From assembly GCF_001540865.1 (NCBI RefSeq), contig NC_033629.1:7059403-7123402 (forward strand): a DNA stretch of 64,000 bases, given 5' to 3'. Below, in pieces: positions 1 to 64,000 of the stretch. Position 1 is the first letter of the stretch, and each line of letters opens with the position of its first letter. The notes under the pieces were generated by a model, which worked only from the letters and a program-made list of their open reading frames with translations, was not told the DNA's origin and did not search any database. A program made the position numbers and the translations under genes. This stretch comes from Ananas comosus. Its lineage: Eukaryota; Streptophyta; Magnoliopsida; Poales; Bromeliaceae.

Positions 1-798
1 TCCTATACGACGTCCGCATACAGTAGCTGATATTCCCCTCAACCACACTAGTAAACGGCTACCGGCTCAAGCGGATGTTGTTGTCAAAAGTACGTTCATA
101 TCTCTACCGTGGCAAACTCCGGGAGATACCCGCCTTCACAGCCAGAGGATATGTGAGCCCACTACACCCACTCGTACATCTCAAGCCGGGTCTGCACAAC
201 GCTCTTCGTCTCCTCTTTCAGGCGGAACGAGCGTTCGCTGACGAGTGCCGCGTCAGCTCTGTCTTTTCGATACGACTATCCGCGGCAGCTCTGTATCTTA
301 GATGCCACCCACTGGCGCATAAGAATTTTCAAAGCGGTTACACCCACACTTCGCCAAACCTCACGCCCTTTCAATTCAGGGGACATATAACTTGGTATAC
401 TCTATAACCTCGCTCAACCGTGCCATCGGATAGCTGAACGGAACGGTGGCTTCGAGCGCCTACATGTGTTACACAAGGTACAGAGGTTGGAAGCGTTCAT
501 GTAAATACTGGAGATCGTACGCTACGATATACTTGGCGGCCTTGAAGTTCTTCTGAACTCGATGCTCCTTAAAGGCCACTACCAATAGCGGGTTCTTCAC
601 GCTTTTGACGCTTTAGCGCTCTAAGGGATGTACTTCTAGGCCACCTCGTTAGTACTACTAGCGCTCCGGTGGACCCTTGAGCTCTTAGACTACTCTTTCG
701 TAGTAGGAGTGAATAAACTCCTTATTCCATATCTTTGACTCAAAATTAATTCAAGTTAGTCAAAGCTCCTACTTTGAGGAAAATTCCTCCCCTCCTAC
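1..798. pseudogene. Ty3/gypsy polyprotein C-terminus (integrase and chromodomain), readable only in the complement
   Basis: In the in-place complement the frame contains AEFAYNNS (near 63-86) and EALYGRKCRSP (near 115-150), the integrase core end of chromovirus-type gypsy elements. It then has a GPY/F-like GKLSPLYIEPYEIL (near 365-406), HNVFHVSNLRKY (near 468-503) and a chromodomain-like tail with WELENLM (near 672-692). The polyprotein ends in EDETPFKEGRM and a stop that overlaps the first bases of the LTR at 797. A frameshift lies between the integrase core and the GPY/F part (near 330-365). Family knowledge: this order (integrase, GPY/F, chromodomain) marks Tekay/Del-like chromoviruses. 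The element is damaged as well as mirrored. Confidence 0.88.
784..796. promoter_or_regulatory. Polypurine tract before the mirrored 3' LTR
   Basis: In the complement the bases read AAGGAGGGGAGGA, followed at once by TGTAAGG. A purine run directly before an LTR primes plus-strand synthesis in LTR elements. This fixes the sense of this LTR family: it begins TGTAA and ends GGGCGTGACA. Confidence 0.7.
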
Positions 799-3014
799 AT
801 TCCTTCACTTAAGAGCTTTAGGCTCTCAACCTGAAGTAGGTCTTAGCTGATTAACAGCTCACCCATCCGAAGCCTTTTCAATTTCTAAAAGTTTTGTGTT
901 TTTCATGAAACCTCAGTTCAGGCGCTCTCGTTTCTACGTTTTTATACGTAAACCGTCCAAGACGAGAGCCCCTGGCCAGGGACCGCCACCCCTGGCCAAG
1001 GGCATTCGTTCTTACGACCGTCTCTTCCCCAGACGCGACTCAACGAGAGCCCCTGGCCAAGGATCGTTCCTTCCTGGCCAGGGGTATTGACTCCAACGCC
1101 GTCTGTCGATTACGTTGGCCAGGGACCGTTCTTCCCGGCCAAGGGTATTCGCATAAACCGACTCCACGAGAGCCATCCCTACGTTTACCTAGGCCCAACC
1201 ACCTCGAGGTGGGGCTAGGCGGGGCTTACCCCACCATTCACCCTTTTGTTTTATATCTTTTTATATTGGGCGGGGCTTAGGCGGGGTTAGGCGGTTCATT
1301 TACCTCGCCCTCCGCCCTCTGAGAAAAGAAGGAAGTTAGATGGGGCTAGGCAATTTTTAGGCGAGGGCGGGGCGAGGGCGGGATTAGGCGGAGCTTACCT
1401 CGCCATTCACCCTCGGTTTTTTATTTTACTTTTCATTGGGCGGGGCTTAGGCAGGGCGGGTCTATTTTTTACCTTGCCCTCCACGCCCTTGAGAGGGCGG
1501 GGGCCTAGGCGGGGCAAACGTAGGGATCGAGAGCCCCTGGCCAGAGAGTAGCCCTCCTGGCCAGAGGGTCCCTGGCTAGAGAGCACGTCCCTGGCCAGAG
1601 AGCACGTCCCTGGCCAAGGGCATACGCACTTCCGACCGTCTCTCGGAAGGAGGGCGTACCTAACGAGAGCCCCTGGCCAGAAGGGCTGCTCCTTGGCCAG
1701 GGAGGCACGCTTTTGACGAGTCCGTTTCGTCAAACTCTTTACTTTTCAACTCCCCGAACCGACGTTAATACGGAATCAATCTCTCATATCTCTCGTTTCC
1801 CGAGAGAGAGGGAGAGAGTAAAGGGAGAGTTGAGAGTAGAGAGAGAGGGAGAGAGAGATCTTCTTTTCTTTCTCTTCTTTTCTTCCTCTTCTTCTTCTTA
1901 CTCTTTACTTCCTTTTCTTCTTCTTCTTCCTCTCGCTCGATCCCTTCCGAACCTCGTAGAAGAGCAGAAGGAGAGGAGAGGTAACCTCGATTGGATCTCC
2001 ATTCGAGAACTCGGGATTACCATCTTGAATTCCAAAAACCCAAAAACCGAAAACTCTACTCCAGTTTATCTGGAGATCGTGATAATTATCACCTTATCTC
2101 GATCTTCGATCCCAAGATATCACGATTAACGTTCTACACTTGGAATCCTGTGGGTTTACCCCCAAAAACCTTTATGTACTCTAACTAGAGTAAATCACCG
2201 AACATTTGGATAAACTATCCACAGATTTGCGCCCCCGCTTCAGCCTAAAAGCCAAGTAGCTCGCCCATTTTTCGATAGCCGCTTTATATCAGCTAACTCG
2301 TGGCAAAACCTGGTTCCTCCGGTTCTGGAGTAGCATTGTAAGCAACCCTTCGCAAAGATCTTGGAAGTATGGAGTTTTCCACCTCCCACAGTAGGGTTTC
2401 GTTGGCTTGAAAAAAGATACAGAATCTTTATGTATTAAAAGTAGAGAACATACAACGTAACATCCTAACGTAATATCATGGAAAAAGAATACGAAGATTT
2501 ACAATTGGATCACACGTACCTTATGAACCACTTTAACTATCCATTCCTAACCCAGCCTTATACCTAGGATATCACGGTTTTCTTTCTCTACTTGAGCTAC
2601 CAATAAGTCACTGTATCTCTCACCGTAATTACATCACATGAACTGTGATTTCCAAGTACTTGAATCCCTATTCACCTAAAGGATCTTTTACTGAGCACTT
2701 GTTACTTGAATCATCTCGATTTATTGATACGTACTTACAGCTTTATCCACTCAAGGCTCTCTTACAACCAGGATCAAGCATCCCATAGGAGTGCACCTCT
2801 CCTATCTAGTTCGAGTGCCAGACAATAAGCCCTATCATTTCGGTAGGTATAGGAGTGTACCTCTCCTAACCAGCAGCTCATGAGGCCTCACAGCCCGCTA
2901 ATCCTGGTGAACCTCCAGGCCTGGTGTACCTCCAGGTATCTGCCAGGGCTCGAACCCACGTGAACCTCGAGGGAGGGGTGAAACCCTAACTTTTCACTCA
3001 ATAACCGCTTGGGT
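797..3014. mobile_element. Partial 3' LTR of a gypsy element, mirrored
   Basis: In the complement the LTR starts TGTAAGG at 797. It then carries an array of GGGACCGGTCCC-like palindromes (about 960-1710 in the given text), a GA-rich stretch (about 1790-1980) and an AGAGGTAAGCTC word. The segment near 2620-2900 matches the middle of the level-2 LTR. The same order is seen in the correctly oriented LTR at 8431-11068. The LTR stops at the N at 3015 without reaching GGGCGTGACA, so it is truncated or the remainder lies elsewhere. Confidence 0.82.
1175..1527. mobile_element. hAT-type MITE inside the mirrored LTR
   Basis: The 353-base insertion has perfect 12-base terminal inverted repeats (ATCCCTACGTTT and AAACGTAGGGAT) and is flanked by 8-base copies CGAGAGCC at 1167-1174 and 1528-1535. 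Complemented in place, the end reads TAGGGATGCAAA, a usual hAT MITE terminus, which independently supports the mirror reading. The interior is rich in GGCGGGGC words. Caution: CGAGAGCC-like words also recur in the host array. Confidence 0.7.
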
Positions 3015-3015
3015 N
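3015..3015. other. Single ambiguous base at the edge of mirror block 1
   Basis: One N separates mirrored sequence on its left from normally oriented LTR sequence on its right. Confidence 0.9.
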
Positions 3016-4553
3016 ACATATAATCATCATCCAAAGTAGTCTATACTTAGCATCTCATGCATTCTTTTAGCATTTAATTCATTATACATTTCATCTCATT
3101 GGTAGGTAATATCAACTACATAGTATGTTTCAAGCATTCATATTATCATGTAAGCCTACCAATACAACTATATGCATCAATGTGAATTCGTATGTTTCTT
3201 AGACATAAAGGGCGACCTAGTCGCTTCGGTAAGCACAACCCACCTCATATCGCATTCCGATTGCTTGTCGACACTTGCAATCGGCCTCCCGCGGCACCCG
3301 TATCCGGTTCGACCCGATTTTGCTAATACTCACCAACCGTGGGTCGAATCGCGGCTCCGAAAATTATAGGTCTTCGGTTTTGTGCCACAATGCTCCAAAC
3401 CCATTTTCATGATTTTACGATGTCGCCTCGACCCTCCAGGCAGAAACGAAGCCTAACGTCCGTTTCTTTAATAACTTCACAACGGCTCGACGAATCGCCG
3501 AACCGACTTCGCCAATGCGTTCGTTTACCTAGCAATTAGGTTTACGGAGGGAGGGTCAAATGAGATCAAACCCTACTATTTTACAAAACCCCATTCGGAG
3601 CCCTAATATGCAATTAGCCTCCAAATAATCTAAATTAAATGGAGCAATATGCTAACAATGTTCATTAGAGGCTATTAGAACACTTAATGTGAAGGATTAA
3701 GCCAAATCCCAAAAGCTTACCACAATGTGAACGCCGCGACGAAAACACGTCGCTCCAACGGGCGTACGAAAGCTCGATCCGTCGCCTCCAACGCGTTCGC
3801 AAGCATCTTCTCCACCAACGCCCCGAATTTGAGCGAGAGATTTGGAGAGATGAGAGAGAAATCTAGAGAGAGAGAGAGAGAGCTTTCTCTCTCTCCATCA
3901 TGTATGCGTGTGTGTGGTGTGCGGGTGTGGTCGGCTGAGGAAGAAGAAGCAAAAGGCTTCTTTATATATTACACCCCAAAACACTATTCACTTCCGAGCA
4001 GTTCGAAATCTGATATTTTTTGCCGGAACTCCCTGAACATCCGTTTGAGCTCAAATTTGACAGTCATATTCAGTTTTACTCAACGAGTCCAAAGAAATTT
4101 TAATATTTCAGTTTCGACCCCATTTGGTGACCGAAAACTATACCGAACTGTAATCTTTATCAGATAGCTGTCGGATTTTATTTTTCACCTTCCGGATGTC
4201 AGAATGACATGAAACTTGAAATCTAGCCTCATAAAATTAATTCTGACATATCCTCCAGTTTTCATAATTTTCTGACACTGTACATTTTTTGCTAATTTAT
4301 CTGCCCCGTCTCTCACAGAAAACTCTAAATTTTTTATTTTCGCTCCGATTTCAGCACAGGTCATTTCCAACTTATATTTCACTTCTCTAAATCCAATAAA
4401 AATAGTATGTCATACAATTTTTATTTATTTCTATTTTTATATTTAAAATTCGGTATATTACATTCCACCGTAACCTCACCGGAACCATTCAAATGGCTTT
4501 CCAACCAAAATGTACACTGTAACTTCATAATTTTAAAAGTCCGGTACCTTACA
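3016..4553 (-). mobile_element. LTR fragment, TGTAAGG end, normal orientation
   Basis: Read on the - strand this starts TGTAAGGTACCGG at 4553 and runs left to the N at 3015. The segment 3190-3560 matches 31510-31870 on the same strand (GGCGACCTAGTCGCTTCGGTAAG-type words). The segment 4180-4250 is the reverse complement of level-2 LTR sequence near 12290-12370. It is the U3-side half of an LTR of the same family as its neighbours. A TSD cannot be tested because the other end is lost at the N. A GA/CT run lies at 3866-3900. Confidence 0.75.
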
Positions 4554-4931
4554 ATGTGGTTCTTGGTTTTGGTTATTACGTTGTAACTCAAATTCAGAAC
4601 AAGCATGTTTTATGAAATTTGAGTTTTGGAGCATGATTTAGTATTTTAGACAAATTTATATGCTGAACTTGGAATTGACTTAGGAGAAAACTCATTAAAC
4701 CTACACCGTCATTTTTCGAAAAGTTACCAGATTTAGCTTCGGGAGCTACTGTACTTTTGTATCCCCGCTGTTAGTACGTATTGGATACTCAGATTAGTGT
4801 AGGGTGAGTTTACGCTCGTGCTAAGGGCCCGAGCTCGTTTTACAGTAGAGTGTAGACTGTTCTGTACTGTCGGGTGCCGTCGTGGTTGACGGTGGACCTA
4901 GAATTGCATCAGACTGTGCTAAGGGCACGTG
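4554..4931. other. Unassigned flank, ending in the 5-base target site ACGTG
   Basis: No coding frame or recognisable element. It is the left half of the sequence into which the level-1 LTR inserted. It continues at 17461 after the second ACGTG copy. The words GTGCTAAGGGCAC and GTGCTAAGGGCCC suggest an older LTR or internal retroelement region, but I cannot place it. Confidence 0.4.
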
Positions 4932-6383
4932 TGTCACGCCCCGAGCTCCGCCTATTTGGTCGGATTCGAGCACGCCAACAGACCGCCGAACGGATAGAGT
5001 TTTCCCCTGTTCGTCCTAGGCGTCACATATCCATACAATGCAATACACGAGGTTCCAATCAGGAACAGTATTCAAACATAGATTGCATAAGTATCAAAAA
5101 TATAAATGCTAAACTATACTATTACAAGCATTCATCTCACAGTTTCTTTTTTTACATGTTACAACTTCCAAATACCACTACTGGGCGAGGAGAACCAACA
5201 TACCCGTTGAATCACTACCGGGCGGGGAGAACCAACATATCCGTAGTTCTGATTCACTTGCTTCATAGCATACTGGGTGAGGAGAACCAACATACCCGTT
5301 GAATCACTGTCGGTCGAGGAGAACCAACATACCCGTAGTTCTGATTCACTTTTTGCCAATCCTCTTGTCTCAACCACTGCACTTGCAGTCCCCATTCCTA
5401 GGGATTCCGGAATCCACTTCCAAAAAATTAAAGGTTTAGCACATGCCCTATTGTTAACCTTTCTAGGTTTAAACCATTCATTTCCTAATGGTCCTTCTAC
5501 CACTATAATCCACAACTTAGTTTCAAATACACTAAGTGTCACTATACATCATGACATAGGTTCAATCACGCTATGTTCTATGTCATTTCTATCTAGATCT
5601 CGACTCTAGGTTTCCTTATTCAACCTATGTTCAATGACACTAGGTTCATGTCCAACCTATGTTTAATAACACTAGGTTCATGCCACTCGATCTACTTATC
5701 ATCCTAGTTGTCACACCTAGGATTGTAGTTTACATATTCTCACTTTATAACTGTCGAGTTCTCTAATCAACCTAGAGTTATCGACCCATATTCAACTCAT
5801 ACGAATCTAGCATGTTCACAATATGTCAACGTTCATATATCATATAGCATTACTGTAAGGTGCCGAACTTCTGAGGTTATGAAGTTACGGTGGAATATGA
5901 TGTACCGGAATTTTGAATATAAAAGTAAATATAAATAAAAATAGTATGAGATACTATTTTTATTGGACTTGAAGAAGTAAAATTAGACCTGGCAAACGGG
6001 CGGGTTGGGTAACCCGTGTGTGGGTCATTGTACCCACGAGTCATATGGGTATGGGTAAAATTTATCCGCAAATTTTTGGGCAGTCGACATCATTACCCAT
6101 ACCCGCCCGCGGGTGGGTGGGTGGGTATGCGGGTTACCTATAAATTTTTTTTTCTTTTTTTACTTCTATACTTTCTAAATACAAAACACATATATAAAAT
6201 TTTTAAAAGCGTAACATAATTCACTGCGTAAAATATCACAAAATACAATAAAAATATTTAAAGCCTTAAAGCGAATAAATTTCATAATATAAAAATATTT
6301 TACCATCCCAAATTTTCATGATATCAAATTAATAAATTTTTCATAATTATAGAGTCAATATAATAAAGATAAACCACCAAAAC

Positions 6384-6481
6384 TCAATCCACAACTGTCG
6401 CTTTAGTAGTTGATTCTCTTGATTCTGGAGTTTCACCAATATTCAACAATGGCACCACAAGATCGTTGTCGTCGTGTTCAT
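6384..6481 (-). pseudogene. Last exon of the hAT transposase, normal orientation
   Basis: On the - strand, ATTTTAAATGTAG ends an intron at 6482 and the exon reads to a TGA at 6384-6386. It encodes an acidic, Ser/Thr-rich tail beginning DEHDDNDLV. The matching donor (G followed by GTAATAAAT) is at the end of the hATC exon inside the mirrored block, so this exon ties the block to normally oriented sequence. The intron includes the 48 bases (6515-6562) that reappear mirrored at 7933-7980. Confidence 0.7.
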
Positions 6482-6562
6482 CTACATTTAAAATTTGAAA
6501 TAATTAATTCTCATAGAATAAAAAATATTATAATATTAATTTAAAGTAAATAAATTTATTAC

Positions 6563-7980
6563 NGTAGTGTAATCTATTGCGATCGTTAACACTGTTCTAC
6601 CTCCCCTAGAACTTCTCAGTCGAGACATACGTTTTACGTAATAATACATTACCTTTTATAAAAGTACACGCAACAAGACGAGTATAGAATTTGAACTAAC
6701 AAGTTCTCCCAAATTTTCAAAGATCATACCGTGATGTATTCTAAGCTCTTTCATAATTCATGGAATTCTTGTCACTCCGTTCTAACTAATTTAAACGTCT
6801 TGAACGTTTCGTTTGTCTACAATGATGAAGTTACGTAAACGCGTACCTATATACGTGATCCACCTTGAGGTGTATAAACTACGATCTCTTACGAGAATGT
6901 AAAGCTGTACAAAAATACGTAATAAGAAACAAACTAAGTGTAATATTTATAACAGGAAGTTTACTACTCACCCTATCCCGCCTTTCCTATACACTAAAAA
7001 ATCTTGGTAAAATACTCTAATGATGAGAAAATAGGCCAAGACTTATAGGTTGACGTTTAAACATGAAAGGTTCGCACACCTTTTAAGTTTTCGCGGAAGA
7101 ACTTCTTCGGCTCTCACTTCTACTTTAATATTCACTGTACCGTTTTGTTTACTTTAGGTTCAAACTCTTTATAACCCTATTAATATTACACTATAACCGA
7201 TAACGTTAATAAGAACTAATCCGGAGCGTTTACTCATTCGGCCGAGCGCAAGCCGAGCGCAAGCCTAGCTATAAGCTGAGAGAGTTTTAGTCCAAATAGG
7301 TTGATCTATGGATCTTCTACGTGTTCCGTCTTTCTATGAGTGTTCGGTTCTTTCACATTGTTAACAAGCCGTTCTTAACATAAATGAAAAACTTTTTATA
7401 CAACTTTTCAAAAGACACGTTCGGGTTCTTTTTAGAAGTAGTTGATGATTAACAAGATGACCACGATTTTCTTTCTTTTTACTGTAAACACATTCAATAA
7501 GAAATCGAAAAAGAAATATCAACGTCAATAAGTTTATGAATTGAAAAAACATATAAATAATTAAAAAAAACATATAAATAACAGAAATTAAAAATTTACA
7601 AAGTTACCAAATCCTGAAACTACCGAAACTATCACTTAAACCGCAGTGATCGTTTAGACTTAATCTAGCTATAAACCTCCTCTGTTTCAAGCTAGCATAT
7701 TTTGTACGATTTAACTTATAAGAACTAAAAACCTTCCTATTAACACAAGCCATAGGTTAAGAAAGATTCTACCGCGCACTATAATACTCGTATGGTTATT
7801 GTTGGCAACGAAGTCTTAGACGAACATCGTAACCTTCATTTCACGAGTGTTTCATGGCTTCAAGTGAAACTGGTCTTTTACGAGTTCAAAACTAGACGTG
7901 TGCTTCAACCAACATACCTATACTTTAATTTCCATTATTTAAATAAATGAAATTTAATTATAATATTATAAAAAATAAGA
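6563..7980. other. Mirror block 2: hAT transposase middle and hATC domain, reversed but not complemented
   Basis: Complementing in place gives a long open transposase frame. From 6565 it reads ITLDNAS, then FHVRCSAHILNLIVQ (near 6660-6705), RWNSTYLML (near 6860), FLEPFYEITTLLSGSEYPT (near 6995-7050) and LAIAIILD (near 7190-7219). After a relic insertion come an intron and the hATC domain with SELDRYLEE, RYPILSKMARDIMSIPITTVASES (split here at 7740-7815) and YRSSL. These are diagnostic hAT motifs in the right order. Neither real strand encodes them. The preceding GIEKKIF ends at 7981 on the - strand, and the complement of N-6564 continues it in frame. Inference: block 2 was inserted reversed. 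Confidence 0.95.
7220..7290. mobile_element. Relic of a GAGCCG-type hAT MITE inside the mirrored transposase
   Basis: In the complement the frame breaks after LAIAIILD at TAGGCCTCGCAAATGAG, followed by GGCTCGCGTTCGGCTCGCG. This matches the ends of the MITEs at 49373-49893 and 50205-51179. The frame resumes later (YLEDAQGRK), with the expected residues in between missing. This shows real decay of the gene before any assembly error. Confidence 0.55.
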
Positions 7981-8430
7981 AAATATTTTTTTCTCAATTC
8001 CCCAATCTTTTAAGAACTCAAAAACTTTTTCAGATAGGACAGCACCCGAGTGTGGAGGAGGAAGATGACAAAAATTCAAAATTTTACTATGCAATATCCA
8101 ATTTTCATCTACAAAGTGTGCTGTTAGGCAAATATACCCTTCACTTGTGCAAGATGACCACAAATCAGAAGTAAGACATATTCTACTAGAAACCTTCCCT
8201 AGAATATGCTTAATATTTTCTTTCTCCCTTTTATGTATTTTCAGGCAATCGGTCTTTGCTGTGTTTCTAGTATAGGGTTTGACGTCCTCATTCAAGTAAA
8301 AATGCACATCCCTAATTCCTTCATGCGCAGCAAATGAGAAAGCATAATTGTGTTTCATAATTGCAATCGCCATCTTCTCACGATAAGTTTCTTGGTTAAA
8401 TTTTTTTCCACGTAATTTTGCCTCGTAACC
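7981..8430 (-). pseudogene. hAT transposase core, correctly oriented part
   Basis: The - strand frame from 8430 leftwards includes MAIAIMKHNYAFSF, RICLTSDLWSS and ICLTAHFVDENW, ending GIEKKIF at 7981. TSDLW carries a catalytic Asp of the hAT DDE fold (family knowledge). It is separated from the BED finger by the level-4 LTR. The codon at the insertion point, GGT-TAC, shows that the frame ran through the site before the LTR landed. After 7981 the text switches to the mirrored block, so apparent stops there are artefacts. Confidence 0.85.
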
Positions 8431-11068
8431 TGTAATATACCGAAAATTCAGAAAATAAATGTCGAACTTTAGTCAAATTGACTAAAGTGCGAGGACGGTA
8501 CATTTCGGAAAGTCCGAAGGTGTTAAAATGATTAAAAGTGAGTTGCGGGAGGTTGTCGAGAGCTATAGAATCAAAATCTGCAAACTGCAGACTTTGAGCT
8601 CTCGGGGACTGGTCCCTGGTGGGAGAGACCGGTCCCCGAACGCGTATGATTTGAGACAGCCGAAAAATCGGCTAAGTCCTGAGAAATTAGCTCTCGGGAA
8701 CCGGTCCCTGCCTGAGAGACCGGTCCCCGAGAGACCGGTCCCCTAAAGAGAGACTGGTTGCACCGCGCGCGGCAGCTCTGGCTGTGCTGGGACGACCTTC
8801 GGGAACCGGTCCCTGAAGGAGAGACCGGTCCCCGACTGCGCGAACTGCCCAGTTCGGGCAGTGTAATGAGATCAAAGCTGAGGGACTTATCTGCAAAAAT
8901 GCATTATGTGGGTCATGTTTAGGGTTGAGAGAGCCTCTCCCTCTCCTTCCCTCACACCTAAACTCATCCCTCTCCCTTCCTCTCTCTAGAAGACAAAGAA
9001 GGAGAAGAAGAAAGGAAGGAAAAGAAGGAGAAGAAAAAGGAGAAGAAGAAGAGGAAGTGAAGAAACTCCCTCTCCCTCATCTCTAGCTTGGAAAATGAGA
9101 GCTTACAAGGTAAGCCTTGAACCCTAATTATGGTGGGACCTAATTTAGGGTTTGGATTAAGCTTAAGATGGGTTTTATGGAACCATTTGAGTATTTGAAG
9201 TTTTCTTTTGCTTCTTTTGAGATCAAAACCATGGTTTAGCTCAAAGGTGAGCTTCAACCCACCTCTCATGGTGAAATCCAAACTAGGGTTTGGAATGAGC
9301 TAGGAATGGTTTAGATGAACTCTTTAGAGTACATTGAAACTACTTTTACTTCCCAATGAGATCAAACCCTAGGTTTGATATATGTATTGGAGCTAGAGCA
9401 CCAAGTTGGGGCTTTTGCTCATGGGAATTTCTAAGTGCAATTGACCCTCTAGAAACCTAATTGGGGGTATTTCCGACGCGTTGGTGCGTACGGATTAACA
9501 TTCCGAAGAACCAATGAAAAGATATGAGCAAAATGACCTATTAGGGCTTCGTTTTGCCGCAGGTAAAGAACGAGAAGCCTAAAAATCCCGAGAAAATCGT
9601 CGGAGCACCTTTGAAAGCCTACAAGGTGGGTGGTGCTTCTCAAACTCATTGAACTTCTCTTTATGCCTAATGTGTCATTCATTTGAACATGTGTATATAT
9701 ATTGTTGCATGCATTTTAGGGTAAAGTAATGATAAAATGTGATGATGCACGATTGTGAGTACAATTTGCATAATATGATGAATGAGAACTAAGTAAACGT
9801 CGAAAACCCTATGTGTATGCATGAGAGGAAGGTGAGCACCCAAAGTGAGCAAAAGAACAGAGTGACACAATGACATAGATCGAGTGGCATTTGATAAAGT
9901 TAAAGTGAAATGACACTAGAGATAGTGTGAGGTAAAGAACCAACGTAATGTAAAGAATGATGAAAAGGATAATGTGTAAAGTTAAAGTAAAGTGGGGCAA
10001 TAAGAACAAAAAATGTAACGAACAAGAATGCTAGAGCTAGCAGAAGTAAAGAAATGTAAAGAATGTGATTGCATGAGTTTGCAACATAAAGTGATGTAAA
10101 GGACACTAGAGCTAGTGTAAAGTCAAGATTGAACTTATAAATCCTTTGAGTTAAGGATATGATCATACTTGCTATGAGTTCCGTGCTCGAGGGCGGTCGC
10201 TCCCCCTCGGGCGATGCGCTCCGGAGTTATGCATCACGGGTTGGAGTAAACCCGAAGGACGGTCCTAGCGGGTGAGTTCCTGCGATGATGGACTTAATGT
10301 GAAACAAGTTAATGTGGCGAAACCCCCGGGTTAGCCTTGAGATTAAAGAACAAAGAGCAAAGAACAAAGAACAAAGTGTAACGTGAAAAGAACAAAGAAT
10401 TTGCATAATCTGCATTTATTCAATGTTGAGCATATTTCTGCTTATTGTTCAGGCATATTAGCATCATGTATAGATTGGTTACTATATGCAGCTTATTCTT
10501 TCTATTATGCCTGAGTTAGTCCTAGTGGGAAAGTCGGTGATGTTGAGGCCGAACCCACTGGGAACTTTGTTGTAGTTCTCACCCCACTATTCCACAGAGC
10601 CGGGACCGAGCGAGCTGGCGAGCGACCGAGGCAAAGGTATCGCGCCTTAGTCAGAGGCCACCAAAGTTGGATTTCATTTTGTAGTAAAGTACCCTATGAT
10701 CATCCTTTGTATATGATGATAAATGATGTAAAGAAAAGAATGTAATATGTATTTTGAGGTAAATGTGATGTAAGAAAGAAATGATGAGATGAAATGGAAG
10801 AAATTCAAAGATGAACCAGATGAATGAATGTATATGATCAAAAATGAATCATAGTACAAATGAATGTTTAGTTTCCTTATTCTTTCACTAATGGCTATTG
10901 CTTATCCTCGTATAAGCCGTTTGTGTATATATTTCCGCTAGTGCTTTTCTCTATTGATGAAAATGTACATGTGATGAGCCTTGGGCGGATAGAAAAAACT
11001 CTGTCCGTTCGGCGTCTGTTTGACGTGCTCGGGCCGGCCCAAATTGGTATCGGTCCCGGGGCGTGACA
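8431..11068 (+). mobile_element. Level 4: solo LTR inserted in the hAT transposase gene
   Basis: It begins TGTAATATACCG at 8431 and ends GGGGCGTGACA at 11068, with perfect 5-base TSDs TAACC (8426-8430 and 11069-11073). At 2638 bases with no second LTR and no coding region, it is a solo LTR. Features in order: GACCGGTCCC array 8600-8845, GA-rich 8940-9060, TACAAGGTAAGCC near 9105, and AAAGAACAAAG repeats near 10340-10400. It splits the BED finger from the core of the transposase. Confidence 0.93.
8600..8845 (+). repeat. Palindrome array, ACCGGT core
   Basis: At least seven copies of GGGACCGGTCCC-like words (variants ACTGGTCCC and AGACCGGTCCCC) sit in about 245 bases of the U3 side of the LTR. 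A second array is at 32370-32590. A third, seen as CCCTGGCCAGGG, is in mirror block 1. Confidence 0.85.
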
Positions 11069-11386
11069 TAACCAAAATGTAGTTGCTTTACATCTTGGTT
11101 AATTTTCTTTGGACAACTTTGGATATGGCGTTTTAAATTTGCTGTCCCATGAGTATTAGTACCTATCGCATAAGAGGCCTTGCACAATATACACCTTGCC
11201 CTATTATTCCCATCATCATCAACATATGTGTCAAAACTGTTCCATACATCTGAATATTTACGAGGTTTTTCTTGCAGAATCACTATCACTAACCCTTTCT
11301 TGTTTAACAGTAGTTTGAATAATATCAGGCTGTTGTGTCTCACAATTATTATTTTCGTCCACTATCTGCACATGTTCTGAATCCAT
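11069..11386 (-). pseudogene. hAT transposase N-terminus with BED zinc finger
   Basis: An ATG at 11386-11384 opens an acidic leader (MDSEHVQIVDENNN). A frameshift near 11275 then moves to the frame of KYSDVWNSFDTYVDDDG, CILCKAS and GTANLKRHIQSC. The C-x2-C and H-x4/5-C pattern with Trp is a BED zinc finger, which binds transposon ends. The frame runs to the TSD of the level-4 LTR and is compatible with the core at 8430. The frameshift alone would stop a full protein. Confidence 0.85.
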
Positions 11387-12163
11387 ACTACATAATGGGA
11401 AAAAAAAAGTTACTCCACTATTTTTGAAAATTTTTCAGATTTCAGCATATTAACTTTCAACCAAATAATGTAATGAGCAATATGAAGCTAGCTAATTTTT
11501 TATTTCATATTTGTTAAAAGCTACAAGAAAAATTAAAGGGCCATTGCCTAAACATTTGTATTGAAAATAAACAGATGTAAAGTTGGAGAAGGACGATGCA
11601 TTAAAATTAGAAATCAAATCACTAGCAAGTTTTATCTTCAACAAGAAAGTAATATAACATAAACTTATTCTATGTATTCGGAATGCTATATTATCTACTG
11701 CAATGTTATTTACCAACAATTAACAAGAAGGAAGAAAAAGCCGAAAAAATCATACATTTTCCAGATAAACACAAAAAAGCCGGAGAAGGTGCAGGCGAAG
11801 ATCGTAAATAAGCACTTGGTGGTTCGATGTAGGTCGGGCCACCAGAGAATAGTAGAGGAGTGCAGTTGCAAAGGCGACACAGTATGAGAGGTGGCCACAA
11901 CGAAAAAAAGATAAACGAAAGGAAATTAGGATTAGGGTTTTTAGGATGGGTAAACAAAAAAAAACATTTTTTTAATTAAAAATATATATCCGGGTACCCG
12001 TGGGTACCCGCGGGTTACCCAGAATGCCCACAACTTAATGGGTACCCACCCATTTTACCCACAATTTTTTGGGTAGGAAAAGTTGGTACCCATACACGCA
12101 ATTTTATGGGTAACCCGCGGGTATCCGCGGGTTTGGGTCGAGATTGCTAGGTCTAAGTAAAAT

Positions 12164-15100
12164 ATAAGTCGGAAATGACTTTTGCCGAAATTGGATTGGA
12201 AACAGGAGATTTAGAATTTTCTGTTTGAAATGGGGCAGGTATTTTAGCAGAAACTTCACAGTGTCAGAAAATTATGAAAATCTGAAAATATGTTGGGATT
12301 ATTTTCATGAGGCTAGATTTAAAGTTTCATGTCATTCCGACACCCGGAAGGTGGAAAATAAAATCTGACTGCTATCTGCTAGAGATTTCAGTTTGGTAGA
12401 ACTTTCGGTGACCAAAAATGGTCGAAACTGAGAAGTTAAGATTTCGTTCTTCTAGTTAAGAAAAATCGAGCCTGACTGTCAAATTTAAGCGCAAACGGAC
12501 ATTCAGAGGGCTTCGGCAAAAAGTATCAGATTCTGAAGGACTAAACTGAAAATTTCAATAGTTGTTGGGGGGCTATGTGTGTAACAAATGCCATACCCTT
12601 TTGTTGTCTTGGTCTGAACCGAGAGAGAGAGAGAGAGCAAGTTTCTTTTCTATCTTTCTCTCTTTGTCTCTAAAATTTCTCTACCTCTAAATAATCTCTC
12701 GACTAAAGAGGAATTGGAGAAGAAATTGGAGGAGGAATTGGAGGTTGAGCTTGGAATTAGGAAGAGAAGCTTCATTTTCATCTTCTTCTTCCTTGACTCA
12801 AGAAAAGGAAGCTTGTGAGGTAAGCTTCTTGAGCTTCAATGGTAGATTTCTAAAGTTTGAGTTATAAGCTCTAGAAATGGGTTTAATTGAATCTTAGGAT
12901 GCTAAATGACTGTAAATTGGATGAATCAAGTTCTAATTTGGAGTATTCTTGCAATAGTAAACATCTAGGGTTCTGAATGTGGTTTTGTTATATAGATGGG
13001 TTTGATCTAAATTGGACCCATGTTAACCTAATTGCTAGGTATTCTGAAGCGTTGGCGAAGTCGGTTCGGCGATCTGTCAAGTCTGCGCAAAGATATTGGC
13101 AAAAAGGACGTTTTTGGCTTCGTTTTCGCCTGGAGGGCCGAGACGGCGTCCAAAAATCACGAAAACGGATTCCTAGCATCGCGGTATCAAGTTATAGACT
13201 TTTAAAATCCAAGGTCGCGAATTGACGCACGGTTGGTGATCATTTGCAAGATCGGGCCGAACCGGACAACGAATACTGCGGGAGGCTGATTGCAAGTGAC
13301 TACAAGCAATCGAAAAGGGATTTGAGGTGGGTTGTGCTCATCGAATTGTTTAGCTCGCTTCCATGTCGAAGCGATGTGAGATTTACTATTGATGCATATA
13401 ATGGTAGCTAGTTGTAAAACTTAGGAATGCATGGGGTGAATGCTATGTTAGGCTATCAAAGAATGCATGTTGACATAATATAAAATGCTAGAAGGATGCA
13501 TATCGACATAATGTAAGAATGCTAAATGAATGCATGTTGGTATGTTATAGAAATGTTAGATGAATGCATATGATTGATGCTAGTTGAATGCATAAGATAA
13601 ATGGCATATGAATGTTAGCATTATGAGAATTATACTAGAAGGTATTTGAATGTTACCACCATGGGAATATACTAGAAAGAATGTGCATGTTGACATATTA
13701 TGGATTATGTTAAAGATAATATGCATGTTGGCAAGTTGTAGAATATGCTTGATTCATATGAGTTGAACATGGGTCGATAACTCTAGGGTGATTAGAGGAC
13801 TCGACATTGGAAAACAAGAATATGAAAACTGTAATATTCGATATGGACAAGTAGAATATCAAGTAGATCGAGTGGCATGTAAATTAGTGTGGTTGAGACA
13901 CTTACAATATAATGATGTAATCGAGTGGCATTGATATTAGTGTAGTAGAGGCACTATTATTTGAACATAGGGATAGATGAGTTCCCGAGTTGATTGATAT
14001 GTTGCATGAGAACTTAGTGTGGTAGAGACACTTGTGACATGATGACTATAGGGATAGGTGGATTTTCCGAGTCATTGTTATCCCTAGTTGACAGGGTATC
14101 CTCAGTAGGCGAGGATTGGATCATACCCACATAGTCTGTTTTGAGCTTCGGGTGGTCGCTCCACACAAGCAGTACACTACGGAGTTGTCACATGAGCGGG
14201 GTAGCTTACCGGGTGGGACACGAGCGGGGTAGCTCCTCACCTATGAGACTTGAGATGTGAGTCGGGGCGAAGGGCGGGGAAGCTCTCCACCTGTGAGACT
14301 TGAGATGTGAGTCGGGGCGAAGGGCGGGGAAGCTCTCCACCTGTGAGATTAGAGATGTGAGTCGGGGCGAAGAGCGGGGTAGCTCTTCACCTATGAGATT
14401 TGAGATCTGAGTCGGGGCGTAACCTTCGGGCTAGCTAAGTGATTGGGTGTTATACATATGACCTGTAGTTGAATCCCAATTGAGTGGATTTAAGGCTGAG
14501 GTGCAAGTGAGATGTCCTTCGCCTCGAGCCTGACTTTGCGCTGTATTCCGCAGATGATTGACTCAAGACCGAGTCGGGTGGATAGCTTTGAAAAGGTCGA
14601 TGAAACCTTATGAGTGGAATTGTAATTGACTTGAATCTAAGATAGAGGAAACCTTAGATGTCAATTGAATGAGTTATGGATAGCAGGATTGAAAGTAGAA
14701 TCAATCGATCTACTAGTTGGTTGCATAGTTGCATAAACTGCATGATTTGCATTGTTGCACGTTGCGAGGCATAAACATGATGATTGTTAGTTGCATATAT
14801 ATATATATATATATCTGTGGATATTTGTTGGACTAACATGTTTGCAGTGCCTCCTTCGGATCTGTTTGGTCAAGCTTTTCCCTTGGATGGTTGTACCCAC
14901 TGAAAACTATGGACAATAGTTCTCACCCCCGTGTTGTTTTTGGGGGTACAGGTTAACACGCGAGCGGCGCAGCGTCGCGAGGTCAGGGCGCAGCTCCGTA
15001 GATAGTGCCCTACCACCGAGACCAGAGATAGCGGTACCCTGAAGTGGTCTAGCTTAGGGGTTTGAAATGAACTCAAATGAATGAAACAAACTTGTAATGG

Positions 15101-15361
15101 ATTTATAATAACTAGATTGTATTTGGAAGGAAATGTAAAACGAAAATTGTAAATGTATAACCTGGGATGAATGCTTGTAATAGCTTAGTTGTTTTGTATT
15201 TTTGATACTTCCTTATGCAATCTATACTTGATTCTGTTTCTGGTTGGAACATCGTGAATTGTATTAATTGTGACGCCTGGAATATACAGGGGAGACTGTC
15301 CGTTCGGCGGTCTATCGGAGTGCCCGAATCTGACCAAATAGGCGGGTCTCAGGGCGTGACA
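12164..15361 (+). repeat. Main part of the level-2 LTR
   Basis: Noncoding LTR sequence. It contains a GA/CT run (12619-12665), a CTTGTGAGGTAAGC word near 12810, many GAATGCATGTTGACAT-like imperfect repeats (13430-13740), CGAGTGGCAT repeats (13870-13930) and a GAGTCGGGGCGAAG tandem repeat (14230-14430). A (TA)n run lies near 14795-14812. No supported gene. Confidence 0.75.
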
Positions 15362-17465
15362 ATTATCCACAATATGTCAATATGCATATTCCAATGGTAG
15401 GTAACATTAACTAACATAATAGGATTCATATTATCAATCACAATCTACGACTATACATATATGCATAAATAATAATCATACTTTACTTTGGCTTCGAAGC
15501 AACCTAATCGCTTCGGTGGAGCACAACCCACTTTTAATTGATACCGAAATGCGAGAAATTCACTTTCCGCAATTTATGAACGATCGCAATCCTTTCTCGC
15601 GACAAACGAAGCTAAAATGAGGTTTTTCCTCATTAGCTTGTCGTAGGCTCGTCGGAACGTCGATCCGAGCTTTTCAACGCGTCAGTTTTACCCTCAATTA
15701 GGTTTCCACGTGATCAATCCCAAGCTAGAGCTTCAATCCAACAATTTAGTATTTTCAAGTTAGAGCTTTAAACAACCTGCTACTATACAAACTTCAACTT
15801 AATACAACCTGTTTCTATACAGGTTCTATAAGAATCTATATAGAAATCTCAGCTTTAACCATTCAAGAATCTCAAAACCAATTCCCTTAAGGTATTTATA
15901 TCAAGCCTTAACCAGGAATAACAACTTACTCACCATGCTCCCAACTGCCAGGTTCATATACATGATACATATAGGCCTATTCTAGGCTTTTCATGTTAAA
16001 AACAGCACTAGCAACCCAAGAAAACCCAAGTTAAACCCTTTCTAGGTGATTAAAATGATCTTTAATCAGGAATTACCTCAACCCTACATCAGTTTAAAAC
16101 TCCAACAGCTTATTTATTTCCCAGCTGCAAACAATCACACATAACATAATACATAGCTCTCTCTAAGTTTCACATAGCAATTTCAGTTTTAGAAACCTAA
16201 AATTTCATTGTCTACTCCTCCTTTAGGTTAAATACCATGAACCATAACCAGGAAATATGTCTCTCCTACCTCAGGTTTCATCCCAACAAATAATTCACAT
16301 GTATATATATCTATATATATGTTGTCAACACACAATTCTTTAGGATTTTTCTAATAGAAGTTCTAATACCCCAAAATCTGTAGCTTAATCTCTTTTAGAG
16401 CAATAACCTAACTCTAATATGAAATTAGATCAAACCTACCTCAACTTGGAAGCTCCCACAAGCTGCTCTCAACTCCTGGACCGTCCTCTCAGCTCAAACC
16501 ATCAAGAAAACCCAACTCCACACGAACCCTTTTCACTAACTTCAGCCACCTTAGGCTTGTAGAAAGAAAAGAAGAAAAAAAATGAAAAGAGGATGAAGTG
16601 GAGAGGAGAGAGGAGATTTAGTACATAGCAGCTACTGGGGTAAGCTGCGGTTCAGATAAGATCAGCTAATTTCTCATAACACCCCTCACAAAAGCTGGGT
16701 TCAACTCTTTCACATTTTGATTCGTGCAGTTTTCTGCACCTGGCAGCAGCTGGAAGCAGCAACAATTGCCCTCAAATCCTCACACAAAGTTGAAATTCTG
16801 TTTTACAGATTAGTCCCTGTGGTTTCCTTGCATTTGGCAGCAGCCGGCAACAGCAGCAATTGCTCTTAAACCGCCTACAAAGCAGAAATTCTGCTTTTAC
16901 AAAACAGTCCCTGCAGTTTTTAGAAAACAGTCCCTGCAGCCTCTTTTTGGCACTAGACAGCAGCAGCTGGCAGCAGCAGTAGTTGTAGCAGCAGCTGCAA
17001 TTAGCAGTAGCAGCAGCACTCAGCAGTAGCAGCAATTGCACTTAAACCCCCCCAAAAGCAGAAATTCTGCTTTTACAATTTAGTCCCTGTAGCTTTTTAG
17101 TACAGAAACTGCACTAGGCAGCACTTCCAAGTCATTTTCTCGCGTAAACTTCGTTCTAACACCTCTAAACACTTCTAAATTTGCCACTTAACTATCCCCA
17201 CATCTCCAAAATGATTTGGAGATACCATAAATTATCCTCATTGTTCACTTTGATACATCCAATCAAAGTTAGCGTCGTAAGCCGGAGATTCATTTTCGAG
17301 TTCGTTTCGCGCCCAATATGCACCGAAACATTCAATCACTTCCCAAAATCATTCCCACACCTCTAAAATTATTCGGGAACGATGTACATCCAGCTCAAGC
17401 TTCATTTTGATCCCCCAGATCAAAGTTAGCATTACAACCCAAAATTTTCGGTACATTACAACGTG

Positions 17466-17714
17466 AGCTTTGGTTGTTAGACCAGTTAAACCCTTTTGCA
17501 TTGACTACAGCCTGTAAGAGCCTGATTGGGCTTGGCAGAGACACGCTTACATACTCGGTTGGATCGCGCCGACGAGTGCCGCTTCGGAGTGAGGCTTTGA
17601 CTTGCGTTGATGTCGCAGCCATCCTGTTTGGACCATGTTCTTGGATCGACCATCCCCGTGGGTGGTGTACGGTGTAGAAGGAAAATGAGGAGGATGAAAA
17701 ATGGTGTAAATTTT
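17466..17714. other. Unassigned flank, right half of the level-0 sequence
   Basis: It continues the sequence left of 4932. No recognisable domain in any frame and no clear element boundary. Confidence 0.35.
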
Positions 17715-17814
17715 GCCCAAAATTGCACCATTTCGCCCAAAATTGCACCATTTCGCTCAATTTTGCACAATTTCATCCAATTTTGCACCATTTCGCCCAA
17801 AATTGTACAATTTC
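17715..17814 (+). repeat. Five tandem 20-base units
   Basis: Units start at 17715, 17735, 17755, 17775 and 17795, with consensus GCCCAAAATTGCACCATTTC. Units 3 and 4 carry AATTTT in place of AAAATT. They produce long but meaningless overlapping reading frames. Confidence 0.9.
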
Positions 17815-17884
17815 TCCTTCTCCTCCTCTTCCTCTTCCTTCTTCCTTTTTACACCATTACACCATTTTCTACACCTTAGAAATT

Positions 17885-18400
17885 GCATTCTTTGGACAAT
17901 CTCATCTCCCTCATCGGAGAGTAGGACTCGGACGACGATCTTGAGGGCATGGATCTACTTCTTCATCTTGGAGTCGAGGGTGCCCCACTCAGTCCTCTGG
18001 ACCTCCTCGATGCTCATCTTGTCGACACTGAGGGCGGCGAGGGTGTCCGCGACGGACGGCGTCGCGGCGGACGGCGTCGCGGCAGACGGCGATGTACATC
18101 TAGCTCAGCTCCTGGCCATACCCGGTGCGGATCATGCGGCTGGCGATCTCCGCGAGGTCATTGACGGCGTTGGCGTAGAGGAGGTCGGAGGAAAAGTGGT
18201 TGGCGAAGAGGATCCCCGGCCTCCTTCTCTGCCGCTGCCGTCGCAGGAGTCCTCAAGATTGGCGCCGTGGGGGTGGGGGTCGGATCTGAAGGAGGAGGTG
18301 AGGGCGTCGTCGTGGGAGAGGGAGAGGCGGCGGAAGGAGGAGGTGGGTTCCTCGAAGGTGGAGGAGGCGATAGGGAGGGTGCTGCGGAGGAGGTGGCGGA
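17885..18400 (-). pseudogene. EXO70 exocyst subunit fragment
   Basis: The - strand carries scattered EXO70-like pieces in shifted frames: SSFRRLSLSHDDALTSSF (near 18350-18300), then NAVNDLAEIASRMIRTGYG (near 18190-18120), DTLAALSVDKMSIEEVQRTE (near 18050-17990) and HALKIVVRVLLSDEGDE (near 17945-17895). EXO70 proteins tether secretory vesicles at the plasma membrane. The fragment lacks a start, both termini and the conserved C-terminal core. In-frame stops follow GYGQELS and KMKK, and a 15-base duplication (GACGGCGTCGCGGCG) sits near 18053-18090. GC content is much higher than the surroundings. Inference: a dead gene fragment, possibly carried here by a transposon. Confidence 0.8.
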
Positions 18401-18608
18401 ACAAAAAAATAACGAAGGAAAAAAAAAGAGAGAGAAAAAAAGAAGAGAGAGAAAGAAAAGGAATAAGGGTATTTTCATCCGATGTAAAAACTTCGGTCCG
18501 AATTTGCAAAATTAGAAAAGGTGGCTTAGTTTTGCAAAAAGTCAAAACTTGTGGATTTTTTTTTATGCAAATGAACATTTCATAGTAATAATAATAGAGA
18601 AAAAACTG

Positions 18609-18764
18609 ACCGTACCTAGAGCAAGTGACAAAGGGCTTGGTGGTTGGTACCCGAGACCTAAGTTCGAATCCTAGTTGATTCATATTTCTAGCTAAGTTTA
18701 TTTCTAAATAAAATAAACGAAGCGGATAACGTGCTACCTATCTCTTAAAAAAAACAAAAAAAAA
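18609..18764 (+). mobile_element. tRNA-derived SINE, copy 1
   Basis: It has a tRNA-like head with an A-box-like stretch (AAGTGACAAAGGGCTTGG) and a B box AGTTCGAATCC at 18661-18671. A body with AGCTAAGTTTATTTCTAAAT and ATAAACGAAGCGG follows, and an A-rich tail. It shares its whole body with the copy at 51253-51420. No clear TSD. Promoter boxes are for RNA polymerase III. Confidence 0.8.
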
Positions 18765-18991
18765 GGAAAAAAGAAAAAATAGATCCGAGCAGCGTAAAAA
18801 TTTAATCTATTTGCTGTGCCCTCGCATTACTTCATCTTTCCCCATTCTCGCTGCCCAATCCTTATTTTTCAACCCACTCTCCCCTTCTCTTTTGCCCTAG
18901 GTTTCCCAAATCTTCCGGTCTCTTCTCCTTTCCCTTTCCTTGTCTTCTTCTTCACGGGCTGCCTCTGTGATCCAAGAGGACATCCTCACCC

Positions 18992-19117
18992 ATGGCGGCG
19001 TCTCTCCGGGCAAGAAGCTCCCGCCGCTACAACACGAGGCGCCGAGCGGCTGCTGGTGCCGTCGCCGCCGTGTCCGACGCTGCCGCCGCCACTGCTGCCT
19101 CCGCTGGCGCCGCGACC
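18992..19117 (+). CDS. Possible first coding exon, Ala/Arg-rich, unrecognised
   Basis: After a pyrimidine-rich leader (18820-18960), an ATG in CACCCATGGCGGCG opens 42 codons ending at a GTAAAT donor-like site at 19118. The product would be MAASLRARSSRRYNTRR followed by an Ala-rich run. GC content and context resemble a plant first exon, but I found no downstream exon and recognise no family. It may also be an exon fragment carried by a transposon. AATGCAACCGTAAATGATTT is partly repeated at 19115-19130 and 19162-19180. Confidence 0.2.
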
Positions 19118-19407
19118 GTAAATGATTTTTTTTCTTCTTTATCCTTTTCATTCAACCATTAATGCAACCGTAAATGATTTTTTTTTTTTATTTTGCATTT
19201 AGATGGTGTCTGATCATATTTTGATTCTTATGTCTCTATGTCTTGGTGGATTTAATTTTATCTTATGTAAAAGTAAAAATAGAGTAATCTTTTAGAAGAT
19301 AAACCAAACGCTTAAAACAGTATAATTTTTTTATATGATATAGAGTTTTTCAGAATATCAAATACAATGTAAAATAAAGCTCTATTTTATTTTTCAGTAG
19401 TTGCCAT

Positions 19408-20862
19408 CATAGTTAGTTAATTCGCGAATTATTCGCGAATTTTTGAAATGCCGAATAAAACTTCCGTTTTCGTATTTTTTTCCAAAAATTCGGAAAAATT
19501 CGCATTTTTTTTTTTTGGGTAAAAAGAATTATTCGCGAATTAAACGGAATTCGCGAATAATTCGGCCCAAAAAACCGGCCCAGAACCCGTTTTGCCTCGC
19601 CCAAAACCCGCTTTGCCTCACGAGTCACGGCCCTCACCCTGTCGCCCAAAAGGCCAAAAAAAAAAAAAAAAACTTTCTGAAATCTGAAGTGAAAAGATCG
19701 CCCCCCTCCCACCACGAGTCCCACACCCCTCCCAAAAAAAGGGTTTGCCCTAACTTCTCACCCCTGCGGCGGTGCGGCGCGCGGCCCTGCCACCGACCCT
19801 GCGGCGGTCGCGGTCCCTTCCCCTCCCCCTCTTCCCTTCCGGCCGCTCGCCGAACGCCATCGGAAGCCCTCCTCTTCAGAAATCGAAGATCGAAGATCGG
19901 GTTCTTCACTCTTCAGAAATCGAAACCCTCCTCGTCGCCTCTTCCTCTTCCGCTTCCGCTTCCGCTTCCGCTATCCAACGATAGATCAGTAATCGGGTGG
20001 TTCTTTACAAACCAGGTACGATTTGAAGTTTCATTCTTCAAAGCAAAAGTTGGGAGCTTTTAGTCCTGATGGATACTTTTTTATACACAAATGTCTCGAG
20101 TGCTTAATTGAATTGAATGTGTCTATTCCATAGTTAGTTAATTCGGATTCGCATTTTGATATAGTCGAGGATTAAATCATCATTTTCTAGTTTATTTGTA
20201 CAGATTCGCATATTGATTTTAAATTTTTATTTTGGGCAATAACTTAATCTCGAGTGCTTAATTGAATGTGTCCATTCTCTGTTATGCACAAAGAAGACCC
20301 AAACATAGAGCTAAATAATCTTAATTAACTTAGGGACCAGGAACTCTTCTATTATACCTAATCAATTTCATTATCTTGTACTGTCGACACTTGCAAAAGG
20401 AAAATTTTGTTGTGGTCTTTCATGGACCATTGACTCAGTGGGGTTTCTACTTAATTTTTGAAACATAACTTTTTAGTATTAGAAATGCAGCAATTTAAAT
20501 ATGGACTATCTTGATCTCTATTTGCTTAATTATTTCTATATTTTGAGGCTTAATATAGTATACTATTTTTTTTACTTACTTAGTTCAATTTTGTAGCTCT
20601 TTATTCTTATATTCTTAAAAAATATGAATATTTATGCTAATAGCAGAAATCTTGAGAGAAAAAAAAACTTAATTTAATAGCCGAATTTTTGATCCCGAAT
20701 TTTTAATTAGTGAATGTATAATATCCGTATAAATCACGTATCCGAATAATTGGCGAATCCCTTTTTTAGCCTTTTTTTCAACGAATTTAAAAATTAGAAG
20801 ACGAATTTTATCCGAATTATACCCGTACCGAATTTTTGCCGAATCCGAATTAACTAACTATG
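19408..20862. mobile_element. hAT element with GC-rich leader, just upstream of HVA22k
   Basis: Inverted termini CATAGTTAGTTAATTCG and CGAATTAACTAACTATG are flanked by perfect 8-base TSDs GTTGCCAT (19400-19407 and 20863-20870). The 1455-base interior has palindromic CGAATTATTCGCGAAT words at the left, a GC-rich stretch (19580-19980) with TTCCGC repeats, and AACCAG followed by GTACGATTTG, which looks like an exon end and splice donor. No transposase frame. Inference: a deletion derivative keeping a noncoding first exon, or one that captured a gene leader. It ends 236 bases before the HVA22k start codon. Confidence 0.9.
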
Positions 20863-21098
20863 GTTGCCATACAGGCCCTGTCTGTAGAGAAACTTGTGTA
20901 GATTTGAACCGGTTTGAAAGAAAACTAGTGTCTGGTAGAATCAATTCCCGGAGCGGTTCTGATCCATCCTGTTAACCTTGGCTGATGGGTTCACTGCTGT
21001 GCCTAAACGACGGTTGAATTTTAGCGAACAAAACCTCACAACCTGACATATCGAAACCTTTTTGCAGTGGCGGCGTTTTAGACTCTTAATATTAAGGG
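20863..21098 (+). promoter_or_regulatory. HVA22k leader and proximal promoter region
   Basis: These are the 236 bases between the hAT element and the ATG. No canonical TATA box is obvious. The hAT insertion means that any distal promoter elements now lie more than 1.7 kb from the start codon. The TTTTTGCAG at about 21059-21067 could be a 3' splice site for a leader intron. Confidence 0.4.
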
Positions 21099-21177
21099 AT
21101 GGCGATTTATGGAGGGTTTGGTGGCGGGACGTGCGGAGCGGCCATTCGCCTTCTTGAACCGGTAAGTTCTCTGCTTT

Positions 21178-21222
<45 letters not shown>

Positions 21223-24200
21223 CGTAACTCGTACGGTGGTCTAGCAAATTATGAATGTGACTTGACTGTGATTGCCACCGTGTGGCGATTGTTTTAGTTT
21301 TATCTAATTAACCTAGGAGGCTTCTTAGATTCTATGTCAAATGTGTCTCTTCCTTGAACATGATGAGAAGAAGGAAACATTTGTTTTTCGTCAACACCAA
21401 GGAAGGTTATGGTCGTTATTGTGAAATTGTACGTCTAAACTCGTCAGTCCTTTTATGGAAGATAGTGTGGTATTGTGTTAGTTTAGCTTATTCTGGATAT
21501 TAGTACAGGAAATAGTTGATTATTACGTGTCAATCAAGGTTTTCTGGAATAGGTACATTTCAATTAGTCGGTCTCTCATGTTAGAGTTTGTATTTTGATG
21601 GGAAAATGATGCCGAGCCTATCATATATGGTGTCTTTAGTTATATACTTGTTTTCTGCTGCTTAAGAATGCAACAAATGATTATTTGTAATAGTGCCAAT
21701 AGTTTGAAAAGTCCTACAAGATACCTTGTGATATATCTCGATGCTTTGCAAACTGTACCTATGCAGTTGTTTTGAGTGACATAGATTGTAAAGTAATTTT
21801 CCCGCTCTAAATAACTAAGATAGTTTGTTCTTATATTGGAAATGATCTGAAATGCATTAAAAAGATGGCCTAAAAGTTTGTAGTTGGTCCTTCAGATTGC
21901 TTGTCGTCAGATCACAAACTTTGTGGTTTTTAGATATGTAATCATGCATTGATAGGGAATAACACAATAGATTATTTTTATTTACATAAATGTTGAAATG
22001 TGCGTATGTAGGTTGGTTGTTATAGTGGGTTTCAAATTTGTAAATTTTGCATATCTAGGATGCCACTGTTTGAAATGCTAAAATGTTCTAATATAACATT
22101 ATAGTGTTTGTTGTTTTTACACGACAAGTTATCGAGGATGAGTAAAAGGTAAGCACAAAGATATCATGCCTATGACCTCCATAGAATATTACTTTTCCTA
22201 GATATTGTTTGGATACTCACTTAAACCCTTGAATTGATTTCTTTTTTCCTTTGAAAAGCCAAAACAATATTTGAATATTGTCAGTGCTTATTATTTTGCT
22301 AATAGATTTCTCCTATCTGCTTTGTCATGATACTTCCAAATTATGCATGACCACTGCTTAAAAAAGCCCAAGGCGCTCCTAGGCGCAAAGGGCTGTTGGA
22401 GCCTAGGCGCAAGGCGAAAGGCGCAGGCGCGCGCCCGAGAGAGGTCAAGCTCACACTTTCATAGAATTTTGAAATAAGTAAAGAACCAAGAAGTGTCTTA
22501 CTATACTTTCTAATAATTATTAAGTAGCACTAAATATACTCTATAAAATCATATTATCACAATAAATATTCTATAATTACCCAAATAATTACGTTTCCAA
22601 AAGGAAAAAAATTAAGAAAAGAAAACAAGCCAAACAACATATATGATAATTTTGAAAAAGAAAATAACATAGATAAAAGTAAAGAACAAATTACCTTTTT
22701 TATCTCCAAATAAAGGCCAACATAAAGGTAACTATTAATTCACAAACATATAGGAAATTTTGATGTGAAAATCATATAATTATAAGCACAAGATCATAAA
22801 AAGTAATATGCATAAAAGTTTAAAGTTTCAAGCCAAAAATCATTAAAAAAGCATCATAATCATCTGAAAGCAGTGATTAAAAAAGCGCGCCTTAATATAG
22901 AGGGAGAGGCGAGTTGAGTTGAAGAAGCAGAGAGGGATAGCCGGAGGCAATCGGAGGTGATGGACGAGTGGCAGAGAGGATCGGTCCGAGCGGAGAGAGG
23001 GAGAGGGAGCAGACTCAGCGAGAGGAGAGGGAGCAGACTCGGCGAGAGAGAGATGGAGCGGATAGATGTTTAGGGTTTAGAACTTTAGATTAGATTGGTT
23101 TTGGGTTTATTTTACATGTTTTAAACCCATTAGACCAATAAATATAGGATCCAAACCCATTAAAGCATATATTTTTAGATCCAAACTCGGTAGTATCAAA
23201 TATATATTAAGTGCGCCTTTCTTGCGCCTTGCGCCTTGCGCCTTGCCCTAGGCGTGCGCCTAGGCAGCCCAGGCGCACACCTAGAGCTAGGTGCAAGGTG
23301 CGCTCAAGGCGTGCCTTCTTCATATTTGTCATAATGGGTTTGGATCTAGGGGCTGCCTAGGCGCTGGCCAGTGAGCCTAGCGCCTAGGCGCCTAGGTGCG
23401 CGCCTAAGGCGTGCTTTTTTAATCACTGTGCACGACTATCTGCTTTATGTTGTAATGAAGGTACGAATTGACTTGGTTATTGAGTAATATTGTTTCATTG
23501 CTTAATTGTGAATAGGTGGGGCTGCCGCTTTTGCTAAGCCCACTTGGTTCTAATATCGTAATTCGAACAGCTTGGTGAGTTTCATATCCTCTTTAGGTTT
23601 ACTTTTAGATGATGAAACATTTTTGAAATGCTTACTTTGTTTGGTATATTCACTAAGGACTATGATTTTTGGCAAACACAACTAGTTATAGCTTCCTAGA
23701 TATTGCATCTTGTCTCCTTAATTCTTTTTCTATAAAGTATGAAATTGGTGAGGTTGTGTCAAACTTGTTGTTCTATGTCTTTATTTGGCTATATCTATGT
23801 GGTGCAGTTGCACTGTGGGGATTGCTTTGCCTGTATACTCAACTTTCAAAGCTATAGAGAAGAAAGATCAGAATGAACAGGAAAAATGGCTTTTGTATTG
23901 GGCAGGTTGGTAGTGTAATATATGCCATGGGTTTTTTTTTACTATAAATGCATAAAACACTACCATTTTCAACTTTCTCTGTTTTATTTGTTTGATTGGA
24001 TTTTTTTTTTTAAAGTTTTTTAAATGTAATGCCTTTGGTGTAGTTCAAAAAATAATAACTCAATTAAAAACCTATATTGTTTTGAAAGTTAAACATTCTG
24101 ATGTGATACTGATAATAACTGAAAAGAAAATTAATCAAATTGGAACGAGAACTTGTGTTGTGCTTGGAGCCCTTGGAATTTCTTTTATCTTCAAAAGTTG

Positions 24201-26969
24201 TGCCAAGATATAATAATTTTGAAGTTGTAATGAGTTATGGTTCAGTTCAAATCAATTCCAATCCAAAACCACCATCAACCAATCTATAGATTTGAAAGAA
24301 CAGCAGCACAAGGCAGCAACAAATAAACAACAACAAGGGGAGGGTTGCATAACAGAAGAATACTGATGTAGTGCATCACAAGAAAGAAATGAAAGGTGAA
24401 AAGTCATTCTCGGGTTAACCCAGTTAGCCTATGCATTGTTCAATGTTTTTGTCATAACTTCGACCTAGTTAGCCTATGCATTGTTCAATGTTTTTTTGTC
24501 ATAACTTCCTCTAGAATTATCCAAATTGCACTTTGTTTGATGCTTTGGAAACTAGACTTGAAGCACTTTTCAATGATACAAAATTCCAAGGAGTTAGGGC
24601 CCGTTTGACCTAGATTTTGAAAAGTGATTTCTACAGAATTGATTTTGGTTTGAAGAATTGATTTTGGTTAAAAGCTGTAGCGATTGGTTGAGTTTTGGAT
24701 CGAAAACGATTTTTCTGAAGTGATTTTGGAATGCTGTTTGGCGAAGTATTTCTGCTGTTTGTAAATAATAAATTTTTTTTACTAAATCTTATTTTAAAAT
24801 TATTTAAAATTTGAATTTAAATTTTAAAATTTAAATTTAAATTATAAATTTGCACACAATTTAATTTGATATTTTAATTTAAAATATAAATTTGAAAAGT
24901 TAAAATTAAAAATTAAAAATTAAAATTTTAAATTTTAAATTTCAAAAGATTAGATTTGAAATTTGAAATTTGAAATTTCAAATTTAAAATTTTTAATTTA
25001 AATGAATATTTAAAATTTAAAACTTGAAATTTTAAATACTAATGTTTACAATTTAAAATTTAAAATTTAAAATTGAAATTAAAAAATTTAGATTTTGAAT
25101 TTTAAAAAATTAAAATCCATTATTTGAAAATTAAAACTTACAATTTTAAAATATAAATATAAAATTTAAACTTTAAGATTTAAAACTCTAGATTTGAAAT
25201 TTGAAAATTTCAAAATTTAAATTTTATGTTAAATTTTAAATTTCACAAATTTAAATTTTATGTTAAAATTTAATTTCACAAATTTAAAATTTTGAATTTT
25301 TAAATTTAAAATTTGAAATTTAAAAGTTTAAAATTGAAAATTAATAATTCAAATGTGAAATTTAAAATTTAAAATTAAAGCTTGATTTAAATTTTAATTT
25401 TGAATCTAAATTTAAAATAAAATTTAAAATTTTTCCAAAATTAGAATCAGATTTCAAGAAGTAGGTTTGGCTACTAATTTTGGCCTCGAAAATAAAAAAA
25501 CTGATTCGAAAAATCAGAATCAGATTTTGAAAACTAGGTTGCCAAACGCTTTATTAAACCAAAAATCACTTTTGGGCCCAAAATCTCTTTTCAAAATCTA
25601 GGCCAAACATCTACTTAGTTTACAATCTTGTGCAGATTTAGGATGGGAAACAAAGCGACTTTCTAGTTTTTTTTGTGGTTCTCCTGCTTTGTAACTAGCA
25701 ACTAGTGTTTTGAATGTTTATGGAGTCTAAGGGTTGGGTTCATCAGTCAAGAAGTTCATAATTAGCAACTAACATTAAGAGATCTACATAATTAGCAACT
25801 AACATTAAGCAACTAACATTAAGAGATCTATAAAAGGGGTCTATAGCATCGGCTTGAGTCAGTTTGGTCTTGAATTATCTTTGATTAATGAATTGATAGT
25901 GAGTTTGTTGACTTCAACTTTGTCTAGCTTTGCTTTGTTGTGCTTTAAGTTTCTTCTTCCCTTTCTCTATCGTCCACCCTCATCATCTGGTATTAGAGAT
26001 TGAGTGAGGTTATTAGATGAGTTCTTGTCTCATGGCGACAGAAGGAGGATGGGGAAGGCATGGAGATCTGATGATGGGCAGTATAAGAGATGATAAAGGT
26101 GAAAAAATTCGAGTTCTTTGAAGGCAAGTTGAGTAGCTTACTGTGCGCTTTGAACGACAGGAGGCTCATAGCTCTAAAACATCAAGCTATGGGTATTCCA
26201 ATGATGAAGACGAAGATGTGAATCCATTTGCCAGCTGGCAGGTTCGGGAGGAGACAATTAAGGAGAGTTTTCTCCATACATTTGATACCATCAAGGTTGG
26301 TTTCTTGGAATTCGATTATCGTCTTTGGCCCGAAGAGTTTCTTGACTGGCTTTGTGCTGTTGAGAAATTCTTTAAATGTAGGGATGTCGTTGAGTACTAC
26401 AAGATAAAAGCTAGTGGTCACTGACTTTGTGGCTGTGCTTCGACTTGGTGGGACAAGGTCGAAGAATTGTGACTTCGCAAAGGCAAGTAGGGGTGAAAAC
26501 AGATCGGATACGGTCTGATATTGGACAGAACCATATCCGCATCCATATTTTTTTATTCGGGTGTGAATTTCCTTTTGGATATTTGTCAGATGCTAAATTT
26601 TCGTTACCTTATCCGCTAAAAATGGATTCAGATATAGTCAGATACTTTTTCGAATTTGGATATGGATTGGATTTGGATTTGGATATGGATATTATTCGGA
26701 TAATAATATATACTAGTACGTACATATAAATATGAACTAGAGTAATTGCCAATACAACTTAAGTTTCACACTTATGTTTAAATTTTTATGTACCTATATT
26801 TTATTGAATAAAATCTAAGATATAATAAATATAAATGCCATAATATAAAATTCATAATAACATAAACAAAGAACATAAAAAAAATCACCTTATTTTCCCA
26901 TAATATATATATATATATATGTATGTATGTATATATATGTATGTATGTATATATATATATGTATGTATG

Positions 26970-27002
<33 letters not shown>

Positions 27003-27022
27003 ATATATATGTATATATATAT

Positions 27023-27121
<99 letters not shown>

Positions 27122-27663
27122 TAGGTCTTGTGTGCTGCTATTAGGAGCACGGAGGCCTCGGTGCTCCTAAGCTGTTTTCGATGATGGATCTTTCAAATCG
27201 ACGGTCGGCTCCGTTAGACTTGATCTAGCGTATTTGAAGTATCTAGAAAATAAATTTTGCGATTTTTCGATATTATTTGCCTAGCGATCGAAAGGGTTCA
27301 AAATCAACGGCTGGAAATAAAAATCTCACAAAAAGTGGTGATATAGTACTAAAATTTTCGATCAGAGACATTGATCTTGCTGTAAATAGTATAAAGAATT
27401 TTCTAGCAAAATTTCATATGATTTGAATACTTATACACCGTTAAACTTGCAAACGGTATACATCAACCATTAAAAATTATTTATTTTAAACCCTTTCGAT
27501 CGCTAGGTAAATGATGTCAAAAAATCGTAAAATTTATTTTCGAGATATTTCAAATACGCTAGATCAAGTCTAACGGAATCGATCGTCGATTCGAAAACTC
27601 CATCATCGAAAACGGCTTAGGAGCACGGAGGCCTCCGTGCTCCTAATAGCACACAAGACCTAC

Positions 27664-27759
<96 letters not shown>

Positions 27760-30700
27760 TAGGCTGGTATACTATCGGTAGCACGGAGGCCTCCGTACTA
27801 GCAAGTTGTTTTCAATGATGCGGCTTCCAAATCGACGATCGGCTCCGTTAGACTTGATCTACACTATTGAAAGTATTTGGAAACTAAATTTCATAATTTT
27901 TCAGCATCATTTACCTATAAAACGAGTAGTCTGAAAATGAACGGTTGAAAATAAAAATCTCATAAAAAATAATAATAAAAGACTTGAATTTAAGATCAGA
28001 GGTACTGATCTTACTCTAAATAGTGAAAAAAATTTTCTATAAAAATTTCATTAGATTTAAATTGTTTTACACCGTTAAATTCACAAACCCATCACATCTA
28101 CCATTAAAATTGTCAATTTTGAGACCTTTTGATCACTAGGTAAATGATACCGAAAAATTATGAAATTTAGTTTCCAAATATTTTCAATGGTGTAGATCAA
28201 ATCTAACGGAGCCGATCGTCGATTTGGAAGCCGCATCATTGAAAACAACTTGGTAGCACGGAGGCCTCCGTGCTACCGATAGTATACCAGCCTAGATCTA
28301 TATATATCTGTTAGATTTGATCTACACTATTGAAAGTATTTGAAAACTAAATTTCATAATTTTTCGGTATCATTTACCTATCAAACGAGTAGTCTAAAAA
28401 TGAACGGCTGAAAATAAAAATCTCATATAAAATGATGATAAAATATTTGAATTTAAGATCAGAGGTACTGATCTTACTCTAAATAATGAAAATAATTTTC
28501 TATAAAAATTTCATCAGATATGGATTGTTTTACATTGTTAAATTCACAAACGCATCACATCTACCATTAAAATTGTCAATTTTGAGACCTTTTGATCACT
28601 AGCCAAATGATATCGAAAAATTATGAAATTTAGTTTCCAAATACTTTTAATAGTGTAAATCAAGTCTAACGGAGCTGATCGTCGATTTGGAAGCCGCATT
28701 ATTGAAAACAACTTGGTAGCACGGAGGCCTCCGTGCTACTGATAGTATACCAGCTTAGCTCTCTATATATATATATATTATCATCCCATACATATTAATG
28801 TAAATGTAAATATGTAATAGTACTAAAAAATCTAGATGTCCATATTCGTATCCTTTTTTTGTGGACATCTTTGACTCTCTAAAACCATATCCATATCCAT
28901 ATCCATATCCAACCTGATCCAAATATTTTCAATCCAGATATGGATAATATTGAATATGGATGCGAATATTTTCAGATAATATCTAATCTGTTTTCACCTC
29001 TAAAGGCAAGCCTAAGATCTCTTCTTGGGAAAAGAAAAGCTCCAAGCTTTGAGAGCATTTTCTACTTGCGAATTTTGCTCAAAACATGTTTTTGCAATTC
29101 AAGAACCTTCAAAAAGTAGAAGTGTTATCGAGTACACTGAACAATTTTACCAATTGATGGCTCGCAATGACATTCAAGAGACGAAGGAGCAACTTTTTGC
29201 AAGGGGTGGTATAAAAGTATCAATTCGTGACGAAGTAGAATTACAAACAATGAATATGCAGGTTACATGATGCTTTTCAACTTGCTCTTAAATTGAAGCA
29301 AAATTAACTAAAAGTGGTTAAGAAAAGTTGTTGATGTGTGCAGTCTTTATCCACCTACAAAGGATGAGTCCTCACATATGATGTTGGTGCTACAAAATTT
29401 GGTGGTCCTGCGAAGACCACGACCAATCATGGAGGATAGTCAAGTCACACCAAACAATCTTCCACTTGTTTTAGTTAAGTAAGGTGGTCGCTATGCTCGT
29501 GAATGTCTGTTGAGGCGAGTGGACGTTAGCATAATAATTGTTGATGTAGAGTGCAATGAAGAAATATTACTTGTTTTTAGTTAAGTAAGGTGGTCGCTAT
29601 GCTCGTGAATGTCTGTTGAGGCGAGTGGACGTTAGCATAATATTTGTTGATGTAGAGTGCAATGAAGAAAAATTGAGATTTTTTAGAAGAACCAAGATGT
29701 CACGCCCCGCGACCGCCCGCCTATTTGGCCGGGTCGCGGCGCCGCGAACAGACCGCCGAACGGACAGAGTTTTTCCTGTATGTCCTAGGCGTCGCAACCT
29801 GTACAATACAAGGGTTCTAACTAGGAACTGATCTCAATCAAGATTGCATAAGGAAGTATCAATAACAAAAAACTAACTGCTATTACAAGCATTCATTTCA
29901 TACACTTTATACATCACACCTTTTCTTTTACATGTGTTTAACTTCCAAATACAATCACATTATTTACATTTAATACACGTTGGTTGTTGTCATCCCATTC
30001 TAACCCCTAAGCCCTGCTGACTCGGGGTACTACTATCTCAGTCTCTGGGGTAGGGCGCTATCTACGAAGCTACGTCCTTGCCTCGCGCCGCCGCGCCGCT
30101 CACGTGTGTACCTGAAACACCCCAAAACAACGTGGGGTGAGAACCAACTCTATGATTCTTAGTGGGTACGACCACCCAAGGGAAAAGCTCGACCAATAGG
30201 TCCGAGGAGGCACTGCAACATGTTAGTTCAACAATATACAACAAATATATATTCAAATTGAAATACATGCCATGCCTCACAATATGCGATATGAAAATCA
30301 TGCAACTATAGTAGATCAATTGATTCTACATTTACTTGGCTAATTTTAGCTCATAACATTCAACTCTAAGGTTTCTATTACCTTAGGATCACACTCAAGT
30401 CCACTGGCTTCTAAGGTCTCTATTACCTTAGCTCTAGCCTCTATCACTAGCTTATAAGGGTTCCACTACCCTATCGAAGCTATCCACCCGACTCGGCCTC
30501 GAGTCAATCATCCGCGGATATTCCGCACACTGGCTGCTCAACAGCCTACCGCTCTCCGTGACTTAGCTCTTAGCGCTGAAATCGTTGCACACGATGAACC
30601 CGGCTCAAGTCCCTTAACATAGCCATTCTGGCGGCGAACATGTTGCACTTACCTAGCGAGGACTCAAGTCATGATCTATCCATCTGGCGGCGAACTAATC

Positions 30701-33700
30701 GCACCTCACCCAACAATGGTTTCAGTCACGACTCAGCCACCTGGCGGCACCCGTATCGTACTTACCCAGCAATGGTTTCAGTCAATCCCGGCGGTCTGAT
30801 CCACAATTGGCTTAACTATCCGGCGGCGAAATCGTCGCCCACGCCACGACAATGGTTCAAGCCTCGGGCGGTAAGCCCCATGTGCTCGCCCCCGATCCTC
30901 CCTAGGTATCAACCTCGGCGGCGAAATCGTCGCACACGCCCTAGCCTTGATACCAGGGTCATCACAAGTTTTGGGATTCCGGAATCCGCTTCCACAGGTC
31001 GAGGGTCCATAACCAACCCTATGCTGTCGACCTAGAACATCCTTGTCGTCGCTACCACTATGCTCAACAACCTAGGTTCAATGTCACTCTAGGTTTATTA
31101 CATACGTAGCTTAGGTTCCAATACTCTAGGTTCTATATCACCTCTACCTAGATGTCAACTTCTAGGTTCACTTGTTCGATCTATGTTTACTAACACTAGG
31201 TTCGATGCCATACACACCTAGATTTGTTCGACTCTAGGTTCACTTGATCAACCTATGTTCTTTAACACTAGGTTAGGTGCCACTCGATCTACTTGACATC
31301 CTAGTTGTCCAATAGAGTATCTAATTGTCCTCTATCCGGTTCTCTTGTCAATCAACTCTATTAATTCTAGAGTTATCAACCTAGTTTACGTGCATATCCT
31401 CACAACGCTAATCATGCGTTCTATGATCTCTATATCATTTTATATGCATCTACTTAGCATTTTACCACATGCATCATCTATGTCATTTTATTAACATGCA
31501 TCAATATGAATTCATTTTACTTAGACATACAGGCGACCTAGTCGCTTCGGTAAGTACAACCCACCTTAGTTTGCTTTCCGATTGCTTGTCGACACTTGCA
31601 ATCGGCCTCCCGCGGTACTCGACATCCGGTTTGGCCCGATCTCGCAGTTGCGCTCCAACCGCGCGCTGCTTTGCAGTTCCGAGAATTAAAGGTCTTCGCT
31701 TTGTTGTTACAGTGCTCGGGACCCAATCTCGCGATTTATGGACGTCGCCTCGGCCCTCCAGGCGATAACAAAGCCGAAAACCCTTATTTCGGCAATATCT
31801 TCTCGTAGGCTCGTCGGATCGTTGAACCGACTTCGCCAACGCGTTTCGTTACCTATCAATTAGGTTTACAGAGGGTCAAATGAGATCAAACCCTCACAAA
31901 TACCAACACTCCATTTTGGGTGCCCTAGATGCTACTATAGCCAAATCCACCAAATCGATCTATGAAATGAGGGGAATCTATCTAGATAGCATGCTAGGGT
32001 TCCAAATAAACTAATTTTAGAGATAAAAAATCCATCTCTAATGATCTACCATGAGAGGGCTTGGAAGCTTACCTCTCCAAGAAGCCTCAACCAAGGAGAA
32101 GATGAAGAGGAGGAGGAAGATCTCCTTCTTAGTCCTCTTCTTCTTCTTCTTCTTCTCTTCTTTTTCCTCCCTTCTATTCTTCTTCTCTTTCTTCCTCTTC
32201 TTCATGCACAGAGAGAGGGAGCGGCTGAGGGAGAGTGAGGGGGAAAATGTGAGGAGAGAGAGAGACCCCTCTCATAACCTTCTATTGTAACAATATGCAT
32301 ACAAGTCCCTCAACTTTCCACTCTGTGCACTGCCCAGACTGGGCAAGACCCGCGCGGAGGGATCCGTCTCTCCCTGCCTGGGACCGGTCCCAGAGGACCT
32401 TCCTCATTTCCACGCGCTCGAGAATCGGTCTCCCTGGCCCAGGGACCGGTTGCCTCGCGCGTTGCCGCAACCACCAGCCGATGGGACCGGTCTCTCCTTG
32501 CCAGGGACCGGTCCCCGAGAGCAAACCCGCGCAGACCATGTTCGGGAACCGGTCCCTCCCGCAAGGGACCGGTCCCCGAGAGCAGATCCGCCCAGTGCAG
32601 GTTTTTGCATCATTTGCTCTCGCGGACTCCATTCAAATGCACTTTTTGGGTTTCGTGCCATTCTGGCTTTTCCGAAGGCTACTCGCTCTACAGTTAGTCG
32701 ATCCTGGACGAAGTCCAACTCTCGGCTTTCGAGAATTCACTTCGTCACACACGATTTGATGAAGGGGTTGAATAGTAGTGTGAAGAGATTGCACCTAAGG
32801 AAGGAGAATTCTTAGTGATGCATAGAGCAGTCATTAGTCCAAAGGAAGATTGTAATGATGGGCTTCGAAACAATCTCTTAAGAACTCCCAGTAGATCCTA
32901 TGGCAAGGTGTGCTCTCTTGTTATCGATGATGACAGTTGCTAGAATATTGTCTCAAATATGATCAAGAAGCTCAACTTGAAAACGGAACCATGTCCTAGG
33001 CTGTAGACAATTGCATGGTTTAAAAAGGCAAAAAGTAAAGGTTACCAAGTGTTGTCTTGTTTCCTTTTCCATGGGTAAAACCAAGGATTAAAGTGCCGTG
33101 GCACGGGGTTATGCCGGAAACATGCCGGCACAGTGCGTGTCGGGCTGTGCCGATGCGTGCTGGTCAAAAAAATATATGTGTGCCGAAACGTAATGGCATG
33201 AAATATTTATTTTCTTTAGCAACAAAAAATATGCCTATTATTTATTATATATTTTTATCAAATCTTTTGAACTTTGTTGAGAAAATTACCTACTAATTTT
33301 AAGAATAGAAGGTTTTGAGTTGTGCCATCGGCATGAGAGCTGTATCGTGTCGATATCTTGCTAGCACGATACGACACGGTGGATACGGCCCGTGCCAATA
33401 GGCACTTTAATCCCTGGGTAAAACTTATAAAAATGAAGTTTGGTGTGATGTAACTCCTATGGATGTTGGCCATATGCTCTTATGTAGTTCTTGGCAATTT
33501 GATAGCAGTGTTATTTATATGGGGGGTAAAGTTAGAATTTTGGAGAAAATATTTTTCAAAACCCACGTGCATCATCGAGATGGCAGACCACAAACCATCT
33601 AATAACAAATAAACAATATGAACCAAATTGTAAATTCATAAACAAAGAGTGAAAACTAAACAAATCTAAATAAAATAAAGATGCTTCATTTAGTCTTGCA

Positions 33701-36700
33701 TCAGCCTCCAAGAAATTAATTGTCAAAGATATTCTAATATTCATTATGTTCATTATTATATTGTATATCTTTCTTTGTGACTTGTGCTACATCTAGTTTA
33801 TCTATAATTTGCATATAAACTATATGCCTTCTTGAACCTTAGTATAATTGTTTGGCTTGACTTTTCATTTGACTTTGACATCATTTAAACTACTTTTACC
33901 TAACAAAGCAGCTTGTCAGGCTCACTTGAAACGATTGACCAATTATACACTTGTGTTTTGGCTTAATTTCATTGATCGTGAAATTGATGCCATATTCCTA
34001 TCAACCAACATAAAATCTATGAGGCTAATAAATGCCTATGAAAGACTATTAATTGAATGACTTCGAGAGACTCTAAAATTCTCCTTAAAACCATTCATAG
34101 TAGGGGGATGGTGGGAAAATTTGATTTTCTAGCTTTGTCCACAAATGCAAGTTTGAAAATAGATTAAAAGAGTTTTCATGTACATAAAGAACCGATGTCG
34201 AAAGTTTTACTCAGGGATTCAAGTGCTGGCCTGTGGCGTATGGCATGGGGCAACACTTATCGTGCCCCCAGTATGGGGGCACGGTACAAGGGGAGTCTTA
34301 CAGGACGCTATACCCCAGTGGGTATCGCGGCACATTATCATGCCGGTTTTATTTTATTTTATTTTTATTTCTGTTGTGGTTTTTTTTTTCTCTTTTTGCA
34401 CACTCACCCCTCTCCCTTCGAACGCACACTGTGCTACCTGTGGGGAGTGGGAATCTTTTTCCTTTTTCTTTTGGTGGGCCTTTGTGTCCCCTTTTTTTTC
34501 TTTTGTCGCTTAAAAAAGAGGCAAACAATTGCAAATCGAAGATTTACTTATTATGTAAGCAAAAAAGTTATAATTTAAATTTTTGTTTATGTATTTTGAA
34601 TATTTTTTATTTGTAAAGCTCATTTTTTGAAGAAATATAAAATTAGGCAGTTTTTAATCTATAGTTTATAAAAAGTTAAAAATAGATCTTCTTGATTTAA
34701 TTATATGGTCAAATTTTTAATTTTTAATTTTAAAAATTTAAAATTAAAAAAATTTTAATATTTAAAACTAGGCCGAAAGCGGTGAATGATTTACCGCTTT
34801 TAGAAAGTGGTGAAATTCACCTAACTTGTATGTTTTCTACATCAGAATTTCGATGAATGTATAGTATTAAACACTAAAAGTAATTTTAATGCTTTGGAAA
34901 AAGCGATGTATGATTCGTCGCATTTAGAAAGCGGTGATTCATTCACCGCATAGGCCTAATTTTGTAAATAAATCTTTGTAAGGGCTATTCTTATTATTAT
35001 AAGATTTTTTAGTCTATTAATGAAAACGATTTGGTTTGTACCGTCTGCTATGACATCCGCTATATGTTTTCCGCTATGAGATTGCCCAAATGCTATGTGC
35101 CTGCTACTTGCTATTTACAGCCTTGTAAGGAAACAAAGATAGCATACAATTGTATAAAATGTTTTCAACTTTACTTTTAACTTTTGTATAATCTCCTTAT
35201 AAATGAGATATAATTGCAATTTCTTGAGAGTTAAGTATTCTATTGCAAATTTGTTTACTTTATTGATGAATGTAGAATTGACTTTTGGGATGAACTTTTT
35301 GAGACAAGGAAGAACTTCTTAGTAGATATTTTCTTTTGTTTGCCTTTTGGCATCCTGATTTAACCTTTTCATTTAACCCTTTGCGAAGAGTTCCAACTTA
35401 CCACTATTTGAATGAAGAAGTAATTTTCCTGTGAATGCAACTCAGCTTGACGTATGATCGTCTAAAGGCTCCTAACTTGTGATTTGCACTCAATTTATGT
35501 CCTTTACTCATGATCTAGAATGCAGCAAATAGAAGACATCGACATGTTGTTTGCATCATTGAATTATTGGTTGTTACTATTGGTTTCTTCTGTTCTAGTT
35601 TAGCTTTTACGTCCAACAATTTGTAATAGTTTTCTTAAATGTACGTTTTCTGCAGCTTATGGATCTTTTAGCCTCGTGGAGATCTTCTCTGACAAACTTC
35701 TTTCGTGGTATATTTTTCTTTACGTGAAAAATTGCACTTATATTTTACTATCTTTTACGGATGAGTGCTGACAGTTTAGTTATTTGAGACAAGCCCTGGA
35801 TTTTGTTATTCCTCTACCCGTTAATATTTCATTTTGCAACTGAATGGCGACATGGTTGATAATTATGTGATTTTTCCTTCCTTCTCCTTATGGATTCTTC
35901 ACATTTCCTAAGATAATTTACAAGTTTCTTATCAAAACAAATATTACTTGTGTATGTTAAAACTAGGAAGTATCTATTGTTGTAATGCTTGTGTTTATAC
36001 CGAATATTCTTAGCATCGCAACTTATGGACAAATTATACTGCCAAAACCCAGGTTGTTATGCTGTTAGGCATTTGCTAGCTGCCGCTAACGCAAACTTTG
36101 GTTTATTCATTTGGACTCTTTTCATTTTTAGTTTTCTTTTAGTTCTTTTTTACTATATATTTCTAGTAAAGAACTAATATAAAATAGAGATACAAATGCC
36201 CTGACCTATTAGATCTAGGCAATACTAGTTGGTAAAGTGGTTAAGGAAGCAAAATAATATGGTTTGATATGATAAGAAAAGATTTAGTCTTATTTGTTTA
36301 GGAAAGGACATAACTCAAAGTGGAATTCATTGGCTAGAACAGATACATGTACCTTACCCTATATAAATTCTTTTAAAGATTCACATTACTGATTCTAAGC
36401 TTTGAAAAAAGGCCTATTTGAGTTGAGTAGAACAACACTAAACTAGTAATATTTAGTAGTTTTAAAATTATGGAATTTGGATGATGTGTATTGCTGGTTT
36501 CAATTAATGCAAGCTAACACTTCGTAGGGTAAGTGTAGAACATTATTACGTGTAGATTATGTGAACATGATCGGCAGCGATTTTAGTATACAACATTTGA
36601 GTTGGTGTGGTAGCTCTAATATCTAGGTATGGATATGTGCAACCTTGTTGCTGTAGGTTTCAACTAATCATATTCAGTATGACAAAAAGAACCAATGTTG

Positions 36701-39700
36701 TTTTAGGGTACGGAATTGGTATCACATTGGTTTGAACTATTAAGTCTAACAATTTTGGTCAATGATTTAAGAAACTATCTACCTATACGGATGCTACTAC
36801 TGCCGCATCAGGTGTGAACTGATCATTTGAATAATTAGAACTCGCAATAGACTCCAAAAGTTTTGGGGTGTTTGACGAAAATAGACAAGAAAAAAAGCTG
36901 TCCTAGATTTGGAATTAGAAGTTGGCTCCGTCAATATTATGAAATTCACAATTGTTTTGTGCCCATGATACAACGTCACGAACTTCCTCATACATAATTT
37001 ACTTCTAGTTTAGGAACCGTGAGAAGGTTTGCATCCCATACTAAGTGACAAATTTGCTAATGGAAGGGCGTAAAATGTTACCCTCATGCGAATCCTTAGT
37101 TATGTTGTCATGTCTTAAAAGATGGACATTGGTGAGCTTTCATAGTTCTCAGATGTATGAAAGCTTAATTTGAGTTCACATTTAAATTCACAATTGAAAT
37201 TAATGATCCACAAAGCTCTGGGTGGTCAAGTTTGGTTTGAGTCAAGACAGCAACATCGTCCGAAGGGCATATCTTCCACATACAGATGTCGATCGAGACT
37301 ATTATTTGTTTTATGTGTGCGGATCGAGAAGGTCTAGTCAGATTCTGGCAACGTAACTTAGTACGCGTCCTAGGGCATTTTGGGGTTGTTTGGGCGTTCA
37401 AAATCGCAGTCAATAGTTTGACTTTCTATCTATAGAAAGTTTGACCATGATTATCTTCTTTTCCGTAAAGAAGTAGGATTTCATCTTTTAGTCAAATTTG
37501 ATGTACTTAATATGCTCTTCCCAAATATGATACTGTTGGACCGACTTCCCATAAAAGGAAAATACGGAGTCCAAGGAGTATCACTCTGAATCGGGGTAGG
37601 ATTGTGGATTCTGTTCGGGTTTTTATAAATATAACTCCTGTAATCTTTTTAATTGAGGAAATGAAATTAAAAGGAAATCTTTTTTTGTCTAATATCTCTC
37701 TCATCTCTCCTCTAATATTCTACATCTGAGCATTTTTTACGAAAGATCACAGACCCACTTACAAATTGAATTCACATTTCAAATCCAAATCAAGTCATAA
37801 AATTCACAATTTAAATTTCAAATTGGAATTAAAGCTAAAGTTAAATTTAAAACTAGAATGCTTCTAGGAAGAGCTTGCTCACTGTAAGGATTATTACAAA
37901 GATGATTACTAATCAAACACATCAATTTGACACTTCTTGAGTTTTGACATGATATACTGTGCAAATGAAACAGAGAAATCCTATATTTCAAGAAATCTGA
38001 TCAATACAAATAAAATTATGGACGCTTTAACATTCTTTGTTAATCTTGCATAATGTGAACCAAACGGCTCCTTACTGATATACATTTTGTAACCAATCTT
38101 GTAGATTGGATAAAGGAGGCCGAGGTAAGTAGCTTGATAGCTTATGTAAAACGTTTGTCAAGCAAATTATATAAATGAATACCATGGAATTCACACTTTT
38201 AGGCTGCTGTACATGGATGATCCATTGCGGCTTCATTATCTAGACATAGCCACAAGCTACAAGCAAACTATGGGATGTTGTGCATCAGGACCTGGAGGCA
38301 ATGTTATGTAATCGATGGTTTTCATAACACTTCGTATACATAGAGGTAAGAAAGTTTATTCAGGGAAAAAAACCTTTGGTTAGTGACTCGAATAGTAGGT
38401 CGCTGTGAAAAATATGCAATTGGTAGCCATGATGGCTAGCAGTGAATTAACATTGTTAGTCCTATTTTATTATCAATTTTCATGAGCAAAATATGTTTAG
38501 TCTCTTATGCTTGTTTGAAGTCAAATTCATGAAGTCATGAAGTTTATGAGTCTCCAGACCCCTCAATAGTTAGGGAGGATACTTAATTAATTTAACAAGG
38601 TACTCCATTTGTGACCAAATTTGTATTTGATTTAAGATCTAGGGTTTGAGACCGTCTTGATATTGGTGGTGTCTTGATTTCTTAGTATTCAAATTAGAAG
38701 GCGGACCTATGTAAGAAAAGTGGCTTGTCCACGACTGACTAATCCAAATAATACATGAGTTTAAGGCTTGATAGGTTGAGATAAAAGGTGGATGGGATGA
38801 TGATCGATTAATTGAATAAAGTTTATAAGTTTGGTGAGGACATTCAATCAATTTGATAAGGTAATTTGGTAGTTGGTCTAAGATATACATTGCATTTTGC
38901 TTATTTGAGATGTTTCTTGTTGTGGTCTTTATTTTTGTGACCTATGAAGGAAAGTGAACAAAGTCTATGATCAACTCATCTGGACAATAGATGAGGGGTT
39001 CAGGCTTGATTAGTTTAGATTAAAGGTGGACAGATGGAGGATTGATTAATTGAATAAAATTTTAATCTCTTGGCAAATCATAGATCGACTTCGTTTGGAT
39101 TGCGGGAGATTGCATTATGCGAGGTGGGAAAGTATGATGAAAAAATATATTGTTTTTTTCTGTACGTAATATCACATTGTGCATGCCACAATGAGTAGGT
39201 TATGATATATATTTTGCTATTCCATTGGAAAACGGAGAAGCAAATTCCTATATGCTTTTGCTGCAACTACATTTTGCCTAATAGCATTAGATGGACTTCA
39301 ATGCCAAACGGGCCTAAGAGATGTCTACTAGTCCACCACTGTGTTTACTCTTTGACTACGATACCTAATGAGCTTTGATCTCTATTAGCACACTTTAGCG
39401 TTTGTGAGAGGGGTATAAAAAGGGTTCCATCGGAAAGCGGCAAAGCATATTCCTATATGCTTTCACTCCAACTCCATTTGCGCAATAGCGTTAAATGGAC
39501 CTCAATGCTAAATGGTAAGAGATGTCTAGTAGTCCGCTAATATGTTTTTAACCATCGACTACGATACCTAATGAACTTTTAGCTCAGTGATCGCTATTAA
39601 TGCATTTTATGGTTTGTGAGAGGGGTATATAAAGGGTTTCATGAGTATTATTGTTCTCTCTTAAAGAAAGAGTTCAATAGGGACAACTTTAAAAATCAAA

Positions 39701-42700
39701 CTCTATTACAATGATAGTTTTTCATCTTCAATAAATTCATGTATATTAACTATAATACATTATAAAATTGGTCTACATGGACATCACGATCATAGCCTGC
39801 AAGACTGCAAATAGTTGGATTTCTCATGCAAGCCTAGTGCGTTGCAGTGGACTAAATTGAAGACCTTATTATATTTGAAGTGGTTGAAGAATATTCATTA
39901 AGAAATTCAGGTGGGACAAAACTAACACAACCTTGGAATGCTCCTGCCTATTGCACTAGTCAGCATAGTGAGAAATGTGCTAAAATTGCTTTGGCAGAGT
40001 AGAGTAGCCCATATCAAGGTACCTCCTGTGCCATAAAGTATTGAACCTTGCCAACATGTATCAAGGTGTGTAGGGATATATCGAATTTCATCAATGGTAT
40101 TGAACAGTATGGATGGTTGCTTTTCCCTATGCCGTGATATTCAAGGTACTAATTTAATACGACAATTCTGAAGTACGTAATTTCTACATTTGTGTGTTGT
40201 TAACAAGTATTTGTTACATAGCACTTCAATATTTAGCAAGCTACTTATTTATACAACTTTAAAAGATACGGAATTCTAAGCACAATTAGTTCCAATTTGG
40301 TACATTAGGGCCTTGAGAAGTTATTATATGGTGGCCATGGTTGCGGCGGCGGCACCAGTTTTTTCTTCTTTTTTTTGGGGGGGGCGGGGAGGGGATTATT
40401 GTTCTTGTGAATTTCACGGGCATCATGGGCATAACAACTAAAAAACTTGGAAGTAGCTGAATTTTTGTATAGAGGGACATACATTATGGGACTTGAAGTC
40501 CTTGGAAAGCATCTATAGATATATTAAATCCTGAGTTTTACTGTGGCCGACGTGTCGGCTTCTCAGCGCCTCTCTCTCTACCGTTCCCTCTCGCGCCCCT
40601 TCGGTTTCTCGCGGTTGGCGGGGGGCTTCGGTGGGACCACTATTTNTTAAATAATTTGAATTTATCATTACAAAATTTTTAAATAGTGATACAAAATTAA
40701 TGTCTAAAGTAGATCAATTCTAAATTTTTTTAACATATTAAATACATTGAATTTATACATATATTTTTTACCTACATTCAATTTTTTTAAAATAAGTGAT
40801 ACAAAATTAATGTTTAAACTAGAGAAATTTAAAAGTTTCTTAAATATATTAAATATGTTGAATTTAAATATTTGCCAACATTAAATTTTTTAAAATAGTA
40901 ATACAAAATTTCTCTAACTTAAATTGACATTTGTAAAATTTAAATGTTTAATATTAAATATTTAATATTTAAATTCAATGTATTTAGAAATAGTACTATT
41001 TCTAAAATTTCTATAATTTAAATTAATGCCTAAATTAGAGAAACGCTAAAATTCCTAAAATAAATGGCTAAATTAATGCCTAAATTTGGGATATCAATCA
41101 ATTTCTAAAATTAGTAAAAACTTAATCCCTAAGTTTAGGATATCAATGAAAAATTTATTTAAATATTTCATTGTTTAATTACAAAAATAACGAAGTAACC
41201 CTTTTACCTGCTATATGTTAAAATTACATCTTTACCTCCATTGATCAATGGTTAAGATTTTTTTTATTTTTTATAAAATAAAGTACCGAATCATTTCTCA
41301 TTGAATTTTATCAAGAGTCGGTAGTAGAAAAAATATTATTCATTTTAACTTCAGTATCAGTAAAAATCAATCTCAACTTGACAATCAATTAATAAGTAAA
41401 TAAACAGGCCCTTTGAGTACCTTGGAATATCATGCATCTCACAATTCCAAAACTTCGAGTAATTGCAAGAGCTCAATATTTTCAATTTTACATATTTAAA
41501 TTTTAAATTTCAGTTTCTAAATTTTAAATTTTACATTTTTATATTTAAATTTTGAATTTTAAAATATAAAATATAAAATATAAAATTTAATATTTGAAAC
41601 CTAAAATTTTAAATTTGATATTTGATATTTAAAAGTTAAAAATAATATTTAAAATCTAAGCTTGAAAGATGTTCATTTAAAATTTATCAATTTTGAATTT
41701 TAAATCGGAATGATAATTTAAAATTCAACTATGAAATCAAAATTTAACTTTTTATTTTAAATCGAAAATCAAACTGAAATTTTAGGTTGCCGATGTTGGT
41801 CCGTTGCGAAACGTGGGCCCTAAACTAGTCTGATTAAAAGCTTGATTTTGTGTTGAAGTTGGCTTTGTCACCATGTGTTAAATAACATTTGTAGCATCTA
41901 TGAACTAAGTTTGTGCATAGCACTCCTATTAGATCATGAGTTTGTTCTACACTACTTGTCTGTCTCCCTCAACAAATTATGGTCCGCATATTCGCCTCAC
42001 CCCTATAAAGCTGTCAGATAGAATCTATTTGCAGAAGAGAGGATAGAGATTTAGAGAAATTGGAGACAACAAATAGAAACATTGGTATAGGATAAAAATA
42101 AAGCACAGAAAGCCTGTGGGTTTTTTTATAGACGAAAGCCTAAAAGAGGTCGTGTTATTAGCTGGAAAGAAAGATGGTCCTCGACAATCAACGATTTATG
42201 ATTTACTAATGACATGGTTTAGCATTCCTTTTAATCAAGATTGCAATTCGTGGGCGTATGGCTGCTTTTGATCAAGACAACTAGTGAACGGAGTTATATT
42301 TAAGCCTGTGATTTAGGAAGAAAATATTTGAGAATGAATTGAACAATTTAAATAGCTGGTCAGCGCATAGTTATCTTGAGATACATCCTTGTATTACTTG
42401 TTGATTCTAGAATTCTTAAATTTTCTCAATTCTATCAATTATTTTTTATGAGTGACAAATAGCATTCCATTGCGCTTTTCTTGTACACCAGCTTCGAAGT
42501 AAATTTAAAAGTAGGAAAAAGAGTCACATTACGTGGCTAAAATCAAACAAATTAATAGATGTTTCATGAGCTCTTCCGTAATTTAAGGCAGATTACAGAT
42601 AGTTTAATTGTAATTTGTTTCATACTTAATCATTACAGTAAAAAGCGGCTGATTGATCAGTGTATTTACCTGCATATGCAGATGCAGTCACCGCAGTGCT

Positions 42701-45700
42701 CTGCATAAACTGCATTCGCATGTGGATCTAGTGCCACATAATGAGCACATGGGAAAGCCGCTTACTTTCATCTACTTTAACTGTATATATATGTGACATA
42801 TCTATATTAGTTAATCATACACTTAAATGATTAAACTATTTTTTATTAGTCTTTTTTCGTACTTGGACACATTTTTTATAGCTAGATGGATATTGACATG
42901 AACTTTATAGTGGACTTGTCCTACAATATACATTTTCATAGAATGTTTCATTATTGTTCTTTTATCATTTGTTTTTATTCATATTTTGGTACTGGGTACA
43001 TTTAGAGTTGACATGCTAAACATGATATTTGGACTTTCTAGGTAGTGAATTCGTTAGTTTCAAAAAATGACATCCCAGTTCATTAGCTAGCGTCAAGATG
43101 AACAGTTAAAATTGAATAACCTTCAAAAAATAAATTAAAGTATTATTTCAAAATTAGGACTGTAAATCTTGCCTAAAGTCTAAATAGTTAAAGAATTATA
43201 TATAAACAATTTAATTGATTTGGATTGTTCGACATTGTTAAACAAAAAACGCCCTTTTGGCCATTTGAATTGTCAATTTAGAGATAATTACTTGATCAGT
43301 AGGTAAATTATATTTAAATTATATCAAAAAATTATGAAATTTAGTTCCTTGGAAGTTTGATAGCCTATATCATGTTTAGTGGTGTCTATTGTCCATTGTG
43401 ATGTCCTATCAGTGGAAACAAAGTGGAAGTGTGAAGGCATTTTTACATTTATATTTTAATTTACGTCTTATGTAGATCGCGTATGCTTTCATCTTCTAAA
43501 TAGGTGCTATGTGGTTTGTTGACCAGCTAGGACTTGTTTTCTGTGTTTTATAACATCGTCCTTAATTGAAACAGAGGGTAGCATATATGCTTCAACCACC
43601 CTTTTGTTTGTTATAACTTGTTTGTTGCATTCAAATGGCTCCTTTTTCTGTTTTGTGCATTTTAAACTTTTCTTTTTTAGCCAAAATCCGAGCATGCCAA
43701 TCAGATGGAGCTTTACTTTTCAGACCTTTTCTTTTTGCAGGTTCCCTTTCTATTATCATACGAAGTTGGCTTTTCTCGTTTGGCTCCAACTCCCCAGTGG
43801 CAATGTATGTAACTTGAAAGATGCATTAGGAAATCTTTGGCCTCATCTCTCCCCTTTCTTGTATAACATAATGCAAGAAAGGGATAGTTCTGATGGAATG
43901 TGGTTCATAACAAATTATAAATGCTTCTTTGCTTTGAAAGTCTTGTGATGCAATATATGTGCTTTTGGCTTTTTTAAGGAAAACTGCTCCAACAAAATGA
44001 ATTCACAATGAATAAAACTTGTTGCATGAATTAGAATTTCCTGACATGGTTTTGTCCATTTCGCTGGATTCTTTGTTGAAAACTAATGGTTCAAATTTTA
44101 GCAGCAATACATTTACATGCATGTAAAGTTGAGAGTGCGGTTGCTGATGGTTAGTTTGTTCATGTTACTGAATATTGGAAACCTTCTGTTGTTCTATCCA
44201 TTTATCTCCTTGAAAACACTATTAATGTTATTTTAACTGACAATTAACCAAGTAGTAGCTAGTATATGGAGTGCGAACGTAATGCCGGATAATTTTGGGC
44301 ACTGCTAAACCAAATGCGGAGAGAACAAATATATAATTAGATAATCAGATTCTGAAATCAAGATAGATTGCTCGGACAATTGCTTACACAATAATTTTAG
44401 TTGTTTTATAATAGTAAAACCGTGTTGGCCAGTGGAAACTTTTATTCTTTAAATCCTTTTATTTAATGTTCGACAAGCAAGAATTTAAGTATCCATTGGC
44501 ACGGGCTATATCTACCGTGCTGTATCGTGCCAACAAAATATCGGCACGATACAACCACTGTGCAGATGGCACAGCTCAAAACCCTCTATGCTTTAAATTA
44601 GTAAGTAATTTTCTCAATAAAATTCAAAAGATTTGATAAAGATACATAATAAACAGTTAGAATATTTTGTTGCTAAAGAAAATATGTCATATAATATGTA
44701 TCGGCACATGTATTTTTTGTAACCAGTATGCATCGACACGAACTGGCATGCACCGTGCTATACTAGCCGGCAAGTTTTCGGCACAATCCCGTGCCACGGC
44801 ACTTAAATCCTTGTCGACCAGCCATCTTAGATATTGTCATTCAAGCGATAGGTATTTTTGTTAGATATATTATGAGTTACATTGCATATCAAAAGTATGA
44901 TAACCTATTTGGGACCGGAGCATCTATGATTTGTTTGGATAGAGTGGAGTGGCACCCAAGGGACTGTGTGGGGTCCAGACATTCTTTTGCTAATCAAACC
45001 ATCTTTTCCTAGTTTATCGGTTATAGTGGAAAGTATAGGGTTTTGTCACCTATTTTGCTCTCTTCACTGGGAACAAGGATTTGTTTGGCCAAGCCTTTAT
45101 CTTATGAGGAGAAAATGATCCAATTGATAGGTGGGCATTTAATTTCTTGCTTAAAATATTGCAGTGTTATTTGCATTCTTTAGATCCATTACATATCATA
45201 AGAAAGTTATTTTAAGCACCTTATCCTAAAAAATTAATTTTTGCATGTGGCCTTTGCATCAAACTCAAACAAATGCACGCTCTCGTTCCTAACTACCATA
45301 AGAGCATGGTTATGTGCTGTTTGCATGTGCATGGTATGGTACCTTTTGTGTGTCTGCTGCATTGGTATAATTGGTGTTTTATAAATTGAAAGCAGAATCT
45401 TCTTCCGATAGAACATGGAAACTCTTCTTTCCAGACAGTGCGAAAAAATTGTGAGACGAACACTAACAGATTACAAAACAGTAAGAACTAGAGGCTGTTG
45501 TGATGCTCCACTTCCCAAGGGGTTATCCGTCCTAGAACTACTCTAGTCCTAGCATGCTTAACTCTCTTAACCTCTTGGGTCTAGCCACCACCGAAAATGC
45601 TATAGTTGGATTAAGATGTTTAGCCTTATTATATCTCATATATAAGAGTGGGGGGGTGTCACATTCCTCCCCCTTTTAAGCCCTGACGTTCTTGTCAGGC

Positions 45701-48700
45701 TCAAGCACATTCACAAGCACCAAGCGATATCAGACTTGTCTCGCTAACCTTTAACCCACCTTATGGGGAGCTGCGCTACAACAACAACGGTAATCAGTTG
45801 GAGAGTCACACTCTACCTGCCGTGTAATCCCAGCTCACTCGAGACTCATCTTATATTTTTGACTGGTGGATGGCTCTGATACCAACTGTGATGTCCTATT
45901 TTCCAGTTCCCAGGGGGTCACCCATCCTAGCACTACTCTAGTCCTAGTATGTTTAACCAAGAATTTAAGTGCCCATCGGCACAAATTGTATTCACCGTGT
46001 TGTATCGTGCCAACAAGATATCGACACGATATAGTCCCCGTGTCGATGGCACAACACAAAACCACCTTTATTCCTTAAATTAGTAAGTAATTTTCTCAAT
46101 AAAGTTTAAAAGATTTGATAAATATGCATAATAAATAATTAGAATATTTTGTTGCAAAAGAAAATAAAATATTTCATGCTAGTATGTGTCGGCACATATG
46201 TATTTTTTGTGACCGGCACACACCGTGCCGGCAAGTTTCTGGTACAATCGCGTGCCACGACACTTAAATCCTTGCGCTTAACTTTCTTAACCTTCTGGGC
46301 CTGGCCACCATCCAAAATGTTATAGCCGGGTTAAGAGGTTTAACCCTATTATATTTTATATATAGGACTAGGGGTGTCATAGTTTAGCTGACTCAATCAG
46401 CAAGACAAGCAAGAACATTTTATAGGCTTTGAATGTACTTGGATTTCAGGCATCTACAAACGATGGTAGACCTTGAGATAACCTTGAGATCAAAACTTAG
46501 TTCAGGAACATATATTCAGTTGATTTTAATGGTCTACATAAAGAGAGCTTTTTGTATTGGTTTACTGTTTCAACTGAGACAAAACCAGATCTAGTATTTA
46601 GTAGTCGATACTTGACTTTTGCTAATTTTATTAGTATACTTATATTGTCTGACAATATACTAATTAACCAGCACTGTTATACTTGTTATTTGGTTTGTGT
46701 TTTCTACTTTGTGATGGCACTGATTACTAATGTTCTTCCTTTTTCAGGGATCAAAACATTTATACTCAAGACACTTGCGTCCATTTCTTCTCAAACATCA
46801 AGCTAGAATTGATCGACTGCTTAATCTCTTGTCCAATGAAATTGTATGCTCCCCATGCTACTTACCTTTGCAATGCATAAATTACTTATTTTCACATTCG
46901 ATTCAAGGGGTGTTTGCTTGCTATAATTATTTCTCTCGCAATGCAGCTTTTTTCCTACTTGTAATTTGTAAGCATCTGTCTAGCTGCTTTAATTGCCTGC
47001 GTCTGTACAAAGATCAGATATGATCTTTGATCTTCATTAAACATACTTTCTTAGTAATTTTTTTATGGATGATCTTGATATGTAGAACTGTTAGCTTTTC
47101 CATGCTTGATCCATCCAGTATAGTTTTGTATTGAAACAAGATAATGATTTTATTTTGTTTTTAATCAGAACAAGTTTATTAGCAATCACAGAGGAGAAAT
47201 TCATTTCGTGAAAGCTGCGGCAATTAAATGTGCAACAACAGGTATGCAAAATTCTTCCAGCTGTTTCTCAGTATTTTTCTTCTCTAGCATGTGTTTTTCT
47301 TACAGAGTGCAAAATTTTGCCTCTATGCTAGGGTTGTGGTATTTTTCTGTTTCTTCATACTTACCAGATTTTTAAGATTAGCTACTCATTATTTTTATGC
47401 TTAAAAAATCACTAGTCATATTTAGGAGAGTCATATGAACCTATGGCATTTGAGTAGGGAAGCCCATGAATTTCCACCCCATGAATTTCCGCAGTAATAT
47501 CTAATCTGGGCTCTGGTGTCTCTTTCTTCTCGTTCCTAGTTAGGGTTTTCGGTTAGCAAATCATTCGTATGCTGAGAAATTAAGTGAATATGGTGGAGAC
47601 TCATATAAAGCTGTTACTGTATGTCACAGTAAGCTTGTACATTTCTACATTAAGGGGTGTTGGAGTGACGCAAGTACAATTGGTGCCACGCCCAGGCACG
47701 GAAGCTCCGCTGCCCGGACGGAGTCTTCCCTGTTCGTGCAAAGCAGCCAACTGCTAGTAGTACAATCAGCTTGCAACATGAAATACATGCTAGTAGTACA
47801 ATCAGCTTGCAACATGAAATACATGCAGACGAATGGCAATAACTAGGAAAAGGGAGTTAACATTGAAATCCTTCCAAATATTGCAATTTCTCTTATATCC
47901 TTCTATTCAAATTGGGACAACACCTTTACTACATAGTTTCATGTCCAAACTGCACTAAAGCACATAAAGAGTAGACTAGCTAGCCGCAACTCCCCGCGGT
48001 CACACATTCCTCCGCTTATGGTTGAATCTGAAAGTAAGCACCAAAAGGGTGCAAGAACTAAAGACAATAGGTTCCAGTGGGTACAGTTGCCGAGAGGGGT
48101 GATCTGCACTCATTCGATCTGGACGAGGCATAATAGTGCAAGTTAAAAGTGAGAAATAACAACCGGAAATGGGAGTAATATAATAAGTAGTGCCGAATAC
48201 TATGCCTCTGCAAGTACTCATGCTATGCTATCGTGCTCGCTCAACTTGTTCATGCATCAAGTATATTAAAAATGACGTTTGCTATCAGCTTAAGCTTTTA
48301 AAGGCAAATGGTTATTTCACATAGTATCAAAGCAAAATGTGCCGACTTCAAATCTTACCAGACTCCTAGTTAATTTAATTTCCTCCGATTTAATTCAATA
48401 CACATCCTCGGCCTATCAAAAAGCCTCGAGCCTTAACATGAGGGGAGTGTTGAATATGAAGTATTAAAAATACCATTCTCTAGCAATTTAGGCTTTAGAG
48501 TAATTGGTTGTTCCACGTTATCTTGCTGCTCTTTCTGAGGGCAGGTCCTCAAGGAAAACAAGCAGAAACCACATGGCAGCAAAGTGATATTTAAATCTTG
48601 ACCGCAGTGTGCTATTCTGAATTGATGAGTGTCAAACTGCACATACACTACACCATAGGGTGAGTTTTTGACCTTTTTTCCGATGATAATGGATTTGCGT

Positions 48701-49110
48701 CCTTCATGGGACTGAATAAAGAAAAAAAGTCCAATTGGTCGAAATGGTTGAAGCTTTTCTACTGTTGTCGTCATTTGGGAAACACCTGAATTTTAAATGT
48801 TGCCGTCTGATGATTACTTTGTTGCGTCCATACAAGTGATGTTCCTATAGCAATACTTGGTCAACTTAGTCTCATATAATGAGGTCCCGTTTCCTCGTGA
48901 AAATAGCAGTCAACTTGCTGGCTCACGGAAATGCAGTTTCATTTTGTCTGCAATCACTAATTATTCTGTTTGACATCTGAACCAGCAAATCAGATGGTCA
49001 ACGACATCGTTCAGATGGCACTACCTGGAGGGATGAGGAATACAGTTCAGGACCAAAACTCGCGCTTGAGACAAGAAGCAGACGATTCAGATGGTGAGAC
49101 CGACAATTGA
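21099..49110 (+). CDS. HVA22K: HVA22-like protein k (TB2/DP1/HVA22 family), 8 exons
   Basis: Coding exons: 21099-21161, 23516-23574, 23808-23905, 35656-35707, 43741-43804, 46748-46843, 47169-47241, 48986-49110. All introns are GT-AG with matching phases; the total is 630 bases, 209 residues. The product is a TB2/DP1/HVA22 (REEP/Yop1-like) protein, whose relatives bend and shape ER membranes. Key stretches: [15 protein letters not shown] (26-40), [15 protein letters not shown] (44-58), [19 protein letters not shown] (66-84), [15 protein letters not shown] (95-109) and [13 protein letters not shown] (121-133), with an acidic tail ([11 protein letters not shown]) at the end. Two hydrophobic hairpins span about 26-54 and 69-109. 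Arabidopsis HVA22k, as I recall it, has the same blocks. The start codon is the only ATG giving the conserved phase. All eight exons are intact, so the gene is probably functional despite introns making up about 98% of its span. Confidence 0.95.
21178..21218 (+). repeat. (CT)n microsatellite in HVA22k intron 1
   Basis: About 20 uninterrupted CT units start 17 bases after the exon 1 donor. Polypyrimidine runs so close to a donor are unusual. Confidence 0.95.
22352..23428. mobile_element. hAT MITE with GGCGC-rich ends, intron 1
   Basis: Terminal repeats CACTGCTTAAAAAAGC and, in reverse complement, CAGTGATTAAAAAAGC bound 1077 bases. The flanks are TGCATGAC (22344-22351) and TGCACGAC (23429-23436), an 8-base TSD with one change. 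Subterminal CCTAGGCGC words dominate both ends. An internal GCAGTGATTAAAAAAGCGCGCC near 22871 suggests a second, nested or rearranged copy. Confidence 0.85.
24597..25608. mobile_element. AT-rich MITE, intron 3
   Basis: Inverted termini: left GTTTGACCTAGATTTTGAAA, and right in reverse complement GTTTGGCCTAGATTTTGAAA. The interior is a maze of AAATTTAAAATT words of about 600 bases. No coding capacity. The target duplication is not clear (TTAG is near both ends). Confidence 0.75.
25620..26000 (+). mobile_element. Gypsy 5' LTR end and primer-binding site
   Basis: TATAAAAGGGG at about 25831 is a TATA-like LTR promoter. The LTR appears to end CCCTCATCA near 25987, followed by TCTGGTATTAGAGATTG, a good match to the tRNA-Met primer-binding site TGGTATCAGAGC. 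The left LTR boundary is not resolved. A short tandem repeat of AATTAGCAACTAACATTAAG lies at 25759-25825. Confidence 0.6.
26020..26487 (+). pseudogene. Gypsy gag, first part
   Basis: Downstream of the primer-binding site the frame at 26143 has [33 protein letters not shown] and [17 protein letters not shown], the conserved start of the retrotransposon gag domain. The continuing [11 protein letters not shown] appears in another frame, so a frameshift lies near 26420. The frame is cut at 26487 by the hAT insertion and resumes at 29003. Confidence 0.85.
26900..27119. repeat. (TA)n / (TATG)n microsatellite
   Basis: About 220 bases of TA and GTAT/ATAC units. It yields several overlapping Tyr/Ile-rich frames that are not genes. 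Confidence 0.95.
27120..27664. mobile_element. Fold-back element A
   Basis: The whole 545-base unit is an imperfect inverted repeat. The ends read GTAGGTCTTGTGTGCT, then TTAGGAGCACGGAGGCCT on each arm, continuing through GTTAGACTTGATCTAGCGTA in both arms. It is flanked by TA repeats, so the duplication cannot be judged. No coding. Confidence 0.85.
27664..27750. repeat. Compound (TA)n(GA)n microsatellite
   Basis: TA units to about 27689, then about 30 GA units up to 27750, lying between fold-back elements A and B. Confidence 0.95.
27759..28295. mobile_element. Fold-back element B
   Basis: Inverted ends CTAGGCTGGTATACTATCGG and its complement at 28295, then GTAGCACGGAGGCCTCCGT. Arms share GATTTGGAAGCC and ACTAAATTTCATAATTTTTC. 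It is related to element A (GGAGGCCT core, GTTAGACTTGATCTA) but clearly a different subfamily. Confidence 0.85.
28309..28758. mobile_element. Fold-back element C, left-truncated copy of B
   Basis: It begins GTTAGATTTGATCTACACTA, equivalent to about 90 bases inside B, and runs to the same right end (GTAGCACGGAGGCCTCCG, then TATACCAGCTTAG). B and C are nearly identical along most of their length. The tandem arrangement suggests a partial duplication of B or insertion of C next to it. Confidence 0.8.
29003..29697 (+). pseudogene. Gypsy gag, second part, with a 110-base tandem duplication
   Basis: It resumes after the TSD with [44 protein letters not shown], then a degenerate region. GGRYARECL near 29482 and 29591 is a remnant of a zinc knuckle. 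The segment 29463-29569 is repeated at about 29572-29680 with very few changes. The protein is dead: frameshifts, stops and the duplication. It is cut by the LTR at 29698. Confidence 0.8.
29698..32755 (-). mobile_element. Large gypsy-type LTR inserted in the gypsy relic
   Basis: The left end TGTCACGCCCCGCGACC at 29698 is the outer (U5) terminus of the family. Then follow the conserved GACCTAGTCGCTTCGGTAAG block (31528), CT-rich sequence (32100-32280) and the palindrome array (32370-32590). The expected TTACA terminus and a second CAAGA are not found near 32755, so the U3 end is truncated or rearranged. It lies between the gag and protease remains of the older element. Long GC-rich frames here are not genes. 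Confidence 0.8.
32370..32590 (-). repeat. Palindrome array, ACCGGT core (second copy)
   Basis: Six GGGACCGGTCCC-like words in about 220 bases, at the same relative place as in the level-4 LTR. Confidence 0.85.
32760..33535 (+). pseudogene. Gypsy aspartic protease remnant
   Basis: After the LTR the frame reads [13 protein letters not shown] (active-site region, normally DSG), [18 protein letters not shown] and, beyond a [23 protein letters not shown]. This is the usual end of the retropepsin domain. Several in-frame stops are present. No reverse transcriptase follows, so the element ends here. Confidence 0.8.
33082..33416. mobile_element. hAT MITE, CARGG family, copy 1
   Basis: Ends CAAGGATTAAAGTGCC and, in reverse complement, CAGGGATTAAAGTGCC, with perfect 8-base TSDs GGTAAAAC (33074-33081 and 33417-33424). 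GGCACGGTG-like words fill the subterminal parts. It sits in the protease remnant. Confidence 0.9.
33536..35655 (+). other. Rest of HVA22k intron 3, little recognised
   Basis: No gene. The segment 34205-34350 has GC-rich inverted words (GTGCCCCCAGTATGGGGGCAC). The segment 34770-34950 has AAAGCGGTGAATGATT-like short inverted repeats. The segment 35040-35110 is rich in GCTATG words. Element boundaries and TSDs could not be shown. Confidence 0.4.
39220..39637 (+). repeat. Diverged tandem duplication of about 210 bases, with TATA-like boxes
   Basis: Unit 1 is 39220-39424 and unit 2 is 39425-39637. Both contain TTCCTATATGCTTT, GACTACGATACCTAATGA and, near the end, GTGAGAGGGGTATAAAAAGG or GTGAGAGGGGTATATAAAGG. 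They differ by small indels and substitutions, so the duplication is not recent. Confidence 0.8.
40640..41790. repeat. AT-rich low-complexity region with one N
   Basis: Repeated AAATTTAA and TTTAAATT words. The end includes ATATAAAATATAAAATATAA. A single N at 40646 follows a short GC-rich stretch (40545-40640). Orientation right of the N cannot be judged because no conserved landmark exists. Confidence 0.6.
43020..43400. mobile_element. Decayed relative of the fold-back elements
   Basis: Shared words with elements A-C: GATTTGGATTGTT, AATTGTCAATTT, TTGATCAGTAGGTAAAT and AAAAATTATGAAATTTAGTT. The arms are badly degraded and no ends are definable. Confidence 0.5.
44478..44813. mobile_element. 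hAT MITE, CARGG family, copy 2 (intron 5)
   Basis: Ends CAAGAATTTAAGT and, in reverse complement, CAAGGATTTAAGTGCCG. TSD TCGACAAG (44470-44477) and TCGACCAG (44814-44821), one change. Confidence 0.85.
45499..46381 (-). mobile_element. Cassandra-type TRIM retrotransposon
   Basis: Two short LTRs (45499-45664 and 45887-46381) flank about 220 bases without coding. On the - strand, the 5' LTR is followed by TTGGTATCAGAGCC (45885-45872), the tRNA-Met primer-binding site. A purine tract TTAAAAGGGGGAGGAA (45680-45665) precedes the 3' LTR. Both LTRs carry a 5S rRNA-like stretch, GAGTAGTGCTAGGATGGGTG followed by ACCCCCTGGGAA on the - strand. Family knowledge: a captured 5S RNA promoter region in a TRIM LTR defines Cassandra. 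No clear TSD. Confidence 0.9.
45958..46274. mobile_element. hAT MITE, CARGG family, copy 3, inside the Cassandra 5S-like sequence
   Basis: Ends CAAGAATTTAAGTGCCC and, in reverse complement, CAAGGATTTAAGTGTCG. Flanks TGTTTAAC (45950-45957) and CGCTTAAC (46275-46282). The other Cassandra LTR has TGCTTAAC once at this point, confirming the empty site. It splits the 5S-derived block of the 5' LTR. Confidence 0.88.
47684..47830 (-). repeat. Small LTR-end relic with a 36-base tandem duplication
   Basis: TGCCACGCCC followed by CGGACGGAGTCTTCCCTG resembles the U5 terminus of the large LTR family. The segment TAGTAGTACAATCAGCTTGC (36-base unit) occurs twice, at about 47755 and 47791. In HVA22k intron 7. 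Confidence 0.55.
48310..48520 (+). mobile_element. Possible TRIM-like relic in intron 7
   Basis: TAGTATCAAAGC near 48322 resembles a degenerate tRNA-Met primer-binding site. GAGGGGAG directly before TGTTGAATATGAAG near 48440 resembles a purine tract and LTR start. Only about 110 bases separate them. The LTRs themselves were not matched to each other. Confidence 0.35.
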
Positions 49111-49372
49111 AGTTGCAGCATGATCGACGGCATATCTTAGAAGTAGTAGTTATGAAAGCATGCTAATGTCCAGTTGTACGAAAAGTTGTTCTATTGATGC
49201 TTTCTTAAGGCTAAGTGTAGAGTGACATCCTGATATTTTGTAATTATCACCTTGCTCTCCTCGTATCTGAAAATCTACATTTAATTCTCCGGAACATTTA
49301 GCTGGTTTGCAAGCGCCTTATCTTCAGTAAATAATGATATTGAATGTGGATGTGTGATGGAATGGTGCTAAG

Positions 49373-49893
49373 CAGGGGTGTTAAACGAGCCGAACATGAG
49401 CGAGCGAGCTAGGGCCGGCTCATGTTCGGCTCGTTCAGCCGAAAAATTTAGTTCGTGTTCGACTCGTTTATTAACGAGCCGAATACGAGCTGGCTCACGA
49501 GCTGCCCAACCAACAATAAGTTAAAAAAAATTAGATTAAATATATATAAAAAATAAATTTATAAAATCTTATTCCTTGGACTTTGATCTAATAGTTAAAA
49601 TTTTACGTATAAATGAGTCTTTTTATAATTAAGCTCGTATTTATATTTTTTTGGCTAAAAATTAAAGAATAAAAATATATATTATATATAATTATTTATT
49701 TATATATAAAAATATAAATTAAATAAATTATATAAATATAAAATATATGTATTCGAGGAGCCGAACACGACACGAGCTAATCTCAAGCTCCGTGTTCGCA
49801 TCGTTTACTACAACGAGCGATTTGAATCGATCATTTAGACCCGAACATGAACTGCTTGCAAACAGCGAGTTGGATTGGTCCCCCCCCATCCCT
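49373..49893. mobile_element. hAT MITE, GAGCCG family, just after HVA22k
   Basis: It starts CAGGGGTGTTAAACGAGCCG and ends CCCCCATCCCT, with flanks GTGCTAAG (49365-49372) and ATGCTAAG (49894-49901). CGAGCCGAACA words fill both ends around an AT-rich core. It begins 262 bases after the HVA22k stop codon and could lie in or near its 3' UTR. Confidence 0.85.
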
Positions 49894-50204
49894 ATGCTAA
49901 GTGATTAAATTCTTTGATTTTTTTTTTAATTTTAAATTTTTTATTTTTTCGGGATAAAGCCATCCCTTTGGATGGGGGTTTGGCATTGGCCCCTACCCGT
50001 TCATTTTAAATCAAATAAAAGTCAAATTGGGAATTCTTGTGCAGTTTCCGCCCCACCGCAAAGAAAAATAAACAAAATCTAAATATTGACGAGAGGTCAA
50101 GTATAGAATTTTGAAAATTATTGTGAACACAAGCGAGAATTGCTAAAGTGTGAAGGAGGTTTTTATGTATTTTAGCTTCTCCTTAATACCTCTCTATCTC
50201 TATC

Positions 50205-50965
50205 TAGGGGTGGAAACGAGCCGAGCCCGAGCGAGTTTGCCTCAGCTCAAATTCGGCTTGAAATTAATTTCGAGCCTAAATTTAAGCTCAAGCTCGGCTT
50301 GAAATTAATTCGAGCCGAGCTCGAGCGAGCCTAATTTCAAGTCGAGCGAGCTCGAGCCCTAAGCGAGCCGCTTGAAATTCTCAACATCGTACGATTAATA
50401 GTTTAATTTGTATAGAACATTATTTACAATTTGATACAAAAATATATCTAATAGTTCAAGATACAAAATAATTATATGAAATACGGTATTATAATATGAA
50501 GAAAAATAATTAACGAGTTGAATATCTAATCTTTTCAGCTTCGCATGTCTTCTTTTCCGCCTTCAATTTTCATATTATTCTTTTTCATCTATGCGGTCAA
50601 AAAATGAATAAATTATAGACAAATATTAGATTAAACTATCTAATTATATATAACTAAAATCAAAATTTTATATAAACAATAATTTTTTATCTTAAAAGTA
50701 TTCTGTATATTTTCTCAAGCACACAATTAATGGCAAGGTAGGCAACAGCGGACGCGTGCTGTTACTTGATAACTTGGGGGCTTTAGGTTTGACCACTTGA
50801 GGAGAGAGAGAGAGAGAGAGATTAGGAATTTAAGGCTTTGTAAAAGAAAAAGAGGGAGAGAGTGTAAATTTAGTAAAATTTTATTTTTTTGTTGGCATAT
50901 TGGGTTTGTTCTTATGGGCCAGTAATATTGGCTCAATTTTAACTAAACTTAGGTTACTCACTTAG

Positions 50966-51000
<35 letters not shown>

Positions 51001-51179
51001 GAGCTTTTCGAGCCTAATTCGAGCGAGCCGAGTAATACTCAAGCTCGGCTTGAAATGAATTTCGAGCTTTTTTTTTTGTTCAAGCTCGGCTCATCTAATT
51101 TCGAGCCGAGCTCGAGCGAGCCGAATATCGAGCCGAACGCGAGTCGAACGCGAGCGGGCTCGCTCGTTTGCCAGCCCTA
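50205..51179. mobile_element. hAT MITE, GAGCCG family, copy 2
   Basis: Ends TAGGGGTGGAAACGAGCC and, in reverse complement, TAGGGCTGGCAAACGAGC. Perfect 8-base TSDs TCTCTATC (50197-50204 and 51180-51187). It includes a (GA)n run near 50803-50821 and a (TA)n run at 50968-50998. Confidence 0.93.
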
Positions 51180-51252
51180 TCTCTATCAACCTTTGGAAAG
51201 TTAAGTGCCTATATAATGTTGACACTTTTGCAACTTAACAAAGTATTCCAAG

Positions 51253-51420
51253 ACCGAATGTCCCTAGCGCAAGTGGCTAAGGGTTTGGTGGTTGATACTG
51301 GAGATGCCAAATTTGAATTCTAATCGATTAACATTTTCAGCTAAGTTTATTTCTAAAAAAATAAACGAAGCGGTTAACATGCTGCTACCTTTCTCTCTCT
51401 AAAAAAAAAAAAAAAAACCA
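51253..51420 (+). mobile_element. tRNA-derived SINE, copy 2
   Basis: A body shared with copy 1 (GCAAGTGGCTAAGGGTTTGG, AGCTAAGTTTATTTCTAAA, ATAAACGAAGCGG) and a 17-base A tail. Direct repeats AAAGTATTCCAAG (51240-51252) and AAAGTGTTCCAAG (51421-51433), 12 of 13 matching, are its TSD. The B box is mutated (AATTTGAATTC). Confidence 0.9.
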
Positions 51421-51641
51421 AAAGTGTTCCAAGTGAGTTGTTTTTCTTTGGCAGCTAGCTAGGTGGTCGACAGTAGCTTTCTTAAGATTGATTGTAAGCA
51501 CCTAGAAACTGCGGAGTTTTATTTTATTTCTCTTATTTTGAAAAACAAAATCTTTCCATCTCTGTTTATGCTCACTGAGTTCAAATTTGTACTAGGACTA
51601 TTATACCTATAAGATTATCCTAGCTTAAACTCTATTAACTC

Positions 51642-51677
<36 letters not shown>

Positions 51678-52243
51678 TTATACTTATACTATATTTATAG
51701 GTGAGGCATTTTTCTCTACTTGTCTCTTCTTGGCCGGTGTGGCCACTCCCTTGAAATATAATATTAGTGCAGTCCAAATTATTGAATTTTCGGCTGTTTT
51801 TTCTACTCTATATATGTAAATAGCCCATCATCATCTTATTTAGTTTTTCATTAGACTTTATATATAAAAACTAGCTATTCTAAATTCAAAGAGTGTAATA
51901 CAGGCTGATGGGCTCATAATAATCGTTGGTGACATGATATCAAAATATGTAGGATCACGTTAACACAAGGAGTTGTTAGCTAGAGTGCACGCGATGCACA
52001 AACGCAGATCGATTGTACCGTCTCACAGTTTGAATGAACGTACGATAGAAAGGGCCGGGCCGGGGGAAGAGAGAGGAAATTTAGTCTGTAGTTGGCACAG
52101 AGATGACACCATGGCGGGCGATGGCTGCTGATAGGTGCAGAGACGAGACGGAGTTACAGTAGTGAATGGTGGGCGCATAGAGGGGACGATGCTAGCTAGC
52201 CTACAGACAAGAGGTGCAGAAACAAAATAAGTGAGGAGGGCGG
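51421..52243. other. No gene seen; (TA)n run
   Basis: The segment 51642-51675 is a TA microsatellite. The rest shows no conserved frame, element end or RNA gene. Confidence 0.6.
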
Positions 52244-53131
52244 TAGGGATCGAAACGTACCGATCGAATTTGGATAAATATTTGATGAAACCATATATAT
52301 TTGTATCCTCCGGTTTTTTCTTTTTTTCTTTTTTTTTAAAAAAAATATGAATTCAAATTCGAATATTTGTTGGATGCTAAATTTCGTTATTATATTCGCT
52401 AAAAATGAATTCAGATACAGTCGAACATTTCTTTTGACCAAATATAGACCCGATATGTATATTCGGGTATTATTGGAATAATAATAATATATGCACTAAT
52501 AATATGCACTTATAAATTGCAACTAAAGTTTCGCATTCATTTTAAACTGTTATATACCTATATTTGATTGAATCAAACATAAGATTTAACAATGACAAAT
52601 GTAATTTTTATATGAAACTCACAAATAAAATAAACAAGGAGCACAAAAACCATCTTGTTTTCCCATAATATATATTCTCTCTCCACAAAAAGTAATTCAA
52701 ACTCTGTATTTCTCCACAAGTCGCAATTAAGCTGTCTTTAATCTTTATCTCCTGCAGAAAAAGATAGTTAAACACTCTTTATCTCCCCACACATATTACT
52801 AATCAAATAATCTTTTGTTTTAAAAATATCTCTAAAAAATGTAAACACAATATTGAAATAAAGAAATGAGATATTGGGATAATGAGAATGGGATATTAGA
52901 ATGCAATTTATTTAATTTATTAATATAAACTATGATAATATATAAAAAAAAAATCTGGATATCCACAACTATATATATTCTGTGTTTTCAAATATCCGGA
53001 TAATTTTGACTTCTTAAAATTCTATCCGTATCCATGTTCGACTGAATTAAAATATTTTCGATGCAGAAATAGTTATTAATGAATATGAATATGAATATTT
53101 TTGGATAACATTCTATCCATTTTCACCCCTA
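52244..53131. mobile_element. hAT-type element related to the one in gypsy gag
   Basis: Right end in reverse complement TAGGGGTGAAAATGGATAG; left end TAGGGATCGAAACG is diverged. The interior shares TTGGATGCTAAATTTCG and CGCTAAAAATGAATTCAGAT with 26580-26640. No matching 8-base TSD, so the left boundary is tentative. Confidence 0.65.
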
Positions 53132-53384
53132 GAGAGAAAAGAAGAGAATGACGGACCGAAAAGAAAGGCGGAGAAAAGAGGGTGAGCATAACATCAATTT
53201 TTCTAATTTAATATTAGAATTTCTGATCCACGATAGAAAAAAAAAAAAAATCATGCTAGCCCTTATATTTAGCAGGTGTAAAATATACACCCTAAATTAG
53301 GATTTACAATTAGCACTACTCTGACAAAAATCAAACAGATCGATATCTATATAATCTATACTATGTTATTATTTTATATCCAAT

Positions 53385-53431
<47 letters not shown>

Positions 53432-54440
53432 CAAGTTGATTTGCGAATAGGACAAGAGTGGACCCACCTTCTTTTCACCAACCAAATCTCCTCTTTATTT
53501 TTTTATAAAAATTTAAATTATATATTTTTTGCACATAGTTAAAATTGCGTATATTAAATATAAATTTTAATTTCATAATATTTATCACTTAAAAATAAAT
53601 TATACAATAAAAAAAAGAGAAAGATTGATAGAGTTTAAGCTAATTACAAATAAATTTATAGTTGCAAAAATTTCATGAAGTATACTAACTAAACTACAAA
53701 AACAAAAGACACATTTAAATTTTAGAGTCAAAGTATCATTAACTGATTTAAAATCAAACAAATTGAAATGTTGGATAGTAAAAATAATATTTTGAAATGT
53801 TGGATAACCGATTCAAAATGATCCATAGTTCAAGAAAGTATGATACATTTTTTCTTTGGTTTTAAAATCAAACTTTAATGCTATATTTATAGTCTGATGA
53901 GTGATCAACTTTAAGTTCACAATCTTCTCGAATATCCAAAATATAATTAGTCATTGATCACGTTCAAAATCTTTTGAGACAAAATATCCAAATATAATTG
54001 ATCGATTTTTAATTTTAATAATTATGTATTCTAAACTTTATTAGATAGTTCAGCATATTCTTTCCTCAAATAAAATTATTAATTGAATAAAACCAATTTA
54101 TGTTCAACACTATCTTCATCTGAAATAAAAATAAAATATAAAAAAGGATAAACTACACTTTTAGTCATAGACTATAAGGCACGTGACCTATAGTCTTCAA
54201 ACTTTAATGTATTATAATTTCTGGCTCAAACTATGAGGCATCTCACACCTTAGTTCTCAAACTTTAATTAATTATAATTTTTTACTCTAACTATAAGTCA
54301 TATGACATTTTAGTAAGCATAATTTTATTACTATTATAAGCATAATTTTACTATTTTTATAGTTTTTTCTTTAATTTACTTTTATCTTTCTTTTGTTTTT
54401 ATTGTAGCAGTTGTTGCCTATATATCACGAACACTTCTAT
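53132..54440. repeat. AT-rich intergenic sequence with (CT)n and a short tandem repeat
   Basis: (CT)n at about 53390-53430. At 54130-54330 about 65-base units recur three times, with CTCAAACTTTAAT followed by ATTATAATTT. No gene seen. Confidence 0.6.
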
Positions 54441-54840
54441 AAGCCTCCGTGTTCATATCGGACATGCCCGTGTCTGTGTCGGACACGTGTCCGATATGAC
54501 ACTTCTTGAACGCGCGTTCAATGCCGATTCATAGCGCATACAACCAATAAAAATATATTTTTTATTTTGTTTTTTCTATGCATATATCACGTAAGATGGT
54601 AAGCTTTTTGATGAATGCATATAATTTTGTTAATAATATAAATAAATTATGTATTGTGGAGAATTTTTTTTCTTAAAATACATGAACTATCAATGAAAAT
54701 TTTACTAATTTTCATTCATATGAGAAATATAATAATATTTTACCAAAATTAATATTTTATATTAATAATATTATTATATTTTATTAGTGTTATCCATGTC
54801 GTGTTCGTGTTCTAATTTTTTGAAAGCTGCCGAGTTATGG
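54440..54840. mobile_element. Possible MITE with GTGTCGGACACGTGTCCG palindrome
   Basis: The left part has GTGTCGGACACGTGTCCGAT; the right part has a weaker complement (ATCCATGTCGTGTTCGTGTTC). It lies directly against the copia 5' LTR. Boundaries and TSD not established. Confidence 0.4.
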
Positions 54841-54846
54841 TGTCTG

Positions 54847-55520
54847 TGTAAGAAAATTTTTAAAATAATATATTTTGTTTATTGATCTTTAGTGAATGGA
54901 TACGATCCTTAGTGAATGGATGCAACCCTTAGTGAGTGGATGCAACTCTAATCAAAGGGTGTGACTCTTAGAGTGAAAGGATGTGACTTTTAGTGAAAGG
55001 ATATGACATAAAAAGACACATCTTTATAGTGTGTCTCTTCGAGTATATGTCCGTTGGAATTAATTCTTACATTCATTGAACTTGACTTATAAAACTTATT
55101 GGTAGTTATAATCAAATGAAAAGTTACAATTGAAGGGCCACTTCATGAAACACCCGTTCATGAATAGTCACTTCATGAAGCACTCGTTCGTGGTCTATAT
55201 AAGTTCACAGTATTGGTTGCAGAAACATAAGACGAAATAGTTGAAGAGTTTAAGTCTCCATTCATAATAATTCCATTCTTGTTTTCTTATTCTGTTTGAC
55301 AACTTAATCGAGTGAGTGCTCAAAGGCTCGACTTCGTGTGTGCAAACGCAATTGAGGTTTATGCTTTATTGTATCTTGGGAGACTGTCCGTTGACCCGGT
55401 GCACACCAAATTATTTGAACGGTGGGGACGGATTAAGCCTTATGAAAAGTGGCATTGCTACACGCCTTGAAGCCTTTTTCATCTTTCTACTTCATATCTT
55501 TTTCACTATTTGCTCAAACA
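54847..55520 (+). repeat. Copia 5' LTR
   Basis: TGTAAGAAAATTTTTAAAAT to GCTCAAACA, 674 bases. Repeated AGTGAATGGATGCAAC words at 54890-54990, TATATAAG near 55196. The leader after the LTR lacks a clear tRNA-Met primer site. Confidence 0.9.
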
Positions 55521-55566
55521 ATCTTAAGGCTTAAATCCGATAATGTCGACTACTACTCTATGAGAG

Positions 55567-56412
55567 ATGGCAACAAACTTTATGAGGTTAGAAAGATTTG
55601 ATGGCATGGACTTCAGGTGCTGGTAGAAGAAATTATCTTTCCTTCTGTCGACTCTCAAAGTTGCTTATGTTCTCACTACTCCAAGACTAGAAGAAAACGA
55701 TGATGAACCTATTGCACAAACTCGTACAAGACAAAAATGGGATGAAGATGACAATATATGCAGAGGCAACATTCTAAATGCTATGTCGGATGCGTTTTTC
55801 GACGTCTATCAAAATGTGAAAATGGCTAAAGAACTGTGGGAAGGTCTTGAAGAAAAATACAAATCCAAGGATGCCACAAGTAAGAAGTTTTTTTGTTAGC
55901 AAATTTAATAACTATAAAATGGTTGATAGTAGATCTGTTCTTGATCAATTACATGAAATTCAACATATTCTCAATCAATTTACTCAATATAATATGAATA
56001 TGGATGAATCTATAATTGTGGCCTCTATTATCGATAAACTTCCTCCATCATGGAAAGACTTTAAGAAAAGTCTTAAGTATAACAAGGAAGAGATTACTTC
56101 TAAAGATTTGGCTAACCATCTTCGCATAGAAGAAGAATATCGTTTGCAAGATGGCAAAAAGGAGCAAGATGCTCAGAGTGCCAAAGTGTATGTGACGGAA
56201 GATGAGTATAATAAAACCTGTCAACCCACAAAAGAAAATCGAAAGAGAATCAAGCATTCGATCAACCACAACCTGACAAATAAGAAAAAGAAAGGCGCAT
56301 GCTTTCATTGTGGTAAACCAGGTCACTACAAGAAAGAATGTCGGTTCCTCAAAAGGGAAAGTGCACTGGATTCCAAAAAGAATTTTGTGGCTAGGATATC
56401 CGAGGCTAACGT
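55567..56412 (+). pseudogene. Copia gag with CCHC zinc knuckle
   Basis: ATG at 55567 opens MATNFMRLERFDGMDFRCW, stopped by TAG at 55624. A frameshift follows before the long frame from 55847. Conserved stretches: LDQLHEIQHILNQF, IIDKLPPSWKDFKKSL, and the knuckle CFHCGKPGHYKKEC near 56300-56342. The frame ends where LTR sequence begins at 56413. Confidence 0.9.
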
Positions 56413-56902
56413 TGTCACGCCCCGGGGTCCCCTTTTTGTTTGAAACACAGCGGAAAAGCGTTTGAATTTTTTTTTGAAAACCTGACCCCAGACTATGCCA
56501 GATCCGCCACAAATACAGGGAATCCACTGTTCACACGGACAGAGTCTCCCCAATAGCCAAATCAAAATAGGGATGATAAGACAACAATATCGAATCAGTC
56601 AAATCTACCAAGTCATAAAAATAATGAAACCTTATATACCTGAAAGTACTTGCATAATTTTCCTAAAGACCTAAACCATTTTATTTTCCAAAAGATGGGG
56701 GGCACCATCGAAGATATTTTCTATTGCCAAAAGCGCATGCTTTGTCAAAAGTTTCTAAAAAGCACCTGAAGACAAATTTGTAGCTTACATTTTGATGCCA
56801 CACTTACCACTTACATACTTACATATCGATAGACATATAAGTAAACTAACACCAACATATGACAAACATGAAAACATAACACACTGCGGCACGTTCATGT
56901 CT
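56413..56902 (-). mobile_element. Gypsy-type LTR terminus inserted in copia
   Basis: TGTCACGCCCCGGGG at 56413 is the U5 terminus of the large LTR family, followed later by CACGGACAGAGTCTCCCC. It stops at a single N (56903). No other LTR end is present, so it is truncated at the N. Confidence 0.75.
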
Positions 56903-56903
56903 N

Positions 56904-57293
56904 GAACCCGGTAGGTTTTAAAAATCCATACCCATATCCATACCCGCCCAAAAACCCGAAACCCGAACCCGGACCCGGACCCGGCCGGTTTTAAAAATCC
57001 ATACCGTTAAATGAAGATCTAAGGGATAAAAATTATTAAATATTTTATATATTATATAAATAAATAAAAATAAAGTATGTATATATATAATTTATTCAGG
57101 TTCGGGTTTGGGTTCGGGTCGGGTTCGAGTTCGGGTCGGGTAAATACAAAATCCATACCCGTATCCATATCCGTCGGGTTTTTATTTTCTATACCCATAA
57201 CCAAATCCATACCCGTTTAGCTCGAGTAAACCCGCCCTGTTCGGGTTCGGGTTCCGGTAATATTTCGGGTATCTATACCCATTGACATCCCTA
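56904..57293. mobile_element. hAT MITE fragment, GGGTTCGGG family
   Basis: The right end, in reverse complement TAGGGATGTCAATGGGTA, is complete at 57293. The left begins mid-element with GAACCCGGTAGG directly after the N. CCCGAACCCGGA and CATACCCGTATCC words throughout. The missing left end argues for lost sequence at 56903. Confidence 0.75.
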
Positions 57294-58554
57294 CTCTCAC
57301 CGATGTGTATCATGTACCCGAAGTTAGAATGAATCTTGTTTTAGGAAGTCTTCTTAACAAATTTGGATTCAAACTTGTATTTGAGGCCGACAAATTTATT
57401 TTGTCAAAGGGTGGAATCTTTGTGGGAAAAGGATATTTGTATGAGGGCATGTTCAAACTCAATTTTATTAATAAAATGAATATTTCAGCCTATATTATTG
57501 ACTTTTCTTCTTTATGGCATAATCGTTTAGGACATGTTAATTATAGAAGATTACATGATATGGCTAAGTTAGAATTAATTCCTAATTTTGATAATAAATT
57601 AGAAAAATGTAATACTTGCATGCTCACTAAAATTACTAGAAAGTCTTTTCCTAAAATTGATAGATGTTCTAGTCTACTTGAATCGGTACATAGTGATGTT
57701 TGTGACTTGCATGCTTCTTCTACTATTGGTGGAAAGAAATATTTTGTTACATTTATTAATGATTTTTCTAGATATAGTTATGTTTATCTTTTGCATTCTA
57801 AAAACGAAGCGCTAGATAAATTTAGAATTTATAAATATGAAGTTGAGGTGAATGTGAGAAAATGGTCAAATACCTAAGATCTGACAGAGGAGGAGAATAT
57901 TATGATCCTTCATATTTTGAGTCCATTGGTATTATACATGAAACATCTGCACCTTATACTCCACAACAAAACGGAGTTGCAGAAAGAAAAAATAAAACAT
58001 TAATGGAAATGGTTAATACTATGCTTTCTAACTCTGGGTTAAGTTATGGATTTTGGGGCGAAGCTTTATTAACTGCTTGTCATTTACTAAATAGAATCCC
58101 AACAAAGAAGAATGATAAAACTCCTTATGAATTATTTAAGAGAAGAAAGCCCCATATAAATTATTTAAAAGTTTGGGGTTGTAGAGCTATTGTGATGGTT
58201 CCAGAACCGAAAAAAAAGAAACTGGGTGAAAGAGGAATTGAGTGCATATTTATTGGGTATGCACAACATAGTAAAGCATACAGATTTTACGTGATTGAAT
58301 CTAATGACTTCATTGAGATCAACACAGTTTTTGAATCTAGAGATGCTATATTTGATGAAAACAGATTTGTTTCAATTCCTAGACCCAAAGAACTTATTGT
58401 GAGTAAAGAACACTCCAATGAGAAAAATGATGTTGCAATTGAAACCCCAGAACTTAGAAGGAGTAAAAGAGTTAGAATTGCTAAAATACTTGGACCGGAT
58501 TTTTATATTTTTCTTATTGAGGGTAGTAAAGAAATGATTACAGAAAGTTTTTAA
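57294..58554 (+). pseudogene. Copia GAG-pre-integrase and integrase
   Basis: It opens LTDVYHVPEVRMNLVLGS. The zinc-binding part is WHNRLGHVNYRRLHD with CNTCMLTK. Core acidic residues sit in SVHSDVCD, YLRSDRGGEY and NGVAERKN. A frameshift near 57862 separates the first and second core Asp. It continues WGEALLTACHLLNRIPTKK and VWGCRAIV to a stop at 58552-58554. Confidence 0.92.
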
Positions 58555-58569
58555 TTTTCTTTAAACATT

Positions 58570-59370
58570 GATTCAGACCCCACAACATTTGAGGAGGCAA
58601 TGAAATCTCCTGATGTCGCTTTTTGGAAAGAAGCGATAAATGATGAAATGGACTCAATTATGACAAACCAAACATGGAAATTAGTTGATCTTCCTCCTGG
58701 ATGTAAACGTATTGGGTGTAAATGGATTTTCAAAAGGAAAATCAAAGTAAATGGCACCATAGATAAATTCAAGGCAAGACTTGTTGCCAAAGGGTTTACA
58801 CAAAAAGAAGGCATTGATTATTTTGATACCTATGCACCTGTTGCCAGATTAGCGACTATTAGAACTTTGATTGCTCTTGCTTCTATGTATAATTTGATTA
58901 TTCATCCAATGAATGTCAAAACTGCATTCTTAAATGGAGAATTAGATGAAGAAGTTTATATGGAACAGCCCGAGGGCTTTGTTGTTCCTGGACAAGAGCA
59001 TAAAGTGTGTAAACTTGTTAAGTCGTTGTATGGGCTTAAACAAGCACCTAAACAATGGTATAAAAATTTGATCAGATTGTTCTTTCCAATGGTTATAAAA
59101 TTAATGAATTTGATAAATGTGTTTATAGTAAATTTTCAAATGGTAAAGGTGTTATTATATGTCTATATGTTGATGACATGTTAATTTTTGGCACCGATGT
59201 TCAGTAAGTAGAAAATACTAAAAATTTTTTATCTTGCAATTTTGATATGAAAGATATGGGGTAGGCTGATATTATTTTGGGAATTAAAATTATTCGTGAA
59301 AATAATGGTTTATTTTTAACCCAGTCTCATTACATCGAAAAGATTCTTAGAAAATTTGGTTATTTTGATT
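58570..59370 (+). pseudogene. Copia reverse transcriptase
   Basis: Motifs: CKWIFKRKIKVNGTIDKFKA, ARLVAKGFTQKEGIDYFDTY, MNVKTAFLNGELDEEVYMEQ and KSLYGLKQAPKQWYK in the frame from 58600. A frameshift near 59075 precedes the catalytic CLYVDDMLIFG (59158-59190), followed by in-frame stops. It cannot yield an enzyme. Confidence 0.92.
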
Positions 59371-60099
59371 AATCTTAAATTAGTTCGCAATACTGGTAGA
59401 TCAATTAATCAGTTAGAATATTCTACGATTATTGGAAGTTTGATGTATGCCATGTCTTGTACTAGGCCTGATATTGCATTTGCTCAACGTAAATTAAGTA
59501 GATTTACTAGCAATCCAGGTAATGTACATTGGCATGCTATTTACAAAATTTTGAAATATTTGAAAAAAACAATGGACTATGGAATTTTCTATTGTGGATA
59601 TCCAACAGTATTGGAAGGCTATACAGATGCCAGTTGGATAACAGATCAAGAAGATCATGCATCTACAAGTGGGTGGATATTTATATTAGGTGGAGGTGCG
59701 ATTTCTTGGGGTTCCAAGAAACAGACATGTATAGCAAACTCTACCATGGCAGCAGAATTTATAGCACTAGCGTCAACTAGTAAGGAGGCAAAATGGATAA
59801 GGAATTTATTATATGAAATTCCAGTTTGGCCAAAACCAATGTCGCCGGTATCGCTACATTGCGATAGTGAGGCTACGCTCTCAAGAGCATATAGTCAAAC
59901 ATACAATGGGGAGTCAAGACATATTGGATTAAGACATAGCTATGTAAAACAACTGATATCAGATGGCATAATTACCATTGATTTTGTAAGATCAAACCAA
60001 AATCTTGCGGATCCGTTGACTAAGGGACTTCCAAGAGAATTGATATTCAGGACATCGATGGGGATGGGTCTCAAGCCCATATTACAAAGTCACCAATGA
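59371..60099 (+). pseudogene. Copia RNase H
   Basis: One open frame with YSTIIGSLMYAMSCTRPDIA, then RNase H acidic sites in YTDASW, MAAEFIAL and HCDSEATL, and the closing NLADPLTKGLPRE. It ends at a stop at 60097-60099. The best preserved part of the element. Confidence 0.92.
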
Positions 60100-60693
60100 T
60101 GAAAACTCGACTTAACACTTGAAACATCATCAAGTCTTAAGTTCAATGAGCCAAAGTACATCATATGGAGTGATTGCAAGCACTATAATATAAAATTTCC
60201 ATCCCAAGTAAAGTGCTTGGTATCAGGATTGAAAAGGGAAGGTTGAACTAATCAAGTTCTTAATAGACCTACAGTAGTATTTACTGAAGTGTTAAATACG
60301 GGACACTTATGGTAGAGTCTACTTATATGAATGTGAAGTGTGGCCGCTTCTAGGAGTTAAGGGCTTGACTCTAACAGCATTCATGAAACAGGATGCAGAC
60401 ACAAAGCCATAAAAGTGTCAACAATAAAATAGAGCACTCGATTGATTATACATTTCTATGAAGATATGTCTGGTTAGTCGAAAATAATTGTTGGTTCAAA
60501 GCTTGTCTACCATTCAATTATGACTAACTTTGATGTGTTTTCACTAAGTGTAGGTTCAAGTTTTAATACACCTACATCTATGCATACAATTTTGTCAAGT
60601 TGTCAAGAATTTTAATTTTTGATTTTTTGATTTTGATTTTGTTTTATTTTGATTTTGACGTATTTTGATGTATTTTAAAAATTGGTGGGGAAT
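60100..60693 (+). other. Copia 3' noncoding region with polypurine tract
   Basis: No frame. GGTGGGGAAT directly before the LTR at 60694 is the probable plus-strand primer. GATTTTGATTTTG repeats lie at 60620-60665. Confidence 0.6.
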
Positions 60694-62048
60694 TGTAAGA
60701 AAATTTTTAAAAGGCTAAATTACAGAAAACCTCCCTGTCATAACCCGATTTTTCACTTTCCCCCTTGCCATTTAAAAACCTACACTTTGCCCCCTTGTAA
60801 AATGTAAAATGTGCACTTCACCCCCTACCGTTAGTGATCCGTTAGGGTTCCGTTATAAAATATTTTTTTATGCCAAAAATACCCTTCCGCCCTCTTCTCT
60901 GTTGCTTCGCCTCCCTCCGGCTCGCCGTCTCGCTGCCGCCTCGCCTCCTCCACTGCCTCGCCCTTGCCCTCGCCCTCCCCCACATCCTCTTCGCCCTCCT
61001 TCGCTGCCTCGCCTTTACCCTCGTTGCTCTTGCCAACCTCTCTATCAGCGCCCACCTCGATTTCCTCCCTACTATCACCGAAATCGAGGGGCGGCGAAGG
61101 TGCAGGAAGAGAAGGGGAGCAGGTAGAGAAGAAAATGGAGAGAAATCGCTGCCGATCGAGGTGTGAATCGCGGCCGATCGAGGCGGCGGTCGAGAAAGAT
61201 AAGGGAGGAGACGAAAATGGTGAGGGGCAAAATGGTCATTTTACACATCGTACCCCCCCCTCCCCTTGTGAACATTTTTCATTTTACAAGGGGGCAAAGT
61301 GTAGGTTTTTAAATGACAGGGGGAAAAGTGAAAAATTGGGTTATGACAGGGGGATTTTATGTAATTTAGCCTTTTTAAAATAATATATTTTGTTTATTGA
61401 TTTTTAGTGAATGAATGCAATCTTTAGTGAATGGATGCAACCCTTAGTGAATGAATGCAACCCTTAGTGAGTGGATGCAACTCTAATCAAAGGGTGTGAT
61501 TCTTAGAGTGAAAGGATGTGACTTTTAGTGAAAGGATATGACATGAAAAGACACATCTTTATAGTGTGTCTCTTCGAGTATATGTCCGTTGGAATTAATT
61601 CTTACATTCATTGAACTTAACTCATTAAACTTATTGGTAGTTATGATCAAATGAAAAGTTACAATTGAAGGGTCACTTCATGAAACACCCATTCATGAAT
61701 AGTCACTTCATGAAGCACCCGTTCGTGGTCTATATAAGTCCACAACATTGGTTGTAGAAATATAAGACGAAACAGTTAAAGAGTTTAAGTCTCCATTCAT
61801 AATAATTCCATTCTTGTTTTCTTATTTTGTTTGACAATTTAATCGAGTGAGTGCTCAAAGACTCGACTTTGTGTGTGCAAACGTAGTTGAGGTTTATGCT
61901 CCATTGTATCCTAGAAGGCTAACCCAATGCGCACTAAATTATTTGAACTGTGGGGACGGATTAAGTCTTAAGGAAAGTGGCATTACTACACGCCTTGAAA
62001 CCTTTTTCATCTTTCTACTTTATATCTTTTTCACTATCTGCTCAAACA
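60694..62048 (+). repeat. Copia 3' LTR, interrupted
   Basis: TGTAAGAAAATTTTTAAAA at 60694, then the MULE insertion, then TTTTTAAAATAATATATTTT matching the 5' LTR, ending GCTCAAACA at 62048. Compared with the 5' LTR, one extra AGTGAATGAATGCAAC unit and scattered substitutions; the region matching 55380-55393 is shortened. Confidence 0.9.
60713..61371. mobile_element. MULE-type element with long inverted repeats and GC-rich core
   Basis: Inverted repeats of about 90 bases (GGCTAAATTACAGAAAACCT at the left; GGCTAAATTACATAAAATCC in reverse complement at the right; both then carry ATGACA or TGTCAT, GTGAAA and CTACACTTTG words). The TSD is 9 bases, TTTTTAAAA, at 60704-60712 and 61372-61380. The 9-base duplication and long repeats fit Mutator-like elements. 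The core 60885-61225 is GC-rich and unlike the flanks, as in Pack-MULEs that carry gene pieces; I do not recognise the source. Confidence 0.88.
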
Positions 62049-62091
62049 GTCTTGGATCCGTAGTGACTGTGGGGGTGCGCTGTGCTGAATC

Positions 62092-62116
62092 NNNNNNNNN
62101 NNNNNNNNNNNNNNNN
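62092..62116. other. Assembly gap, 25 N
   Basis: A run of N placed between the copia flank and an LTR relic. The real length is unknown. Confidence 1.
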
Positions 62117-62330
62117 AATTTTTTGCATCAAAAAGTAAGGGAAAATGAAGCTGCAGGGACTGAAATAAAACTGCAGGGACTGAAATGAAACTGCCCGTAG
62201 GGACTGTTTCGTAAATACAGGGACCAAAGTGTAAACGGGTCATAATATTTTCGTTATAACTCCGATTTGCAAAATTTTTGTGGCTACAGATTTCTAACGA
62301 AAAATTACACATTATTATCCATAATTTACC
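62117..62330 (+). repeat. LTR relic with GCAGGGACTGAAAT modules
   Basis: CTGCAGGGACTGAAAT occurs twice, then GTAGGGACTGTTTC and ACAGGGACCAAAGTG. It is the reverse-complement counterpart of the AGTCCCTG module in the level-1 LTR (16800-17095). Confidence 0.6.
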
Positions 62331-62408
62331 TCCTTCTTTAGTTGAGAATCAAATTCTTAATCTAAAACCAAAAGAAGGCATATGGATTCAACTGGAAAAC
62401 AAAAATAC

Positions 62409-62837
62409 CTGCGGTGGCGAAGGTGTTGGAACCAATTCATCATCTGAAGACACATCATTCTCAATAGATCCACTTCTGCCGATTTGTGATTCTGTGAAAA
62501 AAAAAAAAAAAACAAAGGATGAGTGTGGCAACATCATGTGAAATTAATTATAAGCAGAATACGATAAAGATCACCTATCATTGAAGACATAGTAAGAGGA
62601 AGCTTCCCATGAGCTACTTTAATTGAAGCATCCAATGGTAGATTTTTTGGGCTTCTTAAAGGTTCCACATTGCATATCTATGTAAAAATATAAATACATA
62701 TATATAGTTAATACATGGAAAGAGAGGATGTTAGAATAAATCAACAACATTCGGATCATTCGAATTCTATGTCGCACCTTTGACCTTGTTGTAGAATCTT
62801 GCAAATGCATTTCACCTCCGGTAGGTGAGTCCATAAT
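62409..62837 (-). CDS. Three exons of an unrecognised gene
   Basis: On the - strand: exon A 62837-62778, exon B 62677-62575, exon C 62491-62409. Acceptors are CCCTTTAG, TTTTTACATAG and TTTTTTCACAG; donors are GTGCGA, GTGATC and GTATTT. Phases fit (0, 1, 0), giving an open reading of 82 residues including MDSPTGGEMHLQDSTTRSK (A), CNVEPLRSPKNLPLDASIK (B) and ENDVSSDDELVPTPSPPQ (C). Polar, with a Ser/Asp run and Pro-rich end, no membrane segment; the family is not recognised. The gene should continue left beyond 62409, where LTR relics and a gap lie, so it may be broken or have a long intron. Whether the ATG in exon A is the true start is uncertain. Confidence 0.55.
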
Positions 62838-62916
62838 CTAAAGGGAATAGACAGGGAATAGACGAGATTGAGAATTTTCCACCTTGAGGACAAGGTGGCT
62901 TTTGACGGCTGAGGAA

Positions 62917-63177
62917 TGATACGTTTTTAGATTAGAATTTTCTAATTATGGAAATAAATATTACTATATTAGGATATTTTAGTTATTTCTTAACTTATAT
63001 AAAAATGTTTCTTCTAGAGTTTGAAATAATAAGAAGAAATTGGCCATCTCGTTCTATCTTTTCTCTCATTCTCTTCATCCTTTTCTATCTCTATCTCTCT
63101 ATTATCTCTCTCTTTCGGAGGTTCTATCCTCTCAAAGTGACTGTTTACCTCTATCGATACGGTAGGATCGTATCACA
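62917..63177 (+). mobile_element. Probable small solo LTR
   Basis: TGATACGTTTTTAG to ATCGTATCACA, 261 bases, with inverted TGATACG/CGTATCA ends, TATATAAAAATG near 62996 and a CT-rich R/U5-like part. GAGGAA precedes it as a short purine tract. No TSD found (AGGAA against AAACT). Confidence 0.5.
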
Positions 63178-63780
63178 AAACTTGTAATACCATCAAACAT
63201 ATGTTGGTCAATCAAAAGTCCAGGTAAATGAACTAACAACAATTGTGCGTAGCACCGTCAAAAAGAAACAAACTTTTATTAGCCTCTTTACGTCTCCACA
63301 AAAATAAATGACACAATATTACAACAGTGAAGCTCAAATTTGACATACTAATATTAGCTGAAAGGACATCAAAGTCCACTTTTAGATTTACAAAAATAAA
63401 GACATGCAGCAACTTTTCATTCTGCTATTTCATTCTTGCTAATAAAGACCGCGCAACTCATACAACTGGAATAAGCACACCAGAATTACCAGACATGGAA
63501 TGATTCAGTCGCCATAATTCATGCAAATTTGCAGATACATAATCTCAGCTAAAAATAAAATCGAAGAGCATTATATGCTCCTCCCCTAAATATCTATACA
63601 TGATCTCTCTAATCAACAAGAAATACTTGAATAGCCACAATAAAAGGTGTGGTTCTTGTGTTCTTTCACAAATGATACAACAAAATACCGCGACAACGGT
63701 TGTTCAGAGAAAAGGTTCCACAGATTAGTTCACTGTTCAGTGGTTATTAATCATTTGGAAAAAGCATGCCCAGGCAGCAG
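63178..63780 (-). other. Probable 3' UTR of the transporter gene
   Basis: A noncoding, AT-rich stretch just after the transporter stop codon on the - strand. AATAAA on the - strand near 63280 is a candidate poly(A) signal. The limits are inferred. Confidence 0.45.
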
Positions 63781-64000
63781 TCATATTAGTTCCTGTTCTT
63801 TGCGACTAGCCATTTTAGCATTATCGCGATCATGCTTGAACACAAAGTACAAAGGACTATAGAAAAGGCAACACAAACCAAAAGGAATGACCATCATGAT
63901 CAATAAACCCCTCGAGAGTGCAAACGCCCCTTGAGGAGATCCATTCACCAGACTCACAAACTTTGAGTCATAACCATAGATCTTCTCAGTTAGCATTCCC
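63781..64000 (-). CDS. Major facilitator superfamily transporter, last exon (partial)
   Basis: The open frame enters from the right edge and ends at TGA (63783-63781). It reads GMLTEKIYGYDSKFV, NGSPQGAFALSRGLL, then a membrane segment IMMVIPFGLCCLFYSPLYFVF (split at 20 here as IMMVIPFGLCCLFYSPLYFV) and a charged tail KHDRDNAKMASRKEQELI. A last transmembrane helix followed by a DRDNA-type cytosolic tail matches my memory of plant MFS proteins of the spinster-like group. The upstream helices are outside the window. Substrate unknown. The ATG inside the frame is not the gene start. Confidence 0.75.
   Translation of the reverse strand, partial: GMLTEKIYGYDSKFVSLVNGSPQGAFALSRGLLIMMVIPFGLCCLFYSPLYFVFKHDRDNAKMASRKEQELI

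Follow-up and report, generated by a model that had tools for sequence, protein, structure and literature searches.

Plant hAT transposases of the RICESLEEPER-like type carry an RNase-H-like region and a C-terminal dimerisation region, and the same regions, in the same part order, were found in a block of the Ananas comosus assembly (block 1) once that block is turned, that is, reversed as a plain string. Unlike in those proteins, however, the reading in block 1 is broken by stops and a repeat, and it is misspelled in the assembly. A chromosomal inversion likewise leaves a segment running the wrong way between normal flanks; inversion reverse-complements the segment, whereas block 1 is reversed only and is not the reverse complement of its source. 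As described in PMC6733440, contig-end extension and gap filling of the GapFiller/SSPACE type lengthen contig ends into a gap and leave N where the gap is not closed; the present case differs in that part of the added sequence would be reversed without complement. According to PMC6022998, the data behind the pineapple F153 assembly were Illumina, Moleculo, PacBio and BAC, and the F153 dataset used there had 3380 scaffolds and 382,063,720 bp; PMC6139296 lists 381.9 Mb in 3133 scaffolds for F153.

Block 1 lies in the window (the whole stretch of DNA that was analysed, 64,000 nucleotides of contig C9), the features of which are collected in Table 1. The initial annotation had described positions 6563-7980 as a single block written backwards without complementing, and reading the block in all four string orders agrees with that interpretation of the letters. 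Its limits require adjustment, as position 6563 is a single N beside the block, which therefore spans 6564-7979, and base 7980 fits both sides, its assignment to the block or to the right contig being ambiguous. The annotation had also missed an exact 48-base mirror (string reverse) between 6515-6562 and 7933-7980, and the window was found to contain two more blocks of the kind that it reported. From composition, a mirror of this length would arise by chance at about 4e-15 over all pairs of places in 64 kb. Once turned, the block thus duplicates the final 47-48 bases of the left contig, the pattern expected of two overlapping contigs that were never merged. Both flanks of block 1 are in normal orientation, and one base is apparently missing at the right join, as would happen if the N had been carried along with the block.

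Four peptides that the initial annotation had placed in the block, namely ITLDNAS (6565-6585), FHVRCSAHILNLIVQ (6661-6705), LSGSEYPTANLYFP (7030-7071) and SELDRYLEE (7656-7682), can be read only in the complement taken from left to right or, equivalently, on the minus strand of the plainly reversed block; GIEKKIF (7981-8001) stands on the ordinary minus strand. The longest open stretch in block 1 is 80 codons on the real strands versus 218 in the reversed or complement reading, and in 200 dinucleotide shuffles of the block this length averaged 79 and peaked at 123 codons. Pieces of the block 1 complement matched hAT-like_RNase-H (PF14372, 1.2e-22) and, for the C-terminal dimerisation region (hATC), Dimer_Tnp_hAT (PF05699, 8.6e-24), both above the Pfam cut-off; no NCBIfam family was matched by the hAT piece. 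The 218-residue complement piece had 426 protein matches among the 5.8 billion proteins searched, the best with 65% identity over 100% of the query, and many of the 120 homologues listed were plant proteins named RICESLEEPER 2-like. Thus the outcome that had been set against the reversal reading from the start, a complement failing to match hAT proteins while a true strand matches them, did not occur: it is the complement that matches both Pfam families and the 426 proteins. As the hAT reading is interrupted by stops and by a small repeat at about 7219-7284, the encoded transposase looks like a relic. This repeat piece of about 66 bases is present in the window at 7219-7284, inside the hAT relic, and at 50968-51180, and its family was found reversed in the seven genome places read (of 17).

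The rest of the same gene had been claimed to lie on the normal minus strand on both sides of the block. To the right, the continuation is borne out by GIEKKIF being in place and by collinearity with homologues. Both the normal right flank and block 1 were matched by 40 homologues of the 120 listed; 39 of these have exactly one residue between the last residue of the flank (7981) and the first of the block (6565), which makes the upstream protein part collinear in the right flank, and in the remaining one the flank match ended one residue early. Flank and block 1 therefore adjoin if the block is turned. The flank piece to the right of block 1, searched alone, matched no Pfam family. To the left, the complement of block 1 ends in ...ATTAAAG/GTAATAAATTT, and the minus-strand left flank opens from 6562 with the same GTAATAAATTT and runs to ...TGTAG at 6482, ahead of the exon at 6481-6384; the intron-donor text that closes the complement is GTAATAAA... 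The splice link of the initial annotation thus stands as text, with a donor in the block and an AG before the exon, and the exon itself remains a proposal.

Table 1. Positions of the reversed blocks in the window and of the features adjoining them (a dot, no strand assigned)
Feature	Position	Strand	Remarks
Block 2, in-window part, repeat DNA spelled in reverse	1..3014	.	Collinearity and arrow statistic
Single N, right end of block 2	3015..3015	.	
Proposed last exon, normal orientation	6384..6481	-	AG acceptor 6483-6482; one frame open to stop
Left contig end	6515..6562	.	Exact mirror of 7933-7980; minus strand carries intron text
Single N	6563..6563	.	Beside block 1
Block 1, apparent hAT transposase relic, reversed without complement	6564..7979	.	
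Right end of block 1, mirror of left flank	7933..7980	.	7980 may belong to right contig
Upstream transposase part, normal orientation, ends ...WGIEKKIF	7981..8308	-	
Third block, high-copy repeat spelled in reverse	56552..56902	.	Left limit uncertain by about 2 bases
Single N, right end of third block	56903..56903	.	

Block 2 begins about 310-430 bases upstream of the window. When the reversed window was compared with the window itself by BLAST, the reversed intervals 797-1127, 1741-1933 and 2145-2245 were collinear with 31827-32749 (best E 1e-62), and in the window self-comparison the real strands of block 2 matched only inside the block itself. Open-frame length is uninformative for this block, with 201 codons as written, 218 reversed and up to 275 in shuffles, and a 118-residue piece of the turned block matched no Pfam family; its repeat DNA is presumably LTR-retrotransposon-like. 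Repeats of the GGGACCGGTCCC type are frequent in the window (962-1702, 8597-8835 and 32483-32596), and within block 2 they take the form of CCCTGGCCAGGG-like text, their plain reverse, which provided the first clue to this block.

For the third block, six copies of a high-copy repeat were fetched for comparison. The reversed letters of 56552-56902 matched four normal copies with 98.0, 96.3, 92.6 and 90.4% identity over 352-354 bases, the best being L034 (98.0% over 352 bases), and two more copies with 96-97% identity over 195-201 bases, both of which end at an N; as written, the best match among the six copies was 41 bases (27 bits). In these copies, sequence like the normal left flank is followed directly by sequence like the reversed block, leaving no room for an N at window position 56551; the assignment of one or two bases at this join is ambiguous. 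The left flank itself belongs to a high-copy repeat, for which there were 1769 first-look candidates, 40 of them scored. In two of the six copies (L035 and L037) the sequence becomes unrelated from a single N onwards, which suggests that single Ns mark places where joins were forced within repeats.

An arrow statistic, derived from a fourth-order k-mer word model of both strands, was computed over 291,008 bases; the three blocks known by then were kept out of the training, and each 10-kb chunk was left out of its own training. At switch costs of 12 and 8, block 2, block 1 and one downstream block were called, and the laxest cost, 6, gave one additional call, a block on C8. Block 1 scored -39.7; of 2000 control stretches of 1417 bases, drawn at random outside the three blocks, 2.55% were negative and the lowest stood at -7.3. 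The 351-base third block was missed by the statistic (+4.4), and its normal-looking homologue on C9 scored -3.6. A suspected block at about 4480-4930, raised by a weak composition signal, was dropped, not disproved; it had no match in either orientation, and the later arrow test was silent there. AT-rich mirror matches near 41484-41728 (107-119 bits) were set aside by judgement as low-complexity, and GA-repeat mirror matches of up to 61 bases were filtered as low complexity. The window also contains dense inverted repeats of 29-51 bases at 27210-28647, and at 62092-62116 a gap of exactly 25 Ns that differs in style from the single Ns.

Outside the window, a reversed string with a 915-codon frame was found on C9 (locus L013), about 11 kb downstream of the window end and right after a 5000-N gap. 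Positions 617-3420 of this locus give 915 codons reversed versus 69 as written, and 200 shuffles give at most 150. The reversed frame matched RNA_pol_Rpb1_5 at 4.7e-19 and RNA polymerase beta'' models at 6.5e-83, the beta'' scores lying below the whole-protein cut-offs, as expected of a partial protein, and this reversed-only frame is a plastid-type rpoC2. At L013 617-4500 (C9 7,134,019-7,137,902), the rpoC2-type frame, readable only when reversed, is followed by sequence in normal orientation that we take to read like plastid atpI. Because of this combination, the interval is likely to be a plastid DNA insertion in the nuclear assembly. On the left side of the 5000-N gap, neither inspection by eye nor a comparison of short matches revealed plastid sequence. 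On C8, locus L021 contains a block at about 5341-6267 whose reversed string aligns at 615 bits to sequence in its own vicinity, the match ending two bases before an N; the arrow score of the block was -11.8 versus +6.7 in its copy.

Block 1 as written was also searched against the genome (381,958,007 bases in 3128 contigs, C1 being 24,880,688 long). It matched its own locus with 100% identity over 1417 bases, the only full-length match, and among the best candidates, which were scored, pieces of 43-73 bases were matched at 17 other places on 14 contigs. Seven of these 17 places (L002-L008) were tested, and all seven are reversed-only at the match. When reversed, the matches fit copies in the 291-kb set at 288-328 bits with 91-96% identity, versus 75-96 bits as written, and in four places the as-written match was to block 1 itself. 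Misspelled query letters therefore retrieve other misspelled letters.

Altogether, twelve blocks on seven contigs (C9, C8, C10, C14, C16, C373 and C1730) were read, and five of them abut N, with a single N at the edge of four and the 5000-N gap at L013. Ns occur somewhere in the roughly 3-kb loci L002 (25 and 12), L003 (1), L004 (105) and L006 (898), contact with the blocks being not proven, and L005, L007 and L008 (2785-3066 bases) contain no N. The 291-kb set, from which L001-L008 and L033-L038 were excluded for this count, has 16 single Ns, four with a reversed-only block beside them and 12 without a detectable block, where short or unique blocks would escape detection. Three of the four block-bearing single Ns lie in the window, itself chosen for one of them, and away from the C9 stretch the proportion is one of 11. 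Mirror overlap is confined to block 1, there being none longer than 11 bases at the other 15 single Ns.

The reversed-only blocks almost certainly reflect an assembly artefact, present on seven contigs or more, rather than the way the plant DNA itself is arranged. Since the same fault occurs in the window and on other contigs, with five of the twelve blocks beside N, it is very probably a systematic assembly error and not an isolated oddity. Taken at face value, the letters would describe real DNA that was reversed without complement by an unknown event, for instance parallel-strand or template-free copying. We know of no DNA event that gives reversal without complement, and established antiparallel copying offers no route to it. 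The probability of such an event appears negligible, given that five of the twelve blocks abut N and one carries an unmerged contig overlap, that the affected sequence types are unrelated (hAT, high-copy repeats and an rpoC2 frame), and that one block is 90-98% identical to normal copies, which is unexpected for a rare old event. Inversions and antisense copies, on the other hand, are common in plant genomes, and a plain inversion, or an antisense copy that has diverged, might be misread as a reversal. It is extremely improbable that this explains block 1, however, as an inversion is a reverse complement and readable on a real strand, where block 1 has no frame above 80 codons and where the genome search returned only block 1 itself at full length and pieces of 43-73 bases.

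An alteration of the letters after assembly, during sequence preparation, is very unlikely, as the same letters stand in the genome (100% over 1417 bases) and further reversed blocks occur outside the window on the same seven contigs; the blocks at L013, L021 and L002-L008 therefore do not reflect an alteration of the window file alone. A variant of the assembly fault is conceivable but doubtful, in which the blocks would be whole small contigs and a scaffolding script would have reversed minus-oriented contigs without complementing them. Block 1 does overlap its left neighbour like an unmerged contig, and one N in the block 1 reading frame fits an N that was reversed along with the block; the turned 56552-56902, by contrast, continues its left flank without room for an N, as an extension would.

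Within the assembly fault, a contig-end extension or gap-fill step in particular is probably the source. Such a step would build sequence for one strand, and the extension would then be complemented without reversing, or reversed without complementing, the resulting string being contigA + reverse(extension) + N + contigB, or its mirror image. Applied to block 1, this would mean an extension attached to the right contig (from 7980 on) that grew as far as the left contig and overlapped it by 47-48 bases, the two then being joined through one N without merging. No report of a fault that reverses without complementing was found in the open-licence literature at the level of search listings, nor at that level in literature on the one-N habit of scaffolders, nor in PMC6733440. 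The bookkeeping differs between blocks, because a base seems to be missing at the right join of block 1, whereas there is no room for an N at 56551. Further points against the explanation are the 12 of 16 single Ns that showed no block and the three of seven genome loci without an N.

The fault may be detected simply, by aligning the reversed assembly string against the assembly itself. It is a class of fault and not biology, yet it would be missed by ordinary checks, because standard aligners compare a sequence in its given and reverse-complemented forms but not as its plain reverse. Quite probably, the backwards, uncomplemented spelling affects hundreds to thousands of contig-end stretches in this widely used plant reference. 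Such stretches would go unnoticed by standard alignment and gene-finding programs, conceal repeats, interrupt genes and plastid insertions, and could be mistaken for 'novel' or 'orphan' sequence. If the fault is genome-wide, such stretches would be counted as unique, unannotated DNA, genes would be truncated at the joins, and the affected sequences would look orphan-like in comparisons.
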